A stretch of 45,386 bases of DNA from Candidatus Poribacteria bacterium. GTDB taxonomy: Bacteria > Poribacteria > WGA-4E > WGA-3G. Below, piece after piece: positions 1 through 45,386 of the stretch. Below the pieces are notes generated by a model that was not told the DNA's origin, did not search any database, and saw nothing but the letters and a program-made list of their open reading frames with translations. The DNA is taken from NCBI GenBank assembly GCA_009841255.1, contig VXMD01000083.1, positions 196,584 to 241,969 of the forward strand, written 5' to 3'. The first letter of the stretch is position 1; each line of letters starts with the position of its first letter. The position numbers and the translations under genes are program-made.

Positions 1-30
1 GGTTAGAACTTCCACATGCCTTTACGTATA

Positions 31-57
31 TCCGCCTGCGCCGGTGTTGCAGGCTAC
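31..57. repeat. Dispersed hairpin repeat (GCCTGC...GCAGGCTAC family)
   Basis: A short palindrome with arms GCCTGC (34-39) and GCAGGC (49-54), followed by TAC. Related copies lie at about 16744-16770 and 18557-18594, and a compact version (GCCTGC-TAC-GCAGGC) at about 19575-19589. All are intergenic. Function unknown; this looks like a REP-type extragenic repeat. Confidence 0.6.
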
Positions 58-92
58 AATTATGGAACATAGAGTGGAGGAGTAGCCATAAT

Positions 93-1091
93 TCAAAAAT
101 TTGCGCGGAGGTTCGATTGTTCCAGAACCGATGGATTCACGACGGACTCTGGCAGTTTTCCCGTTAGCACGTGTACGACACACGTCGCAGCAGCAACTTC
201 TAAGTCGAGAATCGATTCCTCTGAAATAAAAGCGGCGTGCGGTGTAGCGACGACACTGTCGAGGGTAAGTAGTTCTTCGTTCTGTTCAGGCGGTTCAGTT
301 TCCAATACGTCCAAACCGGCACCGGCAATTTCAGCGTTGCGGAGCGCCGCAGTGAGGGCAGCGGTATCCACAATACCCCCACGCGCCGTGTTAATCAGAT
401 AAGCCGTCGGTTTCATTGCCTGAAATTCTGCCTCCCCAAACATACCCTGTGTTTCTGGTGTCAAGGGTGCATGGATCGTGATAAAATCAGACGTTACGAG
501 GAGCTCTGAAAACGAAACTTTTTGTGCGCCATGCTGCTGAATTAATTCAGGGTCGGTACGTGGGGAACAGATATTGACTGTAAACCCGAACGCTTTCGCT
601 TTCGGCACAATTGACCGCCCAATCCGTCCGAATCCGACGACACCGAGCGTTTTGCCTCGAATTCTGCGCATCGATGGTCCGATGTTCTGTTCCCATGTGC
701 CTCCCTTGACCGCCCGATCAAACCGCGGGATTTTTCGCGCACACGCCAGCAGCAACCCCATGGCGTGGTCCGAAACCTCATCGATACAATACGCAGGGAC
801 GTTGGTGACAACAATACCGTGTTCCGTAGCGACTTCCACATCAATGTTGTCTAATCCAATACCGCAACGCCCAATAATCTGGCATTTCTGAGCAGCAGCG
901 ATAACAGGTGCCCGAACGGGTTTCCAGCAGGTAAGGATGCCATCCATGGTTGGCACAAGCGTTAGGAGTTCTGCTTCATCGCCAGTCTCTGCGGCGACGA
1001 GTTCCGCCCCGATCTCGGCAAGTACTTGTCGTTCAGGTTCTATAGAGGGCCAGGCGTAATCGGTGATGAGGATTTTCCAGCTGTTTTGCAT
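93..1091 (-). CDS. D-2-hydroxyacid dehydrogenase (phosphoglycerate dehydrogenase-like)
   Basis: NAD-dependent oxidoreductase of the D-isomer-specific 2-hydroxyacid dehydrogenase family, 332 residues, the usual family length. The Rossmann fingerprint GFGRIG is at about residues 153-158. The catalytic triad is visible as Arg237 (TARGG), Glu266 (before PP) and His285 (TPHAAF). Such enzymes interconvert a 2-oxoacid and a D-2-hydroxyacid in the cytoplasm; the exact substrate (3-phosphoglycerate, glyoxylate/hydroxypyruvate, other) cannot be read from the sequence, and there is no C-terminal ACT regulatory domain as in many SerA proteins. The start ATG at 1091 follows the conserved leader CCGCAAGGTA-ATTAAAAA, seen before four other genes here. 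The neighbouring FAD-linked oxidase, 163 bp upstream and co-oriented, also acts on 2-hydroxyacids, so a shared pathway is plausible. Confidence 0.9.
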   Translation of the reverse strand: MQNSWKILITDYAWPSIEPERQVLAEIGAELVAAETGDEAELLTLVPTMDGILTCWKPVRAPVIAAAQKCQIIGRCGIGLDNIDVEVATEHGIVVTNVPAYCIDEVSDHAMGLLLACARKIPRFDRAVKGGTWEQNIGPSMRRIRGKTLGVVGFGRIGRSIVPKAKAFGFTVNICSPRTDPELIQQHGAQKVSFSELLVTSDFITIHAPLTPETQGMFGEAEFQAMKPTAYLINTARGGIVDTAALTAALRNAEIAGAGLDVLETEPPEQNEELLTLDSVVATPHAAFISEESILDLEVAAATCVVHVLTGKLPESVVNPSVLEQSNLRANF

Positions 1092-1114
1092 TTTTTAATC
1101 CTACCTTGCGGAAG
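1092..1114 (-). promoter_or_regulatory. Conserved translation leader, copy 1
   Basis: On the minus strand the 23 bases before the ATG read CTTCCGCAAGGTA, two variable bases, then ATTAAAAA directly against the start codon. The same arrangement precedes the genes starting at 16681, 18426, 27286 and 30300. AAGG about 10-13 nt before ATG can act as the Shine-Dalgarno sequence. The repetition is seen directly; its function is inferred. Confidence 0.6.
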
Positions 1115-1156
1115 AAGGACGCGGACTTGAACCACTGACGCGTCTTTCTTAAATCT

Positions 1157-1182
1157 GAAGAAACACCCAAGCAAAAACCCCT
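1157..1182. repeat. 26-bp dispersed repeat (also at 12165-12189)
   Basis: The segment beginning GAAGAAACACCCAAGC and ending in AAAAACCCC recurs exactly at about 12165-12189, where it sits inside another repeat. Intergenic, between two hydroxyacid-oxidising genes. No function is apparent. Confidence 0.6.
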
Positions 1183-1254
1183 CCACTTTGTTACGGGCTA
1201 CGGTCCCGCAAGAAGGCACAATTTTTCTTTCTGCGACAAGATCGAAAAACGCGT

Positions 1255-2637
1255 CTATAAGAAGACCTTGCCGGGGTTCATCAAATTTAGGGGATCCAAA
1301 GCATTTTTGATAGCACGCATTAAATTGATTGCCGATCCGTGTTCCTTTTGTAATGCCTGTCTTTTGCCAATACCGACACCGTGTTCACCGGTGCAGGTGC
1401 CTCCCATCTCCAAGGCGATGTCTACAATCCGATGGCTGAGTTGCTGAGCCTCCGCTAATTCATCTGCGTTATCAACTTCAAGCGGAAAAACAACGTGAAA
1501 ATTCCCGTCTCCAACGTGTCCGAGGAGCGACGGGTCAAGGCTCGATGTAGCGAGCAGTGCTTTCGTTTTGGCGATGCACTCGGCAAGTTCGGATATCGGG
1601 ACGCAGACATCCGTAACGTAGCCGACAGAACCGGGACGGCGGTTCAAAGCGGCGTAGTAACTATCGTATCGGGCTTGCCAGAGCCGTTTGCGTTCGTCTT
1701 CGTCTGTTGCCCATCGGAAATCGCCGCTGCCGTGTGCTGCTGCAACAGTCCCAGCAATCTCAGAACTCTCTGCGACGGTATGCGCCGAGCCGTGGAATTC
1801 AAAGAAGAGGGTCGGTGCGACTTCGTACACTAACCCTGCATACTTGTTGACGGCATCCATTTGGCGTTCATCTAAAAGCTCAATACGGGCGATGCTAACC
1901 CCTCTACCGATAAGTTCAATAACGGTGTCTACCGCTGCGGATACGGTTGGAAAGGCACAGACAGCGGATGCCACCGCCTCTGGCAACCGTGTTAATTTGA
2001 GCGTGACTTCAGTAATAATCCCTAACGTGCCTTCAGAACCGATGAAAAGACGTGTGAGATCGTAGCCTGCGGCAGACTTCCGAGCCCTGCCCCCCGTCTG
2101 GACGATAGAACCATCGGCAGTGACGACAGTCAAACCGAGGACGTTATCGAGCATCGTGCCATATCGGACAGCACTTGTACCGGACGCCCGCGTCGCTGCC
2201 ATCCCACCCAATGAGGCATCTGCACCTGGATCAACGGAGAAATGGAGTCGTGTCCCGATCTCCGCGAGATGCGTGTTCAATTGCAGCCGCGTTACACCCG
2301 CTTGGACGGTGGCATCTCTGTCATCTTGACTGACGCGAAGGATACGGTTCATCTCGTTCAGAGCCATACAGAGCACGCCTTCAGTTGTGACGACAGCACC
2401 TTCAACCCCCGTACCCGTGCCGTAAGGAACAATCGGCATCTTATATTTCCCACAGATTTTAACAATTTCGGCGACTTCAACGTTGGTTTTCGGGAAAGCG
2501 ACAGCATCTGGGAGCGCGCCCCAGTGATAGGAGGCATCGCGGGCGTGCGCATCCCGGACGGCACTATCCGTGGTGAAGCGTGCTCCGAGAAGTGTATGGA
2601 GTTCTTTATGGGAGTGCTTTAAGTCGTGTTGATTCAT
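1255..2637 (-). CDS. FAD-linked 2-hydroxyacid oxidase/dehydrogenase (GlcD / D-lactate dehydrogenase type)
   Basis: 460 residues, the normal size for the FAD_binding_4 plus FAD-oxidase C-terminal architecture. The PCMH-type FAD loop is seen as PYGTGTGVEGAVV (around residue 70) and a second FAD segment as GSEGTLGIITEVTL (around 200). The C-terminal half carries GHVGDGNFHVVF and GEHGVGIGKR, typical of D-lactate dehydrogenase (cytochrome) and glycolate oxidase subunit GlcD. It would oxidise D-lactate, glycolate or a similar D-2-hydroxyacid and pass electrons to the respiratory chain; the substrate is not resolved. There is no GlcE or GlcF neighbour. The ATG at 2637 has no Shine-Dalgarno sequence but lies 9 nt beyond the -10 box of a good promoter, so the mRNA may be leaderless. 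Confidence 0.9.
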   Translation of the reverse strand: MNQHDLKHSHKELHTLLGARFTTDSAVRDAHARDASYHWGALPDAVAFPKTNVEVAEIVKICGKYKMPIVPYGTGTGVEGAVVTTEGVLCMALNEMNRILRVSQDDRDATVQAGVTRLQLNTHLAEIGTRLHFSVDPGADASLGGMAATRASGTSAVRYGTMLDNVLGLTVVTADGSIVQTGGRARKSAAGYDLTRLFIGSEGTLGIITEVTLKLTRLPEAVASAVCAFPTVSAAVDTVIELIGRGVSIARIELLDERQMDAVNKYAGLVYEVAPTLFFEFHGSAHTVAESSEIAGTVAAAHGSGDFRWATDEDERKRLWQARYDSYYAALNRRPGSVGYVTDVCVPISELAECIAKTKALLATSSLDPSLLGHVGDGNFHVVFPLEVDNADELAEAQQLSHRIVDIALEMGGTCTGEHGVGIGKRQALQKEHGSAINLMRAIKNALDPLNLMNPGKVFL

Positions 2638-2646
2638 GCTACGGGT

Positions 2647-2675
2647 ATTTTAGCATAATTTGGGCGTGATGGCAA
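2647..2675 (-). promoter_or_regulatory. Sigma70-type promoter for the GlcD-like gene
   Basis: On the minus strand: TTGCCA (2670-2675), a 17-bp spacer, then TAAAAT (2647-2652) with an extended -10 TG. Each hexamer matches the consensus at 5 of 6 positions. The start codon is only 9 nt downstream of the -10 box, so the transcript start should fall at or within a few bases of ATG. Confidence 0.55.
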
Positions 2676-2844
2676 AGGAAAAATTACAGGAAGGGCTCGG
2701 ACAGGTTTTAGCAGAGGAGGGTGAACAGCAGTTTGTTGTTGGTAGTTCGATATCGTTATCCTCAGCGTATTGGTGTTGGTTTTGCCCAGCCTAAAAGGCC
2801 ATGCTACGAAAGAAAAGAATTTCAGGGGCGTGAAACGACGAGAC

Positions 2845-2870
2845 GGGCGAGGGGACCTCGCCCCTACGAG
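2845..2870. repeat. Dispersed GGGC...GCCC hairpin
   Basis: Perfect stem GGGCGAGG / CCTCGCCC with a GGA loop, followed by CTACGAG. The family recurs at 12148-12196 (interrupted), 13446-13467, 20557-20572, 35572-35592 and 42256-42276, with different but self-complementary arms. It abuts the stop codon of the Res gene, so it may also help end transcription, but there is no T-run. Confidence 0.6.
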
Positions 2871-5800
2871 GTGTTTAGAGTCGGTGTGTATTCTTGGAAG
2901 ATTGGGGAGAGGTAAGTTGGATCAGCGGGATCGCGGAAAAGGATATGCCATTCTTCTGCAAATTCTCGTCTCTCTATACCTTCTCTGCGGCGGAGAACTT
3001 GAAAATCAGTTTTTGAGATGATAAAGGAATCCATCTGGACATGTTCGCCACGGAAGCGTTCATAAGAGAGAGTTCGTAGTCTTTTGAAGAGGGTGATTTT
3101 CTCGTTGTGCTCGTTAATGGCATCATGCACCATACCGTGAGGTTCAATGAAAACGATACGCTGCTTCGCGCCCTCGGTTATCCAGAGGATAAAGTCGGGA
3201 TAAAAACCTTCATTCTGATAGAAACCGATTCCTTTGCCTCGACTCTGGTTGCGTAAGAGGAAAACCTCGTTTTTGGCGAGAGGCACCTCACCTTGCTGAC
3301 GGACGTAACTGCGCAGATCTTCTACAAAGAGTTTCTCGCTTTCTTCTAAGGCAGACGGTGTAGTTCGCCACGAGTTGTTGGCATTGGTGATCGCGAGCAG
3401 CGGTTGATAGAGGTGTCGATCATTATAGGCGTTGGGTAGATCGGTTACATTAGGTCCGTATATTGCGCCACTCTCTATAAGATTTTGGATCTGGGGTTCA
3501 AGTTCATGTGCTTCGTCTCGGGGAATATAGATTCTCCAATCTGTGAAGTTATCATCGTCCTCTTTTAAGGTGTCCAATCTTATTCTGTTGCCACTCCACC
3601 GTTTCTGAATAATACGGTAGAATTTGGCGATATACTTGCGGAGCAGTGTAATTACCAATTCTTCTAAGCGAGTAACCTCTTCGAGCGATGTTGGCTTGAC
3701 TTCTGATTCTTTCCTGACCGTGAGACCATACAATTCTTGGTCTGGATCCATGACTGTTTGAAGACTGTGGACATCAAAGATAAGATTGTGAAACTGCTTT
3801 TCCTGCTTGTATTCGAGTAACTCTAAATATACCTTTTGCCAATCCAATAACTCCAACATTTCTTTTTCAATTTTGCGCTCTAAGGTTGCTGTTGATTGAC
3901 TCCCCTGGATGCCTTGTTGTGAACTGCTCCCGATAATCTCAACGATTTGTGTCGTGTGAGTGATATAGGCGGCACTATTAACAGTGAGTGGGACGCACTG
4001 TCCTTTAGCAGCTTCATTGTAAGGATCGACTTTCGGAACAAAAAGGCGACGCTCAAGGAAACTTTCATTAGAAATGATGGGAATCTCCATCTGGATAGGT
4101 TCATCAAGCTCTATACCTTCGCGCATCAGGTAATCTCGGAATTGTGCCATAAAGTTAGCACGAACGGCAAAAATGTTTAGGGTTTCCAGCAGGGATATGT
4201 GGGGTGGATGTTCACCCTCAAAGGCAGCACTACGTTTGAGACTCATATCTTTGCCGCGTAGGCGGACACCCCGCCCGAACAACTGAATAATCTGAGAACC
4301 TTCCTGTCTGCCGATATTGAGGAGTCCCATCGCAGTGACACGCCAGCTGTCCCAGCCTTCAATGAACTTTTTCGCGCCAATGAGGATATTGATGGAACTA
4401 TCAGGCTTGTTAATGTCGTTAAAGAGACTTTCCGTGAGGACATCTTCGGAGTCGGTTTCAATGCCAGCATCATCGTTTGCAATGAGTTTTTTGAAAGCAG
4501 CGGTATCCCCAATGTAGATGAGCCCAAAGTTTTCGCTGCTGTGAGTGGTTTTCAATGCGATTTCGCCCTGTGCGTTTCGAACATCTTGTAGGTGTAACGC
4601 GCCGCTTGTCTCGGTATGAAAGACCTCGTTAAGAATGCCGACGTAAATTTGCTCTGGTGTTTCGTCAAATCTATTGAGATAGCTGAGTCGGTTTTGAAAG
4701 ACATCAGTGCCGTTGTCATCAGATAAGCCAGAATTGCCGTTGAGAATTTCCTTAATAGCGTTAGTCGCCCAATTTTCTTCGTTTTTTGCGAACCGGTGCA
4801 GGAAACGGATAACGTTAAGGACATCAGAACGGGGGCGGCGGTTTTCGGTATAGACAGCATTAACCTTACTACCGACGAATGCCCATAAGGGTGAGTCTAA
4901 TCCGTAGGTACGCACTGCTTCTGTGTGATGTTTGAAATAGCGGCGTTGTTCGTAGAAACTAAGAAGGTTTCCCAAAAGCAGTATTTCGGTTTGGGTGTCA
5001 TCATCATACTTGACATTGAGGACGCGGAAATTCTTGCCGTATCCGTCGTCGTAGAAATATCGGTATGAGTAGTCAAAGATGATTGCTTTACCGTATTCTT
5101 CAACGAGGTCGGCATTTTTGGCAGCGGCGAGTGCTTGTCCAAAGGTTGCGCTGTATTCAAAAGTGAAGCCAGTTTCACCGAGTCTATCGCGGATTTTGCG
5201 CCAAACTTCGCCGCCACTGCCTTTATGTCCTTCATCCACGAGGATGAGGTTTTTGCCTTCAAACGCCTCAACTTCAACACTTTCGCCTTCACCTGTCTTT
5301 TCCTCAACCAACTTTGTGATTTCAATGACTTGGACTGCATTTTTCGCATGTGGAGAATTGTTTCCTTCTATGCTAAACCGTTCACTTCGGATGTCAGAAG
5401 ATGCCATTTCCCGCATGTGTTGCTCGCTTAAGCCTTCGTTGGGTGTGATAAGAACAATGTGGTCCAATGCCTCTTTGCTGTAGTGAAGGAACTGATGGTA
5501 ATTGATGTGCATGATGAGGGTTTTACCGGCACCTGTTGCCATCCAGAAGGCGAGTTTCTCAAGGTCCGCGTCTATGAAGTGTGTATCCATGGGATCGCTG
5601 GGAGCTCTCGCATCATTACGCCTTTGGACAAAAGCGTTGAGTTGGCGCAAAAGTTCCGCGGGTCTATTGAATTTCCAGTCCAAAAAAATTTCGGTGTAGA
5701 GGAGTGCAAGGTATTGAAAATAGCGGAGGACAATTGGCTGTGGGCGTGTGTCGTTTATAACGGACAGATGCCGTTTGATATTGTCATCGTAAGTTCGCAA

Positions 5801-6007
5801 TCCTCTTTCAACTGCTGAATTTGGTTCTGCACGAGAGATCAAAAATTCGCAGATTGGGGAGTATCCGTCTGGATTGAAACCTTCGTCATGGTTTTTTATA
5901 TTATTAAGAAGGTCGCGCGTGGTTTTATATCCGAAGTGGCTGTTGAGCCATTGGTGCAAGGTGAGATGGTTGTCAAGTGGGCGTTGTAAATTGTTTCTGC
6001 TGGGCAT
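2864..6007 (-). CDS. Type III restriction endonuclease subunit Res
   Basis: 1047 residues; ATP-dependent translocase and nuclease subunit of a type III restriction-modification system. SF2 helicase motifs are in order: Walker A ATGAGKTLIMH (about residue 155), motif II DEGH (about 255), motif III SAT, and motif VI with QLFGRGVRLRGK. Near the C terminus (about 932-956) PDFILWI and VFIEPHGM form a PD-(D/E)XK-like nuclease; the expected ExK lysine reads as His here (E-P-H). It starts 19 bp after the mod stop codon, so the two are one operon. Res would cut unmodified DNA only in complex with Mod, and Mod is frame-split in this sequence. If Mod is off, Res should be inactive, as in known phase-variable type III systems. 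Confidence 0.9.
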   Translation of the reverse strand: MPSRNNLQRPLDNHLTLHQWLNSHFGYKTTRDLLNNIKNHDEGFNPDGYSPICEFLISRAEPNSAVERGLRTYDDNIKRHLSVINDTRPQPIVLRYFQYLALLYTEIFLDWKFNRPAELLRQLNAFVQRRNDARAPSDPMDTHFIDADLEKLAFWMATGAGKTLIMHINYHQFLHYSKEALDHIVLITPNEGLSEQHMREMASSDIRSERFSIEGNNSPHAKNAVQVIEITKLVEEKTGEGESVEVEAFEGKNLILVDEGHKGSGGEVWRKIRDRLGETGFTFEYSATFGQALAAAKNADLVEEYGKAIIFDYSYRYFYDDGYGKNFRVLNVKYDDDTQTEILLLGNLLSFYEQRRYFKHHTEAVRTYGLDSPLWAFVGSKVNAVYTENRRPRSDVLNVIRFLHRFAKNEENWATNAIKEILNGNSGLSDDNGTDVFQNRLSYLNRFDETPEQIYVGILNEVFHTETSGALHLQDVRNAQGEIALKTTHSSENFGLIYIGDTAAFKKLIANDDAGIETDSEDVLTESLFNDINKPDSSINILIGAKKFIEGWDSWRVTAMGLLNIGRQEGSQIIQLFGRGVRLRGKDMSLKRSAAFEGEHPPHISLLETLNIFAVRANFMAQFRDYLMREGIELDEPIQMEIPIISNESFLERRLFVPKVDPYNEAAKGQCVPLTVNSAAYITHTTQIVEIIGSSSQQGIQGSQSTATLERKIEKEMLELLDWQKVYLELLEYKQEKQFHNLIFDVHSLQTVMDPDQELYGLTVRKESEVKPTSLEEVTRLEELVITLLRKYIAKFYRIIQKRWSGNRIRLDTLKEDDDNFTDWRIYIPRDEAHELEPQIQNLIESGAIYGPNVTDLPNAYNDRHLYQPLLAITNANNSWRTTPSALEESEKLFVEDLRSYVRQQGEVPLAKNEVFLLRNQSRGKGIGFYQNEGFYPDFILWITEGAKQRIVFIEPHGMVHDAINEHNEKITLFKRLRTLSYERFRGEHVQMDSFIISKTDFQVLRRREGIERREFAEEWHILFRDPADPTYLSPIFQEYTPTLNTS

Positions 6008-6026
6008 AGTGGTTTGTTTTGGGAAT

Positions 6027-8117
6027 TTATTCTGAAAACATCAGTCGTTTGAAAAGTGGATCTAATGATTCTGCTTCTGGGACGATACTACCGGTGTTGA
6101 CATAGACTTCATCCGCGCCTTCTGTGAATTTGTGTGCTTGAATGAAATGGTAATCTTGTTCCCAATCTGGCGGTTGCCAGCCTTCGGTTTCACGCCAGAT
6201 GATAACGAAGGTTTTTTGCCCAACCGTGCCTCGGTAGACGAGGTAGCGTCTATCGTCATCATAAAGGCATTGACGAGTTTTCACCGAGATACCGACCAGG
6301 TAGTTAAAGGTTTCAGGTAAGTCTACAGTCTGTATTTGCGTCTGTAAACCGCTGGCGATATTGAGTTGATAACTGGAGGGCCGTTGAAGTTCGGCAATAC
6401 TCAAAAATGTAGAACTTTCCTTTGTATCGCTTTGCAACATATAACTCAATCGGTGTTCGTCAGGTAACAGATTTTCATGTTCGGTTTCGTTGAATTCGAT
6501 GTTGTTGAGGGTGTCTTCATAGGATTCAATGCATTGGTATTTGATGATATGGGAGAGGCGGGAGTCAGGGTTAGAACCCCCTCCTACAAAGAAAGGTTTG
6601 GCATCTTTCCATTTTTCGGCGTAGACGGCTTTCTTGATACGTGGTTTGAGGACGGTGTCGAAATGATGCCCCATTTCAATGAGGATGTATTTGCGCTTCC
6701 CACCGTCTTGGCGGTTGAGGTTGATGGTGGCATGGGCGGTAGTACCGGAGCCTGCAAAGTAATCTAGCACTGTTTCGTTCGGGTCCAGGCCGCTAGCACG
6801 AAGGCAATCTAAAACCAGATGCACGGATTTGGGAAAATCAAAATCATTGTTTCCTAACATTCCCTCTAGTAGAGTCGTGCCATAACGTGCCGCTGCATAG
6901 ATCTTTTCATCCCACCATGTTTTTGGAGGCGTTGCCTCCTTCATACGCGATTTATACTCTATGCGAATATTATCCTCACGCCGAACACGATACTCCGCGA
7001 TTTCTTTTGACACAGTCTCCCGGCCATGTCGCCACCTTTTCTCTACACCCGCTTTAATGGGTAAAATACTCACTTCATCCTCATTTGGATCTTCCAAAAC
7101 ATTATAGGCTTGGTCTTCGTCCTTCCAGATCATTCTGGGAATGCGTATAGTGTTATCTGATCTAACGTAAATTGGATAAAATGAACGTGGCCTGTCACTG
7201 CGGTTATCTCCCGGTGGTCGTCGAATTAGATTGTCCCATGTAAAACGTCCTTTTTGGTCTTCGTATGGATAACTGCTCCTTTGCTTCTTTGTCTTTGGCA
7301 AAGTGCCGGAGGACGCATCTGACTTCCCATAAAAAAGCGCGTATTCATGTGCGGGTGAAAAATAGCCAGTTCTAGAACGCCCCTGTGGATTAGAGCGGAC
7401 TGTCGCAATGCCCAATTCTTTCTGAAAAAGATATTCCGAAATCAATCGAAGGGATGAAACTTCCACGTCGTCAATTGCTATACAGATGATTCCGTTATCT
7501 GGTAAGAATTGGCTTGAAAGCGCAAGCCGATCTGTCATCAGTGCCAACCATGAGGAATCTTTGTAGTTATTCTTATACAGAATTGCGGAGGCATCAGTGT
7601 TATAGGGTGGATCAATGTAGATAACTTTTAGGGATTCGCGGTATTTTTCTCTTAACAGATTTAGAGCCTGAAAGTTTTCTCCGTGAATGAGTATCCCATC
7701 CGTTTGACTATCCAAATCGTTAAAATGTGCCAAGAGGCGATCTTTGAAGTCAGCATCAAAGTGACAAGTATCCAAGACGAGATTCGGATTCTCTTTGAGA
7801 AAATCTATGGAGAGAGGCTCCGTATAATCAGCACCAATGAGGTCGTTGCCTATTTCATGAATAGCAAAGAGATTTTTCCACTCCTTAAGCTGCGCAGCAT
7901 TATCAATAACTTCAGGATAGAATTTTGCGGGGATGCGGTCGAGTGTAAGGCAGTAGTCAGTGGAAAGGACGAACTTCCTTTTCAGCCAGAGACGTTTTTG
8001 GAATTCTTCAATATGGGAGAGAAAATCAATAATCTGGGTGGCGATACTGTGAACAAGTTTTGCGGTTTCAAGCCAATTGTTACTATTTGTTAAACAAGGA
8101 TTTACTCCCCCCCCTAA
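6027..8117 (-). CDS. Type III DNA methyltransferase Mod, C-terminal part (out of frame with its N-terminus)
   Basis: Catalytic part of the modification subunit. Motif IV DPPYNTD comes before motif I FAGSGTTAHA, the order of beta-class N6-adenine (or N4-cytosine) methyltransferases to which type III Mod proteins belong. The frame is open from the stop at 8118-8120 to 6027. The only usual start codon near its beginning is a TTG at 7775, which would discard about 110 residues of good coding sequence. It is therefore not an independent gene but the continuation of the reading frame at 8083-9141. The two frames meet exactly at the G8 run at 8107-8114; seven or ten Gs would join them into one protein of about 1037 residues. 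It partners the Res gene directly downstream. Confidence 0.85.
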   Translation of the reverse strand, partial: LGGGVNPCLTNSNNWLETAKLVHSIATQIIDFLSHIEEFQKRLWLKRKFVLSTDYCLTLDRIPAKFYPEVIDNAAQLKEWKNLFAIHEIGNDLIGADYTEPLSIDFLKENPNLVLDTCHFDADFKDRLLAHFNDLDSQTDGILIHGENFQALNLLREKYRESLKVIYIDPPYNTDASAILYKNNYKDSSWLALMTDRLALSSQFLPDNGIICIAIDDVEVSSLRLISEYLFQKELGIATVRSNPQGRSRTGYFSPAHEYALFYGKSDASSGTLPKTKKQRSSYPYEDQKGRFTWDNLIRRPPGDNRSDRPRSFYPIYVRSDNTIRIPRMIWKDEDQAYNVLEDPNEDEVSILPIKAGVEKRWRHGRETVSKEIAEYRVRREDNIRIEYKSRMKEATPPKTWWDEKIYAAARYGTTLLEGMLGNNDFDFPKSVHLVLDCLRASGLDPNETVLDYFAGSGTTAHATINLNRQDGGKRKYILIEMGHHFDTVLKPRIKKAVYAEKWKDAKPFFVGGGSNPDSRLSHIIKYQCIESYEDTLNNIEFNETEHENLLPDEHRLSYMLQSDTKESSTFLSIAELQRPSSYQLNIASGLQTQIQTVDLPETFNYLVGISVKTRQCLYDDDRRYLVYRGTVGQKTFVIIWRETEGWQPPDWEQDYHFIQAHKFTEGADEVYVNTGSIVPEAESLDPLFKRLMFSE

Positions 8118-9141
8118 TTAACTCTGAGTTAACATCTGTTAAAATTAAATCAGATATTGGGATAACCTCGTTTTTAATGTAAATATCGAGTTCACGGTTG
8201 AGGAATCCCCTGAGGTCTTTATGGATGAAGAAGTCTGCAGTGTTGCGGCGTGTGTAGGTGCGGAGGTGTTTCTTGAGAGTAGTTTCACCTTCCGTTTGGT
8301 GTTCTAAAGCAGATAGGACGTTGTAATGGCTAGTCAGACATTTCATGATCTCTGGCTCAGCAGCTTCAAGGATTTTGTCCTGTTGCTTCTGGCCACTATA
8401 GCGTTTCTTATCTTCATCAGTGAGAGGACGGTATTCAAAGGGGATGCAGATCTCATGAGTTTCTGATTCGTAGGTTGTCTCGGCAGATAGAGGAACGAAA
8501 AAACGTTTCGTGCCTTTGATGTCATCCTTTTCAATATCTACATCACGAAGGTCAAAGGTAACAGTAACGCCTTGAGATTTGAAACGATAGGTGGAGAAGT
8601 GCTCACCGCTTTTCACATAATGCTGATCCCGATTTGCCCAATGGAGGTAGACTTCCTCGCCGTTGTATGGGACAGCGTAGCGTTCCGTTTGGGAATAACG
8701 TCTACGTGGAATGAAATCGCCGTTGTCGTAGTAGCGTGAGAAAAAAGTGTAGAGATGGTTATAAACGGCATCTTCGCGCTGGTCGCGATTTGGCGGGAAA
8801 CCGTGTTGTTCTCTTGCCTCAAGGTATTGCTGGATAAGAGGTCTTTCTCTGTATGCCTCATTGATGAGATTGCCATCAGCATCCAACATTTCCTCTCCGA
8901 GATTGTTCCCGAATTCTCGGACTTGATTTTCAAGTTCGGTTATGCGTTCCCGTGCAGATTCTACTTCGGTGTTTGCTTCAAGCTCATTGTTAACGATAGC
9001 CGGTAGTTCTTCGTAAATGAAGGCTTGGATTTGCTCGCGTCGATAGTTGATGATGCGGTAGATACCGAAGTCAAGGTCGGCAGCATCTGCACGGAAGAGT
9101 TGTTGGAGAAGATTTTGTAGTTTTTGTTGGGATGTTTGCAT
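8083..9141 (-). CDS. Type III DNA methyltransferase Mod, N-terminal part (truncated by frameshift at G8)
   Basis: 352 residues as read, ending 7 codons after a run of eight Gs. The opening (LLQQLFRADAADLDFGIYRI) is typical of long Mod-like methyltransferases paired with DEAD-box Res subunits. A Glu-rich helical stretch follows at about 55-85. No methyltransferase motif is present in this part; those lie in the next frame (6027-8117). One G fewer, or two more, restores the full-length protein. The gene starts 24 bp after the stop of the coiled-coil membrane protein gene and has no strong Shine-Dalgarno sequence, so translation may be coupled. Either a phase-OFF allele or a homopolymer sequencing/assembly error. 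Confidence 0.85.
   Translation of the reverse strand: MQTSQQKLQNLLQQLFRADAADLDFGIYRIINYRREQIQAFIYEELPAIVNNELEANTEVESARERITELENQVREFGNNLGEEMLDADGNLINEAYRERPLIQQYLEAREQHGFPPNRDQREDAVYNHLYTFFSRYYDNGDFIPRRRYSQTERYAVPYNGEEVYLHWANRDQHYVKSGEHFSTYRFKSQGVTVTFDLRDVDIEKDDIKGTKRFFVPLSAETTYESETHEICIPFEYRPLTDEDKKRYSGQKQQDKILEAAEPEIMKCLTSHYNVLSALEHQTEGETTLKKHLRTYTRRNTADFFIHKDLRGFLNRELDIYIKNEVIPISDLILTDVNSELIRGGSKSLFNK
8107..8114 (-). repeat. G8 homopolymer inside mod (possible phase-variation tract)
   Basis: Eight consecutive Gs on the coding strand (C8 on plus). The upstream frame runs into a TAG at 8083 after it; the downstream frame has a stop (TAA at 8118-8120) just before it. Gain or loss of Gs here would switch Mod between full length and truncated. 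Confidence 0.8.
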
Positions 9142-9165
9142 ATTTTTTCAATAAAGCGGAGGCAC

Positions 9166-9735
9166 TCAATTTTGATTGCGCGCGTTTATTTCCATCAGTT
9201 TTTCGCGAGCCAATATTTCAAAGACTGGCATCACTCTTTCCACGAGTTCGTCGTATCGTCCGGACAAGCGATCGTGTGATGTCTGGAGGGCTTTTTGCTC
9301 TCTTGCAATAACATCTAACCCGGTTTGAAGGGTTGCATTCTCTTCCTGAAGCGTGTTGTGCTGATTTAGCAAGGTATTATGGGCTTCCTGGAGCACGTTA
9401 TGCTGGTCAAGCAAAGCATTATATCTCCGATCAGCCGTGCTTTGGAAAGTTCTAAATTCCTGTTGGAGCGTTTCATGTTCTTGCTGGAGCGTTGTGTGTT
9501 CCTGCCGTAACGTTTTATGTCCTTGCTGGAGCGTTGTGTGCTCCTGTTGGAGCGTTTCATGTCCTTGCTGGAGCGTTGTGTATTCCTGATGAAGCGCGTT
9601 GTATCGCTTATCTAATTCTTCAGAGAGCGTTTTGTATTGCTCGACCTGGTTTTTCAACCACCATAAGCCGATAATACTGAGACTCAGCACACCGATGTCT
9701 ATTAGGCTGATAGTTGCCCAACTGAATTCTAACAT
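9166..9735 (-). CDS. Membrane-anchored coiled-coil protein with heptad repeats
   Basis: 189 residues. One hydrophobic segment (about 6-26, LIDIGVLSLSIIGLWW) is followed by a long coiled coil. Heptads of the type TTLQQEH/ETLQQGH repeat about eight times (residues 50-100); at DNA level this is a 42-bp (two-heptad) tandem repeat around 9440-9600. The tail, about 130-189, is also helical. I do not recognise a family. It is the first gene of the type III RM operon (24 bp before mod), which suggests co-expression; whether it works with the RM system is unknown. The Gln-rich heptad repeats may vary in number between strains. The start ATG at 9735 has AAAGGA upstream. Confidence 0.7.
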   Translation of the reverse strand: MLEFSWATISLIDIGVLSLSIIGLWWLKNQVEQYKTLSEELDKRYNALHQEYTTLQQGHETLQQEHTTLQQGHKTLRQEHTTLQQEHETLQQEFRTFQSTADRRYNALLDQHNVLQEAHNTLLNQHNTLQEENATLQTGLDVIAREQKALQTSHDRLSGRYDELVERVMPVFEILAREKLMEINARNQN

Positions 9736-9799
9736 CCCAATTTTTTCCTTTGTGCCATACGTTTGTAACTATTTTGCGAAGACAGGTATTTGTGTTTAA

Positions 9800-9922
9800 C
9801 AGGACTTACGCGATTTTGACCATCGCCCGCGCCATGAGATAGAGATCGTATAAAAAACGCCAACTGTCCCTTTGCACAACCTAACAGGTTATGCTACAAT
9901 AGAGCAGCCTGTGTAAGCCTTA
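9800..9922. mobile_element. MITE-like palindromic element, copy A
   Basis: Begins CAGGACTTACGC (9800-9811) and ends with the imperfect inverse GTGTAAGCCT (9911-9920), 8 of 11 matching. Near the right end is the core GCACAA-CCTAACAGG-TTATGCTAC (9874-9897). The same plan occurs at 29890-30012. The stretch 9736-10005 contains no gene that I can support. Confidence 0.5.
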
Positions 9923-10005
9923 TTTAAGAGAAGTATAACACTTTTGTTTATATCTGTCAAATGTTTTTCTGAATAGGGGTCTACATAGTCTTTATGTGAA
10001 GTCCG

Positions 10006-11133
10006 TTAATCTCTAAAGAGATTCAGATACTTTTCCAAAACGAAAAGGCGGTTGCGGGAATGCCCTGTAGTCTCCTTCAGTATATCGAGTTCTGTCAAAG
10101 ATTTTAGGAGCCGATTCGCGCTTGAAAAACTAATGCTTAATTCTTTTTCAACCGATCTTGCGTTAACAATAGGCGTTGCATACATAAGATGAAGCAATTT
10201 TTGAGCGTTTTTCGCTCGAGAACCGAGCGTTAAGATACTGGCATCATATTCCTGCTGGAGAGCAATAACCGCCCTGAATGTCTCAATCCCGTGCTGAGCG
10301 GTTTCAACGATTCCATCTAAGAAAAATGTAATCCACTGTTCCACGTCATTCGATTCGCGAACCTTAGAAAGCGAGTCATAGTATGAGCTCCTGTGCCTCT
10401 CAAAAAATGTAGACATGTAAAGGACAGGCTTGTTTAGTATCTGTGCGTCAATGAGTTGTAAAACGATTAAGAGTCTTCCACACCTACCATTTCCGTCCAG
10501 AAATGGATGAATGGTCTCAAACTGATAATGCGTGACAGCGATTTTGATGAGATAGGGAATCTGCAGCGATGGATTGTGCCAGAATTTTTCCAGATCGCTT
10601 AAAAGATCAGGAACTTCTTCTGGAGAAGATGGGACAAAAACAGCATCGGCAATAGACGAACCACCGATCCAGTTTTGACTTCTGCGAATTTCACCGGGTG
10701 CCTTATATTTTCCGCGAACGCCAGACATTAATATTTTATGGGCCTCCTTTAACAAACGCACAGAGAGTGGGAGTTCGGGCAATTTCGCTATGGCAAAATT
10801 CATGGCTTCAATATAATTTTGCACTTCCTGCCAATCGTCTCGTCTTTCCGGATTAATTTCCGTTTGCGGCAAAACGGCTTCATCAAGTTCAGTCTTTGTT
10901 CCTTCAATCCGATTGGAGTACGTTGCCTCTTTCGCGATGTTTATTGGAATAGAGAAATTAACATCCGGACGTAGTTCCGCATAAGCGTTGAGTTCTCCCA
11001 AAAGTTTCGCTGCATGTTCAATCAAAAGATTTATCTGTGGATCTCTCCAGACAAAAGGACAGTCTACAAAGGAAGGCGTGAAACTTTTATATTCTCGTTG
11101 TTGTCTGTATTTACCCGCTACGAAGTTTTCCAT
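10006..11133 (-). CDS. Fic family protein (probable AMPylase, class II with N-terminal inhibitory motif)
   Basis: 375 residues from ATG 11133. The Fic core motif is complete: [12 protein letters not shown] (about 207-218), with the catalytic His and the nucleotide-binding GNGR. Upstream, SNRIEG (about residues 73-78) matches the [S/T]xxxE[G/N] inhibitory helix, so this is a self-inhibited class II Fic. The C-terminus reads like a winged-helix DNA-binding domain ([23 protein letters not shown]). Known relatives transfer AMP to protein hydroxyls; the target is not predictable. A TTG at 11160 would add 9 residues, but that stretch falls within the upstream 40-bp repeat, so ATG is preferred. It lies between the type III RM operon and a coiled-coil lipoprotein gene. 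Confidence 0.88.
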
Positions 11134-11134
11134 A

Positions 11135-11254
11135 TTACCGTTTCCATCTGTTTTTGACAATCACAAATCTTTCATTGTCATTTTCACTTATTTTTGACAA
11201 CCACAAATTTGATATTATCATTTCCGCTTATTTTTGGCAATCACAAATTGCGCA
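11135..11254. repeat. Three 40-bp tandem repeats upstream of fic
   Basis: Copies start at 11135, 11175 and 11215 with an exact 40-bp period. Each holds TTTTTGRCAAYCACAAAT preceded by a TCATTTYCRCTTA-like stretch. The copy nearest the gene is the most diverged and covers the fic start region. This is a natural place for autoregulation by the winged-helix domain of the Fic protein, but that is inference. Confidence 0.65.
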
Positions 11255-11267
11255 GATTTTAACCCAA

Positions 11268-11302
11268 TTTAAAAAGCAAACACCGCGTCTAACCCGCGGT
11301 GT
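11268..11302 (-). terminator. Rho-independent terminator of the lipoprotein gene
   Basis: On the minus strand: stem ACACCGCG / CGCGGTGT (11280-11287, 11295-11302) with a 7-nt loop, then TTGCTTTTT. It lies about 46 bp after the stop of the coiled-coil lipoprotein gene and separates it from fic. Confidence 0.75.
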
Positions 11303-11348
11303 TGCTACGCATAGCCTGTAAAGAGATGTATTTTTTTGGACGCCGCAG

Positions 11349-12005
11349 TTATTTCTTGAGAATCTGATCGAAACGTTCCAGTACAGCGTCAATTTCCTGC
11401 TTGACCTTCTCAAAATCAGCGTTGAAACGTTCTATCGCAGCATCCGTCTCTTTTTCCGTTTTCTCAAAATCAGCATTGAAACTTTTTATCGCCGCATCCG
11501 CCTCCTGCTTGACTTTTTCAAAGTCAGCCTTGGCGCGTTCTATCGCAGCATCCGTCTCTTCCTTAACCTTCCCGAAGTCAGAATTGGAAGCGGCACCCGT
11601 CTCCTTCCGTACCCTCTCAAGATCAGCATTGAGACCTTTTATGGCGGCATCTATTTCCTTCCGCACCTTCTCGAAGTCACTATTGAAACGCTCTACGGCG
11701 GTATCTGTCCCTTTCTTAACATCTTTGAAGTCACTGTTGAAACGTTTTATGGCGGTATCTGTTTCCTGCTTGACTTTCTTAAAATCAGCATCGAACCGCT
11801 CTATAGCCGCATCCGTTTCCTGCTTTACCTTCTTAAAGTCAGCCTTAGCGCGTTCGATCGCAGCGTCCGTCTCCTGTTTGATTGCTTCGACCTCCTCCTG
11901 AGCTTTCGCGACCTCAGCATCCCTGGATTCCTTTTTGGGATTCCCACATCCGAGTGCCGAGAATAACAAGACAGGTAGACAAAAACAAAGAACTCGCTTA
12001 AACAT
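11349..12005 (-). CDS. Coiled-coil lipoprotein built of 18-residue tandem repeats
   Basis: 218 residues. The N-terminus is a lipoprotein signal (MFKRVLCFCLPVLLF followed by SALGC, Cys about 20), so export and lipid anchoring are expected. The mature part is almost entirely ten tandem copies of an 18-residue amphipathic unit, of the form KQETDAAIERFNADFEKV; one copy (with TGAASNSDF) is 3 residues shorter by an in-frame deletion. At DNA level this is a 54-bp repeat from about 11380 to 11900. The heptad-plus-11-mer spacing suits a long helix or coiled coil. No catalytic residues are visible. Start supported by AAGGAGA 6 nt before ATG; a terminator follows. Unknown function; a spacer or envelope-tethering role is possible, and copy number may vary between strains. 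Confidence 0.8.
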   Translation of the reverse strand: MFKRVLCFCLPVLLFSALGCGNPKKESRDAEVAKAQEEVEAIKQETDAAIERAKADFKKVKQETDAAIERFDADFKKVKQETDTAIKRFNSDFKDVKKGTDTAVERFNSDFEKVRKEIDAAIKGLNADLERVRKETGAASNSDFGKVKEETDAAIERAKADFEKVKQEADAAIKSFNADFEKTEKETDAAIERFNADFEKVKQEIDAVLERFDQILKK

Positions 12006-12106
12006 TAGAAATCTCCTTTTTCAAAAAAGCCAAAATCTGTTGCATTTAACGTCATAAACTTTATCTCACTACCCTTTTGATACACAAATAGGTGCAATGG
12101 ATAGTT

Positions 12107-12200
12107 TTATAGTAGATTCCGAAAATATTTGCACACTTTTGTTTCAACGGGCGAGGGGACCTACGAAGAAACACCCAAGCAAAAACCCCCTACGAGCTGC
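12107..12200. repeat. Nested dispersed repeats (interrupted GGGC hairpin)
   Basis: 12107-12141 (TTTATAGTAGATTCC onwards) resembles the left end of the element at 12264. Next, the hairpin repeat starting GGGCGAGGGGACCT (12149-12162) is broken by a copy of the repeat from 1157-1182 (about 12163-12189) and then resumes with CCCCTACGAG. Together with 12264-12387 this accounts for most of the gene-free stretch 12006-12439. Confidence 0.55.
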
Positions 12201-12263
12201 TTTGTGCGAGGACGGGTGTATAATTAATTACGGGTTTTACTATAAATGGCTTTTCGATGTGTT

Positions 12264-12387
12264 TATAGTAAAGTCCATAATTACGTGAACACTTTTATTG
12301 TCGCGTAGCCTGTTCGTCTGCGTGCTAAAGAGGCACAAACTAACAGTTTATGCTACAGCAGTTAACTTATTTTTTGACTTTACTATA
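12264..12387. mobile_element. MITE-like element with perfect 12-bp terminal inverted repeats
   Basis: TATAGTAAAGTC at 12264-12275 and its exact inverse GACTTTACTATA at 12376-12387 bound 124 bp. Inside is the core GCACAA-ACTAACAGT-TTATGCTAC (12333-12355), also present in the elements at 9800 and 29890 and at 16788. No ORF inside. A related end (AATCTACTATAAA) is seen near 27171. Confidence 0.65.
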
Positions 12388-12439
12388 ATGGGACGCGGAT
12401 CAAATCGTGAGCAACAGAGCGGAAGAAATGCCGGATGTA

Positions 12440-13426
12440 CTATGGGGTCGGGGTTATGGTATTGCGGACTTCGTTGACAATGGCATCGGGTTCTATGCCT
12501 TCGCCTTGTCCCTCAAAGTTGAGAAGGATACGGTGCCGCAGGGCAGGGAGCAACACAGCATCAATATCCGAAAAGGCGACGTTGTAGCGTTCATCGAGGA
12601 TGGCTTTGATTTTGGCGGTGAGGGCTATCGCTTGGACACTCCGAATCCCCGCACCGAGATGAACATAGTGTTTGACGATCTCCGGCGCGTCCTCGGCATC
12701 CGGGTGTGTGCCGCGGACAAGTCGGATAATGTGGCGTTCGACATGCTCGGCGATGATGACCTGTGGCACGAGTTGACGCATCTCATTGAGTGTCTCGGTA
12801 TTCGTCACCTTGTCGATGGTGACTTCGGTACCGGATGTGGTGCGGCGCAGGATTTCGACGATCTCATCCTCACCGGGAAAGTCGATCAGGAGTTTGAAGA
12901 GGAACCGGTCGAGTTGTGCCTCCGGCAGTGGGTAGGTGCCCTCCATTTCCAACGGGTTCTGCGTAGCGAGGACACAAAACGGCTCTTCTAATGTGTGGCT
13001 GGTGCGCCCAACGGTGACTGTGCGTTCTTGCATCGCCTCGAGGAGCGCCGATTGTGTGCGCGGCGTGGCGCGGTTAATTTCGTCGGCGAGGATGAGTTGA
13101 GAGAAAATCGGTCCCTGTTGGAATTCAAACTGCCTGCCACCCTGTTCATTCTCAACGAGGAGCGTCGTGCCTGTGATGTCGGAGGGCATCATGTCGGGTG
13201 TGAATTGGATACGTTTGAAGGAGAGATCGAGTGCCTCGCTGAGGGTATAGATGAGTTGCGTTTTGCCTAAGCCGGGGATGCCTTCAAGGAGCGCGTGTCC
13301 ATTGGCGAGTAGACAGAAAAGTACGCCTTCAATAATCGCGTCTTGACCAACAATGCGTTTTTGGACCTCAGCCTTGACATTGTAAAAGGTTTCACGAAAT
13401 TGCTGGATTTGGGTCTCTAAATTCAT
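12440..13426 (-). CDS. MoxR family AAA+ ATPase
   Basis: 328 residues, the usual MoxR length. Walker A GIPGLGKT (49-56), Walker B LILADEINRA (Asp115, Glu116), the following TPRTQSALLEAMQE segment and the C-terminal lid are all present. MoxR ATPases act as chaperones that insert cofactors or metals or activate von Willebrand factor A partners. Usual partners (DUF58, VWA or transglutaminase proteins) are not found next to it, so it is an orphan here. The nearest gene, a Gfo/Idh/MocA oxidoreductase 69 bp upstream, is separated from it by a GGGC...GCCC hairpin (13446-13467). Confidence 0.92.
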   Translation of the reverse strand: MNLETQIQQFRETFYNVKAEVQKRIVGQDAIIEGVLFCLLANGHALLEGIPGLGKTQLIYTLSEALDLSFKRIQFTPDMMPSDITGTTLLVENEQGGRQFEFQQGPIFSQLILADEINRATPRTQSALLEAMQERTVTVGRTSHTLEEPFCVLATQNPLEMEGTYPLPEAQLDRFLFKLLIDFPGEDEIVEILRRTTSGTEVTIDKVTNTETLNEMRQLVPQVIIAEHVERHIIRLVRGTHPDAEDAPEIVKHYVHLGAGIRSVQAIALTAKIKAILDERYNVAFSDIDAVLLPALRHRILLNFEGQGEGIEPDAIVNEVRNTITPTP

Positions 13427-13445
13427 ATTTGTAGGTTGGCGGAAT

Positions 13446-13467
13446 GGGCGGGCACACGGACCCGCCC
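13446..13467. repeat. Dispersed GGGC...GCCC hairpin
   Basis: Stem GGGCGGG / CCCGCCC with loop CACACGGA, between the MoxR gene and the upstream oxidoreductase gene. Member of the family described at 2845. Confidence 0.55.
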
Positions 13468-13495
13468 AAACGAGATGAAACGAGCAAGGGACACG

Positions 13496-14545
13496 TTACC
13501 AGTTGTCTCTGGTAACGTAGAGGGATCGGTTTTCCATCGGGAGCGTAATGTGTTTGCCGCCGAGTCGATGCGATTCGATCATACCCATGAGGGTCTCTTG
13601 ACTCCGACGCGCCAGGTGAACGGGTCCCTTGGTTTCGCGATCTTCATCGAGTGCCTCGGCGATGTCGGTGATACCCATGACAGTGCCTGTCGCGCGTGAT
13701 GTTTCCGGGAACGGCACTTCCTCAAAGAAGCTCCCATCTTTTTTTCGGAACTGGATCTCTCTACTATTGTTTTGTATACGGATCTTACCGCCGGTGCCGC
13801 AGACCTCATATTCGGGTCCAGTGCCAGCGGTGTTATAACCGTGGACCCCATTGGAATAACGGATGTAACCACAGGCGATCCCCGGATCAACGTTGAGACG
13901 GTTCCCATCCCAATCTGAATCTTGGCATATAATCGCACCTACCACGAAATCTACCTCCGGGTCACCCGCGAGGAAGAGGAGCATGTCTGCGGCATGCGTC
14001 AAGCCCCAGAGCGCAGAACCGGCTCCGTATTGGGCAATGGAGCATTGGACGTCGCCAATTTCACCAGCGTCCACAAGCTCACGCACTTTTCGATAGATCG
14101 GCATGTAGCGACGCTGCGTGCCGTAGTTGAATTTGACGCCGTGCTTTTGAACGATGTCTACCATGATGTCTGCTTCTTCCATGGAGCAGCAGAGCGGTTT
14201 TTCACAATAGATACCCTTGACCCCATTTTCGGCGGCGAAGACAGTCATATCGGCGTGTGGACCGGGACGCGTGGCGATACAGACGATGTCGGGTTTCTCC
14301 TTTTCAATCATCTCTTGGTAGTCTGTATAGGCGCGCTCGGCTCCGTAGCGTTGCCGGATGGTTTCGGCTTTCTCAGCAAAGACATCTGAGACTGCGACGA
14401 GATCTGTTCGCTCACAGGCGACAGCGGCGGCGGCGTGCGAAAAGGGTTGCCAAATAAAACTATCGGCACGACCTTCGACTTCGTCGTCGATCGTCGCGCC
14501 CATCCGTCCGCATCCGATGAGACAGGCTTTATATGTGCGTGGCAT
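13496..14545 (-). CDS. Gfo/Idh/MocA family oxidoreductase
   Basis: 349 residues. Rossmann motif IGCGRMG at about 9-15 for NAD(P), and the family signature CEKPLCCS (about 123-130) with the catalytic-region lysine. The second half is the C-terminal dimerisation and substrate domain, including HAADMLLFL. Members oxidise or reduce sugars, inositols or their derivatives; the substrate is not predictable. Start supported by AAAGGAG before ATG 14545. One of three paralogues in the window; they are divergent (this one has a long insert after the first glycine motif, ATIDDEVEGRADSF), so they are not recent copies. Confidence 0.88.
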   Translation of the reverse strand: MPRTYKACLIGCGRMGATIDDEVEGRADSFIWQPFSHAAAAVACERTDLVAVSDVFAEKAETIRQRYGAERAYTDYQEMIEKEKPDIVCIATRPGPHADMTVFAAENGVKGIYCEKPLCCSMEEADIMVDIVQKHGVKFNYGTQRRYMPIYRKVRELVDAGEIGDVQCSIAQYGAGSALWGLTHAADMLLFLAGDPEVDFVVGAIICQDSDWDGNRLNVDPGIACGYIRYSNGVHGYNTAGTGPEYEVCGTGGKIRIQNNSREIQFRKKDGSFFEEVPFPETSRATGTVMGITDIAEALDEDRETKGPVHLARRSQETLMGMIESHRLGGKHITLPMENRSLYVTRDNW

Positions 14546-14604
14546 AATTTTCTCCTTTGAGAGGTGTTAAGTTAGATAGATTCCAATACTGGTATAGTTT
14601 TGAA

Positions 14605-14880
14605 TTACGGGGCATACGCTTTCCCGCGCGTTCGGATCCCTCTGATGATGCATTTACGGTGTTGCTTGTCTATCCTATAGATAATCCTATAACGTCCAAC
14701 ACGATAACGATATAATCCGGCGTACCGTCCGTGCAATTTGGTTATATTAGGTCCAAATAACGGATTGTTCACTAAAGTGTTAAGTGCAGTGTTAACTCGC
14801 CGCTTCATATCAGCATCAAGCCTATCGTAATTAGCAATTGCCTCATCTGTGAATTGGACTTCAAACGTCTCGCTTAACAT
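14605..14880 (-). CDS. RelE/ParE-type toxin
   Basis: 91 residues from ATG 14880. Typical RelE/ParE superfamily features: TFEVQFTDEAIANYDRL at the start, NPLFGPNITKLHG, then GLYRYRVGRYRIIYRID and a C-terminal CIIRGIRTRGKAY. RelE members cleave mRNA on the ribosome and ParE members poison gyrase; which applies is not clear. The reading frame extends 15 codons further up, but those overlap the antitoxin and the internal ATG gives the family's usual start. The gene overlaps the antitoxin gene by 20 nt, so translation is coupled. Confidence 0.85.
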   Translation of the reverse strand: MLSETFEVQFTDEAIANYDRLDADMKRRVNTALNTLVNNPLFGPNITKLHGRYAGLYRYRVGRYRIIYRIDKQHRKCIIRGIRTRGKAYAP

Positions 14881-15091
14881 CAGCCCAACTTTTGAGTCTG
14901 CCGGCCTTTTCATCGGCCTCCGCACGTTCTAAACTTTTCACAATCTCTGCGTCACTTGCCAGTTCGTGTGTTGCATCCCATGCTTCCTTGTCATAAAGAT
15001 AGGTCATATAATCTATAGCAGCTTTGAGTTTTTTCTTTGGGAGTCGCTCGATTAACATCATAGCTTGCTTCTGCAGTTTCGAATACTTCAT
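14861..15091 (-). CDS. Antitoxin of the RelE/ParE pair
   Basis: 76 residues from ATG 15091, chosen because AAGGAG lies 7 nt before it; the upstream extension of the frame crosses the promoter. The C-terminal pattern SDAEIVKSLERAEADEKAGRLKSW is common in antitoxins paired with RelE/ParE toxins and would wrap the toxin; the N-terminus (KLQKQAMMLIERLPKKKLKAAIDY) is the helical, likely operator-binding part. A strong promoter (15135-15163) drives the pair. Confidence 0.8.
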   Translation of the reverse strand: MKYSKLQKQAMMLIERLPKKKLKAAIDYMTYLYDKEAWDATHELASDAEIVKSLERAEADEKAGRLKSWADVKRDV

Positions 15092-15134
15092 TACAGAACT
15101 CCTTAAGGGATAATTTTCTCGGATTTTTGTTAAT

Positions 15135-15163
15135 ATGGTATCAGAAGTCTGAAGCGTTGTCAA
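15135..15163 (-). promoter_or_regulatory. Promoter of the toxin-antitoxin pair
   Basis: TTGACA (15158-15163), a 17-bp spacer, TACCAT (15135-15140) on the minus strand; perfect -35 box, about 45 nt before the antitoxin start. Such operons are usually repressed by the antitoxin or the TA complex at this site. Confidence 0.65.
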
Positions 15164-15226
15164 GTTTGGGGTGCGGTTGGGGGATTTAGTCTTCCGCACC
15201 TACCGTGATTGGAAACAACTTAAAAA

Positions 15227-16681
15227 TTACTCACCTGTATAGAGTTTCCCGAAATAGGGGCGATAGCCTGCAGGTCCAGGGTAGCCGTTCCAGTAGTGGG
15301 CATCAGCAGGGAAAGCGGCCTCGCCACCACTGCGGAGCCACGCCATGAGTACGGGATCGGTGCCGCGGCATTCGATTTCATCAACAGCAGCGGCGTGCAG
15401 TTTAGCAACAACATCGGGATGGTCATTGGCAACGTCGTCTAATTCGCCGAGTCGGACGAGTTTCGAATTTTCAGGTGTCGTGCCGACCTCTAAACTCCAC
15501 TCACGATCAAAAACAGTGAAGAGATTGAGATTCGGATTCTCAGCACTGTTCTCCCACCGCTCAATACTTCCACCTGAGAGTGCAAGCTGCCTTGCGCCGG
15601 CTTCCCCGTTACGTGCAGGTGTTAAGATATCGTGTCCTTCAATACCGTCAGGACGTGCTTCTCCCAAGATATTGAGAATTGTCGGGAAGAAGTCTTGCGG
15701 TTGGACGATGACGTTGCTTCTCCCCGTATCGCCCTCGGGAAGCCGAATAAAGAGCGGGACATGTGTTTCCTGCTGACGGACGGGTTGTCCTTTGCCAAAT
15801 CTACCACGTTCACCGACATTTGTGCCGTGGTCAGCGGTAAAGATGACAGCCGTATTCTTGTCAAGCTCTGTCGATTCAAGGGCATCAAGGAACTGTCCGA
15901 AGCAGTGGTCCATCCATGTCGTTTTAGCGGCGTATTGCGCTTTGATGTGTTGTTTTGCTTCATCTGAGAGTTCCGCATTACCCCGTGCGCCAAGACTGCG
16001 CGGATCGACGCGTCCATCGTAACCCGGACGGGTATCGTATTTTTTCATGAATTCAAGCGGAGCATCCCAAGGTTCGTGTGGATCGAAGCAGTCTATCCAG
16101 AGAAAGAAATTGTCTCGCTTGGCGTTGTCTTTGAGGAATTGTGCCGCGGTGTTGAAAAGTTTTGCGCAGTTCCAATCCTCAGGTTTTTTACGATTTCTGT
16201 TCGCGCGTGCGTAGCTGCGAAGCATGCCTGATTCAGCGGCTTTGTCATCAATACAATCGAAGAGCGGTTGACGTGTCCAATTGTCGGGCCATACCACGGT
16301 ATCGGTGATCCAGTCTCTATCGACCTCTGCCCCGCGAACGAACGTCCACGCGTGGAAGGGCCAGTCGAAGTTATGCCCACCGTTGACGAGATGCGGCGTA
16401 TCGTGAATGAGTTGCGTGGCATAGCCGTTTTCTGCGAGCGTCCACGGCAAAGTTTGGCGTTCATGACGAAGCGGTTTCCACGGGTGGATGGGCGCGCCGT
16501 ATTGTCCGGTGATGACATCGGTCCGATAGGGGATCGTTGGAAAACTGGCACAGAAAGCGTAATCGAATGCTAACGCTTTGGAGGCAAACCGATCGATGTT
16601 CGGTGTCTCTATCCAGTCGTTTCCGTTTGCGCCGATGTAGTCGTAGCGGAGTGTATCAATAACAATATAAACGAGATTCAT
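15227..16681 (-). CDS. Sulfatase-like hydrolase (alkaline phosphatase superfamily) with Thr at the nucleophile position
   Basis: 484 residues from ATG 16681, which directly follows the conserved leader CCGCAAGGTA-ATTAAAAA. The fold markers are clear: N-terminal VYIVIDTLRYDYIG (metal Asp9), TPNIDRFA, AVIFTADHGTNVGERG (metal Asp/His) and the C-terminal domain. The signature loop reads FPTIPYRTDVITG (about 47-59): Thr49 occupies the position where sulfatases carry Cys or Ser for formylglycine. Thr is the nucleophile in the related nucleotide pyrophosphatase/phosphodiesterase branch, so phosphodiester or phosphonate ester cleavage should be considered beside sulfate ester cleavage. No signal peptide is seen, so it is probably cytoplasmic. 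It sits in a cluster of PhyH and Gfo/Idh/MocA genes, consistent with breakdown of a decorated sugar. Confidence 0.85.
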   Translation of the reverse strand: MNLVYIVIDTLRYDYIGANGNDWIETPNIDRFASKALAFDYAFCASFPTIPYRTDVITGQYGAPIHPWKPLRHERQTLPWTLAENGYATQLIHDTPHLVNGGHNFDWPFHAWTFVRGAEVDRDWITDTVVWPDNWTRQPLFDCIDDKAAESGMLRSYARANRNRKKPEDWNCAKLFNTAAQFLKDNAKRDNFFLWIDCFDPHEPWDAPLEFMKKYDTRPGYDGRVDPRSLGARGNAELSDEAKQHIKAQYAAKTTWMDHCFGQFLDALESTELDKNTAVIFTADHGTNVGERGRFGKGQPVRQQETHVPLFIRLPEGDTGRSNVIVQPQDFFPTILNILGEARPDGIEGHDILTPARNGEAGARQLALSGGSIERWENSAENPNLNLFTVFDREWSLEVGTTPENSKLVRLGELDDVANDHPDVVAKLHAAAVDEIECRGTDPVLMAWLRSGGEAAFPADAHYWNGYPGPAGYRPYFGKLYTGE

Positions 16682-16770
16682 CTTTTTAATTATACCTTGC
16701 GGTTCGGTCAGGTTGGTCTGATAAATCAAGCACCTCTCCGTAGAGCCGCCTGCGCCGTTGTTGCAGGCTA
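16682..16770 (-). promoter_or_regulatory. Composite leader: conserved translation leader copy 2 plus hairpin repeats
   Basis: Next to the ATG: CCTGACCGAACCGCAAGG followed by TATAATTAAAAAG (16682-16712). Farther upstream, the text CTACGGAGA and a small hairpin (TGAT-TT-ATCA) are shared with the leader at 18427, and the GCCTGC...GCAGGC palindrome lies at about 16748-16768. It behaves as a block repeated in front of unrelated genes. The remaining intergenic part holds a GCACAA-TCTAACAGA-TTATGTTAC core (16788-16811). Confidence 0.6.
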
Positions 16771-16851
16771 CCCGTCTCGTTAGAACTGCACAATCTAACA
16801 GATTATGTTACAATATAGTTTCCGTGTCTCTGATTCTGACAGCTAACTACG

Positions 16852-17598
16852 TTACCATTTTGGGATTGCGCCGAGTAAGAGTTGCTGCTGCGATGTGCCT
16901 TCCTCACGGAGTTTTGTGACCCGAGGACCGTCAAAGGGTTCACGAGACTTCATCCAGGCGTTCTGATAACACATGAGGCAGACACGCCGACGTTGTGCCG
17001 AATTGTTCGCCGCACCTCGATGCCATGTCCATCCATCGAACATAACCGCCTGCCCCGGGGAGACGAGCACCCGTTTTTCATCCGGCAATTCGACAGGCGT
17101 CGGTGGCGGACGGAAAGGTGCGCGGTGGCTGCCGGGTTGGATAACTGTGGGACCGTTCTCATCGCTGACCTCGTCGAGATAATAGCCGCAGTTAATCTGT
17201 GCAGGGAGACTCCCGTAAGGCGTTCCATTCGGGGCAACGGGCCACGGACCATCGCGATGCCAATGCTGATCAGGCGTTCCGGGTTCGGTAATGCGTGCCG
17301 TCGCGCTGTGGAGTTGGACACACGTGCCTAATATGGCTTCCATCCGCTTGAGAACGGGTGGATTATCTAACAAAAATGCGAACCGCTCATCCTCTTCCAA
17401 CAGTTCACCGATGAATTGGCTTTTATTGTTGCGTTCATAACTTTCATCGAGTGCCTCTCGTAGCGATTCAATCTGTTCCGGCGTTGCGGCATTGTCAACG
17501 ACGAGATAACCCCAATTGAGAAAGAAGTTGACCTCTTGTTGCAGCTGGTGATCCAGTTCAACGTTGAGTGTTGGTGGCACGACGCTTGGATTTGCCAT
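16852..17598 (-). CDS. Phytanoyl-CoA dioxygenase (PhyH) family protein 1
   Basis: 248 residues; Fe(II)/2-oxoglutarate-dependent oxygenase. The iron triad is readable: His114 and Asp116 in QHWHRDGPW, and His193 in GWTWHRGA; Arg203-205 (QRRRVCL) would bind 2-oxoglutarate. Bacterial members hydroxylate diverse small molecules; the substrate is unknown. The gene follows the second PhyH gene by 3 bp, and that gene's 3' end supplies the Shine-Dalgarno sequence GAGGAGGT, so the two are translationally coupled and may act in one pathway. Domain length is normal. Confidence 0.88.
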   Translation of the reverse strand: MANPSVVPPTLNVELDHQLQQEVNFFLNWGYLVVDNAATPEQIESLREALDESYERNNKSQFIGELLEEDERFAFLLDNPPVLKRMEAILGTCVQLHSATARITEPGTPDQHWHRDGPWPVAPNGTPYGSLPAQINCGYYLDEVSDENGPTVIQPGSHRAPFRPPPTPVELPDEKRVLVSPGQAVMFDGWTWHRGAANNSAQRRRVCLMCYQNAWMKSREPFDGPRVTKLREEGTSQQQLLLGAIPKW

Positions 17599-17601
17599 CG
17601 G

Positions 17602-18426
17602 TTATACCTCCTCAATTGCGGTGCGATCGGCGGTTGCCCACTCTTCCCAGCGTTCTTCGTCGGAGTGGAGGAAGCCGGAATTGCATCGGGGTTGGAGTTG
17701 CTCATCCACGCCGAGGAGCCGCATGTGTTGATGATTATTGGCGGCTTTCGCGGTTTCCAATAATTTCTGGGTATGCGGACCCGTGTGATGATCGGTGTGT
17801 TTCAGCCATGTCAGGTTATAATAGATGCTGAAGAAATAGCGTAAGTTCCCAGAGGTATTCGGTGTGCCAGAGTGGATGAGTCCGTTATGTGTGATGACGA
17901 CATCACCTGCCCCCATGTGTACCAGTGTTTCATCCGGATGCGGGACACTCCGTTGTGAATCTTCCATCGTAATCGGCTTTCGATGCGAACCTACAATGAC
18001 ACGAAGGGGTCCATACGCATCCGTCAGATCCTGCAAATAGGATATGGCGTTAATGGCGTTCGGGCGATGATAGGCATCGGTAAAAGGAACGTGTGCCCAG
18101 CGATCACGGTGCCATCCTGAGACCCTGCCTTCTGCTTTTTCCATCTCCATTGATGGAAAAGCAGCGAGCGTGAGGTTATCTAATTGCACAAAGGGACCCA
18201 TCACCTTCTCCACAAATTCGAGAATTGTAGGGTGGGAGACAGCGGGCCACATCAGTTCTGATGCCAATTCAAGCGTATTTCCGAACCATGTTTGCCCGTC
18301 GTTGGCGGCGGAGAGTTCTTGATGTTTCTCGCGCCAACTTTGCATCTGGGGTTCGTCAGAAACCTTCTCAAAGATTGTGAAACCATCGGTTTTATAGGCT
18401 TCAAAGTGTTGTTCTAATGTTGACAT
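17602..18426 (-). CDS. Phytanoyl-CoA dioxygenase (PhyH) family protein 2
   Basis: 274 residues; Fe(II)/2-oxoglutarate dioxygenase with intact HxD...H triad: His106 and Asp108 in GWHRDRW, His185 in GLIHSGTPN, and Arg195 in NLRYFF for 2-oxoglutarate. First gene of a two-gene operon with the PhyH gene 3 bp downstream. The start ATG (18426) directly follows the conserved CCGCAAGG-ATTAAAAA leader. The substrate cannot be deduced; the adjacent oxidoreductases and sulfatase-like enzyme point to catabolism of a modified organic compound. Confidence 0.88.
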   Translation of the reverse strand: MSTLEQHFEAYKTDGFTIFEKVSDEPQMQSWREKHQELSAANDGQTWFGNTLELASELMWPAVSHPTILEFVEKVMGPFVQLDNLTLAAFPSMEMEKAEGRVSGWHRDRWAHVPFTDAYHRPNAINAISYLQDLTDAYGPLRVIVGSHRKPITMEDSQRSVPHPDETLVHMGAGDVVITHNGLIHSGTPNTSGNLRYFFSIYYNLTWLKHTDHHTGPHTQKLLETAKAANNHQHMRLLGVDEQLQPRCNSGFLHSDEERWEEWATADRTAIEEV

Positions 18427-18500
18427 TTTTTAATTTTTCCTTGCGGTTCGGTCAGACGGGTTAGATATCTAACGCGCTTCTCCGTAGATCCACCCTCCGC
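18427..18500 (-). promoter_or_regulatory. Composite leader: conserved translation leader copy 3
   Basis: TCTGACCGAACCGCAAGG then AAAAATTAAAAA touches the ATG (18427-18456). Just upstream is the perfect palindrome GTTAGATATCTAAC (18460-18473), then CTACGGAGAAG. The order palindrome, CTGACCGAACCGCAAGG, A/T-rich tail, ATG is the same as at 16682, although the palindrome sequence differs. Confidence 0.6.
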
Positions 18501-18596
18501 TACGCTTACGGGCTCAGGTTCTGGTTTAATATTTCCAATAGAAAAGAAACATTAAATCCGCCTACGCCTGCTTTGCAGTGCGAATGCAGGCTACCC

Positions 18597-19544
18597 TCAA
18601 CGCAATCCGCTTAGAATTGCCTCGGCAAGTTCCATGGTTTTAACAGCTTCGTCAAGGTTAGCAGCGGGGAACGAAACAGGCGTATCGGACTTGACACAAT
18701 CCAAGAAATACCGATTCTGCTCAACAGTGCCACCCGTGCCTGCTTCGGTCAGTTTGTGTTGTGTGCCATCAGAGAAAACGGTGCCCTGGGAGACGCCTTC
18801 AAGATAAGCAGAGATGTCTCTGCCGTGAATCTCATAGCGTTCAAGGCGAGCATCTGTGGTGTAGTTGGCGATGTGTTGGGCAACACAACCGTTATCGAAC
18901 AGGATCAGTGCGGCGTGAACATCTTTGTAGTCTGAGATGGTCCGCTGGACGACACTATGGACTTCTTGAACGTCAGCTTCAGCGACGGCACGAATTGTAT
19001 CAAGGGCGTGGATAGGCGTCTCCAGAAACATATTGTCCATTAGGTGTTCTGGAAATCTGCCGCCTTGTGCCAATCGGGTGATACTCTTGTGAAACTCACC
19101 GACGATTTGTGTCACGGGACCGCGTGCGGTAACGTGCCGTTTCGCCTCAACGATGATTGGGTGAAAACGACGGTTCCAGCCTACCATCCCTTTCGCGCCT
19201 GTTCGTTCCGCTGCACTCCGTAAAGCGACCGTTTCTGCGACGCTCATGCCCGGCGGTTTTTCCAAAAGCGTATGCACCCCGCGTTCAAAACAGGGGAGTG
19301 CCGCCTCACCGTTGAGGTGTGCGGGTGTCGCGACGAAAACGGCGTCTAAGGTTTCATGGTCCAACAACGCCTCAATACGCTCGTACTTTGCTGAGACATT
19401 GAACTGGTCCGCAGCGGTGTCGCGCGCTGCTTCGACAGGATCGCAGACGGCGACAAGGTCAGTATCGTCAAATTCCGAAAGGATTCTCATGTGTCCGCGG
19501 CCCCTACCGCCGCATCCGATGACAGCAACTCGTAGTTTCGACAT
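18597..19544 (-). CDS. Gfo/Idh/MocA family oxidoreductase
   Basis: 315 residues from the second of two adjacent ATGs, which gives a better distance (6 nt) from AAGGAG. Dinucleotide motif VIGCGGRGRGH at the N-terminus and LEKPPGMSV in the middle (the EKP signature). NAD(P)-dependent dehydrogenase of sugars or cyclitols; substrate unknown. Its end is 170 bp from the PhyH operon start, with a repeat-type leader between, so it is probably a separate transcript. Confidence 0.88.
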   Translation of the reverse strand: MSKLRVAVIGCGGRGRGHMRILSEFDDTDLVAVCDPVEAARDTAADQFNVSAKYERIEALLDHETLDAVFVATPAHLNGEAALPCFERGVHTLLEKPPGMSVAETVALRSAAERTGAKGMVGWNRRFHPIIVEAKRHVTARGPVTQIVGEFHKSITRLAQGGRFPEHLMDNMFLETPIHALDTIRAVAEADVQEVHSVVQRTISDYKDVHAALILFDNGCVAQHIANYTTDARLERYEIHGRDISAYLEGVSQGTVFSDGTQHKLTEAGTGGTVEQNRYFLDCVKSDTPVSFPAANLDEAVKTMELAEAILSGLR

Positions 19545-19683
19545 CATTTTCTCCTTCTAATAGTTTTCGGTTCGCCTGCTACGCAGGCTTTCGGTTACCA
19601 GTTATCAGTTAAAGAGATACTTGTGGAATTCAGGCAACACGCAACCGCCACACGCGTTAACCCAAGACCGAAAACCTTTCTGA

Positions 19684-20475
19684 TTACCGTCGGATGTGCG
19701 GTGCCTCCATGACTTCTCGCTGCTCGGGGGACATATCCTCAATGTAATCGGGATACGTAACCTCGTGTGCCCCCATACCATAAGACTGAAATCCAGGACT
19801 GAACTTGTAAAGCAGGGCGCGTCGTTGATGGCTGCCTTTCCACGGAAGCGTCCCGTGTGTCAAAGTTTCGGTGAAAATCACAGCATCACCAGCCTTGGCA
19901 TTGACTTCAAGCACCTGATTTTGATATTGCTCGTACCGTTTCATGCTGCTCGGACACGGAAGATTCGCCTTATGACTCCCCGGGACGATTGCCAACCCCC
20001 CATCGCCGGGTCCCTCGTCAGCGAGCATGTATTCAACAACCGTCAAACCTGTGTAGATGCGTCCGTATTTGAAGAAGTAGGCTTCGGAGAAATTCGGACG
20101 TTCGATCCCGCCACCGTGTAAAGTCCCGCCTTCGGTGCCTTTCTCCATAGCGATTAAGCCCGGACCGTGATCCAGTCGATATTGTTTCCCTAAAACCTCT
20201 TCAAGGCACGGTTTAACCTTGGGGTGAACGAGCAAATTTCGGAACGCTTCACACCAAGGTTTCTCCCAGGCGAGCATGCCCCCCATATCCATGCGGTGCG
20301 CCGTGCCAGCGAGTGCCGCTGAACCGCCTGATAGAGAGGTATCACGTTCCTTAAGTCCTTCAATGTGATGGTCGATGGCAGCGTTGCACTCGGTGACCTC
20401 TTCTGCTGTCAAAGCGTTTTCGACGATGAGGTATCCAGTCAAATCGAATAGGTACTTTTGATCTTCGTTCATCAT
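19684..20475 (-). CDS. Phytanoyl-CoA dioxygenase family protein 3, HxG variant
   Basis: 263 residues from ATG 20475 (CAGGAG just upstream; the frame extends 8 codons further but without a ribosome site). PhyH fold features include LDHGPGLIAMEKGTEGG, the GPGDGGLAIVPGSHKANLPCP segment and the second iron ligand His207 in ETLTHGTLPW with Arg218/219. The first iron motif reads LHGGGIERP: His120 is followed by Gly at the position that should be Asp. In 2-oxoglutarate halogenases of this superfamily Asp is replaced by Ala or Gly so that chloride can bind iron. The change may equally mark a subfamily with another ligand. Substrate unknown. Confidence 0.83.
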   Translation of the reverse strand: MMNEDQKYLFDLTGYLIVENALTAEEVTECNAAIDHHIEGLKERDTSLSGGSAALAGTAHRMDMGGMLAWEKPWCEAFRNLLVHPKVKPCLEEVLGKQYRLDHGPGLIAMEKGTEGGTLHGGGIERPNFSEAYFFKYGRIYTGLTVVEYMLADEGPGDGGLAIVPGSHKANLPCPSSMKRYEQYQNQVLEVNAKAGDAVIFTETLTHGTLPWKGSHQRRALLYKFSPGFQSYGMGAHEVTYPDYIEDMSPEQREVMEAPHIRR

Positions 20476-20556
20476 TAGCTCTCCTGTTACGGCACACACC
20501 GTGTGCCTACTACTTTTCTATCTATTTTCAAATTATAGGTATACCTGTTCGTAGTA

Positions 20557-20572
20557 GGGCAATTCATTGCCC
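20557..20572. repeat. Dispersed GGGC...GCCC hairpin
   Basis: GGGCAAT-TC-ATTGCCC preceded by GTAGTA, in the 160-bp gap between PhyH 3 and the next oxidoreductase. Member of the family described at 2845. Confidence 0.5.
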
Positions 20573-20636
20573 GTTGCAGTGTGAAATGAAGTACGCCACA
20601 AATAGCCTCAAATTTTAGATTGAACAGATCACTACT

Positions 20637-21698
20637 TCAACCTGTTGCTTCCGTGACACTCTGCGGTCTACCGGTTGCATCCCCTCCGAGCCACCGATAG
20701 GGACGTGGATAGAGTGCTAAAGATCTGTCCTCAAGCGGGAGTCTGACGGGTGTGCTATTTCGGGTTGCGGAGAGTTTCGCAGCAATGGCAACCTCCAACG
20801 CCTGTCGGAGATCCGCCCCCGTAATCCACGGGTGCCCGTTGCCATCAACAGCCGCTAAGAAGGAGCGGATGGAGCCTGTCAGGTAACTGAATTCATTCCA
20901 CGGATACGGACTGTAGTTAGGATCAATTCGGACGCGAGTGCCTTGCGAGTCATAGCCTTTGAAAATTTCAGGTGGATTCCAATCCCATCGGACGAGGTAT
21001 TCGTCTGTCCAAACATCCACGCCACGGCAAGATGTTGGTGTTCCGAAGACACTGCATTCCAGCCCATTCGTCAGATGAAAGCGTCCGTTGATAATTAGAC
21101 CCTCGTCGGTCTTTGCGTTTAACGCTTCAGGCGGCGTTCCCCACGCGATGACTTCCTCGACCTCAGCGTTGGCGAACAGACGTAACACCGAGATGTGTTG
21201 GCATCCACCCCCAGAGATCTCGCCTCCGAATCCGTGAACACTCACACCTCTGATGCGCCCAAATTCACCGCTGTGGAGCCGAGATGCCGCCTCTTGAACC
21301 TCATTCATTGCCCGCTGCAGGTTGCCCCCCGCGAACACGACACCGCGCTCGGCACATATATCAACCATCGCATCGGCATCTTGTAGACACGCCGCAATTG
21401 GCTTCTCCGTAGAGATCCCTTTCACACCGGCTTCGGCACAGGCAATCACCGTCTCCTTCATATATTTCGTGGGCGTGACAACCACAGCGACGTCCGGCAC
21501 AATGTCCCGCAACAGGGCGTCTACGTCTGGATACAGTGCCGCAACGTCAAAGCGGCCCCCGAGAACCTCACGCCGTTGTGCATTCGCATCAACAATCGCG
21601 ACAATCTCTGTGTCGGGATATGTAGTGTATGCCTCTGCATAGTTCTGCCCCATCCGTCCACACCCGATAACGGCTACGCGATATTTGGTGCTGCTCAT
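20637..21698 (-). CDS. Gfo/Idh/MocA family oxidoreductase
   Basis: 353 residues from ATG 21698, which has GGAGG 8 nt upstream; a TTG two codons earlier is less likely. VAVIGCGRMGQNYAEAY is the nucleotide-binding loop and STEKPIAACLQDAD the EKP signature. The C-terminal half is of the GFO_IDH_MocA_C type. Third paralogue in the window, last gene of the minus-strand block, next to a divergent plus-strand PLP decarboxylase gene. Sugar or cyclitol dehydrogenase by family; substrate not determined. Confidence 0.88.
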   Translation of the reverse strand: MSSTKYRVAVIGCGRMGQNYAEAYTTYPDTEIVAIVDANAQRREVLGGRFDVAALYPDVDALLRDIVPDVAVVVTPTKYMKETVIACAEAGVKGISTEKPIAACLQDADAMVDICAERGVVFAGGNLQRAMNEVQEAASRLHSGEFGRIRGVSVHGFGGEISGGGCQHISVLRLFANAEVEEVIAWGTPPEALNAKTDEGLIINGRFHLTNGLECSVFGTPTSCRGVDVWTDEYLVRWDWNPPEIFKGYDSQGTRVRIDPNYSPYPWNEFSYLTGSIRSFLAAVDGNGHPWITGADLRQALEVAIAAKLSATRNSTPVRLPLEDRSLALYPRPYRWLGGDATGRPQSVTEATG

Positions 21699-21784
21699 TT
21701 TCAAATCCTCCGATTTTGCATGTTAACAAGGTTACAAAAGTGTGTCAAGGAAAAAGTGGTGCTGCACACTCTCCGGATTTCTAT

Positions 21785-21813
21785 TTGAAAACAGGTGTCG
21801 AGTGTGATATCAT
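21785..21813 (+). promoter_or_regulatory. Promoter of the PLP decarboxylase gene
   Basis: TTGAAA (21785-21790), 17-bp spacer, TATCAT (21808-21813); each box is one base off consensus. It lies about 48 bp before the GTG start. Confidence 0.5.
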
Positions 21814-21861
21814 ACCTATTGAGATAATACCATAAAATTTAGGGATGGAGATTCAAAAAGA

Positions 21862-23508
21862 GTGAACTACCGCGATATTTTAGCAGAAATTCGACTCGCT
21901 TTTCCGCAACCTGTAGCGGATCCGATCCATAATTCGTATTTCGTGCATTCCATCATGCGTGCTTTGGACCAAGTTGACGCCCTCAAAACACAGCTCCCCA
22001 TGCTCGGTAGCATCATTCCTGCCGACTTTGAGGCGGCGAGACAGACAGTTTTACCCGACGAGATGTCCTCAATTGAGGATGTCACCGACGACCTCGTGAG
22101 TTACCTTCGGGGTATGACGATCTTTGGACACCCTCAGACGCAACAGAATGTCATTCCTCCACCGACGATTCCAAGTTTGATTGGCGTGCTCCTCGCCTCT
22201 CTCTACAATCCGAACCTCGCTTGGGATGAGTTTAGTCGCCTCGTGGCAGTGGCAGAAGTAGAAATCATCGGGATGATCTCACAAATGATTGGATATGATC
22301 CGGAAGTGTCAAGCGGGGTGTTTACTTTTGGCGGGACTGGCACCACGCTCTACGGCGTGAAATTCGGTCTGGAAAAGGCGTGTCCAGGGACCACACAAAA
22401 CGGCATCTCTGAAGACGCAGTCGTGTTCGTGTCGGACGCGGGGCACTATTGCGCGACAAACATCGTTGGCTGGCTCGGTATCGGAACGAACAATCTGGTC
22501 ACAATTCCCACAACATCCGAAAACGAAATCGACCTCGATCAACTGGAGCAGGAAACTCGGGAAGTTCTCGCGAGCGGAAAAAAAATTGCGGCTATCCTCG
22601 CGACTTTGGGCACGACAGATGCATTCGGGTTAGACGATTTAGAGAGCATCGTGACGTTACGGGACACGCTTGTTAACGAATTCCAACTCGATTACCGACC
22701 CCATATTCACGCCGATGCAGTTATCGGATGGGCATGGTCGGTGTTTAACGACTATAATTTTGAAGAGAATCCCTTGGGGTTCCGCCCACGGACGCTTCGG
22801 GCATTGGCAGGCGCGGGCCGCCGTATACGGTATCTATCGTTAGCTGATTCCATTGGAATCGACTTCCACAAAACCGGTTTCGCGCCCTATATTTCCAGTC
22901 TCGTTCTCGTCAAAAATGAAGCGGATCTCGGTTTAGTGACACGTCAGCCGGAACAGATGCCTTACCTCTATCACTATGGGGACTATAAGCCCGGCATGTA
23001 CACCCTTGAAACCTCCAGAGCAGGAACGGGCCCCCTCGCCGCACTCGCCAATCTTCGACTTTTTGGGCAGGAAGGCTTGCAAACGATCCTCGGACACATC
23101 GTCGAAATGACGCAACGCCTGCGCGAACATCTCGAAGGACACGAGGGACTAACCGTCCTGAACCGAGATAACTTCGGCACTGTTACTGTTTTCCGTGCGT
23201 ATCCCGTCGGCGTGGACACTTTCTCAATTAAACGCGAGGAATTTGAGGATCCTGCCAACCGCGAGAATTTGCTGACACATAACGCCTACAACCGAGAAAT
23301 CTTCGAATACGTGCATACGGAAGCGATGGAAGGAAGAGGTGTCGTCATCTCGACAACTGACTGTTACCGGCACACCGCTTATGGCGAACCGATTGTTGGG
23401 TTAAAATCGTATATCCTCTCCCCCTTCGTCGATGAAACTGACGTGGAGACTGTTGTTGCCAAGGTTTTAGAAGCGCGGGAAAAAGTGGGTTTGGTTCAAA
23501 ACGCATAA
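21862..23508 (+). CDS. Group II PLP-dependent decarboxylase (glutamate/tyrosine/aromatic amino acid type)
   Basis: 548 residues with GTG start. Fold-type I PLP enzyme: the glycine-rich phosphate loop FGGTGTTLYGVKFGLEKA, PLP-ring Asp285 in HIHADAVIGWAW, and the Schiff-base lysine Lys337 in GIDFHKTGFAPYI. Length and layout match the pyridoxal-dependent decarboxylase family that includes glutamate, tyrosine and aromatic amino acid decarboxylases; the amino acid used is not clear. ATG at 21845 opens a 6-codon ORF whose TGA overlaps the GTG start (GAGTGA), which could couple translation. Divergent from the oxidoreductase at 21698; monocistronic or first in the plus-strand block. Confidence 0.85.
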   Translation: MNYRDILAEIRLAFPQPVADPIHNSYFVHSIMRALDQVDALKTQLPMLGSIIPADFEAARQTVLPDEMSSIEDVTDDLVSYLRGMTIFGHPQTQQNVIPPPTIPSLIGVLLASLYNPNLAWDEFSRLVAVAEVEIIGMISQMIGYDPEVSSGVFTFGGTGTTLYGVKFGLEKACPGTTQNGISEDAVVFVSDAGHYCATNIVGWLGIGTNNLVTIPTTSENEIDLDQLEQETREVLASGKKIAAILATLGTTDAFGLDDLESIVTLRDTLVNEFQLDYRPHIHADAVIGWAWSVFNDYNFEENPLGFRPRTLRALAGAGRRIRYLSLADSIGIDFHKTGFAPYISSLVLVKNEADLGLVTRQPEQMPYLYHYGDYKPGMYTLETSRAGTGPLAALANLRLFGQEGLQTILGHIVEMTQRLREHLEGHEGLTVLNRDNFGTVTVFRAYPVGVDTFSIKREEFEDPANRENLLTHNAYNREIFEYVHTEAMEGRGVVISTTDCYRHTAYGEPIVGLKSYILSPFVDETDVETVVAKVLEAREKVGLVQNA

Positions 23509-23536
23509 TGATACAGTAGGGTGATGGGCATCATAC

Positions 23537-23565
23537 TTGTTTTTTTTCGGTGTTTAGCGTATAAT
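23537..23565 (+). promoter_or_regulatory. Promoter of glnD
   Basis: TTGTTT (23537-23542), 17-bp spacer, perfect TATAAT (23560-23565). A small hairpin (TGATG-GG-CATCA) followed by a T-run just upstream may end the preceding decarboxylase transcript. Confidence 0.5.
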
Positions 23566-23654
23566 TAGACTTACTTGAAAATCTTTATTCACTGCGTGAT
23601 TTCAAGGGGCTCTGCAAAATCGGATTGCGTTGTCACAGTGGAGGCGAGCGGAAA

Positions 23655-26360
23655 ATGGAAAATAGACAGATCAGTGACTATGTCCCAAACCTAAATGTGT
23701 CTTTTGAAGAGTTGCAAAAACAGTTAGCTGCCTTCATTCAAGCCGAGCGGGAACAATTGAAAACCCGCATCTTGAAAGGAGAAAACGGGTTCGCTGCGTG
23801 TAAGATCCATGCCGGAATATGGGATGCAGCTATTCAGAAAGTCTACGAGGTCGCCGCTTTTCAAATTCGGGACGAATACCAGAAACAGATTGATGTGCTA
23901 AAGATGCTCCCGGACATTGACACAGACGACTTAGAAACAGAATTGGAGGGATGGATGCCCGATGTCGCGCTCTACGGCGTCGGCAGTTACGGCAGAAATG
24001 AACTTTGCTATTTTTCGGATGTAGACGTTGTTTATACGTCTTCTGTCGACTTAGAAGATATTTACGATGAAAGCACCCTTGAACTAATCCGATGGTTCTA
24101 CGATTTTTTCGACAGCCTCCACTCGGTAATTCCGGGGTTTGAGTTCAGTTTTATCTATCGTCCCTTGACAGATATCACCCAATGGAACTATCAGGATATG
24201 GCGGCGTTGATCGATATGCGGTTTATCGCGGGCGATGCCTCGTTGACCGAGCGTTTCCGGAAGGAGATATACGCTGGGAAATCGGATATTTCGCTTGTGC
24301 TGGATCTACTGAAATCAAAAGCAGATGCCTTTGAAGCGTCCGAGGATACGATCTATCTCAATCAACCGAATGTGAAAACAGGACGCGGCGGGCTACGCAC
24401 ACTTCAGTACGCACTCTGGATATGCGGACTTCCGGATTTCACCGCAATTCCCGAACTCTACGCACGTTATGATGACGGACAACTCATCCCATCCCTGGAT
24501 TTCACGTTCAAGGTGCGGAACCTTCTTCATGTGCTCGCCGATGCACCGCATGACGACCTCTCCTATCACCCTGAAAAAGGTGATGAACTTCAAACGCAGA
24601 TCGCGCAGGTCCTCGGTTTTGCAGATGAAACCGATGAGGGACGCTACGCGTTCATGGCAGAGTATTACGCCATGGCAAAATATCTGCATTTCAAAGCAGA
24701 ACTTCTGATCCGAAAGATGTTAGCGAACGGGATTCCTATCTCAGATGTCCTCGCCGTCAGAACAGAAATGCTGTATTGTATCGACAATAACTTCGGTGAA
24801 CTCGATGCAAATGAGATTTTTACGCTCTTCACCTACTTCCAACAGTACGATTTCGAGATTGATGCCTCCTTTGCTACATTCATATCTCGGTATGTCCACG
24901 CCTTTGATTGGCGTTCTTTCCGGAACCGGATGGCAGAGTTGATGAATATGCCCGGCGATGTAGAGAAGACCGTCACACGCCTGCACAGACTCAATATCCT
25001 GTCGCATCTCGGAGAAGGCGGCGAACTTTTTGAAAAGGCGATGATGACCCGGAGCGAAAGAAGCCTTGACCCGTATACGGTCGGGAAACATACACTCGTC
25101 GCCATTGGGCATCTCGATGAAATTCGGCGGACGGAACCGAGTAGTCCGTTTGGTGCTGGTGGCGGGGGTTTTGGTTCGCCAACGGCACCCTCCCCAACTT
25201 CTGAATTAGAGGAACTCAATACGGCGTTTCGCTCACTTTCAGATTCTGCGCCACTTTATATGGCACTCTTCCTGCACGATATAGATAAACCCGATCCAAC
25301 CCACCCGGCGACCGGTGCTGAAAAAGCGGAACGTATCGCACCCGAATTTGGGTTCAATGCACAGCAGACGGATGACATTTGCTTCCTCATTCGAGAACAC
25401 CTGACAATGATAGAGTTGGCACGCTACCATCATTGGGATGAAAGTACGATCTCCGAATTCTGTAAGAAAGTCAACTCATTAGAGCGTTTGACCGCTCTGT
25501 ATCTACTTACGTACTGCGATTCCAAAGCGAACGGTTCACAGAACTTCAGCCATGTCGTCAAACACAATTTGAAGAGTTTGTACGAGGTTGCTCGCACCCG
25601 CTTCGTTGGACAGGAAGAGACGACGCAGTGGGGTGCCTTCGCACCTGTTGAAGAATTTCAGCAATTCCTTCACCACATGCCGGTTTCCTACCGTATGAGT
25701 GTCTCTCCTGAAGAGATAGCGATGCACATCAAGATGAGCTCGCAAGCCGAAGTCGCGTCTACAGGGACAGCGGCAACATCAAGCACTGGGATTATTCAAT
25801 TTGTGGATCGACCTGGATTTACTGAACTGCATCTCTGTAGTCCGAGCCGTATTGGAAAGTTACACACGGTAAGCGGTCTCTTTTTCGCCAACGGTATAGA
25901 TGTCCGAGACGCGCGCGTTTATACGAAACAGGATACCAACATCGAACTTGAAATCTATCGACTCGTTCATCAGCCCCCGCATCATCGCGGGGAACCGATG
26001 CCGCTCGATGAGGAACTCAAACGCGACCTCGATTTCGACATTCGTAGTCTCCTCGCAGAGGAGGTAACGCTTGAACAGATTTTTGAGAAACGCTACGTCA
26101 ATCTCACCGAAACGTGGCAAGTTGACGATGTGAGCGTTGAGACGGCACGTAACTACTCAGAAATCGTCGTCGTTGGTGAAGAAAAAGTCGGATTTCTCCA
26201 TTACTTCAGCGGCATCTTAGCAAAACTCGGGTTGAACGTTGAGATGTGTAAATGTTCAGGATTAGGTGGACAGGCGACGGATCGGTTCTACGTCCAACCC
26301 GTGGCGGATCCGAAAGCCGTGCACGCCGACATTATGGCGGCATTGGAGACTAAAAAATGA
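23655..26360 (+). CDS. glnD: PII uridylyltransferase / uridylyl-removing enzyme (GlnD-type)
   Basis: 901 residues from ATG 23655 (GGAGG 10 nt upstream; an earlier TTG is weaker). Domain order fits GlnD: nucleotidyltransferase with GVGSYGRNE (about 108-116) and DVD (122-124), GlnD/GlnE helical region, HD phosphohydrolase (HDIDK at 541) and two C-terminal ACT domains (about 716-790 and 834-901; GFTELHLCSPSR and GEEKVGFLHYFSGILAKLG). It would modify and demodify the PII protein in response to glutamine and so control nitrogen assimilation. A Gly/Pro/Ser-rich insert (about 497-520) splits the start of the HD domain, unlike standard GlnD. The stop overlaps the start of the next gene (ATGA). No PII or glutamine synthetase gene is in the window. 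Confidence 0.85.
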   Translation: MENRQISDYVPNLNVSFEELQKQLAAFIQAEREQLKTRILKGENGFAACKIHAGIWDAAIQKVYEVAAFQIRDEYQKQIDVLKMLPDIDTDDLETELEGWMPDVALYGVGSYGRNELCYFSDVDVVYTSSVDLEDIYDESTLELIRWFYDFFDSLHSVIPGFEFSFIYRPLTDITQWNYQDMAALIDMRFIAGDASLTERFRKEIYAGKSDISLVLDLLKSKADAFEASEDTIYLNQPNVKTGRGGLRTLQYALWICGLPDFTAIPELYARYDDGQLIPSLDFTFKVRNLLHVLADAPHDDLSYHPEKGDELQTQIAQVLGFADETDEGRYAFMAEYYAMAKYLHFKAELLIRKMLANGIPISDVLAVRTEMLYCIDNNFGELDANEIFTLFTYFQQYDFEIDASFATFISRYVHAFDWRSFRNRMAELMNMPGDVEKTVTRLHRLNILSHLGEGGELFEKAMMTRSERSLDPYTVGKHTLVAIGHLDEIRRTEPSSPFGAGGGGFGSPTAPSPTSELEELNTAFRSLSDSAPLYMALFLHDIDKPDPTHPATGAEKAERIAPEFGFNAQQTDDICFLIREHLTMIELARYHHWDESTISEFCKKVNSLERLTALYLLTYCDSKANGSQNFSHVVKHNLKSLYEVARTRFVGQEETTQWGAFAPVEEFQQFLHHMPVSYRMSVSPEEIAMHIKMSSQAEVASTGTAATSSTGIIQFVDRPGFTELHLCSPSRIGKLHTVSGLFFANGIDVRDARVYTKQDTNIELEIYRLVHQPPHHRGEPMPLDEELKRDLDFDIRSLLAEEVTLEQIFEKRYVNLTETWQVDDVSVETARNYSEIVVVGEEKVGFLHYFSGILAKLGLNVEMCKCSGLGGQATDRFYVQPVADPKAVHADIMAALETKK

Positions 26361-27115
26361 AACAACGGGTACTCATCACAGGTGCCGCCGGCACAGTCGG
26401 CAGCGCGCTCTGGCAAGCCTGGGAAAAACAGGATGCCTACACACTAACTCTCATGGATATTAACCCAATTGTGGATGCGGATTCGCGCAGTGTGCTGGCA
26501 GATATCCGGGACTACGCCGCAATGCAAGAATTGTGTCGTGATCAAGACGTGTTGGTGCATCTGGCGTATGTCCGCCAAGATTCGCTCGGAAAGGTTCCTG
26601 GTGAAGTCAGCGATATCGGGGCATCCATGACACTGTTTGAAGCCGCGCGAGAAGCTGGCATTCAGAAGATTATATATGCAAGCACAAACCACGTTTCAGG
26701 ATGGAATGAGCGATTAAATTCGCCGCCTCGGTTCTCGACAGGCGATCAATTTCGTCCCGACGGCTGGTACGGCGCGATGAAGGGGATGGCAGAGATCGCA
26801 GGACGATATCTCGTTGATGCACACGATATGCGGTTCATTAGCATCCGTATCGGAAGTTTCAACGGCACGTACGAACCGAGCGGCATACGGCACTGTAGCA
26901 CACTGCTGACTCCACGAGATTGTGTGCAACTCTTCGGACTGGCTGTTGATTACGAGGGACCCGTCAAATATCTAATTACGTACGGACGTTCGGCAAACTC
27001 TGATGGGTATCAGCAGAGTTATCTCGATATCAGTGGGGCGATTGAGGTACTGGGGTATCAACCGCAGGACAATCTGGTGAAAACGCATCTGCACAAATTT
27101 TTATCGGAATTTTAA
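26357..27115 (+). CDS. NAD-dependent epimerase/dehydratase, uronate dehydrogenase-like
   Basis: 252 residues. Extended short-chain dehydrogenase fold with GAAGTVG near the start, Ser109 in YASTNHVSG, and the active-site pair Tyr138/Lys142 (WYGAMKG). The STNHVSG segment and overall length resemble uronate dehydrogenases, which oxidise glucuronate or galacturonate to the aldarolactone; the assignment is tentative. Its ATG overlaps the glnD stop by 4 bp, so it is translated from the same transcript, an unusual partner for glnD. Confidence 0.8.
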   Translation: MKQRVLITGAAGTVGSALWQAWEKQDAYTLTLMDINPIVDADSRSVLADIRDYAAMQELCRDQDVLVHLAYVRQDSLGKVPGEVSDIGASMTLFEAAREAGIQKIIYASTNHVSGWNERLNSPPRFSTGDQFRPDGWYGAMKGMAEIAGRYLVDAHDMRFISIRIGSFNGTYEPSGIRHCSTLLTPRDCVQLFGLAVDYEGPVKYLITYGRSANSDGYQQSYLDISGAIEVLGYQPQDNLVKTHLHKFLSEF

Positions 27116-27261
27116 TTAGCCATCAACTATCGGCAAGAGGTTGGACCGAAATGTTTATCTATTTTTTCAATCTACTATAAAATATCGCCAGAGCGGGTAA
27201 GTCCAACCAACGGGCGGATTGGATATACGGAAAACAGCGTTATTTCCAAAGATGCCCTAAA

Positions 27262-27285
27262 CGAACCGCAAGGTAAGTTAAAAGA
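27262..27285 (+). promoter_or_regulatory. Conserved translation leader, copy 4
   Basis: CGAACCGCAAGGTA then AGTTAAAAGA touching the trmB ATG. Same plan as copies at 1092, 16682, 18427 and 30276, here on the plus strand. Confidence 0.6.
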
Positions 27286-28005
27286 ATGCGTGAAAATCCC
27301 CTCTACAACGACATTTACTACCAGAATACAACCGTCGACTCCCAAATCGTCGACATCGTGCCAGAACGTGTTGTGCCCTTAGGTGAGTTTCCAGTGCCGA
27401 TTGATTGGGAAGTGTTCTTCGGAAATTCGCATCCCGTAGAAATAGAGATCGGATCCGGGAAAGGGCGTTTCCTACTTGAAGCATCAAAGCGACACCCAGA
27501 GGTTAATTATATTGGTATTGAACGGGCACAAAAGTACGTTGCCTTGACGCAGGAACGGTTTGAAAAGTACATGCGGCATTTCGGCGTGGACAGAGCGTCC
27601 GGTACATTCTCAAACGTCCGTCTGGCGTGGACGGATGCCAACTACTTCCTGACACGGTATGTGCCTACTGGATCTGTGCAAGCCTATCATATCTACTTCC
27701 CCGACCCATGGCCAAAAAAACGGCAGCGGAAACGTCGAATTTTTCGGAATCAAGACTTTCTGTCCGCATTGACACGTACCCTCACTCCCAATAACGGGAG
27801 ACTTTATATTGCAACGGATTATGCGGAATACTTCCAAGAGATTCGGGAGCGGCTTGCCAGTTTACCGGTCCTGCAACCCGTTGCGGCGGATGTGAGTCCA
27901 GATCAGGACATCGCAACCAACTTCGAGATGAAGTATGTTTTGGAAGGCAGAGCTATCCATCGATCAGTTTATGAGAGATTACAAGATGCAGACAGAACAA
28001 CGTGA
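27286..28005 (+). CDS. trmB: tRNA (guanine-N7-)-methyltransferase TrmB
   Basis: 239 residues. S-adenosylmethionine motif EIEIGSGKGRFLLEA (GSGKG at 56-60), IGIER, and the family signature YFPDPWPKKRQRKRR (around 136-150). It methylates G46 of tRNA variable loops. The start follows the conserved leader. The 3' end overlaps the start of uvrC, so both are probably one transcript. Confidence 0.93.
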   Translation: MRENPLYNDIYYQNTTVDSQIVDIVPERVVPLGEFPVPIDWEVFFGNSHPVEIEIGSGKGRFLLEASKRHPEVNYIGIERAQKYVALTQERFEKYMRHFGVDRASGTFSNVRLAWTDANYFLTRYVPTGSVQAYHIYFPDPWPKKRQRKRRIFRNQDFLSALTRTLTPNNGRLYIATDYAEYFQEIRERLASLPVLQPVAADVSPDQDIATNFEMKYVLEGRAIHRSVYERLQDADRTT

Positions 28006-29860
28006 CAATGCTCCCCCAGAATTGTGGCAGTCTCTCCCGAATGCATCGGGGGTTTATCTGATGAAAGCCTCCGACGGCACTGTCATCTATGTCGGAAAAG
28101 CAGTGCGTTTAAGAACGCGCGTGCGTTCCTATTTTGGCGACGCTAGCAAGCCAAAACTTGCTGTCGGAAGTCGCGAGAAATCTGCACACGCCTTGACATC
28201 ACAGATGATGCGGTATGTCACAGAAATCGATTACATTGTCACAGAGACGGAAGTCGAAGCACTCATCTTAGAAAACAACCTGATTAAAGCGCATCAGCCC
28301 CGTTATAACGTGAAACTCAAAGACGATAAACGCTACCCGTATCTACGTGTGACCGTCAATGAACCCTTTCCGCGCATCCATATCACGCGTAAAGCCGAAA
28401 ACGACGGAACGCGATATTTCGGACCGTTTGTCCATGTGCGTTCAACCCGCCAGACGCTCAAACAGTTGACGAAACTGTTTCCCATCCGCACCTGTACCCT
28501 ACCCCTCACGGAAGTTGGGAATAAATATCGGGTTTGCCTCGATTACCATATCGGACGCTGTCCTGGTCCTTGTGCGGATAAGATTGATGTCCCAGACTAC
28601 GATGAGATAGTCCGGAAAGTGTGTCAGTTTTTAAGTGGAAATACAGATGCCGTCGTCAAAGAGCTAACGGAACAGATGCAAGCCGCCGCGGAGGCACTCG
28701 ACTTTGAAACGGCTGCGAAGTATCGGGACACACTCAAAGACGTTCAACAGGCGATTACAACACAGAATATGGATAGCGTCTCCGCCGCGGATGAGGATGT
28801 GATTGGCATTGCAGCGCGGGCGGATGTCGCGTGCGTGCAACTCCTACGCGTACGAGACGGGAAACTCCTTGAACGTGAACATTACTATCTCAACGATGCG
28901 GACCCAGAATCGCTCGCTACAGCATTAAGTGCCTTCATCTCACAGTATTATCAAAACGCTGTTTTTGTGCCAAAAACGGTCGTCTTGCCGATGCCCATTA
29001 CGTCGATGGAACTCATTGAAAATTGGCTCAGTGAGAAACAGGGAAACCGTGTCGGATTGCATGTCCCGAGGGCAGGTAGACTCAGAAAGTTGCAAATTTT
29101 GGCAACAAAAAACGCTGAGATTCTTCTGACGCAGCGGGAACAGAACGTGGTTTACAGCAGTGGTGTGGAGCCATCACTCGTTGAGCTACAGGAGTTGCTT
29201 GGGTTAAAACAGCCCCTCCGACGAATCGAGGCGTACGATATTTCCAATCTTGGCGACAGATTCGCAGTCGGATCAATGGTAGTATTGGAAGATGGGAAAC
29301 CGGCTTCAGGCGAATACCGCCGGTTTAAAATCCGATCCGTTAAAGGGCAGAACGATTTCGCGATGATGCAAGAGGTTATCACCCGTCGCTTCCGCCGTGC
29401 CCTCGCAGACGATGAAAAATTTAATACGCTGCCAGATTTGATGCTGATTGATGGTGGGAAAGGGCAGTTGAGTGCGGCGCAAGCCGCCATGAAAACCTTC
29501 GCGTCATCTCGGCTCCCCGATATCCCGTTGATTGCACTTGCAAAGCGAATTGAAGAAATTTTTGTTCCCGGTAAATCGGAACCGATTGTGCTACGAGAGG
29601 ATACCCCAACCTTACACATGATCCAACGTTTACGGGATGAAGCGCACCGGTTTGCGGTTACGTATCATCGGCGACTCCGTCAGAAATCGCTGAGTGCATC
29701 CGTGCTTGACGAGATCCCGAACCTCGGTCCGAAACGGAAACAGGCACTGCTCCAGCATTTCGGTTCAATTGAAGCGATCCGAGAGGCGAGTTTAGATGGC
29801 TTGCTCTCCGTGAAGGGGATTCCACGCAACGTCGCTGAGAACATTCGGAAGCACCTTTGA
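27986..29860 (+). CDS. uvrC: Excinuclease ABC subunit C (UvrC)
   Basis: 624 residues from ATG 27986 (upstream ATGs at 27971 and 27935 are possible but run deeper into trmB). GIY-YIG nuclease domain (SGVYLMKASDGTVIYVGKA) makes the 3' incision; UVR motif (EALDFETAAKYRD) binds UvrB; the RNase H-like domain (EAYDISNLGD, DLMLIDGGKGQ) makes the 5' incision; helix-hairpin-helix repeats close the protein (LGPKRKQALLQHFGS, VKGIPRNVAENI). Complete and of normal length. Part of nucleotide excision repair; overlaps trmB by 20 nt. Confidence 0.95.
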   Translation: MQTEQRDNAPPELWQSLPNASGVYLMKASDGTVIYVGKAVRLRTRVRSYFGDASKPKLAVGSREKSAHALTSQMMRYVTEIDYIVTETEVEALILENNLIKAHQPRYNVKLKDDKRYPYLRVTVNEPFPRIHITRKAENDGTRYFGPFVHVRSTRQTLKQLTKLFPIRTCTLPLTEVGNKYRVCLDYHIGRCPGPCADKIDVPDYDEIVRKVCQFLSGNTDAVVKELTEQMQAAAEALDFETAAKYRDTLKDVQQAITTQNMDSVSAADEDVIGIAARADVACVQLLRVRDGKLLEREHYYLNDADPESLATALSAFISQYYQNAVFVPKTVVLPMPITSMELIENWLSEKQGNRVGLHVPRAGRLRKLQILATKNAEILLTQREQNVVYSSGVEPSLVELQELLGLKQPLRRIEAYDISNLGDRFAVGSMVVLEDGKPASGEYRRFKIRSVKGQNDFAMMQEVITRRFRRALADDEKFNTLPDLMLIDGGKGQLSAAQAAMKTFASSRLPDIPLIALAKRIEEIFVPGKSEPIVLREDTPTLHMIQRLRDEAHRFAVTYHRRLRQKSLSASVLDEIPNLGPKRKQALLQHFGSIEAIREASLDGLLSVKGIPRNVAENIRKHL

Positions 29861-29889
29861 TTTAAAAATCGGTGATCCTTCTTACCAGA

Positions 29890-30012
29890 CAGGGCTTACG
29901 CCAAATAAGGCATTCCGTCTATTACGATGGTAGGACCTGTAGACGTAAGTGTGAGTTAGCACCCCCCTACATGGCACAAACTGACAGTTTATGCTACGGT
30001 GCGTAAGTCCTA
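29890..30012. mobile_element. MITE-like palindromic element, copy B
   Basis: CAGGGCTTACGC at the left (29890-29901) and its near-exact inverse GCGTAAGTCCTAT at the right (30001-30013), 10 of 11 core bases paired. The core GCACAA-ACTGACAGT-TTATGCTAC is at 29974-29996. It lies in the 440-bp gap between uvrC and the YibE/F gene; the rest of that gap (30013-30275) shows no gene that I can support. Confidence 0.55.
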
Positions 30013-30275
30013 TCAGAAACATTACTATCAGTTGTTCTGCACAGATTCGGGCAATTCAGTTGCTGGCGTTGCACCAATTTGGGCAGTTTTGAGATCCGAA
30101 TCGGTTATCTATAGTGTCCGTGCGATGTTTCTGGGTTGGCATGTCATTTGCAGGTATAAACTCTACAGACTTACTCACAAGGAAAAATTAAAACATAAAT
30201 CAGGGAGAAACGGAGCCCATAACGAAGTGGCGGGCGACTCAAACACGAAAAGCATCACGTAACGAAAATTCTAAC

Positions 30276-30299
30276 TTATCCGCAAGGTACCATTAAAAA
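30276..30299 (+). promoter_or_regulatory. Conserved translation leader, copy 5
   Basis: TTATCCGCAAGGTA then CCATTAAAAA touching the ATG of the YibE/F gene; the fifth copy of the leader described at 1092. Confidence 0.6.
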
Positions 30300-32924
30300 A
30301 TGCGAGAAAGAAACATCAAAATTGTCACGATACTGCTTATCCTATTGAGTGTCGCGGTGTTGCACATCAAACTCTATCGGTTCGCGGAGGTAACGCATGA
30401 CGGTGCGTTGCAGGTGTTGGTCTGTTTGGGTCGCGTTGTTAAAATAGACACAAGCGACGAAGCGGATCAGGTTTTATCCTTCCGTATCCTCTCTGGACAG
30501 TTTCGGGGAGAGATCGTTCAGGTGAACAACGTCTGGACCGGACGTGCCTTTGGAGACCGCGTCCTACACAAAGGGGATGTGCTGTTCCTCGACATCCCGC
30601 TCCGAGACCCGACACGCCCGAAAATTGACACAGTATCCATGCGCGAGTACTTCCGAACGCCATTCCTGCTATATCTGGCGGGTGTGTTAGGGATTTTGAT
30701 GATACTGGTCGCGGGTATGAAAGGGGTCCGCGCGATTTTGACGCTGTTTGTCACCGCGCTTGCCGTCCTTTACCTGCTGGTGCCGCTGACCATCAGCGGT
30801 TACAATCCGATCGCAGTCGCCCTTCTAATTGCCACCCTCCTTACGTTCACGACCTTCCTCCTCATCACAGGATTTAGTTTCAAGGTAATTTCGGGTGTAC
30901 TTGGGACGCTCGGCGGTTTAGCGGCTGTTGGAATCCTATCCGTCCTCAGCCAACACGCGATGGCATTGACTGGGTTGGCGCAAGAGTTTGGTTTCCTGGA
31001 ACTCGGCATCGCGTTATGGCGGACACCCGGCTCACATCACTGGAATTTCACAGGCATCTTGTCTGCCGGCATCATCTTAGGTGCAGTCGGCGCGATGATG
31101 GACGTGAGCATGTCCATCTCCTCAAGCGTCCACGAAGTCAAGCAGGTGAACCCGAATATCACCGTCCGACAAGCGATCCGGGCTGGGCTAAATGTAGGCA
31201 GAGATATTATGGGGACGATGGCAGATACGCTCATTTTTGCTTACCTCGGCGCACACATGATGACGATGTTACTGCCCCGCATTGATTTCCCCGAAGTCGG
31301 TATCCTTTATCCATTTCTCCGTCTCGTCAACGATGAAGCCACAGCCGTTGCGATTGTTCAAGCCGTCGTGGGGACTATCGGATTGGTGCTTACGGTCCCG
31401 ATTGCCGCCTCGGTTGCCGGATTCCTTACACAGTACACGAAGGTAGACAGATCCGAAATTCACGAGGATTTACCTTCAGAGGAAGAATTGGAAGAATTGT
31501 TCCGTGCTGACCCACCGCGTAGTAAAGCCCGAATCGCTGTCCCGATCGCCATGGCTTTCGTTCTGATCGGCACAATTTTTGTGTACTACCGAACACATGA
31601 ACTCTCCGCAACGGTTTTGGAGCAACGGGATGCAGACGGAAACCCTATTAGTAAATCAGAATACGCGAAGGGCAAAGTCGTTCGATTGCTTGAATCCAGT
31701 GGGAATTTCCTCCTTGAGATTGACAGCAGTGCCGCCAGTGATCTGGATAACCGTATCGTCCCTACAGTTTTGCGTGAGGCGTTCAATCGGCATAAAATCC
31801 CGCTTTCAGACGAACTCACGGTTTCGGTAAAACCGTGGAAGGATAGCCGATGGCTCCTTTCGGATACAAAATACGAGCAGACCTATAGTATCCGGGCAGT
31901 AGAAGACACTGCAGGAGCGACCTCCGAATCACGACTCACTGTCTATGAGGCGAAAATCGAACATCACATCCTCGAAGTGGAAATGCTGAGCGGGATGTAT
32001 AAAGGCAGACGCTTGGTCTTACGAAACATTGTGAATCATAACATGCCGCTGCTGAGTATTCCCGCGGAACCGGGAGATGTTATTCTCTGTCGTGTTGCCG
32101 GGAATCCTGAACAGGTGAGCCTCGTTAACATCGTTCAAGAGTACGGTAGAGACCGATTCCTGATCTGGATAGTGGGTGGGATGCTCCTGTTAATTATTCT
32201 CGTCGGCAGGATGGAGGGGATCCGAACGGCGTGCGCGATGCTAATGTCTGCCGCGGTCATCTACTTCTTCATGCTACCGTTAATTTCGGGTGGTGCGAAT
32301 GCGGTGTTCATCGTAACGGTGACTTCCGGTGTCGTGGCGTTTGTGTCGCTGGTATTCGTGATTGGTCCGAGCCGGAAAACCTTTTCGGCGGTGCTTGGCA
32401 CGATGGGCGGCATCTTGGTCGCGGGTTTGATTGTCCTCTTTGCGCAGCAGCATCTCCATTTTTCTGGATTAGAGAACGCGATTTCAGCCGACATTGTGGA
32501 GGCAACGCGCACCCCCCCCTTCGATTTTGTGCAAATCCTCTTGGCAGGGATGCTGATGGGTGTATTGGGTGTTGCCGTTGACGGCGCGATTGAGGTTGCA
32601 TCGAGTATGGAAGAAATTCGCAGAGCAAATCCGAACATGCCGACGTGGCGACTCATCGCTTCCGGTTTGAACGTTGGAACGGACATTCTCGGCACAATGG
32701 TGAATACGTTGGTTTTCGCCTATCTCGGGGTGGAGTTATTACTCGTCGTCACAGTTGCAGCCCCCAACTTAGACTTTTTCAAATCACCACCACCCCAGTT
32801 ATTGAGCATTGGTGTCGTCTCTGCTGAGATTGTCCGACTGCTCGCTGGCACACTGGGGCTCGTCCTTGCAATCCCAATTACGGCAGTGATTTGCGCATTC
32901 TGGAACCCCAAACAGAAAGTGTAA
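30300..32924 (+). CDS. YibE/F family membrane protein, tandem double-length form
   Basis: 874 residues, about twice the size of a single YibE/F protein. The chain contains two copies of the same plan: a soluble part (about 30-105, with SFRILSGQFRGEIVQVNN; and about 455-600, with EVEMLSGMYKGRRLVLRN), each followed by a set of hydrophobic helices (about 122-375 and 620-870). Both halves contain the same loop: GAMMDVSMSISSSVHEVKQ then GLNVGRDIMGTM in the first, GVAVDGAIEVASSMEEIRR then GLNVGTDILGTM in the second. So it is an internal duplication. Function of the family is not established; it is an integral inner-membrane protein. A C8 run at 32512-32519 is in frame. Start follows the conserved leader. 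Confidence 0.88.
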   Translation: MRERNIKIVTILLILLSVAVLHIKLYRFAEVTHDGALQVLVCLGRVVKIDTSDEADQVLSFRILSGQFRGEIVQVNNVWTGRAFGDRVLHKGDVLFLDIPLRDPTRPKIDTVSMREYFRTPFLLYLAGVLGILMILVAGMKGVRAILTLFVTALAVLYLLVPLTISGYNPIAVALLIATLLTFTTFLLITGFSFKVISGVLGTLGGLAAVGILSVLSQHAMALTGLAQEFGFLELGIALWRTPGSHHWNFTGILSAGIILGAVGAMMDVSMSISSSVHEVKQVNPNITVRQAIRAGLNVGRDIMGTMADTLIFAYLGAHMMTMLLPRIDFPEVGILYPFLRLVNDEATAVAIVQAVVGTIGLVLTVPIAASVAGFLTQYTKVDRSEIHEDLPSEEELEELFRADPPRSKARIAVPIAMAFVLIGTIFVYYRTHELSATVLEQRDADGNPISKSEYAKGKVVRLLESSGNFLLEIDSSAASDLDNRIVPTVLREAFNRHKIPLSDELTVSVKPWKDSRWLLSDTKYEQTYSIRAVEDTAGATSESRLTVYEAKIEHHILEVEMLSGMYKGRRLVLRNIVNHNMPLLSIPAEPGDVILCRVAGNPEQVSLVNIVQEYGRDRFLIWIVGGMLLLIILVGRMEGIRTACAMLMSAAVIYFFMLPLISGGANAVFIVTVTSGVVAFVSLVFVIGPSRKTFSAVLGTMGGILVAGLIVLFAQQHLHFSGLENAISADIVEATRTPPFDFVQILLAGMLMGVLGVAVDGAIEVASSMEEIRRANPNMPTWRLIASGLNVGTDILGTMVNTLVFAYLGVELLLVVTVAAPNLDFFKSPPPQLLSIGVVSAEIVRLLAGTLGLVLAIPITAVICAFWNPKQKV

Positions 32925-32941
32925 AATGTCATACCGGCAAG

Positions 32942-33292
32942 TTACGTCAAGGGATACTTCCCCTCGGCAATCAATCTTTGTCGAGCTTCTTCCAAACGTT
33001 GCTCCCAATTAATCAAGGTTGGGGTTCTACCATACGCTTCTATGAGTTTTCCTGCCTCTTCATCCATAAGTTTCTCTCGCTCAAGATAAGCTTCTATCTC
33101 TTCCTTATTGGTAAGGTAGTAAAGGATAGTAGCGTAGATTTCTTCCATTGACAACGTCGGAAAGCGGCGGCGTAATTCATCAGTTCCCTTACCTTGTCGA
33201 TACTGGTTTAACACATGTTGAATAGAAATGCGATGTCCTTTGATGCGTATATCGATTTCGCTATTGAAGTCGAAGTAGTCTTTTAGTTCCAT
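32942..33292 (-). CDS. DUF433 antitoxin-like protein, copy 2
   Basis: 116 residues from ATG 33292. DUF433 helix-turn-helix domain: IRIKGHRISIQHVLNQYRQG followed by RRRFPTLSMEEIYATILYY. Members are usually the antitoxin partner of PIN-like DUF5615 toxins. The longer upstream frame overlaps the toxin gene and is rejected; this start is 1 nt after the toxin's stop. It is a clear paralogue of the DUF433 gene on the other side of the toxin (shared DYFDF, IRIKGHR, IYAT-LYY), with a different C-terminal tail. Third gene of the operon. Confidence 0.8.
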   Translation of the reverse strand: MELKDYFDFNSEIDIRIKGHRISIQHVLNQYRQGKGTDELRRRFPTLSMEEIYATILYYLTNKEEIEAYLEREKLMDEEAGKLIEAYGRTPTLINWEQRLEEARQRLIAEGKYPLT

Positions 33293-33293
33293 T

Positions 33294-33650
33294 TTACTTC
33301 CGCCTTTGTGGGAGATATTGTATGACATCTCGATATTGATCAGGCTCGAAGGACTCCCAAATCCCACGCAACTCCTTGATGTAAATACCAATTGAGGTCC
33401 GTTGTGGGAAACAGAGAATTCCGGGTACATGTCCACCAGTCTGCAGATGCTCGATAAGATGCCTCGGCATTGTCGTTCGATTGTTAGTAACAAGGATATA
33501 GGTGTTGTGTTCAATCCACGTCAGAATGTCTGGATCGGGTGTTCCACGTGGAGGCACGCCCTTGTCTCCAATGAGTCGGACGTGTATTTCGCGGAGTTGT
33601 GCCTGAATGGTCCGATCGAGATGTTCGTCCAGAAGAAACCGTGGCCTCAT
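33294..33650 (-). CDS. DUF5615 PIN-like toxin
   Basis: 118 residues. The N-terminal RFLLDEHLDRTIQAQL carries the first acidic residue of the PIN-like fold, and DPDILTWIEHNTYILVTNNRTTM the second acidic cluster. Family members are predicted RNases that partner with DUF433 antitoxins. ATG overlaps the upstream antitoxin's TGA (ATGA), and a second antitoxin gene follows after 1 nt, so the toxin is framed by antitoxins. Confidence 0.82.
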   Translation of the reverse strand: MRPRFLLDEHLDRTIQAQLREIHVRLIGDKGVPPRGTPDPDILTWIEHNTYILVTNNRTTMPRHLIEHLQTGGHVPGILCFPQRTSIGIYIKELRGIWESFEPDQYRDVIQYLPQRRK

Positions 33651-34015
33651 GCCGGTTCATCCCAGAGTGGGTCGAACTCTCCTGCAGCAATCCGTTTTTC
33701 TCGCTCTTTTCGCAGGCGTTCCCTATCTTCAACGAGCACTAACGTTGGTCCCTGCACTTGCCGCCACTCCTGATCTAATCTTTTTTGTTCTTGTTTCACT
33801 CGTTTTAGGTAAGCTTCCACCTCTGTTTTGTTCGCCTCATAGTAAAGAAGCGTAGCATAGATTTTTTCTAAGGGCAGTTTTGGAAAACAACACAGAATTT
33901 CTTCCGGTTCTTTGCCTTGTAAACGCTCTTCTAATACTTCATCAATATAAACGCGATGCCCTTTGATGCGGATGCTGGTTTCATCAATAAAGTCGAAATA
34001 GTCTCGCACGTCCAT
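33647..34015 (-). CDS. DUF433 antitoxin-like protein, copy 1
   Basis: 122 residues from ATG 34015, with AGGAGG 7 nt upstream; the frame extends 19 codons further, across the promoter. DUF433 domain with IRIKGHRVYIDEVLEERLQG and CCFPKLPLEKIYATLLYY; Lys/Arg/Glu-rich C-terminus. First gene of the operon, overlapping the toxin start by 4 bp. It likely binds DNA as well as the toxin, so it may autoregulate the promoter at 34044-34072. Confidence 0.82.
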   Translation of the reverse strand: MDVRDYFDFIDETSIRIKGHRVYIDEVLEERLQGKEPEEILCCFPKLPLEKIYATLLYYEANKTEVEAYLKRVKQEQKRLDQEWRQVQGPTLVLVEDRERLRKEREKRIAAGEFDPLWDEPA

Positions 34016-34043
34016 AATTTGCCTCCTTTTGAGTGATGTTAAA

Positions 34044-34072
34044 ATTTTATATAGAAGCGTGCCAAAAGTCAA
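34044..34072 (-). promoter_or_regulatory. Promoter of the DUF433-DUF5615-DUF433 operon
   Basis: TTGACT (34067-34072), 17-bp spacer, TAAAAT (34044-34049) on the minus strand, about 28 nt before the first start codon. Confidence 0.6.
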
Positions 34073-34117
34073 GGAATAGTTACAGGTATCAGGCAGCAGG
34101 TTGCCTCTTTTTGATAA

Positions 34118-34825
34118 CTACTGCGGGCACCACGCCATCACTGTTCCGAAACTCGCAAATGTGCTGTTTTCACCACTGGTTAGGATTCGCGAACCTTGGA
34201 CGACGACTCGGGCGTCGCGGCTCGTAATCTTGTAACTTACGGGGGCATCTTTGGCGATGAGCGGTTCACCGTCTTCACGCCTGAGCTGATCCAGTCGATA
34301 GTGTACTGAACGATGCGATGGGACCTCGAATTCACAAGAGACGTTTTCTAAAGCGGGATCCTCATAGAGCACTTCAAGTAGACAAGATGTCCCTCTATCA
34401 GCGGTATTGGAGATGCATATAGATTCATGCGAAAAATACCCGCCGCCCTGTGCTTCCCATTCCTGTTCCACCGGGGTTAATGCCGCCATGTAGCCATCCG
34501 GAACGATCCAGACATAAGCCCCATCGCCATCTGAACTATAACTTTTGAGGGCATCTGTTATTGCCTCTGGATTGTCATTCACTTTGTCCAGTGAAATCAC
34601 AAGAAATCGGGAATGTGTTTTTATCCCGTCTACCAATGTGGTATGTTTTAACTCGCCTCTCACATTTAGACATAACGTGTTATCTCCCAACATCATGAGG
34701 TGACTTACCCCTTGCGAGGCGAGCCAATCGCCGAATGTGTCGTTGAGAAGCGTTGTTAAGGTCTCCAGATCCAAGATACTTCGTTTGTAATCTTGAATCG
34801 TCGTCAGTAGTTGTCCAAAGTTCAT
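34118..34825 (-). CDS. Protein with C-terminal sensory rhodopsin transducer (ASRT)-like domain
   Basis: 235 residues. About residues 101-235 read like the Anabaena sensory rhodopsin transducer family: VWIVPDGYM, FSHESICISNTAD, EFEVPSHRSVHYRLDQL, DAPVSYKITSRDARVVVQGSR and a closing FGTVMAW. The N-terminal 95 residues are not part of that family and I do not recognise them. ASRT-like proteins are small tetrameric beta-sandwich proteins thought to bind DNA or sugars; no rhodopsin gene is here. It is the second gene of a two-gene operon, 31 bp after the 133-residue gene. The family call rests on pattern memory only. Confidence 0.6.
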   Translation of the reverse strand: MNFGQLLTTIQDYKRSILDLETLTTLLNDTFGDWLASQGVSHLMMLGDNTLCLNVRGELKHTTLVDGIKTHSRFLVISLDKVNDNPEAITDALKSYSSDGDGAYVWIVPDGYMAALTPVEQEWEAQGGGYFSHESICISNTADRGTSCLLEVLYEDPALENVSCEFEVPSHRSVHYRLDQLRREDGEPLIAKDAPVSYKITSRDARVVVQGSRILTSGENSTFASFGTVMAWCPQ

Positions 34826-34856
34826 ATATCTCTCCTAAAAAACAACGAAAATTTTT

Positions 34857-35258
34857 CTACACCATCCAGCGTTCCCCAATCCCAAGGAGTGCCATTAACA
34901 CTTGCAAAAGCACGGTCTCTGGATCGGTGCCCACAAACTGTCGGTGCGTATCAATATAGGTACCGTAATCGGCTGCCCATTCCGAAAAATAGGTCTCGTA
35001 TTCCCAACCGTTCTCGGTCTGCCGAAAAACAGACCTGTCTGGATATGGGAGTTTCTGTTTTAAGAGTTGCTGTAGTTGCTCGGCGGTCGGTATCCACAAA
35101 TCCTTAGAGTTTTCTGTGTTCGGTCGAAGTGCCTGAATCTCAGGGTGACGGCACAGCGCTAAGTATTCTTGGGAGTGTTTCTGGATTTCGGCTGGATTCA
35201 TAGGTTGGTAATCGGATGATCGGCTTCCATTTTCAGATGAAGACATCTCCATGTTCAT
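34857..35258 (-). CDS. Hypothetical protein
   Basis: 133 residues, unknown family. Acidic and Ser-rich N-terminus, then helical segments and WIPTAEQLQQLLKQKLPYPDR, and a C-terminus ending LLQVLMALLGIGERW. The look of short phage-type proteins is noted but not proven. First of a two-gene operon with the ASRT-like gene. ATG 35258 lies 9 nt after the -10 box of a consensus promoter and has no Shine-Dalgarno sequence, so the message may be leaderless; further ATGs follow at codons 3 and 5. Confidence 0.6.
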   Translation of the reverse strand: MNMEMSSSENGSRSSDYQPMNPAEIQKHSQEYLALCRHPEIQALRPNTENSKDLWIPTAEQLQQLLKQKLPYPDRSVFRQTENGWEYETYFSEWAADYGTYIDTHRQFVGTDPETVLLQVLMALLGIGERWMV

Positions 35259-35267
35259 TTAAGGGAT

Positions 35268-35296
35268 ATTATACGATGTGAACAACCCAATGTCAA
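35268..35296 (-). promoter_or_regulatory. Consensus sigma70 promoter
   Basis: TTGACA (35291-35296), 17-bp spacer, TATAAT (35268-35273): perfect in both boxes and spacing. Drives the 133-residue and ASRT-like genes. The first ATG is 9 nt beyond the -10 box. Confidence 0.75.
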
Positions 35297-35331
35297 TATT
35301 TTACAAATTTTGTCACCTTTTTGCAGAGATA

Positions 35332-35349
35332 ACGTATTACAAAATACGT
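35332..35349. promoter_or_regulatory. Perfect palindrome, possible operator
   Basis: ACGTATT-ACAA-AATACGT in the divergent region between the 133-residue gene and the micro-ORF at 35405. Placed where a repressor could affect both directions. Confidence 0.4.
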
Positions 35350-35404
35350 CATCATATTTTATAGAAACATAAAACATCTTGAGAAACCGACAAAGGGACA
35401 TCCA

Positions 35405-35473
35405 ATGAACTTTTTAATCGTACTTTCCATCTTTTGGGTGAGTGTGCTCGTCAAATTTTCTAGATATCCATAA
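35405..35473 (+). CDS. Possible micro-protein, hydrophobic 22 residues
   Basis: ATG with AAAGGG about 8 nt upstream, encoding 22 residues: a hydrophobic span (FLIVLSIFWVSVLV) followed by KFSRYP. That is the shape of a small membrane protein or type I toxin-like peptide. Divergent from the promoter at 35268 and the only coding candidate in 35259-35631. No family known; could be chance. Confidence 0.25.
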   Translation: MNFLIVLSIFWVSVLVKFSRYP

Positions 35474-35571
35474 ATCCAGACGGCACCTTAATATCACTGG
35501 ATACCAACAAGCACGGGTAATGAGACGTGTTTGTTAAAACGCAACCATTTTCAGAAAACAACTCATTGTTT

Positions 35572-35592
35572 GGGCAGGCACAAGACCTGCCC
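35572..35592. repeat. Dispersed GGGC...GCCC hairpin
   Basis: GGGCAGG-CACAAGA-CCTGCCC, identical to 42256-42276 over 21 bases. It lies 40 bp past the hsdR stop, where it could also help end transcription. Confidence 0.6.
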
Positions 35593-35631
35593 AATCTCAT
35601 ATTTCGGGGACAAATTGGTGGCATTTCTTAT

Positions 35632-38580
35632 CTACTGCTGGAGATAATCACGATAGAGGTGACGCTTGAACGCTGCGTTGATCTCCGGCTGCGATAATTT
35701 CGTGTAGAGTTCCAACTTGCTATTGACGAAACCCAACAAAATCTCATCAATCACCTGCTCGAACTTATACCATTTATTATCCTCCGAATTATCGCCTTCA
35801 ATCACCCGTCGCAGTTCCGCGTTTCCATGAATTTTTTGATGAATAGTGTCAAGGTCAACCTTATCCTCCGGCGTGAAATCCGTCTGATGGGCATCGTTGA
35901 GGGTATCAAGGATTTTGGAGAGGAAATCCCGCTGCGGGTCCCTAACGGTAGCGACATCGCTACCGATCCCTTTGACCTCGCTATCCTTCGGTTCAAGGGA
36001 GAGTTGTAAGCTGTCATGCGTTTTCTGGACACGAAATGAATCTAAGTCCACAGATGCTAAAACATCCGATGGATCGGGGTGCTCCCGTTTCGGGAGCTTT
36101 TTATTCAGAGTGCGACCAAAGACATACAACTTCTCCAACGCCACATCGGTGAAGGTAATCAACTGTGAGATGTATCCGTAGAGCCGAATGTAACTCTGTA
36201 AGGTAGAACGAAACTGCTCCCTATCATCTCTCTCAAGTTCTCGCCACCGCTTAACAACCGTATCGAGAATGCCCTGCAGAAGTTCGTCGGGTTGATCAGC
36301 ATCGTAAAAGATATTACAGAATTGGTCGATCATCCCCTCATCGTAGAGGTCAAAATTGTCCAACTCGCGCTGTAGGTCATACAACCGATTCGGATCGGTC
36401 TCCTCTATGAGCGTCGTGGTCTGATAGTATTGTTGAAACGCTTCCTGCACCTGCTTCGGTTCATTTACGAAGTCGAGGACCAACGTATCCGTCTTACCGG
36501 TAGTAACGCGGTTTAGACGGCTCAAGGTTTGGACACATTGCAGCCCGTCCAATCGCTTATCGACATACATCGTCTGGAGCAGGGGTTCATCGAAACCTGT
36601 TTGGAATTTATTCGACACAATCAGAATCCGATATTCAGGACTCTTGAAGCTATCCGCAATGGAAACGCTTGGGGGTAACGCATTCATCCCGTTCTCCGTG
36701 TAGTCCTGCCCGTTATCCGTGTCGTGCACCGTGTCGCTAAAAGCGACAAGACACCCGTAGGGAAGCCCCATTTCCTTCATCTGTCTATCGAATTCTTGCT
36801 TGTATTTGACGCAGTGCAATCGGGACGGTGTGACCAACATCGCCCGCCCTTTTCCGCTGATCGTCTTTGCGGTGTGTGCGGTGAAGTGTTCCAGCATAAT
36901 TCGGGTCTTGGTCTCAATGCTGTGGTGCTGTAGGTCGACGTAATTGGTCAGTTCCCGAAGCGTCCGCGCCTTCTCGTACTCTTTATCCTCCGGCACACTT
37001 TTGACGAGTTCAAAATATCTCTCAAAGGTGGTGTAGTTCTGTAGCACGTCCAGTGTAAAACCTTCGCTGATACTCTGGCGCATCGGGTAGACATGGAACG
37101 GAATAAATGTGCCTTTTGCGTCCTTCCGTCCAAAGAGTTCTAAGGTCTTGTTTTTCGGTGTGCCGCTGAAAGCGAAATAGGAGATATGGTCCTGCATTCT
37201 ACGCTGTTCCATCTGCTCAAGAATCCGAGCGTCTATATCCAATACTGCGTCGGGGTCATCTTCTTCTACCGTCTCCGCAATCTCTTTCGAGAGCGAAGTT
37301 CTGAGATTCCTTGCGGATTCACCGCTCTGTGAGGAGTGCGCTTCGTCAACAATCACGGCGAAGGTCTTGCTTTTGAGTTTGCCGATTTCCTCGGCAATCA
37401 CACTGAACTTCTGGATCGTCGAGATGATGATGTCCTTGCCGGATTCAAGGTAACCCCTGAGTTGTGCGGAAGTCGCATCTACGGGATGCACCACGCCGGC
37501 AACCCGTTCCGTCTGTTTGATGGTATTCTGCAGCTGCTTGTCGAGAATACGCCGATCGGTCACGACGATAATAGAGTCGAAGATGCGCTGCGTATCGTCC
37601 GGGGAGCGATACAGATGCGTCAGTAGATGTGCCAACCAGGCGATGGAGTTCGATTTACCGCTCCCAGTGGTGTGTTGGATGAGGTAGTTCTGCCCAACCC
37701 CTTCTTCCACGATAGCGGCTTTCAATTCACGAATCACGTCGAGCTGATGGTAGCGCGGGAAAACGAGCACGTGACTCTTCACATCTTTCACCATCTTCAG
37801 CTTGTCATCGTAGACCTTCTCTGTGGTCTCCTGCTCATGGATGAAGTCGTTGATTAATTCCATGAGGTTATCGGGGTGTAGGATGTCCTCCCAGAGGTAG
37901 GTGGTCTTGTGTCCGTTCGGGTTCACGGGATTTTCGATGCCCTTATTGAACGGGAAAAACCGCGTCCTGTCGCGCTGCAAGTGGGTCGTCATTGAGACCT
38001 TCTCGTTGCCGACAGCGAAATGCACCAGACCCCGCTTGAATCGGAACAGAGGTTCTCTGGGATCCCGATCTGTCCGATACTGCTTCTCCGCATCCGTCAC
38101 CGTCTGACCCGTGAGACTGTTCTTCAGCTCCATCGTCACCAGCGGTAACCCGTTGAGGAACAGGGTCATATCCAGCGATTTCTCGTTCTTTTTTGAGTAA
38201 TGCAGTTGTCGAATGAGGGAGAATCGGTTCAGGTTGTAGAGACGCAGATGCTCGCGGTTCATGCCGCTGGCGGGACGGAAGTAGGTGAGATGAAAATGGC
38301 ATCCTCTATCTTTAACGCCCTTCTGAAGCACATCCACTATCCCGCGATGCTCGATCTCTCTGCTGATCCGGTTGAGGAGTTTAAGGGGTATCTCCCCATC
38401 GGACTGGCGTTTGAGTTTCAGATATTCTTTAGGTTGCGTATCCTGAATGAACTGAAGAACCTCGTCGGGTATCAAGCAGAGGGATTTATCGTAGTCAGCA
38501 GATTGTAACGACCGATAGCCTGACTGGTTCAGGTGGTGTTCGATGTGTTCTTCGAATCTCTGTTCTGTATACGTCGGCAT
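35632..38580 (-). CDS. hsdR: Type I restriction enzyme, R subunit (HsdR)
   Basis: 982 residues from ATG 38580 (GAGGTG about 7 nt upstream, contributed by the hsdS end; an upstream in-frame ATG would overlap hsdS). N-terminal nuclease segment with LVTMELKNSLTG (about 148), then SF2 motor: Walker A TTGSGKSNS (about 307), DEAH in VIVDEAHSSQSG (about 412), FAFSGTP and later VSNKFQTGFDEP and QTLSRLNR. It translocates and cuts DNA lacking the system's methylation. It follows hsdS by 4 bp, forming one operon, with hsdM displaced about 3.4 kb upstream. All motifs seem intact. Confidence 0.93.
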   Translation of the reverse strand: MPTYTEQRFEEHIEHHLNQSGYRSLQSADYDKSLCLIPDEVLQFIQDTQPKEYLKLKRQSDGEIPLKLLNRISREIEHRGIVDVLQKGVKDRGCHFHLTYFRPASGMNREHLRLYNLNRFSLIRQLHYSKKNEKSLDMTLFLNGLPLVTMELKNSLTGQTVTDAEKQYRTDRDPREPLFRFKRGLVHFAVGNEKVSMTTHLQRDRTRFFPFNKGIENPVNPNGHKTTYLWEDILHPDNLMELINDFIHEQETTEKVYDDKLKMVKDVKSHVLVFPRYHQLDVIRELKAAIVEEGVGQNYLIQHTTGSGKSNSIAWLAHLLTHLYRSPDDTQRIFDSIIVVTDRRILDKQLQNTIKQTERVAGVVHPVDATSAQLRGYLESGKDIIISTIQKFSVIAEEIGKLKSKTFAVIVDEAHSSQSGESARNLRTSLSKEIAETVEEDDPDAVLDIDARILEQMEQRRMQDHISYFAFSGTPKNKTLELFGRKDAKGTFIPFHVYPMRQSISEGFTLDVLQNYTTFERYFELVKSVPEDKEYEKARTLRELTNYVDLQHHSIETKTRIMLEHFTAHTAKTISGKGRAMLVTPSRLHCVKYKQEFDRQMKEMGLPYGCLVAFSDTVHDTDNGQDYTENGMNALPPSVSIADSFKSPEYRILIVSNKFQTGFDEPLLQTMYVDKRLDGLQCVQTLSRLNRVTTGKTDTLVLDFVNEPKQVQEAFQQYYQTTTLIEETDPNRLYDLQRELDNFDLYDEGMIDQFCNIFYDADQPDELLQGILDTVVKRWRELERDDREQFRSTLQSYIRLYGYISQLITFTDVALEKLYVFGRTLNKKLPKREHPDPSDVLASVDLDSFRVQKTHDSLQLSLEPKDSEVKGIGSDVATVRDPQRDFLSKILDTLNDAHQTDFTPEDKVDLDTIHQKIHGNAELRRVIEGDNSEDNKWYKFEQVIDEILLGFVNSKLELYTKLSQPEINAAFKRHLYRDYLQQ

Positions 38581-38584
38581 CGGT

Positions 38585-39823
38585 CTACACCTCGTTTCGG
38601 ACATCTATCTTGCCGGTCACGGCTTCGGAGATCAGGGATTGACGGTATTCTTTGAGGAGTTCGATCTTTCGCAACTCTGCGACTATCAGGTCGTCAATCT
38701 GATTGTTTTTGTGTTCAAGAAAGTCTACAATCTGTTTTTGTTCTCCAAATGGAGGAACTATAGCGGACATACTAAAGAACGCATCAGGGTACAATCGCCA
38801 TCTGGAATTCCAAATTCCTTTTGACCAACGTATAATCTCCTTGACATGATTTGGAGTGCGGTAGAGATAATCGTAATATCTTGGCAGGTATTCACTACTT
38901 TTTAGTTCGTAAACGTTGTAGGAAGGACTTACAATTCCGTCAAACGTTGAAATACCTAATGCCCCCATCCACGCCCACATTGTATTAATAACTAAATTCC
39001 CCACAGAACAGTGTTTGTATCCTTCCAAAGTTTCGGCTAAAAACATACCAACATTCTTCTTTTCCGCCCTTGGGGAAACCCCAGTGATGTGTGATACCGT
39101 AAGCAATTCTTCCTCTCCAGTCGCTGACCTATCGTCCCTCTCATTAAAAATGCGTTTGTTTCTTTTCACTTCCCAACGCGCTGGTATCTCCCCAATCCAC
39201 TCCACGCCCGACGGTTTCATCTCCACATTCGGGTCAAGTCCCTTTGTTACTGTCTGATTTATCAGTGCGGTGCGTTGTTCCTGCAGCAGTTCTATCTGTC
39301 GCTCTTTGATGCGGATGAGTTCGTCAATCTGTTCTGTCTTCCGATCAAGGAATTTGGCGATTTGGGTTTGTGTGGGAAGTGGAGGAACACAAACATTGAT
39401 ACTTGAGAAGCTCGATTTATTTACTATAGGAGTTGTTGCCTGATTCGCTATACTTTGGAGTACATCTGTCTTGGTTATAAGGAGATAATAGACAAAGTAT
39501 GGATTGTATTTGTTTTGATTCACTACAATGCTGTTTATTTGCTGATTTGTTACACTGGGAACGGCTGTCATGCAAATCTTACCGATGCTTGCAATACAGG
39601 TAACACAAACAGCATTTCGAGGAAGCAAGCGATTTTTTCGATATTCATAGCCTTTCTGAGATAAAAAGCGTTCAGTTTGAACGCTGCGAGAATCTATCGT
39701 TATGTCAGTCGGGGTAATGAACGGATATTCATCACCAAAATACTCTGCATTTTTCGTTGGTGGAGTATAACCTGTGATGATCTCTCCTAAACCACCAACA
39801 GTTATGTTAGACCATGAAATCAT
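38585..39823 (-). CDS. hsdS: Type I restriction enzyme, specificity subunit (HsdS)
   Basis: 412 residues with the two-TRD layout. Central conserved helix VPPLPTQTQIAKFLDRKTEQ through TALINQTVTKGLDP, and the distal one VPPFGEQKQIVDFLEHKNNQ through SLISEAVTGKIDV; a target recognition domain precedes each. Together they read a bipartite DNA sequence. It is complete. The start at 39823 is 43 bp from the left arm of an inverted-repeat cassette (39866-40519), which separates it from the hsdM remnant and from hsdM itself. Co-transcribed with hsdR. Confidence 0.92.
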   Translation of the reverse strand: MISWSNITVGGLGEIITGYTPPTKNAEYFGDEYPFITPTDITIDSRSVQTERFLSQKGYEYRKNRLLPRNAVCVTCIASIGKICMTAVPSVTNQQINSIVVNQNKYNPYFVYYLLITKTDVLQSIANQATTPIVNKSSFSSINVCVPPLPTQTQIAKFLDRKTEQIDELIRIKERQIELLQEQRTALINQTVTKGLDPNVEMKPSGVEWIGEIPARWEVKRNKRIFNERDDRSATGEEELLTVSHITGVSPRAEKKNVGMFLAETLEGYKHCSVGNLVINTMWAWMGALGISTFDGIVSPSYNVYELKSSEYLPRYYDYLYRTPNHVKEIIRWSKGIWNSRWRLYPDAFFSMSAIVPPFGEQKQIVDFLEHKNNQIDDLIVAELRKIELLKEYRQSLISEAVTGKIDVRNEV

Positions 39824-39865
39824 ACTGCTTCCTCCGCTCCACGCCTCTCTTTATATTGGGGATAA

Positions 39866-40519
39866 TGTCTGAATCGCGGATTTACGCGGATTCGACGGAT
39901 TGCGCGGATTTTGTGATCGTTCATCTCAAATTCACTTTCACGCGCATAATTTCAATTACGAATTGCGGCATTGCGTTGTGATAGAATCAGTCTTTTGTAT
40001 TTTAAACTTTTCTCACCGAAATTGATTAATAAGGCGACTTCTAATCGATATGCCCTTAAATAATTTAATACCTGTACTTCATGGACATTTTCCAACACGG
40101 CGATGGCTTTCAATTCTACTAACACTTTCTGCGATACCACAAAATCGGCTCTACGTCTTCCGATGGGCTTTGGAAAATCTTTGTAGTAAATATCCTGCTC
40201 AATCTCTCTCTCAAACGCCAACCCCGCTTTCCGCATCTCAATTGACAACGCCCGTTGATAAACCATCTCTTGAAAGCCGTTTCCTAAAAACTTATGGACT
40301 TCAAATGCTGCACCGATGATCTTTTGCGTTATATCCTTATGTTTCAGGTTCGTGTTCATTTGTAATTTCCTTTCTCGATGTCCCTATCTGTATCAATCAT
40401 GCCTTATATAATCACCTATCAAGCGTTAAGCAAGCAAATTCTAACGCCTTAGTGCGTAATAGAACAGGTTCAATAATCCGCGCAATCCGTCTAATCCGCG
40501 AAAATCCGCGATTCAGACA
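39866..40519. mobile_element. Inverted-repeat cassette carrying a GxxExxY gene
   Basis: 45-bp arms at 39866-39910 and 40475-40519 are inverse copies with 43 of 45 bases identical. Each starts TGTCTGAATCGCGGATT at its outer end and is built of GCGGATT-like short repeats. The only gene within is GxxExxY (39952-40359). No clear target duplication is seen. The cassette lies between an hsdM 3'-end remnant and hsdS. 40360-40474 holds no further gene. Confidence 0.7.
39952..40359 (-). CDS. GxxExxY family protein (PD-(D/E)XK nuclease-like)
   Basis: 135 residues, normal for the family. The name motif is present as GFQEMVY, after AFEVHKFLGNG. Further on, RRRADFVVSQKVLVELKAI gives the Asp and ExK pattern of a PD-(D/E)XK fold, and VQVLNYLRAY and ALLINFG close the domain. 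Biochemical function is not established; a nuclease is inferred. It sits alone inside 45-bp inverted repeats, suggesting it travels as a unit and may help move it. Independent start; not in frame-coupled arrangement with hsdS. Confidence 0.85.
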   Translation of the reverse strand: MNTNLKHKDITQKIIGAAFEVHKFLGNGFQEMVYQRALSIEMRKAGLAFEREIEQDIYYKDFPKPIGRRRADFVVSQKVLVELKAIAVLENVHEVQVLNYLRAYRLEVALLINFGEKSLKYKRLILSQRNAAIRN

Positions 40520-40538
40520 AATGGAATCTGTTTGAACC

Positions 40539-40600
40539 TCATAATCCCAACACCTCATTTAGCAAACCTTCACTTTTCCGATCCAATGCTCCCATGCCAT
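40539..40600 (-). pseudogene. hsdM 3'-end remnant
   Basis: The minus strand reads ALDRKSEGLLNEVLGL then stop, against ALERESEGLLNEVLGL then stop at the end of hsdM (43285). The 26 bases at 40534-40559 equal 43280-43305, and similarity continues with mismatches to about 40590. Nothing of hsdM remains before this. It marks where hsdM once joined the hsdS side, or a duplication made by an insertion. Confidence 0.75.
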
Positions 40601-40701
40601 CGTCAAAGATCATTCTCGCAAATAAACCCCACTGTTACACCGTTTCGACGGAATACGTCGTGGAAACCCCACCACTTTCTTAATGGAACGAATACATCCC
40701 A

Positions 40702-40929
40702 TTAGAGTAAGAACAATTTACCTTCAGGCATTTTGCCGGTATAGTGTATTGCTGCTCCTCCTATGAATCCGTCTAATGCATCATAGACATCATCACGGAC
40801 TCTGCTATGAACAGAAACTATACCGCCCAGGAGTTCAGTATTCTCACTGATTTCAGGTTCAATAATGAACAACCACTCATTTGGATATTTCCGTTCCATT
40901 TCTGCTATCGTTAAACGTTCAGCACACAT
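40702..40929 (-). CDS. Small hypothetical protein
   Basis: 75 residues, with GAGGAG 7 nt before the ATG. MCAERLTIAEMERKYPNEWL, then GGIVSVHSRVRDDVYDAL and a Lys-rich short tail. Similar small proteins often sit beside retropepsin-like aspartic proteases, but no such gene follows: the 100 bp after it contain only the hsdM remnant. A small stem (CGCCT-TTTTAG-AGGCG) lies just before its Shine-Dalgarno sequence. Function unknown. Confidence 0.6.
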   Translation of the reverse strand: MCAERLTIAEMERKYPNEWLFIIEPEISENTELLGGIVSVHSRVRDDVYDALDGFIGGAAIHYTGKMPEGKLFLL

Positions 40930-41040
40930 TTTAGAGCTCCTCGCCTCTAAAAAGGCGGATTAAGATTAGATTCTTTTTTAATTTTAAGGGGTTATACCAC
41001 ATTTTCTACGTGTTGCCCAGTCAATTAACTACTTCAAATA

Positions 41041-41117
41041 CAGGACTGCACCTATACAATGCAGTCCTGAAAGGAGGTAAGACAATGGCTAAGATTCAAT
41101 TGCTCGCTGAATGCTGA
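41041..41117 (+). other. Perfect hairpin plus strong ribosome site and 10-codon ORF (orphan gene start)
   Basis: CAGGACTGCA (41041-41050) and its exact inverse (41060-41069) form a 10-bp stem with a 9-nt loop. Then AAAGGAGGT, 6 nt, ATG at 41085, encoding MAKIQLLAEC and a stop. The ribosome site is as good as can be, but the frame is very short. It could be a leader peptide or a gene start cut off by rearrangement. The rest of 40930-41120 shows nothing. Confidence 0.4.
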
Positions 41118-41120
41118 GCC

Positions 41121-41375
41121 CTAAACTCCCATCATTAGTTTTTCAAGTCGCGGATGAAATACCGCATAGAATTTTTCAAGCATATCAACCAACCATTCGT
41201 GTTGATTATGCCAATCTTTCTCATCGGTAGGATCGGCATCTTGATTTCTGAAAGCCACGCGTTTCTCAGATTTTGCTCTCGCCCACCATTCCAACTGGTC
41301 CCCAAAGTCTTTCTCAATTTCTTCTTCCTGCACCCTTAAAGCGTAGAAGTGACCTATCGCATTTGCACCTCTCAT
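41121..41375 (-). pseudogene. DUF4268 C-terminal part (frameshifted from the gene at 41378)
   Basis: 84 residues as read; FYALRVQEEEIEKDFGDQLE, KDWHNQHEWLVDMLEKFYAVF and HPRLEKL are the C-terminal half of a DUF4268 domain, often attached to nuclease-like proteins. The frame runs upstream past its ATG (KSRQTIKHKEISAALVMRGA), and the N-terminal half of the domain is in the frame of 41378-42043 (ending IGIKGFSL). One added base around 41415-41440 would join them. Not an independent gene. Confidence 0.7.
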
Positions 41376-41377
41376 GA

Positions 41378-42043
41378 CTAACGCAGCACTGATTTCTTTA
41401 TGTTTAATAGTCTGTCTGCTCTTAGCGAAAAACCTTTTATGCCAATCTGTAAGTCGCGGTAATGCGATGCATTCGCCGTTGGCCGTTGTAAACGACTATT
41501 TCGCCTCTCTAAATGATCACGTAGTCCTGTCGAGTATTTAATATTCTGTACTTGTCTTTCAGTCTGTAATTGTCCTTCAGTAAAATTTTTCGCTATCACG
41601 TGTTCAGATACCATTTTACCTGAAGTCCCTGACGCGCTGCGTACCCCTGCATTGGGCATCATGTTGGTCAGCGGCAGATTAATGGGCGTCTCCGCTCCAA
41701 AAGATGTGAAAATTGAGCCAAGGATATGAAAAGGTGGCATGACTCCAATGTTTACAGCGTCTGAAAGAAACCGCGGATCAATGCCAGCGTGTTTTGAAAC
41801 GCTAAGAATCCCACCTTGTGCCTCTATGACATTCTTTATTCCCTTAAGAAAAAATGCCTTGTCGCCGTCATCTAAATATTCCTCAAGAGAAACTTCAAGG
41901 TAGCCGATAACATCTTCTGGATCAGAAAGACGTTCCATTAAAATTTCATGCCACGTTCTAAATCGTTCCATCACTTCCATGAAGGGCTCTCTCCTATTTG
42001 AAGTCCTGTACGCGTCTACCTCCAGTTGGTGTGTATTATTCAT
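41378..42043 (-). CDS. Addiction-module antitoxin-like HTH protein joined to start of DUF4268 (frameshifted)
   Basis: 221 residues. Residues about 44-118 look like the HTH antidote of HigBA-type or addiction modules: SLEEYLDDGDKAFFLKGIKN, then GGILSVSKHAGIDPRFLSDA and PPFHILGSIFTSFG. From about residue 165 (NIKYSTGLRDHLERRNSRL, YRDLQIGIKGFSL) it matches the first half of DUF4268, and then the frame is lost. With one base restored the fusion would be about 300 residues. No toxin neighbour is seen. A broken copy of the 5' end lies at 42741-42806. Confidence 0.65.
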   Translation of the reverse strand: MNNTHQLEVDAYRTSNRREPFMEVMERFRTWHEILMERLSDPEDVIGYLEVSLEEYLDDGDKAFFLKGIKNVIEAQGGILSVSKHAGIDPRFLSDAVNIGVMPPFHILGSIFTSFGAETPINLPLTNMMPNAGVRSASGTSGKMVSEHVIAKNFTEGQLQTERQVQNIKYSTGLRDHLERRNSRLQRPTANASHYRDLQIGIKGFSLRADRLLNIKKSVLR

Positions 42044-42255
42044 CCCTCATCTTCATATTCAAGATTCTCTGCTGAGCGTATTGTGTAACCCTTCAACCTG
42101 AATTCTAACACATTGTATGCTACAATACACGTTAAGTTGAGACTCAATTAGGGCTATTTAGTTTTAAAAATTTAGCAGATTTTTTGGAATTTGAAGGTTC
42201 TTTTCCATACCCGGAGCGGTTACATGAAGATTAAGAATTTAATTCGGTAATGCGT

Positions 42256-42276
42256 GGGCAGGCACAAGACCTGCCC
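42256..42276. repeat. Dispersed GGGC...GCCC hairpin
   Basis: GGGCAGG-CACAAGA-CCTGCCC, identical to the copy at 35572-35592; followed by CCTACAC. Confidence 0.6.
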
Positions 42277-42300
42277 CTACACAGGTATTTTTGTGAAAAT

Positions 42301-42350
42301 TTCATAGTGATTCATAGTGATTCATAGTGATTCATAGTGATTCATAGTAA
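42301..42350. repeat. 10-bp tandem repeat, five copies
   Basis: TTCATAGTGA repeated four times exactly and once as TTCATAGTAA. Copies fall one helical turn apart. Part of the gene-free stretch 42044-42819. Confidence 0.85.
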
Positions 42351-42360
42351 GCATTTCAGA

Positions 42361-42560
42361 AAGGGGCGTTGTAACCCCTTGAAAACGTAGTCGTGGCGTG
42401 GGTTTAGAGCCTGTTGGAGACTGTCTCATTTTTTGGGGGTTACTATGAAAGTATAAAATCAGCGGATCTTCCGATCCCTTGAGAACGTAGTGGTGGCGTG
42501 GGTTTAGTGCCTGTTTGGAAAAATTAGTTTTTTTGGCGTTACTATGAAAATTATGAAAAA
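42361..42560. repeat. Two imperfect 100-bp tandem repeats, each with a hairpin and a short start
   Basis: CCCTTGA-AACGTAGT-GTGGCGTGG begins at 42376 and again at 42476. Each copy is preceded by a hairpin of different sequence (AAGGGG...CCCCTT; GGATC...GATCC) and ends with GTTACTATGAAA, which opens a very short ORF (MKV; MKIMKKLFR). A third GGTTACATGAAG start (MKIKNLIR) lies at 42224. Confidence 0.6.
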
Positions 42561-42607
42561 ACTGTTTCGTTGAATAACATATAACACACTGATAAATTAT
42601 TGCGTTA

Positions 42608-42740
42608 AAATGTTACACCAGTGTAACATTTGGTAGGTAAGGGTTATCTGATTGAAACATAGTGGCCGTAAGGGTTTATAGACCTTTTTCCTTATCTCTC
42701 CGTTGTGGAAAAAAATAATTTGACGGAAAGTGTAACATTT
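42608..42740. repeat. 11-bp inverted repeats (palindrome plus distant half site)
   Basis: AAATGTTACAC-CA-GTGTAACATTT (42608-42631) is a perfect palindrome. GTGTAACATTT recurs at 42730-42740, directly against the broken copy of the antitoxin 5' end. Can be read as an operator with an extra half site or as a 133-bp element with 11-bp terminal inverted repeats. Confidence 0.6.
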
Positions 42741-42806
42741 AAAATTTCATGCCATGTTCTAAATCGTTCCATCATTCATCCCTCATCTCCATATTCAAGA
42801 TTCTCT
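42741..42806 (-). pseudogene. Truncated copy of the 5' end of the antitoxin-DUF4268 gene
   Basis: 42741-42774 matches 41940-41973 with one mismatch, and 42775-42806 matches 42039-42070 with one mismatch; the 65 bp between are missing in this copy. It still reads MERFRTWHEIL before running off into unrelated sequence. Confidence 0.75.
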
Positions 42807-42819
42807 ACCGGTGGGAGAA

Positions 42820-43218
42820 TCAAGGACCGACAATCTGCCGTTGCTTCAGCGTTTCGATTTCTTGTGCAAGTGCCTCCACCTGTCTTTCGAGGGAACGGTC
42901 TTTTACACTTCGCCCTGCCATGATAGCGGTAGGTACACCAATAGCAGCAACAATAAGCGGCATGAAAATGTAAATCACCCAGTTATACGTTGATAACTGT
43001 TTTTCGACGCTTTCTATTTTGAGGTCAATATACTGTTTTATGTTTTTCTCGGTGCTCTCAATCTCTGCTTTGATGTCTTGTTTGATCCGCTTTTCGGACA
43101 CATTGACGGACTCACTGACAATCAAGCGGATTTTGTCAAGGTCTGCATCCGTCAATTCGGCAAGTGCTGGCAACGCAAGCACAGAAAAAAATATTAAAAA
43201 GAAAATGAGAGTTTTCAT
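42820..43218 (-). CDS. Coiled-coil membrane protein with signal peptide
   Basis: 132 residues. Signal peptide (residues 1-20, ending ALPALA), a helical charged region (about 22-75, repeating KQDIKAEIEST, KNIKQYIDLKIES), one transmembrane segment (about 80-102, WVIYIFMPLIVAAIGVPTAI) and a C-terminal coiled coil (SLERQVEALAQEIETLKQRQ). No enzyme motif. It is the next gene after hsdM (66 bp) on the same strand. A coiled-coil membrane protein also accompanies the type III RM operon; whether that is meaningful is open. AAGGAGA precedes the ATG. Confidence 0.75.
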   Translation of the reverse strand: MKTLIFFLIFFSVLALPALAELTDADLDKIRLIVSESVNVSEKRIKQDIKAEIESTEKNIKQYIDLKIESVEKQLSTYNWVIYIFMPLIVAAIGVPTAIMAGRSVKDRSLERQVEALAQEIETLKQRQIVGP

Positions 43219-43284
43219 TGGGGGTCTCCTTTTAGAAATAGTAAAACATATTTGGACTCGAGTGTCAACCCCAAAATCCGAACC

Positions 43285-45030
43285 TCATAATCCCAACACC
43301 TCATTCAACAAGCCTTCACTTTCCCGCTCCAGTGCCAACAATTCGTCCGTGATTTCCTTCAGTGAACGTAGCGGCGTGTACTCGTAGAAATACCGATTGA
43401 AGTTAATCTCGTAGCCGACCTTATCCTTCTTCCTATCCACCCAACCGTCAGGCAGATGTGGTTTCACTTCGCGTTGGTAGTAATCCTCAACGTCCTCTGT
43501 GAGGGGAACGCGCTCGTAGTCTCGCAACTTGGTATCCGGTTTCGGATTCCCCTTTTTGTCCTGAACGACGACCTCCGTTTCCTCACCCAAAATCTCTTGC
43601 TTCTCAATGAGCGGTCTCTCAATCGTCACCTTCGTGTAGCCGAAAAAGGCGTTCGGATAGATTTTGGTGTGTTCGGTCTCTTCAAAGTTAGTATATAATT
43701 CGATTATACGACGGATATGGCTATCGGAAATGAGAGCGTTCTTGTCTCCGAGATTCCTTTTCATGTCGTCGTGGAAGTCAACGGCGTTGATGAGTTGGAT
43801 CTTGCCCCGTCGCGCCGCCGATTTTCGGTTCGTTAGGATCCAGATATACGTGGCGATACCGGTGTTGAAGAACAACTTTTCAGGCAGGGCGACAATACAC
43901 TCCAACCAGTCGTTTTCGATAATCCAACGGCGGATTTCGCTCTCACCGCTGCCGGCATCCCCTGTAAAGAGCGGGGACCCGTTAAAGACGATGCCGACCC
44001 GACTTCCGCGATCCTCCATCTTGGAGAGCATGTGTTGCAGGAAGAGCAACGCCCCGTCGGAGGTGCGTGGTGTCCCTGCTGAGAATCTGCCAGTGGTGGT
44101 CTGTGCCTCCGCTTTCACCGACGCTTCATCGGATTTCCAACTGACACCGAAAGGTGGATTGGTTATCATGTAATCGAAACGTTGCCCTTGAAATCGGTCC
44201 TCGGAGAGACTGGAACCGAGCCGAATACTGTCGGGATCTTCTCCTGTGATGAGCATATCCGACTTGCAGATGGCGTAGGTCTGGGCGTTGAGTTCCTGAC
44301 CCAATAGCCGAATGTCAGCATCCGGATTAATCTGTTCGCGGAAGTACTCCTTCCCGATCGTTAACATGCCGCCCGTTCCGCAACACGGATCGAAGATACT
44401 GCGGATTACCCCTTGTCCACGCAGATCTTCACGGTGTTCCGCAAACAGGAGTGAGACCAATAACCGCACGACATCCCGCGGGGTGTAGTGTTCGCCACTC
44501 GTTTCGTTGGACATCTCCGAGAACCGGCGGAGCAGTTCCTCAAAGACCTGTCCCATCGTGTGGTTGTCCACCTGCTTCGGATGTAGGTCGATTTCGGTGA
44601 ACTTGTCGCAAAAAGCGAACAATCGGTTATGCCTGTCTAATCGCTCAATAAACTGATCGAGATTGAAGTTTTCGATGATGTCGCGCACGTCCTGACTGAA
44701 TCCGCCGATGTAGTTCTGAAAGTTGAGGCGTATGTTGTGTGAATCGTCTGCCAGTCGGGAGAGGTCGTATGGGGAGGTATTGTAGAAACCGGTGCATGTC
44801 GCTTGCCGAATAATTGGTGGGAGTTGATCTTCCGGTACTAAGTCTTTAAACTGATTGTGGGTATTAATGGCTTTCTTTTTTCGTCCGTCCTCATCTAAGA
44901 TGCAATCCAATCGGCGGAGCACCAGAAACGGAAGGGTGATGTCGCCGTATTCATGCGGTTTGAAAAGTCCGCGGAGCACATCATCCGCTACATTCCACAC
45001 CAGATTCGCGAGTTCTTGATAATTTGCCAT
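43285..45030 (-). CDS. hsdM: Type I restriction enzyme, methyltransferase subunit (HsdM)
   Basis: 581 residues, complete. N-terminal HsdM_N region (ANLVWNVADDVLRGLFKPHEYG), then the N6-adenine methyltransferase domain: motif I IFDPCCGTGGML and motif IV NPPFGVSW, in the gamma-class order. With HsdS it methylates the target; with HsdR the complex cleaves. It is driven by the promoter at 45075-45103. hsdS-hsdR lie 3.4 kb downstream beyond a cassette, repeats and accessory genes, and a remnant of a second hsdM 3' end lies beside them; expression of the three subunits from one message is thus doubtful. Confidence 0.93.
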   Translation of the reverse strand: MANYQELANLVWNVADDVLRGLFKPHEYGDITLPFLVLRRLDCILDEDGRKKKAINTHNQFKDLVPEDQLPPIIRQATCTGFYNTSPYDLSRLADDSHNIRLNFQNYIGGFSQDVRDIIENFNLDQFIERLDRHNRLFAFCDKFTEIDLHPKQVDNHTMGQVFEELLRRFSEMSNETSGEHYTPRDVVRLLVSLLFAEHREDLRGQGVIRSIFDPCCGTGGMLTIGKEYFREQINPDADIRLLGQELNAQTYAICKSDMLITGEDPDSIRLGSSLSEDRFQGQRFDYMITNPPFGVSWKSDEASVKAEAQTTTGRFSAGTPRTSDGALLFLQHMLSKMEDRGSRVGIVFNGSPLFTGDAGSGESEIRRWIIENDWLECIVALPEKLFFNTGIATYIWILTNRKSAARRGKIQLINAVDFHDDMKRNLGDKNALISDSHIRRIIELYTNFEETEHTKIYPNAFFGYTKVTIERPLIEKQEILGEETEVVVQDKKGNPKPDTKLRDYERVPLTEDVEDYYQREVKPHLPDGWVDRKKDKVGYEINFNRYFYEYTPLRSLKEITDELLALERESEGLLNEVLGL

Positions 45031-45074
45031 AGGTTCCCCGTGAACAAGATAATATCATTTCTGGATCCGTTAAA

Positions 45075-45103
45075 ATCATAGCACGATTGAGAGAGAAAAT
45101 CAA
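45075..45103 (-). promoter_or_regulatory. Promoter of hsdM
   Basis: TTGATT (45098-45103), 17-bp spacer, TATGAT (45075-45080) on the minus strand, 44 bp before ATG 45030, which has GGGGA upstream. The rest of 45104-45386 shows no gene or repeat that I recognise. Confidence 0.55.
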
Positions 45104-45386
45104 GTCATTTCGTCTTGATTCTTTCGGTCAAATATGCTATTATTCTGTTAAGGTGGATTATAGTGACGCGCGGTTTGAAGATTCCGCATGTGTCACTCGC
45201 AATGTCATTTTAGAAAATAATACTGAAGGAATTTTGTATAGCATTTCATAAATTTTGCAGTGTCTTAATCTGCGTTTTTACGCGAGATTTCCCGCTAAGT
45301 GTTTGTGCTATCATTTTCGCTCTTTACATGAACTGAAGTGCATACGCTTATTTAGACCACAATTTCGCAAAGTTAAGATAAGGTTT

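Follow-up and report, generated by a model that had tools for sequence, protein, structure and literature searches.

A sulfatase-fold protein of Candidatus Poribacteria with a conserved threonine at the formylglycine position, from a subfamily that holds both Cys and Thr members

The window, that is the whole stretch of 45,386 nucleotides of Candidatus Poribacteria DNA analysed here, contains a sulfatase-like gene whose product carries a threonine, strictly conserved among orthologues, at the position of the Cys from which sulfatases derive formylglycine (FGly). As judged from profiles and alignments, this gene is a member of a bounded sulfatase-fold subfamily, and not of the NPP branch. With moderate confidence, we propose that the protein would be an active sulfatase-fold enzyme of the alkaline phosphatase superfamily, which would use an unmodified, metal-activated Thr49 as nucleophile and have a phospho-type or broad specificity.

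The coding sequence (15227..16681, minus strand; 484 amino acids and a stop codon) begins with an ATG at 16681, from which the orthologues align, and the ORF list starts the same gene at an upstream TTG at 16729. The nucleophile loop FPTIPYRTDVITG (residues 47-59; 16505..16543, minus strand) shows a T-x-P-x-R frame instead of the [CS]-x-P-x-R of FGly sulfatases (S1). Thr49 is read directly from the ACG codon at 16535..16537 (minus strand), and alignments with sulfatases placed it opposite the FGly Cys, which bears out the sequence-only reading that Thr stands where FGly needs Cys or Ser. That reading would have been overturned by another Cys or Ser at the nucleophile position, and none was found in an orthologue alignment of 75 rows (the query and 74 ORFs of at least 250 bits): Thr was present at position 49 in 73/73 rows reaching the column, the Cys44 column was variable (56 Cys, 12 Ala, 3 Ser and 2 Leu, n = 73), and Ser46 is invariant but lies three residues ahead of the motif position. 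The window gene occurs twice in this alignment (query and L075), leaving 71 other loci; two fragments (L048, L070) do not reach the Thr49 column and a 51-residue piece (L073) is outside the count. Invariant residues among the orthologue rows were S46, P48, T49, I50, P51, R53 and D55 in the loop, together with D9, D94, H97, D197, H202, E203, D284 and H285. Even orthologues with as little as 37% identity retained the Thr loop. Their records were labelled Poribacteria, Latescibacterota, Gemmatimonadota, Zipacnadia, Phycisphaerae and Kiritimatiellota, the closest one (96% identity) being labelled Candidatus Poribacteria. This conservation ruled out a sequencing slip or a decayed gene. In a same-genus relative, the orthologue (G003:C77:18177-19403) is broken by TGA and TAG after about 399 residues.

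The protein matched PF00884 (Sulfatase) with 146.5 bits over residues 2-340. All 22 NCBIfam models listed scored below their cut-offs, the YejM, EptA and LtaS models giving 27.7, 20.5 and 16.4 bits for cut-offs of 825, 660 and 970, respectively. An AlphaFold2 model built from 22 sequences had a mean pLDDT of 78.4 and a pTM of 0.85, with a weak active-site loop (block means of 69, 55 and 52 for residues 41-70). Its PDB fold matches were mostly sulfatases among the 50 listed, headed by 8di0 (Z 28.2, rmsd 3.1, 352 aligned), and YejM (6vat) and LtaP (4uop) also appeared in that list, at Z 25.9. By sequence profile, the nearest solved proteins were SpAS2 (4upl) and BT1918 (7oz8), closely followed by phosphonate monoester hydrolases; the DPHEP mark described below was present in none of the five profile alignments to solved proteins that were shown. 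Since the catalytic domain starts at the very beginning of the sequence, the protein is probably cytoplasmic.

Most residues of the putative metal site are conserved. D9-T10 (16652..16657, minus strand) would provide the first metal ligand, by comparison with AtsA and MCR-1 (PMC5066984, PMC5216409), T10 occupying a position that is usually Asp, Gln or Glu in sulfatases. D284-H285 (15827..15832, minus strand), likely metal ligands judging from relatives, were found in 84/84 subfamily rows. K297 (15791..15793, minus strand), aligned with the active-site Lys375 of AtsA, was Lys in 83 of the 84 and matched a Lys in 39/39 Cys sulfatases of the genome. When only Thr rows were considered, D9 was present in 71/71 rows with a letter, D284 and H285 in 72/72 and K297 in 71/72. 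With respect to the AtsA metal ligands Asp13, Asp14, Asp317 and Asn318, D9 and D284 are kept, Thr10 replaces Asp14 and H285 replaces Asn318; in S1, Asp14 is conserved at 76%, Asn318 at 61% and Lys113 of the GK-x-H motif at 94% (PMC5066984). The earlier statement that the metal-binding residues are kept is therefore correct for D9, D284 and H285, and fails for the second Asp of the calcium site, which is Asp14 in AtsA numbering (PMC5066984) and Thr10 here.

The surroundings of the site depart further from those of FGly sulfatases. D94-T95-P96-H97 (16391..16402, minus strand) stands where these have G-K-x-H. H97 aligns with the sulfatase general base His115 across a one-residue gap placed differently between alignments, and D94 falls on Gly112 or Lys113 depending on this gap. 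D94 was found in 84/84 subfamily rows and H97 in 71/84, with no Lys at positions 92-96 in any of the 84. Two further marks define the subfamily. One is RGxExD, here RGAEVD (R116-D121; 16319..16336, minus strand), with G117 in 83/84 rows, E119 in 72/84 and D121 in 81/84. The other, here DCFDPHEP (D197-P204; 16070..16093, minus strand), includes the conserved active-site His, H202; the subfamily has Asp or Glu at 197, and H202 and E203 in 84/84 rows. Among the 39 Cys sulfatases of the same genome, an acid was found at 197 in none and Glu at 203 in four, so that an acid-rich site characterises the subfamily irrespective of the nucleophile.

A profile built from both Cys and Thr kinds (alignment A2) was used to delimit this subfamily. 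It matched 228 of 1092 distinct ORFs of at least 250 amino acids, of which 153 scored at least 329 bits and the other 75 at most 230, so that the boundary is sharp. After clustering at 85%, the subfamily comprised 84 rows (72 Thr, 12 Cys and no Ser). Plasmid records with a match numbered 451; 18 were examined among the 40 matches listed and 17 of them hold a subfamily member (16 Cys and one Thr, L159), the remaining one (L163) being outside the subfamily. Because plasmid sampling is biased, the Cys:Thr ratio obtained here is not a natural frequency. The plasmid matches show PC-x-P-x-R in place of PT-x-P-x-R, with the [DE]-x-F-D-x-H-E-P and D-x-x-H marks, and eight further plasmid records, all Cys, brought the Cys rows to 20. 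Single genomes encode both kinds, as in G050 (L259 Cys, L260 Thr), G067 (L187, L242), G070 (L189, L228) and G068 (L190, L234). In a search of the phylum, 83 of 84 genomes matched the subfamily profile at E 1e-60 or better, a threshold that may admit a few outsiders.

Since the missing Lys and the acidic marks are common to the Cys members, they do not result from the change to Thr. Other differences follow the nucleophile. The 20 Cys rows (12 and 8) all have CxPxR, His97 and also His95, and no change of His97 or Pro51; among the 72 Thr rows, position 95 is Thr or Val in 65 and His in two, His97 is lost in 13, Pro51 is replaced by Gln in five and Arg53 is lost in one. In arylsulfatases, hemiacetal opening at FGly is attributed to the GK-x-H His as the proposed base, and the formation of FGly is guided by [CS]-x-P-x-R (PMC5066984, PMC5488252). 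With Thr as nucleophile, neither would be required. These contrasts are counts over related rows with 20 Cys rows only, and are suggestive of Thr members having relaxed what FGly chemistry needs (His97, Pro51). Cys and Thr rows were distinct at positions 64, 100 and 195 too, in keeping with Cys rows that come close to forming a single clade.

Trees were calculated without the nucleophile columns and without NPP rows. Subfamily ORFs covering under about 330 residues were dropped and the others clustered at 72%, giving 68 rows, and the outgroup was reduced from 42 to 27 by clustering and score, the Thr rows L111 and L134 being kept on purpose (quick tree). For two careful trees, the outgroup was cut by a further 14 rows (long branches, near relatives and both Thr rows), which left 13 Cys sulfatases. 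Near-copies and one long branch were taken out of the 68 subfamily rows as well, 13 rows for the tree with 11 Cys rows and 14 for that with 19. The subfamily formed one clade against the 13 Cys sulfatases (support 100/100, careful trees) and against the 27 outgroup rows (support 99, quick tree). Rooted on the outgroup, whose branches are long, all three trees nested the Cys rows among Thr rows. Forcing Thr into one clade cost 24.1 log-likelihood units with 11 Cys rows (p-AU 0.036, rejected) and 22.3 with 19 (p-AU 0.065, not rejected at 0.05), and Cys as one clade was not rejected (p 0.32 with 11 Cys rows and 0.44 with 19); the constrained groups were named after the first tree had been seen. 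At least one Cys/Thr exchange, in either direction, is needed inside the subfamily. A bolder scenario, which we regard as doubtful, is that the nucleophile switched repeatedly between Cys and Thr, with a reversion of Thr to the FGly motif among the changes, in a fixed acid-rich site (D94, D/E197, E203) whose acids may hold a second metal that would make the nucleophiles interchangeable.

The protein shares features with several known systems and differs from each of them in others. Like FGly sulfatases (SulfAtlas S1), it has the fold, the PF00884 profile, D9, R53, H202, D284, K297 and the x-P-x-R frame, and Cys relatives sit in its own subfamily; it departs from them by its Thr in place of Cys/Ser, by lacking the Lys of the GKxH motif, by the acids found at 94, 197 and 203, and by Thr10 for the second Asp. 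The sulfatase Lys is also absent from the phosphonate monoester hydrolases/phosphodiesterases of S1_0 (4upk, 2vqr, 2w8s), Lys113 being Tyr in phosphonate monoester hydrolases (PMC5488252). S1_0 enzymes have a Tyr/Thr or Tyr/Asp pair where sulfatases have their Lys and His; here the Lys is absent and D94/T95 are present, with an unsure residue-to-residue match. Profile similarity to S1_0 is nearly as high as to sulfatases, but S1_0 enzymes use FGly from Cys where Thr49 stands here. EptA/MCR, LtaS and YejM have a Thr nucleophile with acid, Asp and His ligand kinds, to which D9, T49, D284 and H285 correspond by alignment (PMC5216409, PMC7576196). MCR-1 binds Zn1 through Glu246, Thr285, Asp465 and His466, Thr285 being the likely nucleophile (PMC5216409), and YejM is a Mg-dependent phosphatase with a conserved Thr302, of which the T302A mutant loses about 70% of activity (PMC7576196). 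The window protein differs from them by NCBIfam scores far under cut-off, by its sulfatase-type T-x-P-x-R frame and by the lack of a membrane domain before the catalytic domain, the PF00884 match starting at residue 2. Proteins of the PF00884 seed also have Thr at the FGly position, the example given showing TXNXE instead of TxPxR (Barbeyron et al. 2016, PMC5066984).

From these comparisons, a mechanism can be proposed. One divalent metal, held by D9, D284, H285 and Thr49 with the ligand kinds of MCR-1 Zn1, would activate the Thr hydroxyl. The Thr49 alkoxide would then attack the phosphorus or sulfur of the ester, the leaving group would depart with the help of H202 and K297, and water or an acceptor would open the resulting Thr ester, without passing through an FGly hemiacetal. 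Thr49 is not expected to yield FGly because oxidation of Thr would give a ketone (PMC5066984). That a plain hydroxyl can serve in this fold is indicated by FGly-to-Ser replacements in five arylsulfatases and four phosphonate monoester hydrolases, which lost on average about tenfold in kcat/KM (PMC5488252). Sulfate and phosphate esters were affected alike, so that the substrate is not predictable from the nucleophile alone. The substrate is probably a small ester from sugar or sugar-acid breakdown. We slightly favour a phosphodiester- or phosphonate-type ester over a sulfate, as the Lys113 equivalent is absent and a Thr sulfate ester would be hard to release; this preference is the weakest link of the proposal.

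Conversely, the protein might be a true sulfatase that takes sulfate off a small sugar or sugar acid by means of Thr instead of FGly, activated water opening the Thr sulfate. The fold and profile are those of sulfatases, Cys members of the subfamily have an intact FGly motif, and a gene for a formylglycine-generating enzyme (FGE) is found near 2 of 10 annotated Cys loci (L167, L295), the ten loci being those with a flank of some 3 kb or longer to one side or both. The sole annotated Thr locus, L159, has no FGE gene nearby. Ser variants of arylsulfatases also keep about one tenth of their efficiency on sulfates (PMC5488252). Against this, the sulfatase Lys113 is missing, and the open-licence literature searched, as far as its accessible text goes, holds no demonstrated Thr sulfatase. 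The release of a Thr sulfate ester is, moreover, expected to be slow. We view a Thr sulfatase as possible, though on the unlikely side.

The gene neighbourhood fits both types of substrate. Upstream lie two PhyH-family dioxygenase genes (PF05721; 16852..17598 and 17602..18426, minus strand), both kept in 45/74 loci, and downstream a Gfo/Idh/MocA oxidoreductase gene (PF01408; 13496..14545, minus strand), kept in 39/74 loci at 82% identity or more, many loci ending at contig ends. In distant loci, neighbours included PhyH, alginate lyase, a mandelate-racemase-type gene, a rhamnosidase-type domain and sialate esterase, as well as an oligopeptide transporter, thymidylate kinase and proteasome genes, and a GDPD phosphodiesterase in L061. 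Cys members are accompanied by sugar ABC or tripartite transporters, LysR regulators and, in L296, a mandelate racemase. Carbohydrate-type neighbours are thus common to Cys and Thr members, as exemplified by the mandelate-racemase-type genes of L296 and L054, a further point for a sulfatase activity. The four paralogues of the genome had no common neighbourhood theme, with one PhyH gene, in L290. Overall, the neighbours point to sugar or sugar-acid breakdown and do not tell phosphate from sulfate, since they fit sulfated sugars as well.

Other features were observed around the gene. A row of three PhyH dioxygenases and two Gfo/Idh oxidoreductases lies upstream (16852-21704, minus strand) and is kept in many Poribacteria loci. 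Between the sulfatase-like and Gfo/Idh genes (14605-15199, minus strand), a ParE-like toxin gene (PF05016) overlaps a 112-amino-acid ORF with no Pfam match; this looks like a toxin-antitoxin pair, and it comes and goes (toxin match in 10/74 loci, partner match in 21/74). A lipoprotein-like ORF of 218 amino acids made of degenerate repeats of the kind AIERFNADFEKVKQETD is found at 11349-12005 (minus strand).

Sulfatase relatives may plausibly become inactive by losing the modified residue, and the protein could accordingly be a pseudoenzyme, a sulfatase relative deprived of FGly that binds without cleaving. This is improbable: Thr is invariant and shows no drift, and with D9, D284, H285 and K297 retained, along with H202, the window protein looks active rather than decayed.

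Membership of a Thr phosphodiesterase branch, if NPP was meant in the sequence-only reading, did not hold. Descent from this NPP/type I phosphodiesterase branch with drift toward sulfatases is very improbable, in spite of the Thr nucleophile of most ENPPs (PMC11677397) and a PF01663 (Phosphodiest) score of 31.8 bits for a cut-off of 23, for PF00884 far outscores PF01663, the latter match is uninformative because scores near or above its cut-off are also reached by many of the genome's Cys sulfatases, the subfamily includes CxPxR members and is placed with the sulfatase fold by trees holding no NPP rows, and NPP chains are absent among the 50 fold matches listed, which is not proof against NPP. 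NPP enzymes have two zinc ions, the second site being formed by Asp and two His.

Naming the window protein a sulfatase is unsafe, as the sequence-only reading had suspected, given its strictly conserved Thr. This concern extends to the genome, in which 52 aligned hits gave 39 Cys, 12 Thr and one His (L156, below the Pfam cut-off) at this position. Five of the 12 Thr proteins belong to the subfamily, four are other PF00884 proteins and three are NPP-like (L135, L137, L139). Common to the subfamily members, namely the window gene and L076-L079, are PT-x-x-x-R, H97 with an Asp at 94, and D-x-F-[DT]-P-H-E. The four others (L111, L134, L144, L153) have Thr at the FGly position and no motif Arg (TTSAY, THPAH and TRPSH loops). 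With 19 PF03781 (FGE-type) matches in the genome, its Cys sulfatases can presumably be matured.

Thr in PF00884 proteins is not in itself a novelty: besides the four found here, 30 of 59 sequences of the Pfam seed have it at the FGly position, and a warning against the sulfatase label was given with this count (Barbeyron et al. 2016, PMC5066984). No account of a subfamily that combines CxPxR with TxPxR members was found in the accessible part of the open-licence literature.

The use of sulfated polysaccharides by sponge symbionts is deduced from the number of their sulfatases, an interpretation on which the 12 Thr proteins among 52 aligned hits of this genome have a bearing. These sulfatases are commonly held to owe their activity to FGly. 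A small subfamily in which the FGly motif and Thr occur side by side, at times in one genome, is a natural experiment on the purpose of FGly and on the conversion between sulfatase and phosphodiesterase, and since relatives of the window protein still carry Cys, the swap of nucleophile can be tested.

Follow-up and report, generated by a model that had tools for sequence, protein, structure and literature searches.

The junction between hsdM and hsdS in a type I RM locus of Candidatus Poribacteria has probably become a bay for defence and toxin-antitoxin cargo, in which the old junction, present as a copy of the last part of hsdM, is re-used as an exchange joint. Repeats of the hsdM end, their positions, the flanks that they share, empty sites in relatives, a p75/HEC-03A junction and the recurrence of the joint in related species were all observed, and are described below.

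The hsdM 3' end is duplicated within an otherwise collinear operon

The stretch of DNA that we analysed (45,386 nucleotides; hereafter, the window) comes from a MAG of Candidatus Poribacteria, a sponge-associated group, in which it spans positions 196584-241969 of contig C83; the best matches to its hsdM are likewise from Poribacteria. A repeat search of the window found positions 43280-43335 repeated at 40534-40589, with 89% identity over 56 nt (50/56). The two copies are spaced 2746 bp start to start, with 2.69 kb of intervening DNA, and consist of the last 17 codons of hsdM, including the stop codon, plus 5 nt of flanking sequence (GGTTC). Searched against the entire 5.73-Mb genome, the two copies gave an E value of ~1e-14, and the match is therefore not due to chance. 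The duplication of the hsdM end reported in the first-pass annotation is thus real, although its ends (40600 and 43340) were set 5-11 bp too far out and its extent was given as the last 16 codons plus flank. The only other strong copies in the genome are two near-identical ones on contig C8, at a locus resembling a decayed RM locus; the second of these directly abuts an hsdS-type start.

All three subunit genes of the window are full length and lie on the same strand in M-S-R order, as judged from ORFs and Pfam matches (Table 1). The distance from the hsdM stop codon to the hsdS ORF is 3461 nt, and direct hsdM-hsdS coupling, which is typical but not obligatory, is absent. The earlier suggestion that the RM operon had been taken apart does not hold: the M-S junction has been stretched by cargo, and a broken or dead operon can be ruled out.

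The coiled-coil gene, antitoxin-like ORF and DUF4268 fragment previously noted between the copies are present, together with two features that had been missed: a unit containing a conserved 75-aa gene (p75), whose protein has no Pfam match, and a 91-bp stub of a HEC-03A gene. The antitoxin-DUF4268 gene is broken into two frames in the window, as compared with a single intact ORF of 292 aa in L153 that matches PADLOC PDC-S11 (8.1e-24); the N-terminus of the antitoxin-like ORF is similar to the adjacent toxin-position gene of L154. Neither intact HEC-03A nor HEC-03B is present in the window. The segment had been proposed to be one inserted element, but it is a mosaic of layered, partly decayed cargo modules whose boundaries fall at 40680/40681 and close to 41095, with other modules found in related genomes; we therefore rejected a single 2.7-kb mobile element.

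Table 1. Features of the hsdM-hsdR region, in window coordinates. Intact HEC-03A::tail junctions compared with the stub are those of L137, L141, L144, L145, L148, L149 and L155.
Feature	Position	Strand	Evidence or comparison
hsdM, type I methyltransferase subunit, full-length, 581 aa	43285..45030	-	Pfam N6_Mtase 2.6e-63, HsdM_N 1.7e-19; intact ORF
hsdM 3' end ("tail"), last 18 codons, SD-like GAGGTG, TTATGA stop; source of the repeat	43285..43340	-	TTATGA overlaps hsdS start in empty relatives
Coiled-coil/membrane cargo gene, 132 aa	42820..43218	-	Also in L126, L129 and L130 (same clade)
Relic: partial second copy of antitoxin gene 5' region	42739..42806	.	Repeat families D4/D5; matches L139, L153, L154
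Antitoxin-like ORF (HI1420-type), probably decayed cargo	41378..42043	-	Weak Pfam dnstrm_HI1420, E=0.0016
DUF4268 C-terminal fragment, frame unlike that of the preceding ORF	41121..41375	-	Pfam DUF4268 7.7e-12
p75 unit (75-aa gene 40702-40929)	40681..40968	-	91-94% DNA identity in L130, L133, L135, L141
HEC-03A (PIN-like) gene 3'-end stub, 91 bp, likely deletion junction 40680/40681	40590..40680	-	74-83% identity to intact HEC-03A::tail junctions
hsdM 3'-end copy, putative displaced former hsdM-hsdS junction	40534..40589	-	Repeat search (D3); tail comparison with relatives
GxxExxY element terminal inverted repeat, tail side	40475..40519	.	Repeat search (I1)
GxxExxY/PDDEXK_3 gene, in inverted-repeat-flanked element between tail copy and hsdS	39952..40359	-	Pfam PDDEXK_3 4e-36
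GxxExxY element terminal inverted repeat, hsdS side	39866..39910	.	Repeat search (I1); 21 matches in genome
Old hsdS 5'-end remnant (ttatccccaatataaagagaggcgtggagcgg), severed from tail by GxxExxY element	39833..39865	-	Compared with gacgttatcctgaatataaagaaagtggtatggagtgg at empty-locus hsdS start
hsdS, 412 aa, own SD-like GGAGGA upstream	38585..39823	-	Pfam Methylase_S 6.5e-33
hsdR, 990 aa	35632..38604	-	Pfam HSDR_N, SWI2_SNF2, T1R_D3-like

Extra hsdM tails accompany cargo in most related loci

We compared loci with hsdM orthologues (78-93% identity) from ~30 Poribacteria genomes. The interval between hsdM and hsdS is complete in 25 loci (24 relatives and the window). In three of them (L142, L146 and L151) it is empty, with a gap of -4 nt in which the hsdM stop codon overlaps the hsdS start (ATGA). 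Relatives in which hsdS follows hsdM directly, which the first-pass annotation had recommended for comparison, therefore exist. The other 22 intervals hold 916-8552 nt of cargo, and 17 of these contain between one and three extra hsdM tails each. No recognisable tail copy is present in the remaining five cargo-bearing loci, suggesting that the tail is not obligatory or has been lost over time. When each whole hsdM was compared with its own downstream DNA, 23 of 24 matches were at the extreme 3' end of the gene, the exception being part of a longer hsdM remnant in L129. The copies mostly end near the same point (40-56 bp). Since they also occur in assemblies of one to three contigs (G055, G056 and G057), short-read misassembly is an unlikely source. 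With extra hsdM ends flanking the cargo and empty relatives available, the proposal that DNA was inserted at the hsdM 3' end and that end re-created is supported.

In 16 copies (the window and 15 others), the upstream partner of the tail is the HEC-03A 3' end. Other copies follow a CAAX gene (three), an aspartyl protease gene (two), the end of an inverted-repeat element (at least three) or pAgo (one). That the copies are joined to several different upstream partners indicates multiple origins of the tail fusions. On the downstream side, five types of flank are found both behind hsdM's own tail and behind copies, in different genomes: the hsdS start (three gene tails and four copies), the inverted-repeat flank of the GxxExxY element (three and five, respectively), agtctctggtataacgaa, attATGATTACCGA and gagattattgatgtgatgg. 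A further flank group, ttggtaaaaagta, is a promoter-like repeat that also occurs elsewhere, and was not counted as evidence of exchange.

Two loci carry arrays: in L149, four tails enclose three cargo units, and L137 has three tails. Over 39 positions, the hsdS-side copy in L149 has one mismatch to the hsdM end of L151, an empty sister locus, but six to the hsdM end of its own locus. The simplest reading is that this copy represents the original junction, and that the current hsdM end arrived with cargo.

The tail duplication in the window is shared with related species

The window, L128 and L131 have in common a HEC-03A remnant fused to the tail and followed by a GxxExxY-type inverted-repeat flank, and belong to a clade of seven with support of 100/99. 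A joint common to all three indicates that the tail duplication predates these species, consistent with the first-pass view that it was not recent. In L127, from the same clade, the hsdM tail is joined directly to the GxxExxY-type flank, the arrangement that would result if DNA flanked by two tails had been lost.

In the window, the p75 flank meets the last 91 bp of HEC-03A, while the equivalent flank in L141 continues into Uma2, HEC-03B, HEC-03A and the tail. Given the intact order in L141, the p75/HEC-03A fusion in the window is likely due to a deletion. The window array was probably once arranged as in L141 (p75 - Uma2 - HEC-03B - HEC-03A - tail), and the deletion would have removed everything between p75 and the final 91 bp of HEC-03A. 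The GxxExxY element (39866-40519, with inverted repeats of 45 bp each) now separates the tail from hsdS, so the copy no longer adjoins hsdS and cannot serve it, and is best regarded as a putative fossil joint.

Similar duplications occur outside Poribacteria and between hsdS and hsdR

In a planctomycete locus (L120), the hsdM tail is duplicated over 55 bp with 89% identity, and two ATGA overlaps connect a cargo stop codon, an 18-codon mini-ORF derived from the hsdM end and the gene that follows. All five differences between this copy and the hsdM end are synonymous, as if the copy had come from another hsdM allele. In a Bacteroidales locus (L057), a tail copy of 52 bp (86.5% identity) lies behind a cargo gene of 289 aa. 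In L131, the repeated sequence is the 3' end of hsdS (136 bp, 82%), which recurs upstream of hsdR, around cargo. Such independent occurrences point to a general cause rather than to a recombinase confined to one lineage. Tail copies are rare outside Poribacteria, being found at 2 of 62 loci, ~19 of which have a gap of at least 0.8 kb.

A proposed re-used joint and competing explanations

The GAGGTG of the tail sits 8 nt upstream of the ATG in TTATGA, the ATG at which hsdS starts in empty loci. The likely Shine-Dalgarno sequence of hsdS lies within the final ~40 bp of hsdM. Insertion behind hsdM would be expected to sever hsdS from its start signal unless that signal were duplicated. We propose that, from the empty state with its overlapping stop and start codons, cargo goes in at the hsdM 3' end, such that one hsdM end would remain with hsdM, followed by the cargo, and a second would lie beyond it. 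This distal copy would be the old junction, at first still providing a ribosome site and start codon to hsdS or to further cargo, and it is probably for this function that the copy is kept; we infer that selection for translational coupling maintains it. Later exchange between tails, most likely by ordinary homologous recombination over ~40-55 bp, could delete, add or swap cargo and give rise to arrays of cargo-tail units. Homologous recombination would thus be the agent of cargo exchange. Repeats of 40-55 bp are short for a RecA-dependent process and, being also variable, allow no crossover to be placed within them, which counts against this part of the proposal. Further points against the proposal are the five cargo-bearing loci that lack a copy, the separation of the window copy from hsdS and the rarity of tail copies outside Poribacteria. 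More tentatively, the hsdM 3' end could be a reusable joint, combining recombination homology with the start of the next gene, in an integrase-free immune-gene cassette array, with independent origins in other phyla and between hsdS and hsdR.

A different origin, which we consider unlikely but the strongest of the competing explanations, is a tandem duplication of hsdM (or of hsdM with cargo) or an allele replacement, after which the surplus hsdM eroded to its last ~50 bp, kept because the following gene takes its start signal from them. Replacement of one hsdM by another had been raised in the first-pass annotation, and traces of such events exist: L129 has a larger second remnant (residues 370-402 and 545-579), and L153 has a remnant comprising residues 1-96 and 509-581, with a full hsdM 11.7 kb further on. 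The exclusively synonymous differences in L120 point the same way, as do the Poribacteria copies, which are more synonymous relative to their own gene tails (0.40) than drift predicts (0.24; gene-gene pairs, 0.53), with related copies pooled. However, most copies stop at a similar point, and the HEC-03A::tail fusion is a single shared junction that fits insertion equally well.

Alternatively, the hsdM 3' end could be the attachment site of a recombinase, with the gene tail as attL and the copy as attR, as for elements that integrate at the 3' ends of tRNA or protein genes. The re-created gene end, the direct repeats of ~40-55 bp that bound the cargo and the cargo-tail arrays of L149 and L137 would all be accounted for. 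By contrast, a Pfam scan of ~38 cargo proteins found no tyrosine or serine recombinase, the left boundaries of the repeats differ by cargo type, the tail has no hairpin or self-complementarity and folds no better than shuffled sequences, and the tails that form the same pattern in other phyla are unrelated in sequence. We rejected an integrase-driven cassette on the lack of a recombinase in the scanned cargo and of a folding joint, and consider site-specific integration in general improbable. The chance that the 56-bp match is a coincidence or a dispersed repeat, the alternative named in the first-pass annotation as grounds for refutation, is negligible: the locus does contain dispersed repeats, the GxxExxY inverted repeats, but the genome-wide E value, the restriction of tails in the relatives inspected to intact or decayed hsdM loci and the position of nearly all self-matches at the extreme hsdM end rule it out.

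Comparison with known systems

Defence genes are often embedded within other defence operons. The cargo described here resembles such embedded defence ("guilt by embedding"; PADLOC HEC/PDC) in that defence or toxin-antitoxin genes lie between the genes of another system, and it matches HEC-03, PDC-S11, PDC-S31, pAgo and bSEFIR models. In E. coli type I RM, DarTG2 is embedded between hsdS and hsdR (PMC12255303), whereas the site here is hsdM-hsdS, with contents that vary widely across a single genus and are jointed by hsdM-end copies. In EcoKI, hsdM and hsdS are translationally coupled through a stop-start overlap of 1 nt (PMC3510504); the hsdM stop likewise overlaps the hsdS start here (ATGA), but the coupling segment appears to have been duplicated and re-used around inserted genes. 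Integron cassette arrays are similarly linear series of small units, several with a similar short end, whose content varies by strain, but here the scanned cargo has no integrase, and the non-folding joint is not an attC site but coding sequence from the end of hsdM. Elements that integrate at gene 3' ends also restore that end and leave a direct repeat at the far boundary; they differ in that no recombinase was found here, the repeat boundaries are variable, and the cargo comprises 1-6 genes, mostly in operon orientation.

In the open-access literature that we searched, we found no published report of an hsdM-end duplication; that RM loci can have defence systems embedded in them was known before, and the hsdM-end joint appears to be new. 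A duplicated junction that preserves the downstream start offers a concrete and testable route for cargo to enter without breaking the host operon. It also provides a signature for embedded cargo in other operons, namely the last ~50 bp of the upstream gene copied before the downstream gene.

Cargo genes in the hsdM-hsdS interval

Cargo classes in the bay include HEC-03, Argonaute, SEFIR, toxin-antitoxin and DUF4268. An AAA ATPase matches PADLOC HEC-03B (2.3e-139), and its PIN-like partner matches HEC-03A (1.8e-26, for the L141 homologue). Argonaute cargo comprises a Piwi/Schlafen Argonaute and a REase-APAZ + pAgo pair, and further cargo includes bSEFIR, PDC-S31, DUF4268 (PDC-S11), Uma2, ParE, CAAX protease and aspartyl protease. 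By PADLOC and Pfam, defence-type genes in the orientation of the RM genes are found in the cargo of the relatives, and the window retains only decayed members of this kind. At the DNA level, p75 units share 91-94% identity between loci with HsdM proteins that are 87-90% identical, suggesting that this unit moves between species.

Operon remnants and apparent mobile elements around hsdM

One hsdM-type locus, L153, carries an internally deleted hsdM, followed by cargo genes and then, 11.7 kb further on, a full hsdM (see table); this arrangement is likely an intermediate of hsdM duplication. We also found an apparently decayed second restriction-modification locus, L157, in the window's own genome; it lacks an hsdM and holds two hsdM tails separated by 1.2 kb, of which the second abuts an hsdS-type start directly.

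The GxxExxY gene and its CGCGGATT-type inverted repeats seem to represent a group of related, small mobile elements. The 45-bp repeat has 21 matches in the window's genome, and one end of a repeat of this kind breaks an hsdM tail in four other loci (L132, L137, L138 and L149) at an identical point, ATTCAGACA/GAAAAGTG.

The 75-aa gene had no match in a Pfam search; across species it is better conserved (91–94% DNA identity) than the adjoining hsdM. The cargo segment also holds a 10-bp tandem repeat, TTCATAGTGA, within the same interval as the ~40-bp repeats. A leader, ttggtaaaaagtagaaaatgtggtataat, recurs upstream of cargo genes, in the window (about 40980–41030) and in several cargo leaders of relatives. 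Its sequence resembles a sigma-70 promoter, and the cargo may therefore be transcribed independently.

In L131, the second junction of the operon, hsdS-hsdR, shows the same pattern as the hsdM-hsdS junction: the hsdS 3' end is duplicated directly upstream of hsdR (136 bp, 82%).

Coordinates of features in the window and in related loci
Feature	Location	Remarks
GxxExxY (PDDEXK_3) gene with its flanking repeats	window 39866-40519	between 45-bp inverted repeats, CGCGGATT type
75-aa gene	window 40681-40968	
~40-bp repeat CCCTTGAAAACGTAGTCGTGGCGTGGGTTTA...	window 42301-42687	3 copies; cargo segment
hsdM with internal deletion	L153 2130-2636	residues 1-96 fused to 509-581
Full hsdM	L153 14340-17326	directly on hsdS
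Second, decayed locus	L157 5773-7018	G000 (window's genome), contig C8
hsdS 3'-end repeat	L131 10687-12101	around YhgA-like transposase gene; numbered with the locus oriented to put hsdM on +
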